This document shows positions 1 through 35,826 of a stretch of DNA of 35,826 nucleotides, piece by piece. The DNA comes from a virus. The notes under the pieces were generated by a model, which was not told where the DNA came from, ran no database searches, and saw only the letters and a list, made by a program, of their open reading frames with translations. The stretch covers positions 1 to 35,826 of the IMG/VR virus record IMGVR_UViG_3300021092_003656, one strand, 5' to 3'. Numbering within the stretch: the stretch's first letter is position 1; each line of letters starts with the position of its first letter. Both the position numbers and the translations under genes were made by a program.

Positions 1-2
1 AA

Positions 3-806
3 ACACTGTGTGAACGCATAGTTACCAATTTTCAAACTCTCAAAACTACTGTAGAGTTGTGTCAAAGCATGAAACTAGCAGGACTGCGTATTGGCAGCGA
101 TCTCATTCCAGTAATTAATCACCCAGACTTGAATTTGGATTTCCATTCTTTACCCATGCAAGATGAGATGTTACATGCAATTAATGAAGCAAAAATAACT
201 ATGAAAAATTCAGGTCTGCGTTTTTCAGCTCATCCTTCTGAATTCATAAGTTTAACTTCTGAAAACCCCAAAGTAATTGCCAACAGTATTCGTGATTTGA
301 TTGCTCATGCACTTGTATTTGAATTGCTTGATCTACCTGAATCATATGAAGCACCTCTGAACATTCATATTCGCAAAGATGGTAATGCAGAAGTAATTTA
401 TAACAATGTGATACAAAGTTTGAAGCAGTGCCCTGCTTGTGTTACCAAGCGATTAGTATTTGAGAACAACGACAACAAAAAAGGCGTGTGGAGTATTAAG
501 AATCTTGTTACTTATTTTCATGCTAGACAGGGTATTCCTATTACATATGACAATTTGCATCATGAAATGTTACCAGATGGTTTGAGTCACCGTCAAGCAT
601 TTGAGGCTGCATATGCCACGTGGCCGGGCTATATACCCATCTTTCATTATTCAGAAGGCATTAATGGTAGTCGCAAGCATGCAGATTATGCTACTAGCTT
701 GCCTTCGGATTATGACTTGCCAGTAGTTTGGGAAGTGGAACTCAAGGCTAAGGACAGAGCTATTAAACGCATGCAAAAGCAGCTGTTGCTTGAAAGCAAG
801 CAATGA
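3..806 (+). CDS. uvdE: UV damage endonuclease UvdE-like, 5' end outside window
   Basis: TIM-barrel endonuclease of the UvdE/UVDE family, which nicks DNA 5' to UV photoproducts. Seen: the strand and turn IGSDLIP near the start, then RFSAHPSEF, then NIHI, then FENNDNKKG and YDNLHHEM. These match the family's HPxQF, ENDD and D-x-HH metal-binding motifs in order. The frame is open to the window edge and codes for family-like sequence (CERIVTNFQTL) before the first internal ATG at 69, so the true start lies upstream. The stop overlaps the next gene's start as ATGA, so the two are probably cotranscribed. T4 uses DenV for the same job, so this is an alternative repair enzyme. Family assignment is firm; lesion range is unknown. 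Confidence 0.85.
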   Translation, partial: TLCERIVTNFQTLKTTVELCQSMKLAGLRIGSDLIPVINHPDLNLDFHSLPMQDEMLHAINEAKITMKNSGLRFSAHPSEFISLTSENPKVIANSIRDLIAHALVFELLDLPESYEAPLNIHIRKDGNAEVIYNNVIQSLKQCPACVTKRLVFENNDNKKGVWSIKNLVTYFHARQGIPITYDNLHHEMLPDGLSHRQAFEAAYATWPGYIPIFHYSEGINGSRKHADYATSLPSDYDLPVVWEVELKAKDRAIKRMQKQLLLESKQ

Positions 807-1546
807 AACGTATTTTAATCGTTGATGCAACAAATTTGTTGTATCGTGTTTATCATGTTTTAAAAGGCCCAAACACTAATGACATGATTAGTGCATACAT
901 GCGTAGCATTAACAAGTACATACGCATGTTTGAACCTACATCAATTTATGCTGTATCAGACAAACGATTAATACATGGTAAGAAAAATTATCGCCGCCAA
1001 GAACATAATTACAAACAAAACAGGGATAGTTCCATGTGGCAAACTGTGCATGCAGCAGAAGATAAAATTCATGAAACTATGCAACAACAAGGCATTCATC
1101 TCATGTTTCCAGGTATTTTGGAAGCAGATGATGTGATAGCATTCCTTTGCAATCATTTAGAAGGTACAAAGACAGTTGTTTCTACTGATAATGATATGGC
1201 TCAACTAATTAACTCATGTGTGGAGCTATATTCACCCATTAAAAAAATTGTGATTAATTTACAAAATTTTGATCAACACTTTCCTGTATCAATAGACAAA
1301 TATTTATTATATAAGAGCATCATGGGTGATGCATCTGATAACATTGAAGGACTGGCTGGGTATGGTAAAGTTAAAGCAAAAAGATTGTCAGAGAATTATG
1401 AAGTAGATTTTAATAAACTCTCTGTAGACCTACAGCACCAACAACTCAATAATATGCGATTAATGAATTTAAATCAAGGTTTAATTGAGCATCCAGAGGA
1501 GCGTGATTGTTATTTACAACAGCTTGCTACTATTGGTGATCAGTAA
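803..1546 (+). CDS. 5'-3' exonuclease / T4 RNase H-like flap nuclease
   Basis: Structure-specific 5' nuclease (PIN/FEN-like), expected to remove Okazaki RNA primers and flaps at the phage fork. Seen in 247 residues: D8 in ILIVDATN, the helical arch YRRQEHNYKQNR (about 63-74), EADDVIAF (E107, D109, D110), STDND (D129, D131) and GDASDN (D176, D179) followed by a helix-hairpin-helix, GLAGYGKVKAKRL. This is the full acidic metal-site set of the family that includes T4 rnh and the N-terminal domain of Pol I. It overlaps the UvdE-like gene by 4 nt (ATGA). Its last 17 nt overlap the convergent minus-strand gene. Confidence 0.88.
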   Translation: MKRILIVDATNLLYRVYHVLKGPNTNDMISAYMRSINKYIRMFEPTSIYAVSDKRLIHGKKNYRRQEHNYKQNRDSSMWQTVHAAEDKIHETMQQQGIHLMFPGILEADDVIAFLCNHLEGTKTVVSTDNDMAQLINSCVELYSPIKKIVINLQNFDQHFPVSIDKYLLYKSIMGDASDNIEGLAGYGKVKAKRLSENYEVDFNKLSVDLQHQQLNNMRLMNLNQGLIEHPEERDCYLQQLATIGDQ

Positions 1547-2030
1547 TATTAGCTGGAAGTGCCCAGTCATCAAGTACAAAACTTTTCTCTATTTTAATTT
1601 TGTAAGTATCTTCCGTCCATTTTTTCATTATGTTGTTATATTCTAATTTATCTCTTGTAATACCCACATACATAGTTCCGTGATTGGTATCATACACCCA
1701 CAATTTATTTTTATATTCGAATATACAAACGGCATGGCCAAAAACAAGTGCAGCCTTTTTACCATTTAAAATAATGTCATCTTCGTGTTTATAGGTATAT
1801 CCAAAAATAGAAGAATAAATGTCAGGACTGGTTTCAGATTTTAAAACTAGGTTTGCTCTTGAAGCGTGAATTAATGCTTCTAAGAAACAAGAATTTGGTA
1901 GTTTAGTATAATTATAAGTTTTAAAAGTACTGTTTTTACCTAGATAATAGCCAGATTCCAAGCTTATGTAGGCTGATCCTAAAAACAGGCCTATTATAAT
2001 AAACCACTTAAGAGTACGCTTAAATTTCGT
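1530..2030 (-). CDS. Membrane-anchored cysteine-peptidase-like protein, probable ACG start
   Basis: The nearest ordinary start is TTG at 1961 (143 residues), but the frame stays open upstream to 2054. From an ACG at 2028-2030 it reads MKFKRTLKWFIIIGLFLGSA, a convincing signal anchor. CCTAAATA at 2036-2043 lies 5 nt before that ACG, the same spacing as promoter-like boxes at other genes here. The soluble part has NSCFLEAL, then GHAVCIFEY, then VYDTNHG: a Cys, His, Asp order typical of papain-fold peptidases or transglutaminase-like proteins. It lies just downstream of the M15 endolysin, so a role in lysis or envelope processing is plausible. The family is not named; catalytic function is inferred from residue order only. 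Confidence 0.6.
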   Translation of the reverse strand, partial: TKFKRTLKWFIIIGLFLGSAYISLESGYYLGKNSTFKTYNYTKLPNSCFLEALIHASRANLVLKSETSPDIYSSIFGYTYKHEDDIILNGKKAALVFGHAVCIFEYKNKLWVYDTNHGTMYVGITRDKLEYNNIMKKWTEDTYKIKIEKSFVLDDWALPANITDHQ

Positions 2031-2035
2031 ATAAT

Positions 2036-2043
2036 TATTTAGG
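2036..2043 (-). promoter_or_regulatory. CCTAAATA box before ACG start
   Basis: Minus-strand CCTAAATA resembles the T4 late box TATAAATA. It ends 5 nt before the ACG at 2030, the spacing seen at other genes in this window. It overlaps the stop codon of the M15 gene. Confidence 0.35.
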
Positions 2044-2641
2044 CCAAAATATCTTTACCTTCTAGAACTATCTGTCTTAATTGTGAAATTGTTTTACCGG
2101 TTTTATATTCAAAATGGGGATAGTCTTTGAACGATTTCCAACTACCGCCCCATTCAATACCATATTTTTCTGCAACAGTAGCAGCTTTTCTATGAAATGC
2201 TTCTGCTTCTGAAGGCTTAGAACTATCTAGATATTTTCCATCCTTAAAAACTCCCATATCTACGGCAATTCCGTAATTGTGATTACTGAATCCAGGTTTT
2301 GCGTTAGTAACAATCTTACCTGGTGCCGTTCTTCCTTGTGCATAAATTTTTGCTTGTTCTTCCCATGTTCTATTTCCTGAAATTGCCTTGTACTCATAGC
2401 CGTGTGCTTTGGCCAATATTTGACATTCAGCAATCCAATTTTTAAATAGCTGTTGAACTTTTGTGTGTAGAGTTGCAACATTCTTTGCACTTCTTTCATC
2501 CAAAACACTTAAATCTGTTTTTTCAGATACAAGAGGTTGTATTACAATCGGTTTATCCTTTTTCTTTGGTTCTATAGGCTTACTAGAAGAAGGTTGATTA
2601 GATCTTCTACGTAAGTTATTATCTCTAGATGACCAGCCCAT
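2039..2641 (-). CDS. M15 family peptidase, endolysin (L-Ala-D-Glu / D-Ala carboxypeptidase type)
   Basis: Zinc peptidase of the M15/VanY-CwlK group that cleaves peptidoglycan stem peptides. Seen: an R-, S- and K-rich disordered N-terminus (1-50), then SGNRTWEEQ (about 88-96), the zinc motif SNHNYGIAVD (H121, D128), a Glu in GIEWGG (E163) and the second His in YPHFEY (H176). There is no signal peptide, so it should depend on a holin to reach the wall. A clear GGAG lies 6-9 nt before the ATG. It sits downstream of the lipoproteins and holin-like gene in one minus-strand run, consistent with a lysis operon. Confidence 0.88.
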   Translation of the reverse strand: MGWSSRDNNLRRRSNQPSSSKPIEPKKKDKPIVIQPLVSEKTDLSVLDERSAKNVATLHTKVQQLFKNWIAECQILAKAHGYEYKAISGNRTWEEQAKIYAQGRTAPGKIVTNAKPGFSNHNYGIAVDMGVFKDGKYLDSSKPSEAEAFHRKAATVAEKYGIEWGGSWKSFKDYPHFEYKTGKTISQLRQIVLEGKDILA

Positions 2642-2643
2642 AA

Positions 2644-2799
2644 CTACTCCTTGAATAACTGACCAGTATTAGCGTCTTCTGCAGATTGCATAGTTGGGAC
2701 TTCCGGGTATTTTGTCTTATATTCTTCCTCTACTGAAACCGGCGCACAAGAAGACAACATCACTGCAACTGCAATAAGAAGTAGCTTCACTTTACCCAT
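2644..2799 (-). CDS. Small lipoprotein, o-spanin-like
   Basis: A 51-residue gene. The protein begins MGKVKLLLIAVAVMLSSCAP: a basic start, a hydrophobic stretch and a lipobox LSSC with the modified Cys at residue 18, followed by a short acidic and polar tail (VEEEYKTKYPEV). Size and design match Rz1-type outer-membrane spanin subunits. Its ATG overlaps the end of the upstream lipoprotein gene by 13 nt, which suggests translational coupling. It stops at TAG just before the M15 start; its last codons provide the Shine-Dalgarno site for the M15 gene. Function is inferred from size and context, not sequence family. Confidence 0.62.
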   Translation of the reverse strand: MGKVKLLLIAVAVMLSSCAPVSVEEEYKTKYPEVPTMQSAEDANTGQLFKE

Positions 2800-3203
2800 G
2801 CCTTTGCTTTATCCCAAAGCCCATCCACATCTTTACCATCTCGTCTCCAGCTATTCAAAATGCCAAAATAAACTAAGTGTTGATGGTCGATATAAAACAG
2901 AACATTACCGTGTTTGTCCAGAAACTCTGTAATACCATCATTTTCTTTTAATTCTACACCTTTTGACGCTCTAAATTGTAGTTTGTAATCCTTTATGAGA
3001 TTATTGTAGCGCTCTACCCCGTTACTTGTTAGTATACCTTTGCCTTCGGGACTAAACCCGATTACACCTGAGTTGTGTGAGTCATATTGCTGTGGGGTAG
3101 TTGAATCAAACGAAGCAGTATTATCTTTAACTTTATCAGGTGTTACTGTTGCACACCCTACAAGAATTAAGCTACTGAGATAGCAAACGGCGAAGCTTTT
3201 CAA
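2787..3203 (-). CDS. Predicted lipoprotein, unknown function
   Basis: 138 residues. The N-terminus MKSFAVCYLSSLILVGCATV is a lipoprotein signal with lipobox LVGC. The mature part is polar with a possible small domain (GVIGFSPEGKGILTSNG, then NVLFYIDHQHLVYFG). The start is TTG, backed by AAGGAG 7 nt upstream. The first 32 nt lie inside the 3' end of the upstream coiled-coil gene in another frame, a nested layout like Rz/Rz1 pairs, though this protein is larger than a typical Rz1. No family recognised. Confidence 0.72.
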   Translation of the reverse strand: MKSFAVCYLSSLILVGCATVTPDKVKDNTASFDSTTPQQYDSHNSGVIGFSPEGKGILTSNGVERYNNLIKDYKLQFRASKGVELKENDGITEFLDKHGNVLFYIDHQHLVYFGILNSWRRDGKDVDGLWDKAKAWVK

Positions 3204-3363
3204 TATCTTTCTCCTTTAAAGCTTTTTCAATTTCATTTTGACGGTCAACTTCTTTTTGCTGTTGTTCAGCTTTTTTCATTTCCGGGGTATTCTTATGACC
3301 CATCCAGTTGTTTATTAATCCGAATACCTCGCCAATTGCTTTAAAGATGGCGGTAAAGTCCAT
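3172..3363 (-). CDS. Short coiled-coil protein of the lysis cassette, possible i-spanin
   Basis: 63 residues. An amphipathic or weakly hydrophobic N-terminal helix (AIFKAIGEVFGLINNWMG) is followed by a strongly charged helix rich in K, E and Q up to KLRRLLSQ. That matches an inner-membrane anchor plus periplasmic coiled coil as in Rz-type spanins, but the anchor is marginal. The ATG is 1 nt after the stop of the upstream lipoprotein gene. Its 3' end contains the TTG start of the next gene in another frame. Function is inferred from position and architecture. Confidence 0.6.
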   Translation of the reverse strand: MDFTAIFKAIGEVFGLINNWMGHKNTPEMKKAEQQQKEVDRQNEIEKALKEKDIEKLRRLLSQ

Positions 3364-3364
3364 T

Positions 3365-3844
3365 TTACTCTACGTATTCGTCGGTTGCTGTCTTACAGCC
3401 CTTGGCAATAGCATTGAGTAAATCTATACCAAGCTTTGCATCACCATCAAGCTTTGCAAATTGTGCTGCATAAATGTCCTTAACCACTGTTATATATTTT
3501 ACCCAGTGTGTCTTGTCTTGAGGTAGATAATCAACTAAAGCTTTTTGAAGTTGATCCGGTGTTGGGGTTGCACCACGGGTTAGACTTTCAACAATAGTTG
3601 CAACATGATTAATCATCTTTGCCTTCTCTACTCTATCTTCTGGGGAAACGGCTTGCTCCAAGACAACCGTACAGGCAAGAGTTACAGCCGGGGCAATATA
3701 AGGTAAAGCATTCTCTACAGCCTGACTGGGTGTAGTACCGCCAACATCGGAACCACCACCGTTATTTGTGGTAGAGCAACCGGCTAAAATTGTTATTAGA
3801 GCTAAAGGTAGAAATATATTCATGTAAGTACTTAGGTTAGCCAT
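3365..3844 (-). CDS. Predicted lipoprotein, unknown function
   Basis: 159 residues. Signal MNIFLPLALITILAGCSTT, lipobox LAGC, then a low-complexity linker (NNGGGSDVGG) and an alpha-helical domain beginning ENALPYIAPAVTLACTVVLEQ. The residual hydrophobic helix after the linker could lie on a membrane. The real start may be the internal ATG before NIFLPLAL, because the first seven residues are polar. It overlaps the holin-like gene by 8 nt and is followed 1 nt later by the coiled-coil gene. No family recognised; envelope location is well supported. Confidence 0.72.
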   Translation of the reverse strand: MANLSTYMNIFLPLALITILAGCSTTNNGGGSDVGGTTPSQAVENALPYIAPAVTLACTVVLEQAVSPEDRVEKAKMINHVATIVESLTRGATPTPDQLQKALVDYLPQDKTHWVKYITVVKDIYAAQFAKLDGDAKLGIDLLNAIAKGCKTATDEYVE

Positions 3845-4097
3845 TTATCAGTTCAACCTTTTTTTCTTTTCTTTCTTTAGTACGACTAATAGATTGATCA
3901 ATAAATGCCCGGACTGCAATTAACCCTTGAAGAAGAAAATTAGCAACGATAATAGCCACAGTAATATCACTTATTTCGCTAAAAGATTTATACTGACCGA
4001 GATCAACCATTAATGCCGGGATTGCGGCAATAAAAAAATATAAAGCAGCTCTTATCCAAACGCAATCTCTCATAAAATTATTTATCTTTTCGCTCAT
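3837..4097 (-). CDS. Holin-like protein with two transmembrane helices
   Basis: 86 residues from the ATG at 4097. Two hydrophobic helices are visible, WIRAALYFFIAAIPALMV and ITVAIIVANFLLQGLIAVRA, with a short polar loop (DLGQYKSFSEIS) between them. The C-terminal tail is strongly basic (SRTKERKEKKVE). Size, topology and basic tail fit a class II holin, and it heads the minus-strand lysis run. An in-frame ATG at 4121 would add MCRINQHT; I prefer 4097 because AATAAATC lies 8 nt before it. Holin function is inferred. Confidence 0.65.
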   Translation of the reverse strand: MSEKINNFMRDCVWIRAALYFFIAAIPALMVDLGQYKSFSEISDITVAIIVANFLLQGLIAVRAFIDQSISRTKERKEKKVELING

Positions 4098-4103
4098 AGT
4101 ATG

Positions 4104-4131
4104 TTGATTTATTCTACACATATGTTATTAT
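4104..4131 (+). promoter_or_regulatory. Sigma70-like promoter for the small basic protein gene
   Basis: TTGATT (4104-4109), 16-nt spacer, TATTAT (4126-4131). The predicted start of transcription, near 4138, leaves a short leader holding the GGAGG at 4144-4148. The same -35 hexamer and spacer recur in front of the QueE gene. Confidence 0.6.
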
Positions 4132-4155
4132 CAATGTATGAAAGGAGGAATGAAT

Positions 4156-4353
4156 ATGTCAATCGATTATACAAATAAGGATCTTCGGCCGAAGACGTTT
4201 TACGTTAAGATCGAGCGTTCCCGTGGCGGTCAATTTACCGTTAAGCGCGCTCGTGTTCTTGAGCCGAAGAATCAGTATACTACGCGCATTCGTCGCGTTG
4301 ATGCTCGTGATCTGACCCGCGCCATTCGTAGGAGCGGTCTTCAGGTTGCTTAA
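4156..4353 (+). CDS. Small basic protein, stand-alone highly expressed unit
   Basis: 65 residues starting MSIDYTNKDL, very rich in Arg and Lys (KIERSRGGQFTVKRARV, TRIRRVDARDLTRAIRR). This suggests nucleic-acid or ribosome binding; no family recognised. The start at 4156 is set by GGAGG at 4144-4148, 7 nt upstream; ATGs at 4138 and 4150 are too close to or before it. Base use differs sharply from neighbours: about half G+C by eye, with CGT/CGC Arg codons, in an otherwise AT-rich genome. It has its own promoter and a strong terminator. It could be a host-takeover or DNA-binding protein, or a recent acquisition. Confidence 0.78.
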   Translation: MSIDYTNKDLRPKTFYVKIERSRGGQFTVKRARVLEPKNQYTTRIRRVDARDLTRAIRRSGLQVA

Positions 4354-4361
4354 TTCCTCCT
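4353..4361 (+). promoter_or_regulatory. 3' UTR segment complementary to the gene's own Shine-Dalgarno site
   Basis: ATTCCTCCT at 4353-4361, right after the stop of the small basic protein gene, is the exact reverse complement of AGGAGGAAT at 4143-4151, which contains the Shine-Dalgarno site. A 9-bp end-to-end pairing could hide the ribosome site. Regulation is inferred. Confidence 0.35.
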
Positions 4362-4384
4362 CTACGAGAGTTTCGTAGAAAATT

Positions 4385-4414
4385 AATACCGAGAGTAATC
4401 TCGGTATTTTTTTT
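4385..4414 (+). terminator. Rho-independent terminator
   Basis: Perfect 10-bp stem (4385-4394 with 4399-4408), GTAA tetraloop, and a run of eight T (4407-4414). A second hairpin lies just before it (TCTACGA 4361-4367 with TCGTAGA 4373-4379). It ends the unit of the small basic protein. Confidence 0.9.
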
Positions 4415-4447
4415 GTAGTATTTAAGAAATATAGTCATATATAATAT

Positions 4448-4672
4448 ATGGCAGCCTCAAAAACAAATCCCCAAGCAGGAAGCAGAACACCTGGTCATAA
4501 GACTTCCTTTAACAGAAGAAGACTTCTAGAAGGTAAAGAAGTAAAGCCTATTTGGTATTGTGGTAAATGGGAAGGCCATGGCTCGTATATGGCTGGCCAT
4601 ATTGACGGTATAACTGTTAATGATAAAAATGGAAAACCGCTTCCTTTCAGAAGTATTGGAATTTTAGAATAA
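4448..4672 (+). CDS. Small hypothetical protein
   Basis: 74 residues. A basic, Ser/Thr-rich N-terminus (KTNPQAGSRTPGHKTSFNRRR) precedes a short domain with aromatic residues (PIWYCGKWEGHGSYMAGH) and a compact C-terminus ending FRSIGILE. There is no Shine-Dalgarno site; TATAAT at 4440-4445 ends 2 nt before the ATG, so transcription could begin at or just inside the gene. It lies between the terminator and the tmRNA. No family recognised. Confidence 0.6.
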   Translation: MAASKTNPQAGSRTPGHKTSFNRRRLLEGKEVKPIWYCGKWEGHGSYMAGHIDGITVNDKNGKPLPFRSIGILE

Positions 4673-4684
4673 ATAGATTATAAT
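4656..4684 (+). promoter_or_regulatory. Sigma70-like promoter for tmRNA
   Basis: TTGGAA (4656-4661), 17-nt spacer, TATAAT (4679-4684). The predicted start near 4691 gives a short leader that RNase P would remove to leave the mature end at 4704. Confidence 0.55.
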
Positions 4685-4703
4685 AAATCGTTCTTTGATA
4701 ACT

Positions 4704-5104
4704 GGGGCTGAATGGAATCGATTGAATGGTGTAGGTATAGGTTGCAAGTATTGGGGCATTCCAATTAAAAATAGCAAACAAATCAATTGCCGAAGATAAC
4801 TTCGACATGGCCATGAGTCTAGAAGAAGCTGATGCAGTTCTTGCACAGTATGGCTTCGAAGACGCAGAAGCCGAACTCGAACTAGTTTAGTTCGATCGTC
4901 TTGCTGTAGATAAAAGCTTGTAGAGCAAGGCGTGTTACTAGCTTTCGACTTGATGTGTTTTAATGGTTATCTATCAAGCGTATAAAATCATTATATTTAA
5001 TATGTTTTGTCTGGTTTAATATATTATGAATCTCAACCAGAATACACTTGTAGTGGCTTATAGTGAATCTTTTCAAGACCTGGGTTCAAATCCCAGCAGC
5101 TCCA
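4704..5104 (+). ncRNA. ssrA: One-piece phage tmRNA (SsrA RNA) with 38-codon tag frame
   Basis: tmRNA rescues stalled ribosomes by acting as tRNA(Ala) and then as mRNA for a tag. Seen: acceptor strand GGGGCTG (4704-4710) pairs with CAGCTCC (5097-5103), and the T arm is CTGGG-TTCAAAT-CCCAG. ATTGG (4750-4754) pairs with CCAAT (4761-4765) as the PK1 stem. The tag frame opens at GCA (4774) after an A-rich stretch and ends at TAG (4888-4890). That stop lies in a 7-bp hairpin (4878-4884 with 4888-4894), as in helix 5. PK2: CTTGCT/AGCAAG (4900-4905, 4924-4929) with AAAGCT/AGCTTT (4913-4918, 4940-4945). PK3: CTTGAT/ATCAAG (4949-4954, 4973-4978) with AATGGTT/AATCATT. PK4 stem: CTGGTT/AACCAG (5011-5016, 5035-5040). 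The 3' CCA is not encoded (A then GGA). Confidence 0.93.
4774..4890 (+). other. tmRNA tag-peptide reading frame
   Basis: 38 codons plus TAG. The tag begins ANKSIAEDNF, the usual Ala-Asn start, and ends AEAELELV. It has 11 acidic residues and one Lys. Typical bacterial tags are much shorter and end in LAA or similar. The resume codon GCA is inferred from the AATA-GCA-AAC context, which resembles E. coli tmRNA. Confidence 0.8.
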
Positions 5105-5106
5105 GG

Positions 5107-5114
5107 AATAAATA
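5107..5114 (+). promoter_or_regulatory. AATAAATA late-promoter-like box
   Basis: AATAAATA, 4 nt before the GTG of the long fibre gene and directly after the tmRNA 3' end. It resembles the T4 late box TATAAATA. AGGA at 5104-5107 could also act as a distant Shine-Dalgarno site. Confidence 0.5.
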
Positions 5115-5118
5115 ATTC

Positions 5119-8100
5119 GTGGCAATTGTCAATATAGCTGAATTATACACTGCATTTAAGACTGGCAAATTTCCGTCAGAAGCAGATTTTAAGAATCTAA
5201 TTGATTCTAGCTACAACTATTTTTTACCTGCTTCAGCTTACCCGGTAAATTCTGAAATAGTTTTGCCTGGTGACTTAATAGTCTCTGGTAGTTTAAGTGC
5301 GGTCGACACCTTTACTAGCTTATATAAAATATTATCAGGTAACAGAGATTTAGCAGAAATATTTTTCTTAAAAACGTTAGGTGAATCAGTACATACAAGT
5401 GTCTTACAAAATAGTGGAAAATGGGATCAGGCATATACAGCAACTTCAGCAAATTCAGCTGAATGGGATAGTGTATATAGCACTACACAAAGCAATAGTG
5501 GGGGCTGGGAATCAGTTGAAACATCTGTAAGAGATGCATCAGCTAATTGGAATAGCAATTATACATCTTCAAGAACCACTTCTGCTAACTGGGATAGTAC
5601 CTATACATCTAGTAGAAATAATTCTGCTAATTGGAATTCCGCCTACAGTACTACACAAAGTAATTCTGCAGGGTGGGAGAGTGTAGAAACATCTGTAAGG
5701 GATACATCCGCTAACTGGAATAGTGTATATAGTACTACCCAAAATAATAGTGGAGGGTGGGAATCAGTCGAAACAACAGTAAGGTCACTCTCAGATGCTT
5801 GGGAAGAATCTAGTTTTATATCAGATGTTGCTGCTGTATCAGCTAATTGGAACAGCAATTATACATCTAGTAGAAATAATTCTGCTAATTGGGATTCAGT
5901 TTATACATCTAGTAGAAACAACTCTGCTAACTGGGATAGTGTTTATGGTAGTGTAGCTGCTGTTAGTGCAAGCTGGAACGATGGTGGAGGAACATACACC
6001 TCAGTAAGTCAGAATAGTGCTAAGTGGGATAATAATTACACATCTGTAAGGGATACATCTGCTAATTGGGATCAAGCTTATAGCTCTGTAACCAATGATA
6101 TAGCCCCGGTAACTGCTAACTGGGATCAAGCTTATAGCTCTGTAACCAATGATATAGCCCCGGTAACTGCTAACTGGAATTCGACATATACATCGGTTTC
6201 AGAAATATCAGCTGGTTGGGATAGTGTTAAGAACACTGTACAAGCACTATCCACGACTTGGGAAGAAAGTGCTGAAATACTACCTACAGTAACAAACTAT
6301 CTTTCTACAAACGACGTAAGAACACTAAGCAATACTGTAACAGATAGAATTAGCGCCGGTGGAATAGTAATTTCACCTAAGATTGGAACGCTAGTTAAAA
6401 ACTCAGATTACCCTGCCTTAAGTGCAACGCTTCGGCAAAATTACGATTTCTTTAATTCCGAATCAACTTTTGCATTACCTGGCGGCTTGATACTTAAAGG
6501 CCAATCACCTACTTACGATACTTCCGTAAGGAATTTACCTAACCTAGGTGTCTACGGACTTCATATTCAAAACGTAGATAACATGGACCCAGGCACAACA
6601 TTTGTAAGTGATGGAAGAGCCGCCATTACACACGGAATGACTTTTAGAGCAGGTATTAATAACTTTACCGGGGGTTCAGATCACACCCACGTAATGTGGG
6701 TAGGCGCGCCATTTAACGCTACCCGAGAATGGCAAATGACCATGGGTGGTAATGTTAGCGATGTTTATGGTTATAACCTACCTAGCGGGTATACAAATAG
6801 ATTTTTTGTACACACCCTACCTCAATTTCAAATTTCTACAACTATTACTGCCAATCAGGGTGGATTTGTTGACACTAACAACGCTTTACTTTTAACAAAT
6901 ACTGATAGATTGACAGGGGTATTAATTGGAGTTAACTCAACCACCAATACAAACTATTCTCTAATCAATGTTGGTGAGGTTGTCACTCTGGCTGTTAACC
7001 CAGGGGTCGCCGGTATAGTAGCAGCATCATATAATGCACAGTGTACTCAGGTTTCTGCTAACCCAACGCTCTCCACGTTTAGATTTGATTTATTTATAGG
7101 TAATCAATCCAACTGGGTACCAGCACAAAAAACAAGACAAAATGTCAATTTACAGTCTAGAGCAAATGGAGGGAACCCTGGTGTCTCTATTATTACAAGT
7201 CAAATTGGAACACCAGGTACTGATTACGTAGGTCTTACAGGTAATTATAAAAATATTCCTAAACATGTTTTAGTTAGATTTACTAATTCTAGTGTTTTAA
7301 CTGGACTTAAGAGTGGCTCCCCTCTTACATTATGGGTACCAAGGGAAATGCCCTCCACATCCCCTGCGGGAACAGGATTTATTTTACCAGATAGACCCAA
7401 CAACACCTTAACCAACAGTAATACTTACAGATACGGCTATTTTGATGCTTATGTAAGAGCAAAAAATGGAAACGATCTAGAAATTACTATAGGTAATTTA
7501 ATGGATTCATATGCATTTGAAAACATAACAATATCTTGTTCTGCAGCTGGAAATGCTGGCTGGGTATTGTACGGTGGTTCACAAGACACAGTACATAGAC
7601 CAACATTCGGTACAGCAGGGTTTTATTTTGAGAGAGAGAACTATAGGTTTACCAGTGCAGATAATTTTTCTTATCTTAGCGGAGGTACAATTAAAAACAG
7701 TGTACTAGGTAGTGTATCAGAGTCTTACGGTAATTTTTCTTACGGCTTAGGATATCAAGGTGTAGTAGTAGGTAATTTTTCTGGTAATTTTGCAGGAAGA
7801 AACAATTATGTTTATGGTAATAATTCTGTCACCGTAGGTGGTGAATCATTAATTAGCAACGGATCTAATCAGGTTGTTATAGGTTTATACAATCAACCGT
7901 CATCAAGTCTCTTTATTGTTGGTAACGGCACTTCGGATACAGTTAGAAGAAATTTATTTGAGATTAATTCGACAACGGTAACTATTAGTGCAGGTTTAAA
8001 TATTTCTAACAGCATAGATTTAGCAGGAACAGGAAATGGCAGAAACAGTAATAACTGGGTAAGTAATTATAATACAACAACAACCAATTCCGGATACTGG

Positions 8101-11100
8101 CAACCAGATTTTGCATTAAGTACCGTTTTGCAATACCTCTCTAGCAATGAAGTTACCATAGGAGCCCTTACCCATCTAGCAAGTTTATCAGTAACAGATC
8201 TTTATAGTGCTACTGCAGGGAATTCAGCTGTAATTTCTGATAGTGACGATACACCTGGTACCGGGGCAAACACTTTACATATATCATTTTTAAATGGCGT
8301 AAATGTTAGTTCTAATTTAAGCGCCAGGAATATAGTTTATGCTTTTAACGGAAATAGTAATGATTGGAATTCGGTTTACAGTACAACCAGAACTAATTCA
8401 GCTGGTTGGGAGAGTGTTGAAACTCTAGTAAGATCATTGTCGGATAGTTGGGAAGAATCAGCTTTTATAACACCGTTACAAACCGCGTCTGCTAGTTGGG
8501 ATTCGGTTTACAGTACAACCAGAACTAATTCAGCTGGTTGGGGGAGTGTCGAAACTCTAGTAAGATCATTGTCGGATAGTTGGGAAGAATCAGCTTTTAT
8601 AACACCGTTACAAACCGCGTCTGCTAGTTGGGATAGCACTTACACATCAGTAAGTGAAGCTAGCGCCAATTGGGATAGTACTTACACCTCGGTAAGTGAA
8701 ACATCAGCTGATTGGGATAGTACCTATACTTCTGTAAGTGAGACGTCAGCTGATTGGGATAGTACTTATACTTCTGTAAGTGAGACTTCAGCTAATTGGG
8801 ATGCTACATATACAGACGTCAGTGAGACTTCAGCTAATTGGGATGCTACATATACAGACGTCAGTGAGACGTCAGCTAATTGGGATGCTACATATACAGC
8901 TGTAAGTGAGACGTCAGCTAATTGGGATGCTACATATACAGCTGTAAGTGAGACGTCAGCTAATTGGGATGCTACATATACAGCTGTAAGTGAGACGTCA
9001 GCTGATTGGGATAGTACCTATACTTCTGTAAGTGAGACGTCAGCTGATTGGGATAGTACCTATACTTCTGTAAGTGAGACGTCAGCTGATTGGGATAGTA
9101 CTTATACTTCTGTAAATGAGACTTCAGCCGACTGGAATTCAACTTATACATCGGTTTCAGAGACGTCAGCTGATTGGGATAGTACTTATACTTCTGTAAA
9201 TGAGACTTCAGCTGATTGGGATAGTACTTATACATCGGTTTCAGAGACGTCAGCTGATTGGGATAGTACTTATACTTCTGTAAGTGAGACTTCAGCCGAC
9301 TGGAATTCAACTTATACATCGGTTTCAGAGACTTCAGCCGACTGGGATAGTACTTATACTTCTGTAAGTGAAGCTAGCGCCAATTGGGATTCAACTTATA
9401 CATCGGTAAGCGAAACTTCGGCTGACTGGGACAGCACTTACACCTCGGTAAGCGAAACCAGTGCTAACTGGGATCAAGCTTATACATCGGTAAGCGAAAC
9501 TTCGGCTGACTGGGACAGCACTTACACCTCGGTAAGCGAAACCAGTGCTAACTGGGATCAAGCTTATAGCTCTGTAACCAATGATATAGCCCCGGTAACT
9601 GCTAACTGGGATCAAGCTTATAGCTCTGTAACCAATGATATAGCCCCGGTAACTGCTAACTGGGATCAAGCTTATAGTTCTGTAACCAATGATATAGCCC
9701 CGGTAACTGCTAACTGGGATGCCACATATGATTATGTTAATAACAACTCCTTAAAATGGAACGGTACCTATACAACCTACAACACGCTTAGCAATAGCTA
9801 CATAAGAGATATAGGTGACAATATGATCGGGAAGTTAACAACTTCTCAAACCTTGTCTACTAATTTTACAAATGCAGATGAGTTTGTATCTAAACGATAT
9901 GTCGATTCACTGGTTTTAGAGTTTGCCTCCGTTAGCGGTAATTTTGTATCTTCATTATATTACACAAAAACTGATGTGGATGAAATATTAATACCTCTTC
10001 AATCTTCTAGAGATACGGTAAATGTGTTAAGCGGAGATTGGAACAACGTCTATACCGACGTTAGTAACACTTCTGCTACCTGGGACGCCACATACACCGA
10101 CGTTAGTGAAACATCAGCTGATTGGGATCAAGCATATAGTTCTGTAACCAATGATATAGCCACGGTATCTGCTAACTGGGATGCCACATACACCGACGTT
10201 AGTGAAACATCAGCTGATTGGAACAATGTCTATACAGACGTTAGCAATACATCAGCTAATTGGGATGCTACATATACAGACGTCAGTGAAACCTCTGCTA
10301 ACTGGGATGCCACATACACTTCCGTTAGTGAAACATCAGCTAATTGGGATGCTACATACACATCTGTAAGTGAGACTTCAGCTGATTGGGTTAGTACTTA
10401 TACATCGGTTTCAGAGACGTCAGCTGATTGGGATAGTACTTATACTTCTGTAAATGAGACTTCAGCTGATTGGGATAGTACCTATACTTCTGTAAATGAG
10501 ACTTCAGCCGACTGGGATAGTACTTATACTTCTGTAAATGAGACTTCAGCCGACTGGAATTCAACTTATACATCGGTTTCAGAGACTTCAGCCGACTGGA
10601 ATTCAACTTATACATCGGTTTCAGAGACTTCAGCCGACTGGGATAGTACTTATACTTCTGTAAATGAGACTTCAGCTGATTGGGATAGTACTTATACTTC
10701 TGTAAATGAGACTTCAGCTGATTGGGACAGCACTCACACAACTGTTAATAGTTTAAGTAATTTAAGATATACACTCACACCTTACATGGCTTCTATGACC
10801 CCCGCGGTGCAAATGGAATATAGTAATTATATTACACTAAGTGCAAATGATCTAGGAAATAGATTGTTAGAAGGCGGATCATTAAGAGGTATGCTGTATC
10901 TTGATATGACAAACAGTAATGTAGCTAAACATCTCAGAGTTCAAGCCACCCAGACTACCCCACCTAATTGGTCTGATGAAACCTCAACAGATATTATTAA
11001 ATTGAGCGGAACAAATACTCTCAAAAATGTTCGCTCTTTGGTAAAGCAGTTTGTCGGGGCAGCAATAGATGTTGGTGGAAGTACTAAAGTTATATTCCAA

Positions 11101-11265
11101 GCGTCTGATGCTTTGGAAAACGACGGTACTTCAAATCTGCCTTTAGTTTCTATGGATTATAATCCCGCAAATCCAATTCATTTAAGAATCGGATTAGATG
11201 CATTAAGCACGGAGGTTCTACTGTCTTACATCGCATTAAGCGGTGGGTTTATAAGAGTAGAATAA
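5119..11265 (+). CDS. Giant repeat-rich tail fibre / adhesin
   Basis: 2048 residues, GTG start. A unique N-terminus (1-100; AIVNIAELYTAFKTGKFPSE) probably attaches to the virion. Three blocks of a 14-residue repeat (consensus SADWDSTYTSVSET, Trp every 14) follow at about residues 102-367, 1080-1533 and 1640-1875; the period of two heptads suggests a trimeric coiled coil. The middle (about 395-1000) is non-repetitive, mostly beta, with a YadA-head-like stretch (GLGYQGVVVGNFSGNFAGR) near 870. The C-terminus (from about 1880) is unique and ends LSGGFIRVE, perhaps the receptor-binding tip. It is followed after 4 nt by the Ig-like protein gene. No chaperone is recognised. Role inferred from architecture and context. 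Confidence 0.82.
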   Translation: MAIVNIAELYTAFKTGKFPSEADFKNLIDSSYNYFLPASAYPVNSEIVLPGDLIVSGSLSAVDTFTSLYKILSGNRDLAEIFFLKTLGESVHTSVLQNSGKWDQAYTATSANSAEWDSVYSTTQSNSGGWESVETSVRDASANWNSNYTSSRTTSANWDSTYTSSRNNSANWNSAYSTTQSNSAGWESVETSVRDTSANWNSVYSTTQNNSGGWESVETTVRSLSDAWEESSFISDVAAVSANWNSNYTSSRNNSANWDSVYTSSRNNSANWDSVYGSVAAVSASWNDGGGTYTSVSQNSAKWDNNYTSVRDTSANWDQAYSSVTNDIAPVTANWDQAYSSVTNDIAPVTANWNSTYTSVSEISAGWDSVKNTVQALSTTWEESAEILPTVTNYLSTNDVRTLSNTVTDRISAGGIVISPKIGTLVKNSDYPALSATLRQNYDFFNSESTFALPGGLILKGQSPTYDTSVRNLPNLGVYGLHIQNVDNMDPGTTFVSDGRAAITHGMTFRAGINNFTGGSDHTHVMWVGAPFNATREWQMTMGGNVSDVYGYNLPSGYTNRFFVHTLPQFQISTTITANQGGFVDTNNALLLTNTDRLTGVLIGVNSTTNTNYSLINVGEVVTLAVNPGVAGIVAASYNAQCTQVSANPTLSTFRFDLFIGNQSNWVPAQKTRQNVNLQSRANGGNPGVSIITSQIGTPGTDYVGLTGNYKNIPKHVLVRFTNSSVLTGLKSGSPLTLWVPREMPSTSPAGTGFILPDRPNNTLTNSNTYRYGYFDAYVRAKNGNDLEITIGNLMDSYAFENITISCSAAGNAGWVLYGGSQDTVHRPTFGTAGFYFERENYRFTSADNFSYLSGGTIKNSVLGSVSESYGNFSYGLGYQGVVVGNFSGNFAGRNNYVYGNNSVTVGGESLISNGSNQVVIGLYNQPSSSLFIVGNGTSDTVRRNLFEINSTTVTISAGLNISNSIDLAGTGNGRNSNNWVSNYNTTTTNSGYWQPDFALSTVLQYLSSNEVTIGALTHLASLSVTDLYSATAGNSAVISDSDDTPGTGANTLHISFLNGVNVSSNLSARNIVYAFNGNSNDWNSVYSTTRTNSAGWESVETLVRSLSDSWEESAFITPLQTASASWDSVYSTTRTNSAGWGSVETLVRSLSDSWEESAFITPLQTASASWDSTYTSVSEASANWDSTYTSVSETSADWDSTYTSVSETSADWDSTYTSVSETSANWDATYTDVSETSANWDATYTDVSETSANWDATYTAVSETSANWDATYTAVSETSANWDATYTAVSETSADWDSTYTSVSETSADWDSTYTSVSETSADWDSTYTSVNETSADWNSTYTSVSETSADWDSTYTSVNETSADWDSTYTSVSETSADWDSTYTSVSETSADWNSTYTSVSETSADWDSTYTSVSEASANWDSTYTSVSETSADWDSTYTSVSETSANWDQAYTSVSETSADWDSTYTSVSETSANWDQAYSSVTNDIAPVTANWDQAYSSVTNDIAPVTANWDQAYSSVTNDIAPVTANWDATYDYVNNNSLKWNGTYTTYNTLSNSYIRDIGDNMIGKLTTSQTLSTNFTNADEFVSKRYVDSLVLEFASVSGNFVSSLYYTKTDVDEILIPLQSSRDTVNVLSGDWNNVYTDVSNTSATWDATYTDVSETSADWDQAYSSVTNDIATVSANWDATYTDVSETSADWNNVYTDVSNTSANWDATYTDVSETSANWDATYTSVSETSANWDATYTSVSETSADWVSTYTSVSETSADWDSTYTSVNETSADWDSTYTSVNETSADWDSTYTSVNETSADWNSTYTSVSETSADWNSTYTSVSETSADWDSTYTSVNETSADWDSTYTSVNETSADWDSTHTTVNSLSNLRYTLTPYMASMTPAVQMEYSNYITLSANDLGNRLLEGGSLRGMLYLDMTNSNVAKHLRVQATQTTPPNWSDETSTDIIKLSGTNTLKNVRSLVKQFVGAAIDVGGSTKVIFQASDALENDGTSNLPLVSMDYNPANPIHLRIGLDALSTEVLLSYIALSGGFIRVE
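5422..6219 (+). repeat. First block of fibre repeats
   Basis: Diverged 14-codon units with Trp at the same phase (NSANWNSxYxSS, NSGGWESVETS), ending in two exact 54-bp units at 6070-6177 that encode DQAYSSVTNDIAPVTANW. Confidence 0.8.
8371..8634 (+). repeat. 132-bp direct tandem duplication in the fibre gene
   Basis: 8371-8502 and 8503-8634 are nearly identical; I see two differing bases. Each encodes 44 residues containing RTNSAGW and RSLSDSWEESAFITPL. The low divergence points to recent duplication. Confidence 0.85.
8632..9555 (+). repeat. 22 tandem 42-bp units in the fibre gene
   Basis: The distance 8632-9555 is exactly 22 x 42 bp. Units encode variants of WDSTYTSVSETSAD. Groups of adjacent units are identical at DNA level (for example the run with GCTACATATACAGC near 8885-9000), a sign of ongoing duplication and gene conversion. 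All three frames stay open on both strands because the unit is a multiple of three. Confidence 0.9.
9556..9717 (+). repeat. Three tandem 54-bp units in the fibre gene
   Basis: Units begin at 9556, 9610 and 9664 and encode DQAYSSVTNDIAPVTANW. The same unit occurs twice at 6070-6177, about 3.5 kb away, almost unchanged. That suggests copying between the two blocks. Confidence 0.88.
10039..10735 (+). repeat. Third block of fibre repeats
   Basis: About 16 more Trp-phased units, mostly 42 bp with one 18-codon unit near 10126. The DNA is closely similar to the 8632-9555 block. Confidence 0.8.
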
Positions 11266-11269
11266 GGTA

Positions 11270-12523
11270 GTGAGATTCAGCTTATTAAAAGGCACTAAAA
11301 TACCTATAATAAAATTAGGTACACCCTTAACAATAATACCATTTACTAATTTAACAATCACCCAACAACCAAGTAGCGTCACGGTATATGATGGGGATAC
11401 TATAGCGTTTGGAGTATCAGGAGTCACAGTACCTACCTTTAATATAACCTATCAATGGCAAATAGCTCTAAATCAATCTTCTACCTTCAATGATATTAAC
11501 TTTGCCACAACTAGAGTTATTTTTCTGTCAACAACAACTAGTTTAAACAATTCTTTAATAAGGTGTAGGCTTAGCGCTTCCAATATAAGGCATCCAAACT
11601 TTACAAGTTCTGCATCATTAAGTGTAAAGCCACTCGATGTTAATATATCTGTAATAAAAAATATACAACAATTAGTGGAAGTTATTGCAGATAGGCCCTT
11701 TACTGTGTCTTGTACAGCTTCTGCTAGTAATAGTACCCCTGTTACTATTGATTGGGAAACTTTAGATTTCCCATATTCAGGAAACTATATTACAGTTGCC
11801 ACAGACTCTCCTATACTTTCCACCTTAAGCATTTCTAGAAATAGTGTTAAAAGACTAAGAGCAAAAATATCTGCAAGAGGCTCTAACCCGGTTTATTCTA
11901 ATGTGGCTATGTTATGTGCGTATGTTCCAAACTTATCTACAAATTATATTTCATGTTCAGCTCGTATTGATAGAGTAGAATGCCCTCCAGATGGCTTCTT
12001 TGAACCAGGGGGCGGTGGATGGGATTATGGTTGGAATACAAAAAATTCTCCTCTTGGCTACGGAACAGCTCCTGACGGTTCACAAGATGCCAGATCAATA
12101 TATACAGAATTTTCTAATTTTACCCCTAGATATGTATCATGGCAATTTAGAGATGAATATAACCCAGGAAGACAATTTAGGATGTCTGTTTGGGCTAGAT
12201 TATTGAGTGGTACTAATGTTAATAGCGGTGAAATAATAAGCGTTACAAAAGACGGTCTTTCTGATAGAGTGTCCATACCGGTAAATGGTAATTTGACTAA
12301 TGAATGGAAGCGTTTTGAAGTTAGATGGACTGTATCACCTGCTGCCGGTTCTTATAATTACCCTACAGTATTTTTACTAGACAATATAACTTTTGGTTCG
12401 CACGTTGCTCTGTGGGGTGCTGAACTAAATATTTTAGGCAACCTACCACCAACACCTCCGCCACCACCGCTTGCGCCATTAAGCGGTAACGCGGTAGTAA
12501 CAATATTTAGACTAAACATATGA
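11270..12523 (+). CDS. Ig-like domain tail/adhesion protein
   Basis: 417 residues, GTG start 4 nt after the fibre stop. Seen: a bacterial/phage Ig-like domain (about 25-125: ITQQPSSVTVYDGD, YQWQ, IRCRLSAS), a second beta domain (about 125-225: FTVSCTASASNSTPVTIDW) and a C-terminal jelly-roll-like domain (about 240-390: SWQFRDEYNPGRQFRMSVWA) that resembles carbohydrate-binding modules. A Pro-rich linker (PPTPPPPPLAPL) comes before the last strand. It overlaps the protease gene by 4 nt (ATGA). Probably a virion surface or fibre-associated protein that binds glycans. Family calls are by pattern only. Confidence 0.68.
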   Translation: MRFSLLKGTKIPIIKLGTPLTIIPFTNLTITQQPSSVTVYDGDTIAFGVSGVTVPTFNITYQWQIALNQSSTFNDINFATTRVIFLSTTTSLNNSLIRCRLSASNIRHPNFTSSASLSVKPLDVNISVIKNIQQLVEVIADRPFTVSCTASASNSTPVTIDWETLDFPYSGNYITVATDSPILSTLSISRNSVKRLRAKISARGSNPVYSNVAMLCAYVPNLSTNYISCSARIDRVECPPDGFFEPGGGGWDYGWNTKNSPLGYGTAPDGSQDARSIYTEFSNFTPRYVSWQFRDEYNPGRQFRMSVWARLLSGTNVNSGEIISVTKDGLSDRVSIPVNGNLTNEWKRFEVRWTVSPAAGSYNYPTVFLLDNITFGSHVALWGAELNILGNLPPTPPPPPLAPLSGNAVVTIFRLNI

Positions 12524-14961
12524 AAAAAGAATTTTTTATAACCGCTTCAACAGAAGACCAAATAGACAGTATTGTTGAACAATTATATACACCTGGAGTT
12601 ATTCCTGAAGGAACTGAAACCCCTTCCCTTTCTCGGTGTGTTGAAGTGAGTGATTACATGTCTTCTTCATCTACAACTATTAAAGCCTTTTTAACAGAGG
12701 AAGAAGCAAATGCTTTAAAAAAATGCCCTGGGGTAGTAATTGTTGAAGAGAGGTTAGACGTTCAATTTGAACCTAATAGTCAAGCTGGTAAAAAAAGACA
12801 ATTAACTACTGTTGGGCAGGCGTTTAATTCTAGTAGTAATACTACCCCTGAACAATGGGGGTTTGGAAGGTGTAATTCTCTATCTGCGCTACCCCCATTT
12901 GATATGGAGTTTACCTATCATTATACAGGTAGTGGTGTTGATGCGATAATTCTTGATTCCGGAATAGTACCAGGTCATCCTGAATGGTTAGATCAAAACG
13001 GTCAAACAAGACTACAGTTTCTTAATTGGTCACTATTTGCCCCTGTTACAGCAGATAGAAATATTACTGTGACTGTTAGCGCTTCACCAGGTAATCCTGG
13101 ACAAAATTCATATTTTATTAATGGTGTTGAAAAAGATACAGTTTATGTTGTGAAAGATAGAGTAGGTGTTCCTACAGCTAGACACCCAGCCGGTGGGTTT
13201 CCTGTTAGTTTTAGAACCGGTGTTTATGATTTTAATTTAGTAAATACAACTAGCGCGCATCCATTTTTTATAGGATCTACTAGTTATGTTCCTTTTAATA
13301 GTGATTATGTTTCTAATAATGGTGCTTCTACTGGTACAGTTTCATTAACGGTTTGGCCAAACAACAACCCACTAGCATCTTCTGGACAGCAAGATACTAT
13401 GTATTATTGGGGTGGCCTCCCCGGATCCGGGGTCGGGGGTGGGGTAATTGCAAGAACAGATTATAATTGTCAATCAGATAGAAGCTTATTTTATCAAGAT
13501 ACCAACGGCCACGGGACACACTGCACAGGAACCGTTGCAGGCTCTAGTTGCGGCTGGGCAATAGATGCACAAATTTTTTCAATGAGAATAAATTTTTCAA
13601 CATCTAACGGGTATGGTAATTCTACTGAAGGTTTATACTTAATGCTTGATTTAATTGAACGGTATCACAAATATAAAAGGACTGTTCCAGGGTTATCTTC
13701 ACGACCTTCTGTAATGAATAATAGTTACGGATATTCATGTGGTACTGTTGATGTTATAGATCAAAAAGTAAAACAATTAACCGATAATGGCATTCATTTT
13801 GTTCATTCTGCGGGCAATGGAAACATATTAATTGTAACCCCGATTGACGATAGAATGAATTCGGGTACGTGTAACAGTAGAGAAGATTCCCCCGCTTATC
13901 CTATCTCTAATTGGACATCACATGAAGATAATCCAGTTATAACAGTAGGGGCTATCGGAGGTAGAACTATTTCTTCTTTAATAGACGCTGTAGCTGCAAG
14001 AGCTGAATACTCTCAGTATGGTAGTGGTGTAAGTATATATGCTCCAGGCTCATATATTCAAAGTGCTTTCATAAGCGGTGTAACATACCCAGGTTATTCA
14101 GGTTATTTCTTGAGCAAGCTAAGCGGGACCTCAATGTCAGGACCCAATATTGCAGGTATTTTATGCACAATATTAGAAAGATTTCCTCATTTTACACCGC
14201 AACAAGCTAAAAATTTTCTAATGCAGTGTGCTAGTGTCAACACTCTCTCCAGCTCCGGTCTAGCAGGCAATTATGGTCTTGGAGACCCTAGTATTAATAA
14301 CCCTTCTCGACCACCTACAACAAATCTAACTGTTAGCAAATTTCCAGCTACATCTATAGCAACAACAACAGCAACTGAATTATTTGCACAGTATCTATCA
14401 CATTGCTATGTAAATACATCAACAATACCACTAAGTACAAATAATATATTTTTCAGTAGGGTGCCATATAGAGATTCAACACAATTTTATTTAAATAGCT
14501 CAACAGACTTAAGATTCTTAAGTGCTTGCCCTCCATCACCTTCCCCCGAGCCTCCTAGTTATACAATATGGGCAGAAAATATTAATGGTCCTTTTTCAAA
14601 CATAGCACTTGTTCCTACACCTGTAACTTTAAACACTGGTAATGGCTTAGTTGTTGCTTCTGTAGCTGGAAATAGTGATTATTTTACCTTTAATGTAGGG
14701 AATAATAAGATATTAAATAAAATTATACTTAGGAATTACAATTCAGTAGATAATGTAGCATGGTTGGGAATTCAATCAGGGTCTCAATGGACAGCAGGAG
14801 ATAATCCAGATCAAATGCTAGCACAACAACACTTTGGACCCGGTAACATAAATCAAGAAATTCTTACCGCTTCTGCTCCCTATAATCAAGGCTCTTATAC
14901 TATGCGAGTGCAGCAATTAGGGGCAAATACAAATTACACAATAGAATTTCAAGTAATTTAA
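12520..14961 (+). CDS. Subtilisin-like serine protease (S8), probably virion-associated
   Basis: 813 residues. Catalytic triad visible: D146 (IILDSGIV), H331 (NGHGTHCTG) and S538 (SGTSMSGP), with oxyanion N433 (SAGNG). Residues 1-85 resemble an I9-type propeptide (FLTEEEANALKKCPGVVIVEE). D and H are 185 residues apart, against about 30 in subtilisin, so a domain of roughly 150 residues (about 165-315, mostly beta) is inserted. After the catalytic domain come a Pro-rich linker (PPSPSPEPP) and a beta-rich C-terminal domain. There is no signal peptide. Being coupled to fibre genes suggests it matures or rides on the tail and may cut host surface proteins. Confidence 0.88.
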   Translation: MKKEFFITASTEDQIDSIVEQLYTPGVIPEGTETPSLSRCVEVSDYMSSSSTTIKAFLTEEEANALKKCPGVVIVEERLDVQFEPNSQAGKKRQLTTVGQAFNSSSNTTPEQWGFGRCNSLSALPPFDMEFTYHYTGSGVDAIILDSGIVPGHPEWLDQNGQTRLQFLNWSLFAPVTADRNITVTVSASPGNPGQNSYFINGVEKDTVYVVKDRVGVPTARHPAGGFPVSFRTGVYDFNLVNTTSAHPFFIGSTSYVPFNSDYVSNNGASTGTVSLTVWPNNNPLASSGQQDTMYYWGGLPGSGVGGGVIARTDYNCQSDRSLFYQDTNGHGTHCTGTVAGSSCGWAIDAQIFSMRINFSTSNGYGNSTEGLYLMLDLIERYHKYKRTVPGLSSRPSVMNNSYGYSCGTVDVIDQKVKQLTDNGIHFVHSAGNGNILIVTPIDDRMNSGTCNSREDSPAYPISNWTSHEDNPVITVGAIGGRTISSLIDAVAARAEYSQYGSGVSIYAPGSYIQSAFISGVTYPGYSGYFLSKLSGTSMSGPNIAGILCTILERFPHFTPQQAKNFLMQCASVNTLSSSGLAGNYGLGDPSINNPSRPPTTNLTVSKFPATSIATTTATELFAQYLSHCYVNTSTIPLSTNNIFFSRVPYRDSTQFYLNSSTDLRFLSACPPSPSPEPPSYTIWAENINGPFSNIALVPTPVTLNTGNGLVVASVAGNSDYFTFNVGNNKILNKIILRNYNSVDNVAWLGIQSGSQWTAGDNPDQMLAQQHFGPGNINQEILTASAPYNQGSYTMRVQQLGANTNYTIEFQVI

Positions 14962-14965
14962 AATA

Positions 14966-15583
14966 TTAAGTACTTGTCCCTAGTATTGACTTACATTTTT
15001 CTATAAAATTGCCGTAATTGTATCTAATTTCAAACTGATGATATAATACGTCTATATTACTATATTTGTAAGTAGTCCCTATTCCAAACTCTCTATCATA
15101 ACCTAATCGCCATTTAGGTTGCTCAATACTTGACACCTTAAAAAACTTTACTTTAATTGCCCTCTCTTCACATCGCCAAGTCAACTCTTCAGCAACATCA
15201 CTTCTAAAGTTTTGATTTAACTGAGGGGATTCTAATTTTTTATACAAATTAGAAGATAATCCCATACACCCTGGCCCGGCATATATATGATATCTCGGAT
15301 GGCCCGTCTGCTCAATACCAATTAAACATTCTTCTTTTAATAATTCCTCTTGTATAATAGAATCAAAATTAGGTACTAATGGAATACAGTCTATGTCAAA
15401 AAATATAGTATAATCTGTTTTCGCCTCTGTTAAGATTTTTTCTAAAAACTGACCATGATCGTACCCACCTATATATTGATCGATAGGCAAATTTAGAAAA
15501 TCAAAAACTTTTTTTTGATATTCAACAACTTCTGAAGGAATATTACCGTATGTATAAGAGACAGCTCGAAAGGATGGGGTCAT
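14966..15583 (-). CDS. Glycosyltransferase-like protein (GT-A, DxD)
   Basis: 205 residues with TIFFDIDCIPL (DxD metal and sugar-nucleotide motif, near 75), then IYAGPGCMGLS. The protein is shorter than most GT-A enzymes. It is the last of five minus-strand sugar-transferase genes and overlaps the upstream one by 4 nt (ATGA). Its stop lies 4 nt from the convergent protease gene. Donor and acceptor are unknown. Confidence 0.6.
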   Translation of the reverse strand: MTPSFRAVSYTYGNIPSEVVEYQKKVFDFLNLPIDQYIGGYDHGQFLEKILTEAKTDYTIFFDIDCIPLVPNFDSIIQEELLKEECLIGIEQTGHPRYHIYAGPGCMGLSSNLYKKLESPQLNQNFRSDVAEELTWRCEERAIKVKFFKVSSIEQPKWRLGYDREFGIGTTYKYSNIDVLYHQFEIRYNYGNFIEKCKSILGTST

Positions 15584-16188
15584 TTAACTGAGCATTTCCA
15601 ATTCGAATCATAATGACTTTTTTGATCAAAAAACGGACTAGTCCAACTATTTTTTAGTTTTTGTGTAGATATTATTGTATTTAACATTATATCAACCTGG
15701 TTTTGAAAATGATAATTTGAAAGTATAGTTGGGATACATTTTTTATTTACTAGAAACGCATGAGTACATCTTGTAGTATAATCCTCTCTATAATATAGGT
15801 GTTTACCGCTTATCTCAGGCTCTCTAATGCCTAGGTAATGCACACCACCTACCCAACAAATATCTCCATCAGTTTCTTTCATTTCCTTAATACATGTCTC
15901 TATAAATTCTATAGCGTTAGGCACACTTAGTAACGCAACATCATCTTCAATATAAAGCGCGACATCTATATTATTTTCTAATTGGGTACAAAATGAATGA
16001 TAATGTTTAAACGAAAGAGACATTTCCCCAGCCGTAATTTTATTAGTACCTTGAAAAAGAGATGGTGGAAAGCTTTCTACCCATACAGTTTTGTATGGAA
16101 AAGAAACAGCTTTTAGATCATTTAGAAGAGCTTCTTTTCTATAACCTAAAGGAGAATGATGCATTACAAAAGTTGTTAAATCGGTCAT
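15580..16188 (-). CDS. Glycosyltransferase family 25-like (LPS/O-glycan type)
   Basis: 202 residues. The order KITAGEMSLSFKHYHSF then VALYIEDDVALL is the GT25 signature (GExGCxxSH then EDD). CWVGGVHYLG and THAFLVNKKC follow. GT25 enzymes add sugars such as galactose to LPS or proteins. It overlaps the downstream gene by 4 nt and lies 3 nt from the upstream one. The substrate cannot be told from sequence. Confidence 0.72.
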   Translation of the reverse strand: MTDLTTFVMHHSPLGYRKEALLNDLKAVSFPYKTVWVESFPPSLFQGTNKITAGEMSLSFKHYHSFCTQLENNIDVALYIEDDVALLSVPNAIEFIETCIKEMKETDGDICWVGGVHYLGIREPEISGKHLYYREDYTTRCTHAFLVNKKCIPTILSNYHFQNQVDIMLNTIISTQKLKNSWTSPFFDQKSHYDSNWKCSVK

Positions 16189-16191
16189 AAA

Positions 16192-17019
16192 TTATTTTAT
16201 AGGTATAATTTTGGTAAGCCACTCAGGGTGCTGACCTGTAAAAGGTTTTGTAGAAGAACCATTAACAGGTGTAGCTTTATCTACTAACCAATCTTTATAT
16301 GTTTGCTCCGTCCAAGATTGCTTATAGAAACGGGCTTTAAAACTAATTTGCTCTGGTGTTACATAAGAATAGTGAAACATTTTCAATCCAACCTTTAGTG
16401 TTTCCTCTCTTGGTATCAATTGCAAGGTATTGCAATCTGTTCCATCTGGTAACAAATATACAGGTGGTTCGTGGCTCTGCCACTTGCTTCCTGGTTTGTG
16501 TCTAAAAATACGTCTCCAAGGTAAATTGTTTCCCCATGTGTAGGGGCAGGATTCATCTATACAATTAAAATAATCTCCCCAAAAATGATTTGCAAAAAAA
16601 TGTACTGCATTAGGCTCATACTTTTGCAATATATTTTTTATTTTCAATATATCTTTTTTGTGATAAAATTCATCTACATCGATTTGCCAGATGTAATCAC
16701 CATTGGCTACTTTGCTCCACTCATTACACATTTGTGTTTTACCATTCCAGAATCCTTTTGCTTCTACTAAAATAATCTTATTTTGAGGATCTGGAAAATT
16801 CTTGATAATACTAACAGTACTATCATTAGACTTACCATCCTCAGTACACCAGGTTGCATCACCATCAAAATAATGGGTTTTATTATCTGATTTTGTTGCA
16901 CCTTCTACGATAACTATTTGATCTGCAAGAAAATATAACTGTTCCAACTGAGCCTGAAGCATACCAACTGGAGCAAATTTTTCTGCATTAAAAACAATCA
17001 TACCAGCTGTAATTTTCAT
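16192..17019 (-). CDS. Glycosyltransferase family 2-like
   Basis: 275 residues. MKITAGMIVFNAEKF is the N-terminal strand of a GT2 fold. The DxD equivalent is YIWQIDVDEFYH, and NLPWRRIFRHKPG follows in the acceptor part. The gene overlaps its upstream neighbour by 4 nt (ATGA), so the cluster is likely one operon. The resemblance is to GT2 enzymes of unclear specificity. Confidence 0.72.
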   Translation of the reverse strand: MKITAGMIVFNAEKFAPVGMLQAQLEQLYFLADQIVIVEGATKSDNKTHYFDGDATWCTEDGKSNDSTVSIIKNFPDPQNKIILVEAKGFWNGKTQMCNEWSKVANGDYIWQIDVDEFYHKKDILKIKNILQKYEPNAVHFFANHFWGDYFNCIDESCPYTWGNNLPWRRIFRHKPGSKWQSHEPPVYLLPDGTDCNTLQLIPREETLKVGLKMFHYSYVTPEQISFKARFYKQSWTEQTYKDWLVDKATPVNGSSTKPFTGQHPEWLTKIIPIK

Positions 17020-17705
17020 ATAATATAATTCCAGCTCAATCTACTATTGGTAACGTTGTGATTACGATTACTTCGTAAATAAACATGATAGTACAACTCA
17101 TTAGTTAAGTCAAGAGAATCTGCAATATGCTTAAAACAACTATCCATAACATGGATTTGCTTGGCATTTTCAATTATAGTACAGTAATCAAATATATTTT
17201 CAACCGCTCTATCTGGCCTGTAATGTGTAATCCCTTGAGGTAGCATCTTGTCAGGTATCAAGAGCCCCCTCTCCTTGTCATCATGAATAAAAATATATTC
17301 TCCTTTCACTAGGCCGCTTTTACTAAAAAGATTTTCTTCTGATATTTTATCTCTCTCTACATAAAAATCTGTCCATCTGCGCTCGTATTTTAAGCCAACC
17401 TGCCTATAAAAACATTCATCAAACCTATATTTTTCTAATAGATGCTCTATATTACCAAAACCAAGCCATATTTTATTTTTTACATCTACTGTATCTAAAA
17501 GTTTATCAATATCACACTCATTAATCACAATCAATTCTAGGTTAGGTATGTCCCTATACATAAACTTAATACTTTTTTCATATTCAGGCTTTACGAAAGT
17601 GACAACGTTTTTATATTTTTTACATATATTACGTACGATAGCGTTACATAATATCATGTCACCTAGACCCATATGTGACCTTACATAAAATTTTTCTTCT
17701 AACAT
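17016..17705 (-). CDS. Glycosyltransferase family 9-like (GT-B)
   Basis: 229 residues. The N-terminus FYVRSHMGLGDMILCNAIVRN has the GxGD loop of heptosyltransferase/GT9 or GT-B nucleotide-sugar enzymes. The C-terminal half has AKQIHVMDSCFKHIADSL, like the D-S loop that binds donor in GT9. It overlaps the upstream gene by 7 nt. It is shorter than bacterial heptosyltransferases (about 320-350), so it may be a minimal version. Confidence 0.6.
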   Translation of the reverse strand: MLEEKFYVRSHMGLGDMILCNAIVRNICKKYKNVVTFVKPEYEKSIKFMYRDIPNLELIVINECDIDKLLDTVDVKNKIWLGFGNIEHLLEKYRFDECFYRQVGLKYERRWTDFYVERDKISEENLFSKSGLVKGEYIFIHDDKERGLLIPDKMLPQGITHYRPDRAVENIFDYCTIIENAKQIHVMDSCFKHIADSLDLTNELYYHVYLRSNRNHNVTNSRLSWNYII

Positions 17706-18430
17706 ATTAAACCTCTATGATGTTGAAATAATTGAGGGTAATCATATTTTTCAGTTATATAAGAATTACCCCACTCAGATGGTTCTCTTGCTAAAGTAAT
17801 ATTATACTTAATAGCCAAAAGCGAAAGAATGGATTGATCGTGCCTGTGGTCTTTGTAATCTTTGTGGTTTGGCTTTTTGCTTGGCAAATCGGTAATAATT
17901 TCATCAGTTTCACACCATTTTAAATATTCGTTAAAAAACTTAACAGAAAACTTATTCTTCTGCACTATGATGTATGAACCATCTATTTGATTGCCCTCTG
18001 TATATTTTTCACCTGTACAGCCCATACGTTCAAAACAATCATATTTTGTCCACATGTAATTTTTCCATATTGTCCCTGGGGGTGCACCATCTCTATTCTC
18101 AAATAATAAAATACCGGTTTCTTCTTTTAAACAAAGATCTATTACAGGCTTTGGATCATTTATTATTAAATTACCACTATCTACATAAAACACCAAATCA
18201 CCGTCTTTGAGAAGGTTTAATGTATTGAGTATAATATATGGTTTCCATAGCCAATAACCACACCCTCTAGGTTGCTGTAAGATATGCTTATTTTTGTCCT
18301 TAAATTCATTATTGAGCAAGTCTATTGTATAAGAGGCATGTCCGGAAAAATACTTTTTACCAGATTCAACTAACATGCCTTGACTGCGAAAAAAACGCTC
18401 GTTTGCAAAGCTTACCAGTACAGTCTTCAC
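17699..18430 (-). CDS. Glycosyltransferase-like protein (GT-A, DSG motif)
   Basis: 243 residues, GTG start. Seen: RGCGYWLWKPYII, then DLVFYVDSGNLI (a DxD-like variant), then QIDGSYIIVQKN and KDHRHDQSIL. The W-x-W-KPYII followed by a YxDSG pattern is that of small sugar transferases in phage and capsule clusters. It is first in the five-gene minus run; its start lies 57 nt from the divergent GT-D gene. Confidence 0.62.
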   Translation of the reverse strand: MKTVLVSFANERFFRSQGMLVESGKKYFSGHASYTIDLLNNEFKDKNKHILQQPRGCGYWLWKPYIILNTLNLLKDGDLVFYVDSGNLIINDPKPVIDLCLKEETGILLFENRDGAPPGTIWKNYMWTKYDCFERMGCTGEKYTEGNQIDGSYIIVQKNKFSVKFFNEYLKWCETDEIITDLPSKKPNHKDYKDHRHDQSILSLLAIKYNITLAREPSEWGNSYITEKYDYPQLFQHHRGLIC

Positions 18431-18487
18431 TTATTAATTTTATATCATAATCAATGGATTTCAATGATATATACATTAAAATAAAGT

Positions 18488-19354
18488 ATGGATTTTAAAG
18501 TGTTAAACTTTTTGGAAGGCGGTGTGGAAATATATGAGGCTTTAAAAACTGGTAAACCGTTGTGTATAGGTAAGATAGGTAATGCCGAATTAATGTGTGC
18601 GTACAATTATTTTTTTGCCAAACATCACAATCAAAGCCCAATTTCCTGGAACCCGACAGTTGTAAATGAAATTTTTGTTAATGCTGGGGTCTTTCCTCAG
18701 ACAGAAGAGGCTAGAATATATTTTTGTGAACAACTATCCGACGCGGTAACAGCTACAGATATTATTTCACCTTGGAATAATGGATTAGGGGATTTTGAAC
18801 TAAGATTTATAAAAAGCAGAAATCCTTCCAGTGTATTGGTTGATCTTCAATCATTAGAATCTTTTTATCATGGATTGCCTTGGACTAGTCTTCTAAAGGA
18901 TAAGCGAGTTTTGGTTATAAGCCCTTTTACCGAAACGATAAAAAAACAATATTCAAATAGATTGAGTATCTGGCGAAATCCGGAAGTACTCCCGCAATTT
19001 GATTTAAAAACAATTTTTCACCCGACAAGTAAGGCTATTACTGGTGATAAGAACAAATATCTAACATGGAAAGAAATGATCGATGATATCAAATATCAAA
19101 TGTTTCAAGCTGATTACGATGTAGCATTGATAGGTACAGGCGCATCATCATTACCGCTAGCAGCTTTTGCCAAAAATATGAATAAACAAGCAGTACATTT
19201 AGGCGGGGCACTTCAAATGTTATTTGGTATAAAAGGTAAAAGATGGGAACAAATGAGAATTTTTAATCATTTTTATAATAATGCCTGGGTAAGGCCTTCT
19301 GCTGAAGAGACGCCGGAGGGTTATATGAAGATTGAGGGTGGAACTTATTGGTAG
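18488..19354 (+). CDS. GT-D fold glycosyltransferase-like protein
   Basis: 288 residues. The N-terminus CIGKIGNAELM matches the GT-D metal motif region (GxGxxE; E34). The C-terminal signature ALIGTGASSLPLAAF plus VHLGGALQMLFGIKGKRW is characteristic of the GT-D (formerly DUF1792-like) family. It is the only plus-strand gene in the sugar-transferase island. Its last 10 nt overlap the next minus gene. No Shine-Dalgarno site is evident (ATTAAAATAAAGT precedes the ATG). Confidence 0.72.
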   Translation: MDFKVLNFLEGGVEIYEALKTGKPLCIGKIGNAELMCAYNYFFAKHHNQSPISWNPTVVNEIFVNAGVFPQTEEARIYFCEQLSDAVTATDIISPWNNGLGDFELRFIKSRNPSSVLVDLQSLESFYHGLPWTSLLKDKRVLVISPFTETIKKQYSNRLSIWRNPEVLPQFDLKTIFHPTSKAITGDKNKYLTWKEMIDDIKYQMFQADYDVALIGTGASSLPLAAFAKNMNKQAVHLGGALQMLFGIKGKRWEQMRIFNHFYNNAWVRPSAEETPEGYMKIEGGTYW

Positions 19355-20229
19355 AAACTTTTTAAAAGTTGTGCTTGTGCAGCTGCTTGCGCACCCGAAT
19401 AAGACCAATAATTCGTTTTAAACCAAGTATCATTGAAACAGACCTTCTCTAATTCAGCTTCATTTTTATGCGGCGTCCAATAATTTATACCTGGTCTCAC
19501 TAGTAAGACATTAAAGAGGTAGTGATGCCACATATCAACATCAAATCTACAGGGTACCCAGTATAAACTATTATTATAATCTACTTCCAGTGTGGAGTAT
19601 TGATCTCCCCCGCCGTGTTTTATATGAAAGGTGGGTGGTGGCCAGTCGTTACAGAATTTAGATTTTCCATGCCTTAAGCATAATGTAGCGTAATGTACAT
19701 CCCAACAAGGATGGCCTAGGATATAATTCGGAAACTCTAATCGTTTCTTTTTCCACCAAGAAGTCTTAAAAATAAATGTATCAAAACCTGCAACCTGATA
19801 ATGATCGCCTGAAATTGGTTCAGATAAAGTAAAAATAGGCTCAATGGCCAGCCTACTCGCTGGCCATGAATCGTAGTCTGTCTCTAAGAAAACTTTTATT
19901 AGTCTGTCCGAAATTATAATATCATCATTAGTAAATGCAAAATATTCATAATTTAAATCAGCTAATTTATCAAAAACTTCTCTCAACATAGGTATAGTCC
20001 GTGTTGATTCTTTTACATAGTCTTTATTAGATTCTTTTAATACAAATAGGGTTTTTATACCCGGATGCTCTCTACCTTTGATAGCTTTGTCTTCAAATTG
20101 AATATTGTATAAGTCTATAATATCTGGATATTTGCTTTTTACTACAAGAAGTGATTCTATACATAAATCAGTTCGAACTGATTTACCGAACAAATTTACC
20201 CCGAAAGCAATCTTTTTATTAGCTGGCAT
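19345..20229 (-). CDS. Glycosyltransferase-like protein
   Basis: 294 residues. FAFTNDDIIISD looks like the DxD site of a GT-A enzyme. VAGFDTFIFKTSWW and HPCWDVHYATL follow, and HIKHGGGDQYS may hold a metal-binding His. The N-terminus (KIAFGVNLFGKSVRTDLCIES) resembles a nucleotide-binding strand-loop. The start is preceded by AGAGAG, a weak Shine-Dalgarno site, right after the GT2 gene. Specificity unknown. Confidence 0.6.
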   Translation of the reverse strand: MPANKKIAFGVNLFGKSVRTDLCIESLLVVKSKYPDIIDLYNIQFEDKAIKGREHPGIKTLFVLKESNKDYVKESTRTIPMLREVFDKLADLNYEYFAFTNDDIIISDRLIKVFLETDYDSWPASRLAIEPIFTLSEPISGDHYQVAGFDTFIFKTSWWKKKRLEFPNYILGHPCWDVHYATLCLRHGKSKFCNDWPPPTFHIKHGGGDQYSTLEVDYNNSLYWVPCRFDVDMWHHYLFNVLLVRPGINYWTPHKNEAELEKVCFNDTWFKTNYWSYSGAQAAAQAQLLKSFYQ

Positions 20230-21039
20230 TTAATCTCTCTTTGCGTAAAAGCGTTGCAGGTCTTTTAAAATTCTTCTAACTTTCTTTTCATCCATATCTG
20301 GAACTGCACCTTGCCAAGCGGGTAAATAACCATGCTTCTCTTTGAAAAGCTTTACCCCGTGCTCTATATTTGACCGCCAATCTGTTCTCGGTCTTATTGC
20401 ACTACTTTTTTCTGAACATTCTATTTCATCTAAATAATCCATACTATTTGCTATATCCGGAAAATGCCAGTAGGGTGCCCCCATACCAACTTTAAAAATT
20501 CTATAATCATGATCAACATGTTCAAAAGCATTTGTATAGTCTTCATCTATTAAGCCTGCTTTATCTAAACATGCTTTCGAATAATAACAAAAAGCACCAA
20601 CACTGTGTGCATTAAATGCTATCTTTATATCACCGTAATCTATAATATATCGAGGTGTTGGTGCACCACCGGATATATTTCCCTTATTAGCCGGGCCATG
20701 ATATCCAAAATTAAAGTGCTGTATACCTGTTATGTCTTTGGCTCTAATATATTCATTGAATACCTCTGGATCTTTAACTATAATATCATCCTCAATTAAA
20801 AAAAGATCTGTGCAACCCTTTTCAAGCAACGCTTTAAGCAGCTTATTTTTTGATTTGCCTACGCCTAGATTTTGTTCGTTTTGTATAAATTTAAAAGGTC
20901 TTTCGTTTAATAGTCTCTCCCAATCTTCAAATTTCGAACCGTCATTAACTACAACAAGCTCAACATCTTTGGGAATAGTTCTAAAGCATTTAAGAAAAAA
21001 TTTCGGTCGATTACATGTTACAATTCCTACACCCGTCAT
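20230..21039 (-). CDS. Glycosyltransferase family 2
   Basis: 269 residues. VGIVTCNRPKFFLKC begins the GT-A fold, VVVNDGSK is the nucleotide-binding loop, LFLIEDDIIV carries the DxD-type site and NAFEHVDHDYR the acceptor-side acidic motif. This is a clear GT2 protein. TATAATAA at 21044-21051 is 4 nt before the ATG with TTGCAA 15 nt further upstream, so the transcript may be leaderless. Confidence 0.8.
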   Translation of the reverse strand: MTGVGIVTCNRPKFFLKCFRTIPKDVELVVVNDGSKFEDWERLLNERPFKFIQNEQNLGVGKSKNKLLKALLEKGCTDLFLIEDDIIVKDPEVFNEYIRAKDITGIQHFNFGYHGPANKGNISGGAPTPRYIIDYGDIKIAFNAHSVGAFCYYSKACLDKAGLIDEDYTNAFEHVDHDYRIFKVGMGAPYWHFPDIANSMDYLDEIECSEKSSAIRPRTDWRSNIEHGVKLFKEKHGYLPAWQGAVPDMDEKKVRRILKDLQRFYAKRD

Positions 21040-21043
21040 ACGT

Positions 21044-21051
21044 TTATTATA
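21044..21051 (-). promoter_or_regulatory. TATAATAA box, 4 nt before GT2 start
   Basis: Minus-strand TATAATAA followed by ACGT and the ATG at 21039. A possible -35, TTGCAA, lies 15 nt upstream of the box. The layout is the same as for the QueE and FolE genes. Confidence 0.5.
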
Positions 21052-21085
21052 TTAAAAATAATTGTATTGCAACTATATCTAAAGT

Positions 21086-21093
21086 AATAAATA
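21086..21093 (+). promoter_or_regulatory. AATAAATA late-promoter-like box
   Basis: AATAAATA ends 6 nt before the ATG at 21100; no Shine-Dalgarno site is seen. Confidence 0.5.
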
Positions 21094-21099
21094 ACTGAT

Positions 21100-21927
21100 A
21101 TGTCGACGTTTAACAAGGTTAATATTAAAGAGTTAAACCAAATAGAGGAAATTGTCAACGGCAATTATCTTATTGTTGAAAATAGTACAGGCACAAACAT
21201 TATAGATTTTAAAGATTTTGTAATAGGGCCAAACAATACTAGTTTTTATACATCTGTAGCCACTATTAGTAGTCGGGTTAATACCTTGAGTGCTACGGTA
21301 GAGTCTCGCCAACCAGGGTTTACCACTGTTATTAGATACGCACCTACTGGTGGGGGGTCAGCATCCGGTGTAACATTTCCCGCCGGTGTTAACAATATTA
21401 AGGTGACTATAGTAGGTGGCGGGGGAGGTGGAGGCGGCTCCAGCAGCTCAGGAGCTGGAGGTGGTGGTGGCGGGGGCAGTACAAACATAAAATATTTTAC
21501 AAATGTAAGAGGTAAAACATATTCTTATGTGGTTGGCGCCGGTGGTGCTGCAGCTGCAGCAGGCGGTCAGTCCACCTTTACGGTTACAGGAGAAACACAG
21601 GTTATAGCACCGGGAGGTTCTGGTGGCACTGTTGGGTCTGCTGGAGGTGCGGTCGCCGGTGGGGCAGGGGGATTAGCAGGGTCTGGTGGTGATATACCTT
21701 TAGCAGGCTCTTCTGGTGAAAATGGTATTGCGGGGAGTACTGCGGCGTTTGCTGCAGGCGGACGAGGCGGACCAGGGTTTATGGGCTCAGGAGCCGGTCG
21801 CGGTGGTAATGGTAGTAACGTGAGCGGTCAAAACGGTTCAGATAATACGGGAGCCGGCGGTGGTGGAGGTTCTGCAAGCGGTGCTGGTGGTAGTGGAGCA
21901 GCCGGGGTTGTTATTATAGAGTATTAA
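21100..21927 (+). CDS. Glycine-rich tail-tip / adhesin-like protein
   Basis: 275 residues. The first 75 are polar with a coiled-coil-like stretch (TSVATISSRVNTLSATVES) that echoes the long fibre. From about 95 the protein is a glycine-rich domain (VTIVGGGGGGGGSSSSG to SGAAGVVIIEY) of the kind found at phage tail-fibre tips and T4-type gp38 adhesins, which form polyglycine-II packing. The beta strand KVTIVGGGG and the closing GVVIIEY are typical ends of such domains. Probably host recognition. Its last 14 nt overlap the convergent small gene. Confidence 0.75.
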   Translation: MSTFNKVNIKELNQIEEIVNGNYLIVENSTGTNIIDFKDFVIGPNNTSFYTSVATISSRVNTLSATVESRQPGFTTVIRYAPTGGGSASGVTFPAGVNNIKVTIVGGGGGGGGSSSSGAGGGGGGGSTNIKYFTNVRGKTYSYVVGAGGAAAAAGGQSTFTVTGETQVIAPGGSGGTVGSAGGAVAGGAGGLAGSGGDIPLAGSSGENGIAGSTAAFAAGGRGGPGFMGSGAGRGGNGSNVSGQNGSDNTGAGGGGGSASGAGGSGAAGVVIIEY

Positions 21928-22144
21928 TATTTACGTTATCCTTATGAAAGGGTAGCGCCTTAATCATTTTCTGTAAAATTCTTCTATCATCAATATTCAT
22001 TGACTTTAACCTTGCATATTCTTTTCGAAAAGAATTTATAAATTCTTCAGATAGATTAAAGTTTCTTGGATAAAACAGTCTATGAATGGTTTTAATTGAC
22101 TTAAAACTTTCCATTATAAAATTGTAATTTTTATCAAATAACAT
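21914..22144 (-). CDS. Small hypothetical protein
   Basis: 76 residues, basic and helical (FINSFRKEYARLKSM, RRILQKMIKAL). No family recognised. It has an AATAAATA box 5 nt before the ATG. It lies 11 nt after the kinase-like gene stop and overlaps the glycine-rich gene tail to tail. Being antisense to so little of its neighbour, it is more likely a real gene than a shadow. Confidence 0.55.
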   Translation of the reverse strand: MLFDKNYNFIMESFKSIKTIHRLFYPRNFNLSEEFINSFRKEYARLKSMNIDDRRILQKMIKALPFHKDNVNINTL

Positions 22145-22149
22145 TAAGA

Positions 22150-22157
22150 TATTTATT
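22150..22157 (-). promoter_or_regulatory. AATAAATA late-promoter-like box
   Basis: Minus-strand AATAAATA, 5 nt before the ATG at 22144; it overlaps the stop of the kinase-like gene. Confidence 0.45.
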
Positions 22158-22851
22158 ACAAAATACCTTTTTCTTTAGCAGCTAACCCTTTTTGTTCTCT
22201 TAGAAGGCTTTCCATTTTGGCGATTTCATCCATATTTACTAGGCTTTGTTCTTCACCATACATACTACCTTCTGGGGTAATATACATACTAATAAGATCT
22301 ATTCTTTCTTCTGTTGTCCCTTTAAGTTCAATTAGCCCCGGGCTATCGTGAGGAGGAAAGAAGGGTGAAGCACCTGTTGATAGAAGCTGACTGTAAATAG
22401 CCCTAAAAATATTATCAGTTTCCATAACAAACTCTGGGTCAACTTCTCTTATATTATTATTGACTATAGGTCCCATTAAATCTCTGGTTGATAGAAATAT
22501 AATATCCAAGGTTCTCATACTCTCTTTTACAAGTTCTATTGATTCATCTATATATTGCTTGTTAAACCCTTTTATACCCTTATCATGGCACCATAGCGAA
22601 TATACTACGTTATCAAGCCCACACCTATCATAAACAATATTATCATGTAAGGTATATCCTTTTTGTTGATCTACCATAAACTGCAAAATACTACGTTGAA
22701 TCTTTTTATCTGTTCTCTTACTATGCTTATTATTTGATATTAATGTTCTGTATGAAGTTTCTGGAGACTTGTAATTTGGCCATTTGGCTAAAAAGGCGCT
22801 AATTGTTGTTGTTTTACCTGTACAAGCGGCTCCGCTAAAAGCTATACGCAT
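22156..22851 (-). CDS. P-loop kinase, NadR-kinase/AAA_28-like
   Basis: 231 residues. MRIAFSGAACTGKTTTISAF is a Walker A loop at the very N-terminus. DNIVYDRCGLDNVVYSLW is the DR-containing strand and helix typical of nucleoside and nucleotide kinases. LDIIFLSTRD follows as the next strand. The layout matches AAA_28 proteins, including the ribosylnicotinamide kinase part of NadR. The substrate could be nicotinamide riboside or a (deoxy)nucleoside; I cannot decide. It sits just downstream of the Pro-rich gene. An NMNAT-like gene at 31237-31863 makes NAD salvage worth testing. Confidence 0.65.
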   Translation of the reverse strand: MRIAFSGAACTGKTTTISAFLAKWPNYKSPETSYRTLISNNKHSKRTDKKIQRSILQFMVDQQKGYTLHDNIVYDRCGLDNVVYSLWCHDKGIKGFNKQYIDESIELVKESMRTLDIIFLSTRDLMGPIVNNNIREVDPEFVMETDNIFRAIYSQLLSTGASPFFPPHDSPGLIELKGTTEERIDLISMYITPEGSMYGEEQSLVNMDEIAKMESLLREQKGLAAKEKGIL

Positions 22852-22876
22852 ATCTTATTTTATAATATAATTGTAA

Positions 22877-23746
22877 TTAATCTAGATTGGGTTCCCCGAC
22901 TAAACCACCAAAAGCACCAGGGGCCTCGTATTTTCTTTTCTTTTGATCTGCTTTCCACTTCTTAAATCTTTGGGCCACTTCTTCAGGGGACTGCATATCA
23001 GCGGGAAGCTCTTCTATGGGCTGCTTACCTTTCATAACTTGCTTCCACACACTATTAGGTGATAGATTAGAGTTGTCAGTATAGGATTGTCCCATAGCAT
23101 AAGGTGTTAGTGATTGGTAGTTAGGAAACCCTTCTTCTGGACGTTCTAATTTAAAATTGCCTGTTTTAGAAAATTTTAATTGTGGTGGTGGGGCTACGAT
23201 AGGTGCTTGACCAGCCGTTTTATCTTGTACAGCATCTTTGGCTACAGCAATTTCTTTTTCTTTAGCACCAACATTTTGTGCAGTATTAGTAATTGATCGA
23301 TCAACAGGAACTGCTTGATCTACTGGCACTGCTTGATCTACTGGTACTGGTTGTGCTGCATCAGGTGTTTTTACACCTGCTGGCGCCGGTGCAGAAATTT
23401 CAGGCGTACCCCCGACTACATCTGGTGCTGGAGAAACCCCAGGGGTACTACCACCAACTACATCTGGTGCATTAGTTGAAGGTATTGGAGGAACTAAGGG
23501 TGGATATGTTTTAGGCTTATTTTTATCTATTTCAGGTTTTACATCTGTTTCTGTTGGAGTCGGTAATGGAGGCGCCCAAGCACCACCCCCCACACCGACC
23601 AGGGTTCCTACTAATACAGAAAAAAGACCTGCTACCCACGGGGCCACTTTAGTTAATGCGGGTATAGCAACCGCTGCGGCCGCAGGGTTCTCTTGTAAAA
23701 TTTGTAAAATTTCGTTTGCTTTCTTATCAAACTTATTAAGAATCAC
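22877..23746 (-). CDS. Pro/Val-rich protein with membrane segment
   Basis: 289 residues from GTG at 23746; a TTG at 23749 is also possible. AATAAATA is 4 nt before the GTG. A hydrophobic stretch (VAPWVAGLFSVLVGTLVGVG, about 36-55) is followed by a long Pro-rich disordered region with short repeats (PVDQAV twice, PDVVGG twice) and a charged C-terminus. The 18-bp repeat coding DQAVPV occurs at 23298-23350. Perhaps a tail or membrane-associated structural protein; no family recognised. Confidence 0.6.
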   Translation of the reverse strand: MILNKFDKKANEILQILQENPAAAAVAIPALTKVAPWVAGLFSVLVGTLVGVGGGAWAPPLPTPTETDVKPEIDKNKPKTYPPLVPPIPSTNAPDVVGGSTPGVSPAPDVVGGTPEISAPAPAGVKTPDAAQPVPVDQAVPVDQAVPVDRSITNTAQNVGAKEKEIAVAKDAVQDKTAGQAPIVAPPPQLKFSKTGNFKLERPEEGFPNYQSLTPYAMGQSYTDNSNLSPNSVWKQVMKGKQPIEELPADMQSPEEVAQRFKKWKADQKKRKYEAPGAFGGLVGEPNLD

Positions 23747-23750
23747 CAAT

Positions 23751-23758
23751 TATTTATT
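23751..23758 (-). promoter_or_regulatory. AATAAATA late-promoter-like box
   Basis: Minus-strand AATAAATA, 4 nt before GTG at 23746 (1 nt before the alternative TTG). Confidence 0.45.
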
Positions 23759-23762
23759 ATAA

Positions 23763-23960
23763 TTAGCGATTGATAACAGAAGCAAGCTTAGACTTAAACT
23801 GCAATACAAACTTATCTACAAAAGTATCTAATGCCTTATTACCAGCTTCTAGACCTTCAGTTTTAATAATATTGGTAAGTTCATCCTGATTTAATAGTAC
23901 TCTAAATGATTCATCACCACCATTTTCACCAGAAATAGTTACATCGATGTTTACGTTCAT
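23763..23960 (-). CDS. Small hypothetical protein
   Basis: 65 residues: a beta-like start (MNVNIDVTISGENGG), then acidic helices (LNQDELTNIIKTEGLEAGNKAL) and a basic end (FKSKLASVINR). No family recognised. It lies between the QueE gene and the Pro-rich gene on minus. No Shine-Dalgarno site; an AT-rich box (TTTAAATTAACTT) precedes the ATG. Confidence 0.6.
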   Translation of the reverse strand: MNVNIDVTISGENGGDESFRVLLNQDELTNIIKTEGLEAGNKALDTFVDKFVLQFKSKLASVINR

Positions 23961-23993
23961 AAGTTAATTTAAATAAAGAGTATAAAAAATCAA

Positions 23994-24740
23994 CTATACT
24001 TTTAATGCTTTATCCCAAATTACTAGCTGCAACCTTGGACTAAATTTCATATCATGTGTTTTACATAATTCTGCTACCATAGAAGCTTTTTCTGTATGCT
24101 CTTGCCTACTACCACAACACGGCATTAACCATACTCTATGTCTTGGCAACAATATATCTGGGTGGTTGATATACTTCTCATATACTTCGTCTAAGTCTTT
24201 TTGCTCGTTAATTACAAATTTGAATCCGGAACCGGCACTAACGTGCCATTTAAGTACGGCAGGTTTATAGCGCTTTTCTTCTGGGTCACCGTTATTAGAT
24301 AGCTTTGGAGAGGTTGTATATGTTACCCGGTATGCTGTCCAGTCATCTAAAGGTTGAATAGTTGCATTAGTCTCAAAATCTATTTTTGGTATAAACCCAT
24401 TACGCTTAGCAAACTCTCTAACCAGTTCTAATAGGTTTTTCTGTTGAATTAGAGGCTCACCCCCTGTAATCTTCCAGATGGCCCCTTCACGTAAATGCTT
24501 TGTATACCCCTCATTATCCAGTAAATCTAAAATGTCTTTAATTTTAAAATGATTTTTTACTGACCAACTTATAAAGCTATCGCACCCGTGAGGTGAATCA
24601 GCAGAAGCAAACCCTTTACACGTTAAATTACACATCGATAATCTCATAAACACCGATGGGTGACCTACATATTCGCCTTCCCCTTCTATTGTATAAAAAA
24701 CCTTATCATCACTTAAAAATATTGTTGTATCTAAAGACAT
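23994..24740 (-). CDS. queE: 7-carboxy-7-deazaguanine synthase (QueE), radical SAM
   Basis: 248 residues. QueE converts 6-carboxytetrahydropterin to 7-carboxy-7-deazaguanine. Seen: FYTIEGEGEYVGHPSVFMRL near the N-terminus (family EGEG...G.P..FvRl), Cys at 37, 41 and 53, WKITGGEPLIQQ (GGEP, 93-96) and FETNAT. The cluster motif is CX3CX11C, wider than the usual CX3CX2C because of about nine extra residues before GCDS. It belongs with the QueD and FolE genes nearby. It has a consensus-like promoter TTGATT-N16-TATAAT with the box 4 nt before the ATG, divergent from phoH. Confidence 0.85.
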   Translation of the reverse strand: MSLDTTIFLSDDKVFYTIEGEGEYVGHPSVFMRLSMCNLTCKGFASADSPHGCDSFISWSVKNHFKIKDILDLLDNEGYTKHLREGAIWKITGGEPLIQQKNLLELVREFAKRNGFIPKIDFETNATIQPLDDWTAYRVTYTTSPKLSNNGDPEEKRYKPAVLKWHVSAGSGFKFVINEQKDLDEVYEKYINHPDILLPRHRVWLMPCCGSRQEHTEKASMVAELCKTHDMKFSPRLQLVIWDKALKV

Positions 24741-24744
24741 AGTA

Positions 24745-24774
24745 TTATTATAAGGTTAACTTTGCATTAATCAA
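24745..24774 (-). promoter_or_regulatory. Sigma70-like promoter of queE, leaderless layout
   Basis: Minus strand: TTGATT (24774-24769), 16-nt spacer, TATAATAA (24752-24745), then TACT and the ATG. Initiation 6-7 nt after the -10 hexamer would fall on or next to the start codon. Confidence 0.62.
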
Positions 24775-24785
24775 TGTAGATTTTG

Positions 24786-24793
24786 AATAAATA
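24786..24793 (+). promoter_or_regulatory. AATAAATA late-promoter-like box for phoH
   Basis: AATAAATA, 6 nt before the ATG of phoH, with no Shine-Dalgarno site. No -35-like hexamer is evident, as in T4 late promoters. Confidence 0.5.
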
Positions 24794-24799
24794 ATACAG

Positions 24800-25537
24800 A
24801 TGTCTAAGATGGCTAGAGCAGCCAGAAAGGCTGCTAAATTTGAAGAAAAACTCATTAAGTCTGATATTCTTCTAAATTTTAAAATTGATCAAAAGTTTCA
24901 TTTAAATGAACATCACAAAGCTTTTGCAGAGAAGGCTTTTGATGATAAAACAAACATCATTTTTGCAGATGGACCAGCAGGAAGCTCAAAAACATATCTT
25001 GCTGTGTATGTTGCCTTAACATTACTTAAAGAGCGAAAGGCAGATGAAATTGTGTATATACGGAGTATTGTTGAATCAGCTTCTAGAAAACTAGGTAGTT
25101 TACCGGGGGAGGTAGACGATAAGTTTAAGCCATGGAGCATACCATTAGTAGAAAAATGTGATGAGCTTGTGGGTAAGCAAATAGCTAATATACTCTTTGA
25201 GAATGAATATTTAAAATGTATACCTGTTAATTTTTTACGAGGAGCAACGTTTTCCAACAATGTGGTAATTGTTGATGAGGCACAAAATCTAGAGCATAAT
25301 GAATTAACAACAATTCTAACTAGATTTGGTAAGGGTTGTAAGTTATTTGTTATTGGTGATTCCTTGCAATCTGATATTCCTAAATCTGGCTTTCAGAGTT
25401 TTATGAAAGCTTTCAGTTGTGAAAACAGCAAGGAACATGGTATTGAAACGTTTCACTTTACCGAAGACGATATTACCAGGAGCAAGCTACTAAAGTTTAT
25501 AGTTTCTATAGTTAAGACTATTAAGAACCCCAGCTAG
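24800..25537 (+). CDS. phoH: PhoH-like ATPase
   Basis: 245 residues. Walker A GPAGSSKT (58-65), Walker B VVIVDE followed by AQN (155-163), and a sensor-like FVIGDSLQSDIP. This is the PhoH family, common in marine phages of several types and often used as a marker; its biochemical role is not settled. It sits divergently from queE and overlaps queD tail to tail by 17 nt. Ends in TAG. Confidence 0.9.
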   Translation: MSKMARAARKAAKFEEKLIKSDILLNFKIDQKFHLNEHHKAFAEKAFDDKTNIIFADGPAGSSKTYLAVYVALTLLKERKADEIVYIRSIVESASRKLGSLPGEVDDKFKPWSIPLVEKCDELVGKQIANILFENEYLKCIPVNFLRGATFSNNVVIVDEAQNLEHNELTTILTRFGKGCKLFVIGDSLQSDIPKSGFQSFMKAFSCENSKEHGIETFHFTEDDITRSKLLKFIVSIVKTIKNPS

Positions 25538-26174
25538 TACCACCAAATGGATTGCCCCAACCGGTAGACATTTCATTACCGACCGCAGCTGCATTACTCC
25601 TTGTAACTGCGTTTTGTATCTCTGGAGCAGGAGCAGCAACCGTGGTAGCCTGTGGTTGAAAAGGTAGTTCAAATTGTTCTGCATTATGTTTCTCTGAAAC
25701 ATAAGGATCATGTTGTGGTACTGTAACATAGTCTCGCGTTACAATAGCAGAATTTTTATCATGCTCCCATACCTCTACTCTTTCAACCCAACATCTATTA
25801 TTTGTCTGGGATCTTATAATAATGTCAGCATTTATAAAACACCATTGTGCTGTACGCTCTATACCTACACCTGTTGGCATAATTCTTAAATCAACAGCAC
25901 CTTTGTTATGTAGGTTTTTAAAATCTTCTAATAAAGGATCATCACCAGCAATGCATAATGTGTGATCAAACTGTTTCTCTAAAGTTAATTTTAATTGCTT
26001 TAAACCTCCAAAATCTACAACCCAATTCTTTTCGTCTAAATTGTTACAACCAAACCAGAATTTAGCTTGCAGCCTGTAGCCATGAATAAACTTACAATGA
26101 CTATCAGCTCTCCATTGTCTAAACGCACAACTACCTAAATCAATAATTTTTGTACTTTCAAATTGAAATGACAT
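25521..26174 (-). CDS. queD: 6-carboxytetrahydropterin synthase-like (QueD)
   Basis: 217 residues. QueD makes 6-carboxytetrahydropterin from dihydroneopterin triphosphate, the FolE product. Seen: CKFIHGY (27-33), WVVDFGGLKQ, FDHTLCI (D70, H71), PTGVGIERTAQW and RVEVWE, in the order of the PTPS/QueD fold. The family's CxxxHGH is CxxxHGY here and the upstream zinc His is not where expected, so the metal site is altered. Beyond about residue 150 there is a tail rich in Ala, Gly and Ser (GWGNPFGGTSWGS) not needed for the fold. Function likely but the altered site leaves doubt. Confidence 0.75.
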   Translation of the reverse strand: MSFQFESTKIIDLGSCAFRQWRADSHCKFIHGYRLQAKFWFGCNNLDEKNWVVDFGGLKQLKLTLEKQFDHTLCIAGDDPLLEDFKNLHNKGAVDLRIMPTGVGIERTAQWCFINADIIIRSQTNNRCWVERVEVWEHDKNSAIVTRDYVTVPQHDPYVSEKHNAEQFELPFQPQATTVAAPAPEIQNAVTRSNAAAVGNEMSTGWGNPFGGTSWGS

Positions 26175-26204
26175 CTATATAGTATATTAACTTATAGTGA
26201 TAAA

Positions 26205-26270
26205 TCAAGCGCTAGACTGATTTTCGATACAATCTGAACAACCATCACAATCACAATTCTTTTCTTTAGC
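26205..26270 (-). other. In-frame Cys-rich extension after an amber stop
   Basis: Directly after the TAG of the small basic gene (26271-26273), the same frame stays open for 21 codons to TGA (26205-26207). It reads AKEKNCDCDGCSDC and onward. CxCxxCxxC is not what random AT-rich sequence would give. It could be read-through or a decayed C-terminus. Confidence 0.5.
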
Positions 26271-26498
26271 CTATTTACAGGTGTAATTCTTTTCTAATGT
26301 CATACCTTCTTTAAAGAATTTCTCTAGTAAATGATTAACCACATTATCAAAATTTTCTTTTTTTAAGTACTTTTTAATTTCTTTTTTAGGCATTTCTTTG
26401 GCAACTTCTCTTGCTTTACCGGAAACTTTAGACTGACCCTTCTTCGCCCCCATAACGGCACCAAAAAATCTCTTCTGTTTTTCTGTTTTAGATGGCAT
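26271..26498 (-). CDS. Small basic phage protein (DUF3008-like)
   Basis: 75 residues beginning MPSKTEKQKRFFGAVMGAKK, then KVSGKAREVAKEMPKKEIKKYLK. This resembles the short basic proteins of many tailed phages that start MPxKSxxQxRFxGxV (DUF3008-like, from memory). Role unknown, perhaps nucleic-acid binding. The C-terminus reads EKNYTCK then TAG. It overlaps the next upstream gene by 11 nt, which suggests coupling. See the read-through extension entry. Confidence 0.68.
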   Translation of the reverse strand: MPSKTEKQKRFFGAVMGAKKGQSKVSGKAREVAKEMPKKEIKKYLKKENFDNVVNHLLEKFFKEGMTLEKNYTCK

Positions 26499-27813
26499 TT
26501 GTTGTTTCCTTAAACTTTTTTAAATAACCTCTAATACTATTTATCTTTTCATCTGTTGATAATTTAAAATATTCTTCTTGTTTGGGGAGATATTCCTTAA
26601 AAAACTTTCCAATTTGCGCCATAGTCTCCGGGTTATGCTTCTTAAGCTCTATAGCAACCTCAATTACTATAAGACTGTAATCTGGTCTTCTAGCCAAATC
26701 GTCATAATTAGTGCCTAAAGATTCTTTAAGAAGATTTATTGAGGCCGCTATGAAAGCATTATCTTTCTTATTCTCCGATGTTTTATCGTTAATGTTTAGA
26801 GAACCTAACTTGACCAACCACACACTATTAGAATATACAATAGTACCCCTATTGTAAAATCTTGCCCCCTCAACATCTTCAAAAATAATTTTGCCTACCT
26901 TAGAAGGGTTATCAAGATAGGTAAAATCTAACAATATTTTTTTTATCTTATTTAACTCTGGTTGTATATCCCCAACAACATACATTATACCGTCGGTGGA
27001 AAGCTTTACATTTTTTATTCTACCCATTAATTGGTATTTAACCTCATTATATTTCTGATAAGATAACTTTGGTAAGCCTGTTATTACAACAGGTTCATTA
27101 TTGTAAGGTAAATGTGAATAGTCCTTTGTTCTAGCCCTATCGGTTACTTTTTTAATATCAACAAGATCACCTATTTCAAAAGATTTTAAAAACCTGTTAA
27201 CTCTTGCAACTATATTATCCTTTCCTAGGACCAGCTCTGCACCTGCACCTACTGTTTTAGTTAAAAGATTTAAACCTTTACCCGTAGCCTTTAATAACCT
27301 ATCAAATTTACCTTCGCGGGTTCCAAATATATCTTCTGCTTTATTTTTAATTTTTACATCTTCATCAGCTGAAGGAGAAGGCAGAAGAGTGCTTTCATTA
27401 TTAATTGCCATTAAATCCTCTATACTAATATTGGCTTGGGCTAAAAAAGCTTTTATAAAATCTATACTACTAGTATTTCTAATCTGATTATAGACAGGGG
27501 TCTCTTCTCCATGACCTGCTTTGATTAAGGCTCTTAAAAGTGCTGTTTTTATATCTGAAATTTGAGGAGTAGCAGATATTGTTTCAACCGGCTCTAATTG
27601 CGCTACACTTACTTGCTGGATAGGATCTGCTGCTGGTGGAGCATTTATAATATAAACGTTCACCATACCTTCACCACATTCCTCAAGTACATAACCTTCA
27701 AAACAGCTTACATTTTCATATCCAAACACAGGCGGTATTGACGGATCAGACTTTACCCTAACTCGCTTTAAACGTGTGTTCTTAAAGGTATTTTCTATTA
27801 ATTTGTTTAACAT
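26488..27813 (-). CDS. Phage protein of unknown function, possibly structural
   Basis: 441 residues. An N-terminal part with an SH3-like strand pattern (FEGYVLEECGEGMVNVYI, about 38-55), a Pro/Ala linker, an acidic helical middle (about 100-190) and a larger mixed domain (about 215-350: LVDIKKVTDRARTKDYSHLP, VVITGLPKLSYQKY). The C-terminal region is helical and charged. The start MLNKLIENTFKNT is a weak match to the capsid-targeting-like N-termini seen further on. GATAAATA lies 12 nt before the ATG. No family recognised. Confidence 0.65.
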   Translation of the reverse strand: MLNKLIENTFKNTRLKRVRVKSDPSIPPVFGYENVSCFEGYVLEECGEGMVNVYIINAPPAADPIQQVSVAQLEPVETISATPQISDIKTALLRALIKAGHGEETPVYNQIRNTSSIDFIKAFLAQANISIEDLMAINNESTLLPSPSADEDVKIKNKAEDIFGTREGKFDRLLKATGKGLNLLTKTVGAGAELVLGKDNIVARVNRFLKSFEIGDLVDIKKVTDRARTKDYSHLPYNNEPVVITGLPKLSYQKYNEVKYQLMGRIKNVKLSTDGIMYVVGDIQPELNKIKKILLDFTYLDNPSKVGKIIFEDVEGARFYNRGTIVYSNSVWLVKLGSLNINDKTSENKKDNAFIAASINLLKESLGTNYDDLARRPDYSLIVIEVAIELKKHNPETMAQIGKFFKEYLPKQEEYFKLSTDEKINSIRGYLKKFKETTNAI

Positions 27814-27825
27814 AGAATGTTTGAT

Positions 27826-27833
27826 TATTTATC
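27826..27833 (-). promoter_or_regulatory. GATAAATA box
   Basis: Minus-strand GATAAATA, 12 nt before the ATG at 27813, longer than the usual 4-8 nt. It abuts the -35 of the divergent folE promoter. Confidence 0.35.
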
Positions 27834-27862
27834 TTGATTATCTAACATTATTGATATAATAA
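27834..27862 (+). promoter_or_regulatory. Sigma70-like promoter of folE, leaderless layout
   Basis: TTGATT (27834-27839), 15-nt spacer, TATAATAA (27855-27862), TAAT, then ATG. Same box and gap as queE. Confidence 0.58.
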
Positions 27863-27866
27863 TAAT

Positions 27867-28523
27867 ATGTTTAATAAGAAAAAGCTAGCTTTTGCCAATC
27901 ATAACCATCCACATTCCGAGGAAGAGAGAAATCAAATTATACTAAAGGCCGCGGCCGCGTATGAAGCATACATGGACGCTTTGGGTTATGATTGGAGAAA
28001 CGATCCAAATAGTGCCAACACCCCCTTTAGGGTTGCTAAGGCATTTGTAGAAGACTTTGCCTGGGGATGTTATAGTGAGCCGCCTAAGATTACCGCGTTT
28101 GATAATGTAGATAAGTATGATGGTATTGTATCTCAAACCAATATTAAAGTTACATCGCTCTGCTCACACCACCACGCACCTTTTATGGGGTTTGCCCACG
28201 TTGCTTATATTCCTGCAAAGGACGGTAAGGTGATTGGATTGAGTAAATTAAATCGTATTGTGGATTGGTTTTCTCGTCGCCCTCAAGTACAAGAAAACCT
28301 TACAATGCAAATTCACAAGTATATTGATGAAGTTTGTATTAAGAATAAAGGAGTAGCTGTTATGATTGAGGCCGCTCACACATGCTGCTCTAACCGTGGC
28401 ATTAGACATGATTCAACTATGCGTACCGCAAGAATGTCTGGTGCTTTTCTAGATGATAAAGATAATTCTAGAAACGAATTTTACAAGTTTATTGAGTTCG
28501 CACAAAACCGAAAATTAATCTAA
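27867..28523 (+). CDS. folE: GTP cyclohydrolase I (FolE)
   Basis: 218 residues. FolE converts GTP to dihydroneopterin triphosphate, feeding folate or, with QueD and QueE, 7-deazaguanine. Seen: NTPFRVAKAF (family xTPxRVAK), TSLCSHHHAPF with zinc ligands C99 and H102, IGLSKLNRIVDWFSRRPQVQE, HTCCSNRGIR with C163, and the final STMRTARMSG. All catalytic landmarks are present and length is normal. It is transcribed from its own promoter, opposite to queD and queE. Confidence 0.93.
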   Translation: MFNKKKLAFANHNHPHSEEERNQIILKAAAAYEAYMDALGYDWRNDPNSANTPFRVAKAFVEDFAWGCYSEPPKITAFDNVDKYDGIVSQTNIKVTSLCSHHHAPFMGFAHVAYIPAKDGKVIGLSKLNRIVDWFSRRPQVQENLTMQIHKYIDEVCIKNKGVAVMIEAAHTCCSNRGIRHDSTMRTARMSGAFLDDKDNSRNEFYKFIEFAQNRKLI

Positions 28524-28564
28524 TTTGACTAAATAATTAGTGTAATTTAATTATACGCGGGGAG

Positions 28565-28861
28565 TTGGTTAATCCTCCTTCCAGTATTTCTTGTTTTAGA
28601 GATCTTACCTTTTATGCACACGAGTTTTGTCATTATAATGTAATTGTAGAAGGTGAGCCGAAAGACCCATATTATTCTTTTTTAAAAAGAAGAGGGGCTA
28701 TGGACTATGTGGATGATATTTTGTTACCTGGGGAAGAGATCGGAATGAGGGTTGATAGTGAATTTGTTTACTCACCTACCGTGTGTGTGGTAGATAAAAT
28801 TAACGCATACAATTTAAGATATGTCTTAAGTTGTATAGGGGTAAGCAATGTTATTTTTTAA
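28565..28861 (+). CDS. Small hypothetical protein
   Basis: 98 residues from TTG at 28565; no ATG or GTG fits, as the frame has a stop at 28538-28540. GGGGAG sits only 1-2 nt before the TTG, so the start is uncertain. Content: CFRDLTFYAHEFCHYNVIV, then a charged middle (KDPYYSFLKRRG) and a hydrophobic C-terminus (VSNVIF). No family recognised. It follows folE by 41 nt, so cotranscription is possible, and overlaps the convergent gene by 11 nt. Confidence 0.55.
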   Translation: MVNPPSSISCFRDLTFYAHEFCHYNVIVEGEPKDPYYSFLKRRGAMDYVDDILLPGEEIGMRVDSEFVYSPTVCVVDKINAYNLRYVLSCIGVSNVIF

Positions 28862-29267
28862 TTTCGCTGTTAATATTAACATTAACAACACCGCCATTTA
28901 ATTTTATAAAATCTTTACTTAAGAGAACAGGGGTATCTTGCTGACTTCTGTCCGCAAGGCTGAAAGGAACTTTATTAAATTGTTCTTGGCCCAAGCTACA
29001 GTCTAACTCTACTACTGGTCTATCGTTGGTATTATTATTTCCGGATACCGTTATAAACTCTTTTACAGGCAATTCTAACACTTTGTCGTTTACTGTTTTA
29101 AATTTTACATGTCCCTCTTTTGCACCATCAATTATTTCTGCATGAAGTACATTATAACCGCTGTTACCAGTGTCTACAGTGGCTCTAACGTTTCCAACAT
29201 GTTGAATAGTAATACCTTCCGTAGCCCCTAGTATTTGTTCATAGAAAAATTCTTTGTAACTACGCAT
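28851..29267 (-). CDS. Virion-associated protein with capsid-targeting-like N-terminus
   Basis: 138 residues. The start MRSYKEFFYEQ closely matches T4 internal-protein targeting peptides (from memory, MKTYQEFIAE). The rest is beta-rich (ITIQHVGNVRATVDTG, HVKFKTVNDKVLELP) with an Asn-rich linker. No enzyme motif seen. AATAAATA lies 8 nt before the ATG, divergent from the next plus-strand gene. Head location is inferred from the N-terminus. Confidence 0.62.
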   Translation of the reverse strand: MRSYKEFFYEQILGATEGITIQHVGNVRATVDTGNSGYNVLHAEIIDGAKEGHVKFKTVNDKVLELPVKEFITVSGNNNTNDRPVVELDCSLGQEQFNKVPFSLADRSQQDTPVLLSKDFIKLNGGVVNVNINSEIKK

Positions 29268-29275
29268 ATATTATG

Positions 29276-29283
29276 TATTTATT
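29276..29283 (-). promoter_or_regulatory. AATAAATA late-promoter-like box (minus of divergent pair)
   Basis: Minus-strand AATAAATA, 8 nt before the ATG at 29267. Two nucleotides separate it from the plus-strand box. Confidence 0.5.
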
Positions 29284-29285
29284 TG

Positions 29286-29293
29286 AATAAATA
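29286..29293 (+). promoter_or_regulatory. AATAAATA late-promoter-like box (plus of divergent pair)
   Basis: AATAAATA, 6 nt before the ATG at 29300, back to back with the minus-strand box. Confidence 0.5.
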
Positions 29294-29299
29294 TATAAA

Positions 29300-29914
29300 A
29301 TGAGCAGAAAAGGTGAATTAGAAAAAATTTCCGAAGCTTATACCCAGATTGTAGTTAATGAATTAAACCTGGGCCCCGCGGCCGAAACCACGAATATGGT
29401 ACCTTCCAATAACACATCAACAGTAATAAAGCTTAATAAAAAATCTTGTGGGTGTGAAGATGGTGAAGATTGTTTACAGTGTAAAAATAGTGAAAATTGT
29501 GAAGATTCTTCAAAAATTACCCCTGTTGAACCCTCTACCGGTTCTGGTGAATCTGAAGCTGATATGGCAAAGAACGAACTATATAAAATTCATAACGGGT
29601 CAAAAGCTCTTTACAATCTACTAAAAGACAATCAAGATTTAGAACCTTGGGTATTCAGTAAAATTACATTAGCTGCAAGCTATATTGAGAGTGTTAAAAA
29701 CTATCTTGAATATAACAAATTTAGAAAAGACGGTGAGTTTGATGCAGATGAAAATTCACATGAATTAAAAATAGTATCTAAAATAAGAGATATGCTGTAC
29801 GGTGAGGGTAAAGAAGTTCTAGAATCTGTATTACGCCAAACAATTTTTAATCTTGAAGCATTAAATGCTATTAACGAATCAGGTAATAAGGGTTCTGCGC
29901 CTACCGCCAACTAA
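29300..29914 (+). CDS. Putative virion structural protein with Cys-rich segment
   Basis: 204 residues. A helical start (ELEKISEAYTQIVVNEL), a Cys-rich acidic segment (KKSCGCEDGEDCLQC, about 50-70) that could bind metal, and a helical domain (ELYKIHNGSKALYNLLKDN, LEPWVFSKITLAASYIESV). The last part resembles a domain I recall in T4-like phage structural proteins (W-x-x-x-KITxAAxYI). Its last 36 nt overlap the convergent minus gene, the longest such overlap here. Confidence 0.65.
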   Translation: MSRKGELEKISEAYTQIVVNELNLGPAAETTNMVPSNNTSTVIKLNKKSCGCEDGEDCLQCKNSENCEDSSKITPVEPSTGSGESEADMAKNELYKIHNGSKALYNLLKDNQDLEPWVFSKITLAASYIESVKNYLEYNKFRKDGEFDADENSHELKIVSKIRDMLYGEGKEVLESVLRQTIFNLEALNAINESGNKGSAPTAN

Positions 29915-31240
29915 GCGGTTCATCTTAGAAAAATCTACTCTATCTACAATCTTTACTTGATTATTACCAGCAAACAAAACATAGCCTTCATCTTTTGTTT
30001 TAACATACGAGCCATCGGGAAGTCTGTAAAAAGCATGCTGTGTTAGCTTAGTATCTAGTTGAGACAGTATATTAAAAATAAGGTACTTAATTTTTACCAT
30101 CTCAAAGGTAGCTGTTAATAGATGCTCAAAATTAGCTGCGTTGTTCTGTAAAAAGCTTTGAACAATACTAAGTCTTTGCTGGCGTTGGGCTTGACCCTTA
30201 GGTCCAAGTCCTTCTATACCTTTTGTTATCTGCGACTCAACATATTGTTGAAACCCCTTGTAAAATGCATTAAAGTTTAATCTACCGCTAGTCTTTGCTG
30301 CCCCAAACAGTCCTGAGTCCTCTAGGTCAAGTTGCTTATTTAAATAGCGCTTTAACATATCTAGGATTTGGCTAGAAGGCGCCCCCCTACCAGGCGACAC
30401 ATATTCATTATTAAATTCATCAGAAATAGAGTTTATATGCTTACTAGCGTCCACTATAAGTGTATTAAGATTATCAAAAAATTTATCGGGTATATCAAAA
30501 GCAAAAGTACGATAATTGCTACCTTTTATGAATGCTTTTGAATTTGTACTACTAGCAATCAAACTGTCAATGTTTTTAGACGCCGGTACAAGTTTTATTA
30601 TCCCCGATTCTTTATCTACTACCCCTTTAAAACTATCATGAACAACTACCCCCACTGAAGAGTTTAATACTTTATGAAATAGTTCTGATTTATCATCCAT
30701 AGGAATAGCATACATTATAGTGTTTGGTTCAAAAGTAATAAACTCTTCTGTACCTATTTTCACTCTTTTTTTATCTTCTTGACTAGCGTATAAAACATCA
30801 CCTTGATATATTAACCCAGAATTATCATAAGCTGGTGTTAACTGCTCTAATAAATTTTTAAGCCTAGATGCAAAATCTGGTCTATCCGACATAGCTTGAT
30901 CTATCTCTTCTGATGTATGAAAGAGTTTTGCATTTTCTTTTATTGTATCGGTAGATTCATCCACTACATATTTTAATGATATAAAAAAAGTCTTAGTTTT
31001 TGGATCAATACCAAACAAAATAGCAGGGCTTCCATCTATTTTTGCATTAATTTCTTGCTCTGATTCGTAGCCTTGAATCTTTTTAGAAATTAAATTTACA
31101 TGTGTCAGAAAATCTTTAAATCCTGCTTTACCGTTCTCTACAGCTAAGTCTTCTAAATGTGAGAGATGTGGTGAAAAATAAGAAGTACGCTCTTCTTTTA
31201 TAATTTGCTCTTTGAGCAAGAATTGTTTAAAAGATTTCAT
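29879..31240 (-). CDS. KxDG nucleotidyltransferase/ligase-like protein with capsid-targeting-like N-terminus
   Basis: 453 residues. The start MKSFKQFLLKEQ is capsid-targeting-like. HLSHLEDLAVENG follows, then AKIDGSPAILFGID with K67-x-D-G, the motif I pattern of covalent nucleotidyltransferases (DNA/RNA ligases, capping enzymes). GLIYQGDVLY and VGVVVHD could be motifs III and IV. I recall similar uncharacterised proteins in T4-like phages (DUF6267-like), but cannot confirm. The gene shares ATGA with the NMNAT-like gene upstream. If active and packaged, it would act on nucleic acid early after injection. Activity is inferred from motifs. Confidence 0.65.
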   Translation of the reverse strand: MKSFKQFLLKEQIIKEERTSYFSPHLSHLEDLAVENGKAGFKDFLTHVNLISKKIQGYESEQEINAKIDGSPAILFGIDPKTKTFFISLKYVVDESTDTIKENAKLFHTSEEIDQAMSDRPDFASRLKNLLEQLTPAYDNSGLIYQGDVLYASQEDKKRVKIGTEEFITFEPNTIMYAIPMDDKSELFHKVLNSSVGVVVHDSFKGVVDKESGIIKLVPASKNIDSLIASSTNSKAFIKGSNYRTFAFDIPDKFFDNLNTLIVDASKHINSISDEFNNEYVSPGRGAPSSQILDMLKRYLNKQLDLEDSGLFGAAKTSGRLNFNAFYKGFQQYVESQITKGIEGLGPKGQAQRQQRLSIVQSFLQNNAANFEHLLTATFEMVKIKYLIFNILSQLDTKLTQHAFYRLPDGSYVKTKDEGYVLFAGNNQVKIVDRVDFSKMNRLVGGRRRTLIT

Positions 31241-31863
31241 TTTTTTAATCGATTAAAGATAGCCTCTTTACTTTGATCTGCAATATTTGGTAATAAAGAA
31301 TGAAACCCCTTTGCATTATTTTTTAACAATGCTGCACGTGCATCTGTCGCAGACGCTAGTCGAGAAATATCTTTCATAGCAATACTTTGTACGTTTTTTC
31401 CTTGGAAAATCTCTTTACTTGGTCCATAGAATGATTTAAATCTTTCTGTATCTTCTTGACTTGCATAAAGGTTAACACTGTAAGGTGGGTTAAACTTTCT
31501 TAACAAATCTGCTATTTCTGTTGCCGCAGGTAGAGGGGTAGGGGCTCTAGGTGTGGGGGTAAAAACACCATTGTTAAGGATGTCTGTAATTTGATATATA
31601 GTTAAAACAGGGGACCCTTGAACTGAAAACACATACAAGTTTTTTGGTAGATACTGTTTATAAGTCTCCCAGACAAACATTGAGTCGTCGGCTGATATGT
31701 TATCTCTATCTATTTTTGAAACTAAAATTACTGCTGCATCATTAATTGTTGCAGCTTGTTTTGCAGTATCAAAATGGCCTTTGTGAGGCGGTTTAAATGC
31801 TCCAGGAAAAAAACCTATACTACTACCATTTTGTTCTGTAAGAAATTGTTTAAATGGTTTCAT
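31237..31863 (-). CDS. Nucleotidylyltransferase (NMNAT-like) with capsid-targeting-like N-terminus
   Basis: 208 residues. MKPFKQFLTEQ is nearly the same start as the downstream gene. GAFKPPHKGH (21-30) is the (T/H)xGH nucleotide-binding motif of nucleotidylyltransferases (H27, H30), and SATDARAALL (about 167-176) matches the ISxTxxR motif. NMN adenylyltransferase and cytidylyltransferases are the closest functional classes. It overlaps the next upstream gene by 14 nt and the downstream one by 4. The substrate is not determined. Confidence 0.75.
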   Translation of the reverse strand: MKPFKQFLTEQNGSSIGFFPGAFKPPHKGHFDTAKQAATINDAAVILVSKIDRDNISADDSMFVWETYKQYLPKNLYVFSVQGSPVLTIYQITDILNNGVFTPTPRAPTPLPAATEIADLLRKFNPPYSVNLYASQEDTERFKSFYGPSKEIFQGKNVQSIAMKDISRLASATDARAALLKNNAKGFHSLLPNIADQSKEAIFNRLKK

Positions 31864-33019
31864 TACTAGCTATTTTTTGCTTGATCTTTACACTTCCTGA
31901 ACTTATTGTATCAAAAGCAAGATAGGTATTTAACTTACTATGCGGAATGTATTGAAAGCCTTGGCTGTTTACTGCAAATAACCCATCATTTGGAAATAAA
32001 TTCTCAACAATATCTTGAGTTTTATCTTGAATTAGCTTAAGCATTCCTGACAAATTAAGTGCTATTATTTGCTTTCTAAAAGATAATTCATCAGTACATT
32101 TTTTAAATTCCTTACATCTCTTTTGAATTAATGCCCTATCAATTTTCTCTGCCTCTTTTTTGAAAAATTCTTTTTCTTTCTCATCACCTTGTACGCTGTA
32201 ATGTTTATTGATAGTATCGGCGATATCCCTTACAGCTGGATTAGGTGTACCTTCTTCATTGCCTGTTGCGACTTGTGTAGAGGCAATCTCGTTTAATACA
32301 TCAACTAATTGTTTTAAGGAAAAAATTACGTAAGGGCGCTCTTCTTTATATTGACCTAAATTTAAAATAGGAGAAATAAGAATACCTTTAGAGAGCTCTC
32401 TTGGGGCTTTACGCTTTATGTCATTTAAATATTCATCTAAGCTCCACCTGTCTTTAATAGCGTCAAAATGTCCCTTTTGACTTTTTCTGTTAAGAATAGT
32501 GCTTTTTACTGTATTGCTATTTAGAATCATATTGTTTATGGTCTGCTTACCCTGGGCGTCTAGCGTATTAAATTCCTTTAGTATAGCATCTAACAATTCT
32601 ATTGTCGAATTAAGGATATCTGTAAAAACCCCGGTTCCTTCCGTTCCTGTACGTACAGCTTTAGTTAATTCTTTTACCTCATACTTGCGTTTATCTGGTC
32701 CTACCACGTCAAAAGAAGCTCCCCCGCCTTGTATAATTCTACCAGATGCTTTATCCACTTGTTCCTTAGTCTTGAACCCATACAATATACATGCTATACT
32801 GTATTCTCCTCTACCAGTACCTTCCTTATCCCCACCTGCTGTTTTTTGAAATAAATCTGGAGATATATCGTATTCTGTCCACGGTGTTTGAGGTACATAT
32901 TCATCACCCGGCACAAAAACTTTGACCGGGGGTGTATTTACCTGTTGTCTAGGCAGCGGAGGCACAGTTATGCCGGCTACGTCTTCAAAATATAGGTCTT
33001 TTAGGGATATGTAAGCCAC
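31850..33019 (-). CDS. Unknown protein, possible PD-(D/E)XK-like core
   Basis: 389 residues, GTG start. TATAAATA, the exact T4 late consensus, lies 4 nt before the GTG. The start AYISLKDLYFEDV is a weaker targeting-like helix. GRGEYSIACILYG (E72), then GASFDVVGPDKRKYEVKEL with D104 and E114-V-K116, match the E, D, ExK order of PD-(D/E)XK nucleases. The rest is helical and charged. The first gene of a three-gene operon with the NMNAT-like and KxDG proteins. Nuclease activity is a hypothesis. Confidence 0.6.
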   Translation of the reverse strand: MAYISLKDLYFEDVAGITVPPLPRQQVNTPPVKVFVPGDEYVPQTPWTEYDISPDLFQKTAGGDKEGTGRGEYSIACILYGFKTKEQVDKASGRIIQGGGASFDVVGPDKRKYEVKELTKAVRTGTEGTGVFTDILNSTIELLDAILKEFNTLDAQGKQTINNMILNSNTVKSTILNRKSQKGHFDAIKDRWSLDEYLNDIKRKAPRELSKGILISPILNLGQYKEERPYVIFSLKQLVDVLNEIASTQVATGNEEGTPNPAVRDIADTINKHYSVQGDEKEKEFFKKEAEKIDRALIQKRCKEFKKCTDELSFRKQIIALNLSGMLKLIQDKTQDIVENLFPNDGLFAVNSQGFQYIPHSKLNTYLAFDTISSGSVKIKQKIASNETI

Positions 33020-33023
33020 TTGT

Positions 33024-33031
33024 TATTTATA
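33024..33031 (-). promoter_or_regulatory. TATAAATA box, exact T4 late consensus
   Basis: Minus-strand TATAAATA, then ACAA and GTG at 33019. This is the best match to the T4 late promoter in the window. Confidence 0.62.
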
Positions 33032-33067
33032 TGTTAATAAACTAAGTAAACAGGTAAACCTTTACAT

Positions 33068-33952
33068 TTACTCTGGAGTTAGATGAGTAATTGTGCCCTC
33101 TGGGGCGCTTAATAGCTTAATGTCTGGAGGAAATACGGCAACACCACCATATTTCTTTGATTCACAATGATAATAATCCCCTACCCATTCATCACAATTA
33201 AATATAACACCTTTAACGAACTTTACTTCTTGCTCCCGTCCATCTCTTGTGCATAATAAAGTCTGGTCTTTAGTCAGCTGAATCTTTATAGGGCCTTTAC
33301 CGACCACTTCTCCTGCGCTTTCAAGCCCAAATTTACGGGCTTGGTGATATTCTTGATCTGATAGGCCTTTTTTATCTTCACTGAAAGCTGATGCCAATTT
33401 TGCAAATACTTGCTTCTCGTCTAAATGCCCTGGAAGTACAGCCACAAAATCACCACTATCGGTGGACATAATAAACATATTGTTCTTAAATTCTCTGTAT
33501 TCTTGAGGAAAAGTATCTGCAAAATCTTCATCATTCTCCATGTCTTCAATTGTTCTGTCTACTACATCTTGCAAGCTCTGGGCTTGCTCGTGGTCCACTT
33601 CACTCAAATCAAAACCTACATCACTGGTGTTATCTACACCTCCACTTACTACTGTGAATTTTTTTACAATGCTTTGAGCATCTTCGCTTTTTGAAAAAGC
33701 GTCTGCCTTTAAATAAGATAGTTTTTTAGATTTAATATCATCTAGAATATACTTCTTAAAAACTTCTAATGAACCATCAAGCAATCTTTCTAAGTGTGCC
33801 GATCTACTGGTAATAGGATACTCATGTAATTTATCTAAGAATAAACTAGCCCATTGTTTGGCCAATTCTTTATGAAAGGTGTCTATGTTAGTATCTTCTG
33901 CCTCTTTAATACTATTATAAGCCTCAAACAATAACTTAATGTCCCTATTCAT
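33068..33952 (-). CDS. Virion-associated protein of unknown function
   Basis: 294 residues. A helical, targeting-like start (MNRDIKLLFEAYNSIKEAED), then an acidic helical region (about 20-130) and a C-terminal beta-rich domain (about 230-290: VKFVKGVIFNCDEWVGDYYH, GGVAVFPPDIKLL). No catalytic motif seen. AATAAATA lies 5 nt before the ATG. Part of the minus-strand head-protein cluster; role inferred from neighbours. Confidence 0.6.
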   Translation of the reverse strand: MNRDIKLLFEAYNSIKEAEDTNIDTFHKELAKQWASLFLDKLHEYPITSRSAHLERLLDGSLEVFKKYILDDIKSKKLSYLKADAFSKSEDAQSIVKKFTVVSGGVDNTSDVGFDLSEVDHEQAQSLQDVVDRTIEDMENDEDFADTFPQEYREFKNNMFIMSTDSGDFVAVLPGHLDEKQVFAKLASAFSEDKKGLSDQEYHQARKFGLESAGEVVGKGPIKIQLTKDQTLLCTRDGREQEVKFVKGVIFNCDEWVGDYYHCESKKYGGVAVFPPDIKLLSAPEGTITHLTPE

Positions 33953-33957
33953 AATAT

Positions 33958-33965
33958 TATTTATT
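33958..33965 (-). promoter_or_regulatory. AATAAATA late-promoter-like box
   Basis: Minus-strand AATAAATA, then ATATT and the ATG at 33952. Confidence 0.5.
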
Positions 33966-34019
33966 GACCACCAACTTCCTTATTAGTAATAACGTCAATA
34001 GTATTAGAATACTTTTTAA

Positions 34020-34364
34020 TTATTTCGTATTTACATCCAAATCAATAGCTTCTACTTGCATTAACTTGACAATCTTATCTAAAATCTCAGACGCGTTTTT
34101 TGCATTTACTTCTGGTAACTCCTTAATTGTCTTTAATCCTAGATCATCAGGGTTCATAAACAAGGCTTTACGGATAAGATTAATTAAAAATACTTCGCCT
34201 TCAGGTGTTAATGGCTTCTGCTGAGGCGGTTCAGCTGGAGGAACAGCAGCAGCCGGCGCCGGTGCAGCTACAGGAGCTTCCGGAGCAGGTATGTTTAAAT
34301 CTTGAGGAGGTACTTGCTCGAAAAGCTCTCTATATTTTGTTTCTAGTAATTTATTAAATTTCAT
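34020..34364 (-). CDS. Small Pro/Ala-rich phage protein, targeting-like N-terminus
   Basis: 114 residues. MKFNKLLETKYRELFEQ, then a Pro/Ala-rich linker (PAPEAPVAAPAPAAAVPPAE), then a compact helical domain (EVFLINLIRKALFMNPDDLG to VKLMQVEAIDLDV). It starts in the ATGA overlap with the gene upstream and shares its helix-linker-helix style, so the pair may work together. Perhaps a head core or scaffold-like protein; no family recognised. Confidence 0.62.
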   Translation of the reverse strand: MKFNKLLETKYRELFEQVPPQDLNIPAPEAPVAAPAPAAAVPPAEPPQQKPLTPEGEVFLINLIRKALFMNPDDLGLKTIKELPEVNAKNASEILDKIVKLMQVEAIDLDVNTK

Positions 34365-34717
34365 ACCGCTGGAACCGACGGCACTGCTGTCGTTGGGGTA
34401 GCGGCTAATTCACTCGATGTTTGTTTAAGCTTATTTGTTGCGTCCATTGCCTTTTTCTTAAGGGCATCCGCTACTTGCTTATAAACATTATCTAATTCTT
34501 CTTTTTTCTTAGCCAATTCCGGGTCAATTTGAACATCAAGAGTGTCTTGTATGGCTTTACCTAGATTACTACCTGGCTTAGTACCTGTTATTGATGTAGA
34601 GGGTGTGGTTGCAACTGTTGAAGATGGTGTTGTGGGTGTAACATATTCTTCCACCCATTGAGGCTTTTCAACTTCTAGTTTATTATATTCTTCTGCTAGC
34701 TTAGCTAAAAACTTCAT
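34361..34717 (-). CDS. Small Thr/Pro-rich phage protein, targeting-like N-terminus
   Basis: 118 residues. MKFLAKLAEEYNKLEVE, then a Thr/Ser/Pro-rich stretch (PTTPSSTVATTPSTSITG), a charged helix (PELAKKKEELDNVYKQVADA) and a Thr/Ala-rich tail. CATAAATA lies 7 nt before the ATG. Followed by the related-looking gene in ATGA overlap. Role unknown; disorder plus helices suits a head core or assembly protein. Confidence 0.6.
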   Translation of the reverse strand: MKFLAKLAEEYNKLEVEKPQWVEEYVTPTTPSSTVATTPSTSITGTKPGSNLGKAIQDTLDVQIDPELAKKKEELDNVYKQVADALKKKAMDATNKLKQTSSELAATPTTAVPSVPAV

Positions 34718-34724
34718 TATATTA

Positions 34725-34732
34725 TATTTATG
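34725..34732 (-). promoter_or_regulatory. CATAAATA late-promoter-like box
   Basis: Minus-strand CATAAATA, 7 nt before the ATG at 34717. Confidence 0.45.
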
Positions 34733-35261
34733 CTACAAACAACCCTAATTTGATCTTAATGTTTTGAGATATATCCTCTTGTAGCTTATGTATTTTGTAT
34801 TTCTTAAGATAAGAATAGAGTTTTGTAAGGTTAGGTGTACCGCGCTTATATAAATTATTAGTTATTCTTGCTTTAAGTTCTTTACTTTCTCCCGTATTCT
34901 TGCCAAGTATGTTCTGAAAGTCTGCTTGAGATAAATCTGTATTAAGAAAATTAATTGATAAAATATTAAAAATATTTCTAAAACTGTTGTATATAAAAAT
35001 ATCTTCTCCGCTAAAATGTTGAGAGATTATTTTTGTTGGAAGCAAGAAAACAGTCTTAACATTGATACTATTACCAAGAGAATCTGTAAAAAACGAGGCC
35101 ACCCTGTATACTATAAACTGTCTTTTTAAACGATTATTCTTTTCAAGCCCATACTTAATAACATCCTCTGTCAATTGTGGCTCTATTTCCCTATCAAAAA
35201 TAACTTGACAACTTGCAAATCGTATGCCAAGGTTTTTATCTTCAAAATAAACTCCTCTCAT
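34728..35261 (-). CDS. Hypothetical protein
   Basis: 177 residues. A beta-rich N-terminal half (VYFEDKNLGIRFASCQVIFD, KRQFIVYRVASFFTD, VKTVFLLPTKI) and a helical basic C-terminal half (LTKLYSYLKKYKIHKLQED). No membrane segment and no known motif. It has a near-consensus promoter (TTGACT-N16-TATAAT) with the -10 box 6 nt before the ATG. Function unknown. Confidence 0.62.
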   Translation of the reverse strand: MRGVYFEDKNLGIRFASCQVIFDREIEPQLTEDVIKYGLEKNNRLKRQFIVYRVASFFTDSLGNSINVKTVFLLPTKIISQHFSGEDIFIYNSFRNIFNILSINFLNTDLSQADFQNILGKNTGESKELKARITNNLYKRGTPNLTKLYSYLKKYKIHKLQEDISQNIKIKLGLFVA

Positions 35262-35267
35262 CTTTAA

Positions 35268-35295
35268 ATTATAAAAGAATTTTAGTACTAGTCAA
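35268..35295 (-). promoter_or_regulatory. Near-consensus sigma70 promoter, leaderless layout
   Basis: Minus strand: TTGACT (35295-35290), 16-nt spacer, TATAAT (35273-35268), then TTAAAG and the ATG at 35261. The -35 covers the last codons of the GIY-YIG gene. Confidence 0.65.
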
Positions 35296-35308
35296 TACTA
35301 AAATTCTT
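35272..35308 (-). terminator. 13-bp inverted repeat, possible terminator of the GIY-YIG gene
   Basis: AAGAATTTTAGTA (35275-35287) and its exact reverse complement (35296-35308) with an 8-nt loop. It overlaps the GIY-YIG stop and the downstream promoter. TTTT follows on minus, but the stem is AT-rich, so termination strength is uncertain. Confidence 0.45.
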
Positions 35309-35704
35309 AGGCGGCGTCCCTATCCTGACATTTAGAATGCCATTATAATAATCATCTCTTAAGATTACATCTCTTTCTATCTGCTCTTTTATTTCTCTAT
35401 ATCCTAATTCCCATTTAGACCCACATGCATGTAATATAGTAAAAGTAAATTTGTCTTTACCGTACTTTTCAATATCTTCATTAAGCTCTTTTGACGACCC
35501 TGTATAGCTTTTCCAATCAGACTCTTTTATTTCTATTCTTTTATTTTTCTTGCCCTTTAAGGGTTTACGCTTTAGTTTACTCTGACATTGCTTTTTACCT
35601 ACATATTTTCTACCTGTAACTGTATTGCATATCTCATAAATGAATCCAAATGACGATTCATTAAAAGATATACCCTCTTTTAAAATCCAATGACCTAGGT
35701 CCAT
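35288..35704 (-). CDS. GIY-YIG endonuclease, probable free-standing homing nuclease
   Basis: 138 residues. GFIYEICN (20-27) and RKYVGKKQ (32-39) form the GIY-YIG signature, followed by SDWKSYTGSSKELNEDIEKYG as in phage GIY-YIG proteins. Free-standing homing enzymes of this type cut the same site in related phages lacking the gene. No separate DNA-binding domain is seen beyond the basic stretch KRKPLKGKKNKR. The ATG overlaps the TGA of the gene upstream, and TTTAAATA lies 6 nt before it. Confidence 0.82.
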   Translation of the reverse strand: MDLGHWILKEGISFNESSFGFIYEICNTVTGRKYVGKKQCQSKLKRKPLKGKKNKRIEIKESDWKSYTGSSKELNEDIEKYGKDKFTFTILHACGSKWELGYREIKEQIERDVILRDDYYNGILNVRIGTPPKNFSID

Positions 35705-35826
35705 CAGAAGTATTTAAACTTATTTCTTCTTTGTACAAGTATTTTATTTTTTTTGCCTTTTACTTTAAAAAGAGGTTTGGCCAAAAATGCTGCACCGGGT
35801 GCGTAAAAATCAGTATTGCCGACATC
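35704..35826 (-). CDS. C-terminal end of an unidentified gene, cut by window edge
   Basis: The last 40 codons of a minus-strand gene, open to the window edge and ending at TGA (35704-35706), which overlaps the GIY-YIG ATG. The visible end is basic (LFKVKGKKNKILVQRRNKF). Too short to identify. Confidence 0.6.
   Translation of the reverse strand, partial: DVGNTDFYAPGAAFLAKPLFKVKGKKNKILVQRRNKFKYF

What the first reader, a model, noticed from the sequence alone, without database searches (positions are those of the whole stretch)
4704..5104. A phage-encoded one-piece tmRNA
All the main parts can be drawn by eye: acceptor stem, T arm, PK1 and PK4 stems, two full H-type pseudoknots (PK2, PK3), and a tag frame whose stop lies in a hairpin as in helix 5. 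Bacterial tmRNA is normally a host gene. A phage copy suggests control of ribosome rescue or of tagged products during infection. If the host is an alphaproteobacterium, whose own tmRNA is typically two-piece, the contrast would be sharper.
Basis: partly seen in the sequence, partly recalled or inferred. Interest (0 to 1): 0.8.

Follow-up and report, generated by a model that had tools for sequence, protein, structure and literature searches.

The report
Phage tmRNA with long conserved tag
A virus of bacteria carries its own complete gene for tmRNA, the RNA that frees stuck ribosomes, and in related viruses this RNA writes an unusually long, well preserved tail onto unfinished proteins that lacks the usual 'destroy me' ending.

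Summary
Window 4704-5104 (+) is a complete one-piece tmRNA: Rfam RF00023, 87.1 bits, cut-off 47. ARAGORN misses it. Twenty-four distinct family sequences, this one included, keep the 7-bp acceptor stem, G3-U70, A73, the T stem and an A four bases before a GCC resume codon; none encodes CCA. Compensatory changes support the pseudoknots. The carrier looks like an uncultured T4-like myovirus.

Phage tmRNA as such is known (PMC9004378, PMC4131195, PMC11915505). A scan that ignored the tag found 29 contigs: 28 tags have 33 residues ending ELV, one has 34 ending ELVY. dN/dS is 0.17-0.21. Other phage tags seen end in VA or AA.

Best reading: a working tmRNA that borrows host SmpB, AlaRS, CCA-adding enzyme and protease. 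No SmpB, ClpP, Lon or SspB was found in the records searched, mostly fragments. The fate of tagged proteins is open. The host is unknown, so the alphaproteobacterial contrast could not be tested. New variant of a known kind.

The parts
4704..5104 (+). one-piece tmRNA gene (ssrA), acceptor G1 to discriminator A73; CCA not encoded
   Evidence: RF00023 87.1 bits; boundaries by the 7-bp acceptor stem
4704..4710 (+). acceptor stem 5' strand GGGGCTG with G3 of the G3-U70 pair
   Evidence: paired with 5097-5103
5097..5103 (+). acceptor stem 3' strand CAGCTCC
5080..5096 (+). T arm, 5-bp stem and 7-nt loop TTCAAAT
4751..4764 (+). PK1 first stem TTGG/CCAA
   Evidence: 2 of 4 pairs with double changes
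4789..4890 (+). tag reading frame: GCC resume codon, 33 codons, stop TAG 4888-4890; AEDNFDMAMSLEEADAVLAQYGFEDAEAELELV
4785..4785 (+). A at position -4 of the resume codon (equivalent of E. coli A86)
   Evidence: A in 24 of 24; role of A86 from PMC2481249 (passages)
4877..4895 (+). hairpin (helix 5 type) that encloses the tag stop codon
   Evidence: 2 of 5 pairs with double changes
4897..4945 (+). PK2: stems 4897-4905/4924-4932 and 4913-4918/4940-4945
   Evidence: 11 of 15 pairs with double changes
4949..4993 (+). PK3: stems 4949-4954/4973-4978 and 4961-4968/4986-4993
   Evidence: 6 of 14 pairs with double changes
4998..5040 (+). PK4: stems 4998-5003/5021-5026 and 5011-5016/5035-5040
   Evidence: 6 of 12 pairs with double changes; first stem paired in 85.9% of cells
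4668..4675 (+). AATAAATA, match to the T4-type late promoter motif NATAAATA (motif recalled)
   Evidence: at -36; 9 of 24 family members have the motif within 100 nt upstream and 15 do not; shuffles mean 0.96, 0 of 2000 reach 9; function inferred

Best explanation
It is a functional one-piece tmRNA gene of an uncultured T4-like myovirus. During infection the RNA is trimmed and given CCA by host enzymes, charged with alanine by host AlaRS through G3-U70, and bound by host SmpB. It enters ribosomes stalled on broken or stop-less mRNA. The ribosome switches to the GCC at 4789, so that alanine plus a 33-residue acidic tag is added, and terminates at the TAG in the hairpin. Ribosomes are thereby recycled for phage protein synthesis. 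The tag sequence is selected for. My leading guess is that it is still a protease signal, recognised by a host protease in some way other than the usual LAA end (roughly 55%), rather than a neutral or protective tail. Shown: structure, identity elements, frame and its conservation. Inferred: expression, charging, tagging, protease fate. The confidence given is for the tmRNA reading as a whole, not for the protease step.
For: RF00023 hit over the full model. In 24 of 24 distinct family sequences (window included): intact 7-bp acceptor, G3-U70, A73, 5-bp T stem, A at -4 and GCC resume codon. Double compensatory changes in 30 of 65 and 20 of 73 pairs, far above slid controls. Tag: 29 of 29 contigs found by a scan that ignores the tag carry it; 28 are 33 residues ending ELV, one is 34 ending ELVY. 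dN 0.094 against dS 0.550 over 33 codons, 0.122 against 0.595 over codons 10-33. ARAGORN reads the same 33-residue tag in 3 of the 4 family sequences that it detects. Head, sheath, portal and polymerase genes on the 229,717-base contig. Partner genes were not seen in the phage records, so should come from the host: SmpB 0 of 14 and 0 of 23 records, the two sets overlapping; ClpP, SspB and Lon 0 of 24 each. Those 24 are 24 of the 30 carrier contigs (window plus the 29).
Against: No expression, charging or tagging data exist. Most records are fragments, so absence of SmpB or proteases from them is weak evidence. The tag ends in V, not AA; in E. coli the last three residues LAA set degradation strength and AAV and ASV are weaker (PMC9097571, passages), so protease targeting is uncertain. 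ARAGORN misses 20 of 24 family sequences, and in L016 it reads a shorter in-frame tag. One measure of the pair counts, the number of further pair types, does not exceed its shuffles (50 against a mean of 56.8; 35 against 35.9). A small hairpin in the first codons of the tag may add RNA-level constraint there. The dN and dS estimates rest on few codons and on related sequences. One relative (L215) appears to have T, not A, at the discriminator position (by eye). BLAST of the gene against 14 bacterial genomes matched none, which the tool marks as uninformative, so a bacterial origin is not traced.
Confidence: 0.85

Rival explanations
1. The phage tmRNA rescues ribosomes but its tag is a stabilising or re-routing signal: proteins finished by it escape the host's LAA-dependent proteolysis or are bound by a dedicated phage or host factor.
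For: Tag end is ELV in 28 of 29 and ELVY in 1 of 29 contigs, unlike phage G (QVA), Melnitz (LAA) and 11 of 12 other viral contigs fetched with a 3' pattern (all 11 end in AA; in the twelfth, L217, ARAGORN finds no gene and the tag looks deleted). Strong acidity: net charge -7 to -11 over 24 tags. Purifying selection over the tag.
Against: No recogniser is known. No Pfam family or solved-structure sequence matches the tag, and its predicted structure is one short helix of middling confidence. tmRNA tags are generally described as proteolysis tags (established view).
Confidence: 0.25
2. The gene is a passenger: a tmRNA captured from a host, for instance through integration or recombination at the host gene, now without benefit.
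For: tmRNA genes serve as integration sites and host fragments do enter phages (PMC9004378, PMC11590407, passages).
Against: Double compensatory changes in 10 of 11 helices and 8 of 12, and low dN/dS, show long-term selection. The gene occurs in 29 contigs besides the window, although two of these carry the same tmRNA as the window.
Confidence: 0.05
3. The tag frame doubles as an independent small gene: ATG at 4807 could start a 27-residue protein that ends at the same stop.
For: In-frame ATG codons inside the tag and conservation of the rest of the frame.
Against: Residues before the ATG are also conserved (A1, E2, F5 and D6 invariant in the 20-row alignment; in L215 and L216, not in it, residue 2 is D); no evident ribosome binding site by eye; the start lies inside a structured RNA.
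Confidence: 0.05
4. The phage RNA mainly competes with host tmRNA for SmpB, and tagging is secondary.
For: The phage DS6A form has little more than the tRNA-like domain, and such a molecule was reported to inhibit tmRNA strongly, perhaps by titrating SmpB (PMC4131195, PMC11915505, passages).
Against: A decoy would not need a full, selected reading frame and covarying pseudoknots.
Confidence: 0.05

Closest known systems
Bacterial one-piece tmRNA (ssrA; Rfam RF00023)
   Same: Full-length model match; acceptor with G3-U70, T arm, long H2, four pseudoknots, resume codon with A at -4, stop in a hairpin.
   Different: CCA not encoded; tag 33 residues against a most frequent length of 10 (PMC11915505, passage); tag ends ELV. 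The length is inside the range of 8-35 residues given in PMC8012679 (passage).
Bacillus phage G tmRNA
   Same: One-piece tmRNA in a large phage; RF00023 67.6 bits.
   Different: 13-residue tag AKLNITNNELQVA by ARAGORN; unrelated tag.
Methylophage Melnitz tmRNA (PMC9004378)
   Same: tmRNA of a phage placed in Kyanoviridae in its record, distantly related by a shared DUF6267-type protein (25.5% identity).
   Different: Two-piece (permuted) form, alpha_tmRNA model RF01849, tag ANDNYVPVDYALAA, CCA encoded; linked to a glutamine riboswitch in the paper.
Viral tmRNAs on IMG/VR contigs L220 and L221
   Same: Also a long tag, 31 residues, ANNFSEDMMSFSTSVTRGITVFESAELEMAA.
   Different: Ends in AA; CCA encoded. 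Likeness to the present tag is weak: shuffling p 0.017 (window tag) and 0.039 (a relative's tag), uncorrected, which does not settle kinship.
Mesoplasma florum tmRNA tag
   Same: Example of a tag read by Lon (PMC9097571, passages); its length, about 27 residues, is recalled.
   Different: Different sequence and end (recalled); a bacterial gene with its own matched Lon protease. No Lon in 24 phage records.

Membership tests
one-piece (standard) tmRNA | Covariance-model match over the whole gene, 5' half before 3' half | tested here: met
   RF00023 model 1-374, 87.1 bits, E 1.1e-32
one-piece (standard) tmRNA | tRNA-Ala-like acceptor: 7 bp, G3-U70, A73, T arm | tested here: met
   24 of 24 distinct sequences; L215, outside that set, seems to have T73 (by eye)
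one-piece (standard) tmRNA | Pseudoknots PK1-PK4 conserved by covariation | tested here: met
   second stem of PK1 not counted; the second stems of PK3 and PK4 show no double changes in the 11-sequence set
one-piece (standard) tmRNA | Resume codon with A at -4, open tag frame, stop codon in helix 5 | tested here: met
   codon 34 is TAA in 19, TAG in 4 and TAC in 1 (L037, one residue longer) of 24
one-piece (standard) tmRNA | Tag that directs proteolysis | not testable with these tools
   Tag lacks the LAA-type end; fate needs experiment
one-piece (standard) tmRNA | SmpB partner | tested here: inconclusive
   No SmpB in 14 and 23 viral records, the sets overlapping; a host partner is expected but the host is unknown
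permuted (two-piece) tmRNA | 3' tRNA half encoded before the 5' half | tested here: not met
   Order of parts is standard; no permuted model is listed, which keeps only the best of overlapping clan hits
phage-borne tmRNA | Gene lies on a phage genome | tested here: met
   229,717-base contig with major head, sheath, portal and polymerase genes, 99.9-100% identical to the window over its length

The most novel reading that the evidence does not exclude
This virus family has rewritten the output of ribosome rescue. Its tmRNA replaces the host's destroy-me tag with a long acidic address label, ending in ELV, that sends unfinished proteins to a phage-favoured fate (protection, sequestration or a phage-chosen protease) while freeing ribosomes, perhaps late in infection.
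Probability: 0.22. Interest if true: 0.8.

Novelty: new variant of a known kind. Interest (0 to 1): 0.5.

Why it matters
In the papers seen here, phage tmRNAs are mostly noted as present or absent. Here the tag itself is under selection, in length, sequence and end, across a diverse group of viruses. That makes a concrete question testable: what reads a viral ribosome-rescue tag, and does the phage keep, hide or destroy the proteins so marked? It also suggests that surveys which rest on ARAGORN (PMC7162821 assigned its tmRNAs with it) undercount phage tmRNA, since ARAGORN found only 4 of 24 distinct members here.

Tried and rejected
Chance or false positive: rejected. Two-piece gene: 12 near-miss loci, which I first suspected to be permuted, were one-piece genes with another base in the TGGAATCGA stretch; the 3' end of one, L077, lies outside its locus. 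Similarity of the tag to other places in the same phage (tblastn, gene itself left out, best E 0.13), to Pfam, to solved-structure sequences or to INPHARED phages (one match, E 7): nothing convincing. Kinship with the 31-residue L220 tag: weak, p 0.017 and 0.039 uncorrected. Structure of the tag: one helix 11-20, mean pLDDT 70.7; too weak for a fold search, so none was run. Host by gene similarity: the best-listed cultured phages share only about 31-34% identity (major head protein; DNA polymerase), mostly cyanophages; no host assigned. Sigma-70 promoter: a TTGGAA-17-TATAAT site ends at 4684, but 6 sites were found where 5.2 are expected.

Dropped rows: the 24-sequence set came from a tag-based pattern and a filter for AMSL and ELV, which biases it towards conservation; the tag-independent scan was made to remove this. 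In one search the resume codon was located by A[AT]T followed by GCNGA, which all 29 met. L077, L215 and L216 are not in the 24. The acceptor stem was left out of the 13-sequence pair count because the aligner shifted it. The first alignments had three loci on the wrong strand (one of them only) and were redone.

Full report
What is there. Rfam gives one hit in the window at curated cut-off: tmRNA RF00023 at 4704-5107 (+), whole model, 87.1 bits against a cut-off of 47. The gene proper ends at the discriminator A at 5104; the next bases are GGA, so CCA must be added after transcription. ARAGORN misses it and finds only 4 of 24 distinct family sequences; in 3 it reads the 33-residue tag described below, in L016 a shorter in-frame one.

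Relatives. The gene has no BLASTN match in 50,697 phage records, but has many in IMG/VR. I collected 24 distinct complete genes, the window's included. Pairwise identity in the gene runs from 66% to nearly 100%, mean 77%. All 24 have seven paired acceptor positions, G3-U70, A73, a perfect five-pair T stem, and no encoded CCA. All 24 have A at -4 and GCC as resume codon. In E. coli that A (A86) sets the frame four bases downstream (PMC2481249, passages).

Structure. Two forms of PK3 exist, so I aligned two groups. In 13 sequences with 65 tested pairs, 97.9% of cells pair, 30 pairs have changes on both sides, and sliding the partners leaves 1-9 such pairs and 35-47% pairing. In the other 11 sequences with 73 pairs, 99.8% of cells pair, 20 pairs have double changes, and sliding leaves 0-4. 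Ten of 11 helices in the first set and 8 of 12 in the second have at least one double change; in the second set the second stems of PK3 and PK4 have none. Of five measures, the number of further pair types does not exceed the shuffles in either set. The controls do not remove relatedness fully, and the structures were drawn from one sequence of each set. The second stem of PK1 was not tested.

The tag. The frame from 4789 to 4890 encodes AEDNFDMAMSLEEADAVLAQYGFEDAEAELELV. To avoid choosing relatives by their tag, I scanned viral contigs with a pattern upstream of it. All 29 contigs found carry the same kind of tag: 28 have 33 residues ending ELV, and L037 has 34 ending ELVY. In most the end is LELV; in L060 it is FELV. 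The 24-gene set contains 19 different peptides, net charge -7 to -11. Mean dN is 0.094 and mean dS 0.550 over all codons; over codons 10-33, outside the region fixed by my first search pattern, they are 0.122 and 0.595. The tag is therefore kept as a peptide. A small hairpin at its start could add RNA-level constraint to the first codons.

How unusual. The most frequent tag length is 10 residues (PMC11915505, passage), and a review gives a range of 8-35 (PMC8012679, passage). So 33 is long but inside the range. Twelve other viral contigs with tmRNA were fetched with a 3' pattern (39 contigs, 27 of this family). Their tags are ANTYAMAA (6 contigs), GTTQLALAA (2), GKHYSYAQAA (1) and a 31-residue tag ending in MAA (2); one (L217) appears to have lost most of its tag. 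Several of these contigs carry the same sequence, so they are not 12 independent cases. Phage G has 13 residues ending QVA and Melnitz 14 ending LAA. In E. coli the last three residues LAA set tag strength, and AAV or ASV ends are weaker (PMC9097571, passages). An ELV end kept across a family is the odd feature. Four tag fragments gave no paper, and no title or abstract start listed by the searches on phage tmRNA describes such a tag. The library is open-access only, and full texts were not read.

Carrier. The window is a whole IMG/VR record of 35,826 bases, 99.9-100% identical over its length to part of a 229,717-base contig. That contig encodes a major head protein, tail sheath, portal, baseplate wedge, ribonucleotide reductase and DNA polymerase by PHROGs. 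Its head protein and polymerase are about 31-34% identical to the best-listed cultured phages, chiefly cyanophages; that these are T4-like is recalled. The host is unknown.

Expression. NATAAATA, the T4-type late promoter motif (recalled), lies within 100 nt upstream in 9 of 24 genes; shuffles average 0.96 and none of 2000 reached 9. Fifteen genes lack it there; in two of the nine (L004, L061) it lies ahead of a tRNA gene. In the window it is AATAAATA at -36. Eight of 24 genes follow directly behind a tRNA-Met gene with anticodon CAT (ARAGORN). A leader like GTTCTTTGACAT just before G1 matches a loose pattern in 22 of 24. Late transcription is inferred, not shown. The Melnitz authors proposed early expression for theirs (PMC9004378, passages).

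Mechanism. Nothing found in the carriers supplies the partners: SmpB 0 of 14 and 0 of 23 records (overlapping sets), ClpP, SspB and Lon 0 of 24 each, which is 24 of the 30 carrier contigs. Most records are fragments, but the largest carriers searched are 229,717, 217,413, 162,497 and 157,857 bases. So host SmpB, AlaRS, CCA-adding enzyme and proteases are the likely partners. Some huge phages do encode SmpB as well as tmRNA (PMC7162821, passages). The best reading is ordinary trans-translation run by a phage RNA, with a tag under selection of its own. Whether this tag destroys, hides or protects its protein is the open point; I lean to a protease signal read differently (about 55%) over a stabilising or re-routing tag (about 25%).

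Papers. Passages only: PMC9004378, PMC4131195, PMC7162821, PMC4383926, PMC11590407, PMC5587285, PMC12595487, PMC2481249, PMC9097571, PMC8012679. PMC11915505: abstract, passages and part 1 of its results section.

Verdict. The conserved long tag with a non-standard end makes this a new variant worth an experiment.

Noticed in passing
window 5119-11265 (+): A 2048-residue open frame begins shortly after the tmRNA and holds arrays of 42-, 54-, 84-, 126- and 132-base repeats; probably a long fibre or adhesin-like protein (inferred). PHROGs gives only a weak match to a family of unknown function.
   Followed up: partly
window 4448-4672 (+): A 74-residue protein without a Pfam match sits just before the tmRNA; by eye, parts of the same kind of frame precede the tmRNA in several relatives (L042, L049, L052, L060, L061).
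   Followed up: no
24 family loci, last 16 bases before the tmRNA: A leader like GTTCTTTGACAT is conserved immediately 5' of G1 (loose pattern in 22 of 24), even when a tRNA-Met gene abuts it; it may be a processing or promoter element.
   Followed up: partly
L217:3510-3794: A viral tmRNA closely related to those of L220 and L221 looks like a natural deletion of most of the 31-residue tag (by eye).
   Followed up: no
L222-L227, contigs up to 424 kb: Six viral contigs carry a tmRNA with the same 8-residue tag ANTYAMAA; in L222 and L225 a cow-rumen-2 RNA lies a few kilobases away.
   Followed up: no
window 57-806 and 803-1546 (+): UvdE-type UV endonuclease directly followed by a 5'-3' exonuclease gene, perhaps a phage DNA repair pair.
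   Followed up: no
window 12520-14961 (+): A subtilase-type protease of 813 residues (Pfam Peptidase_S8), with distant matches in cyanophages.
   Followed up: no
L215, end of its tmRNA: The discriminator base appears to be T in place of A (by eye), which would be unusual for alanine charging.
   Followed up: no
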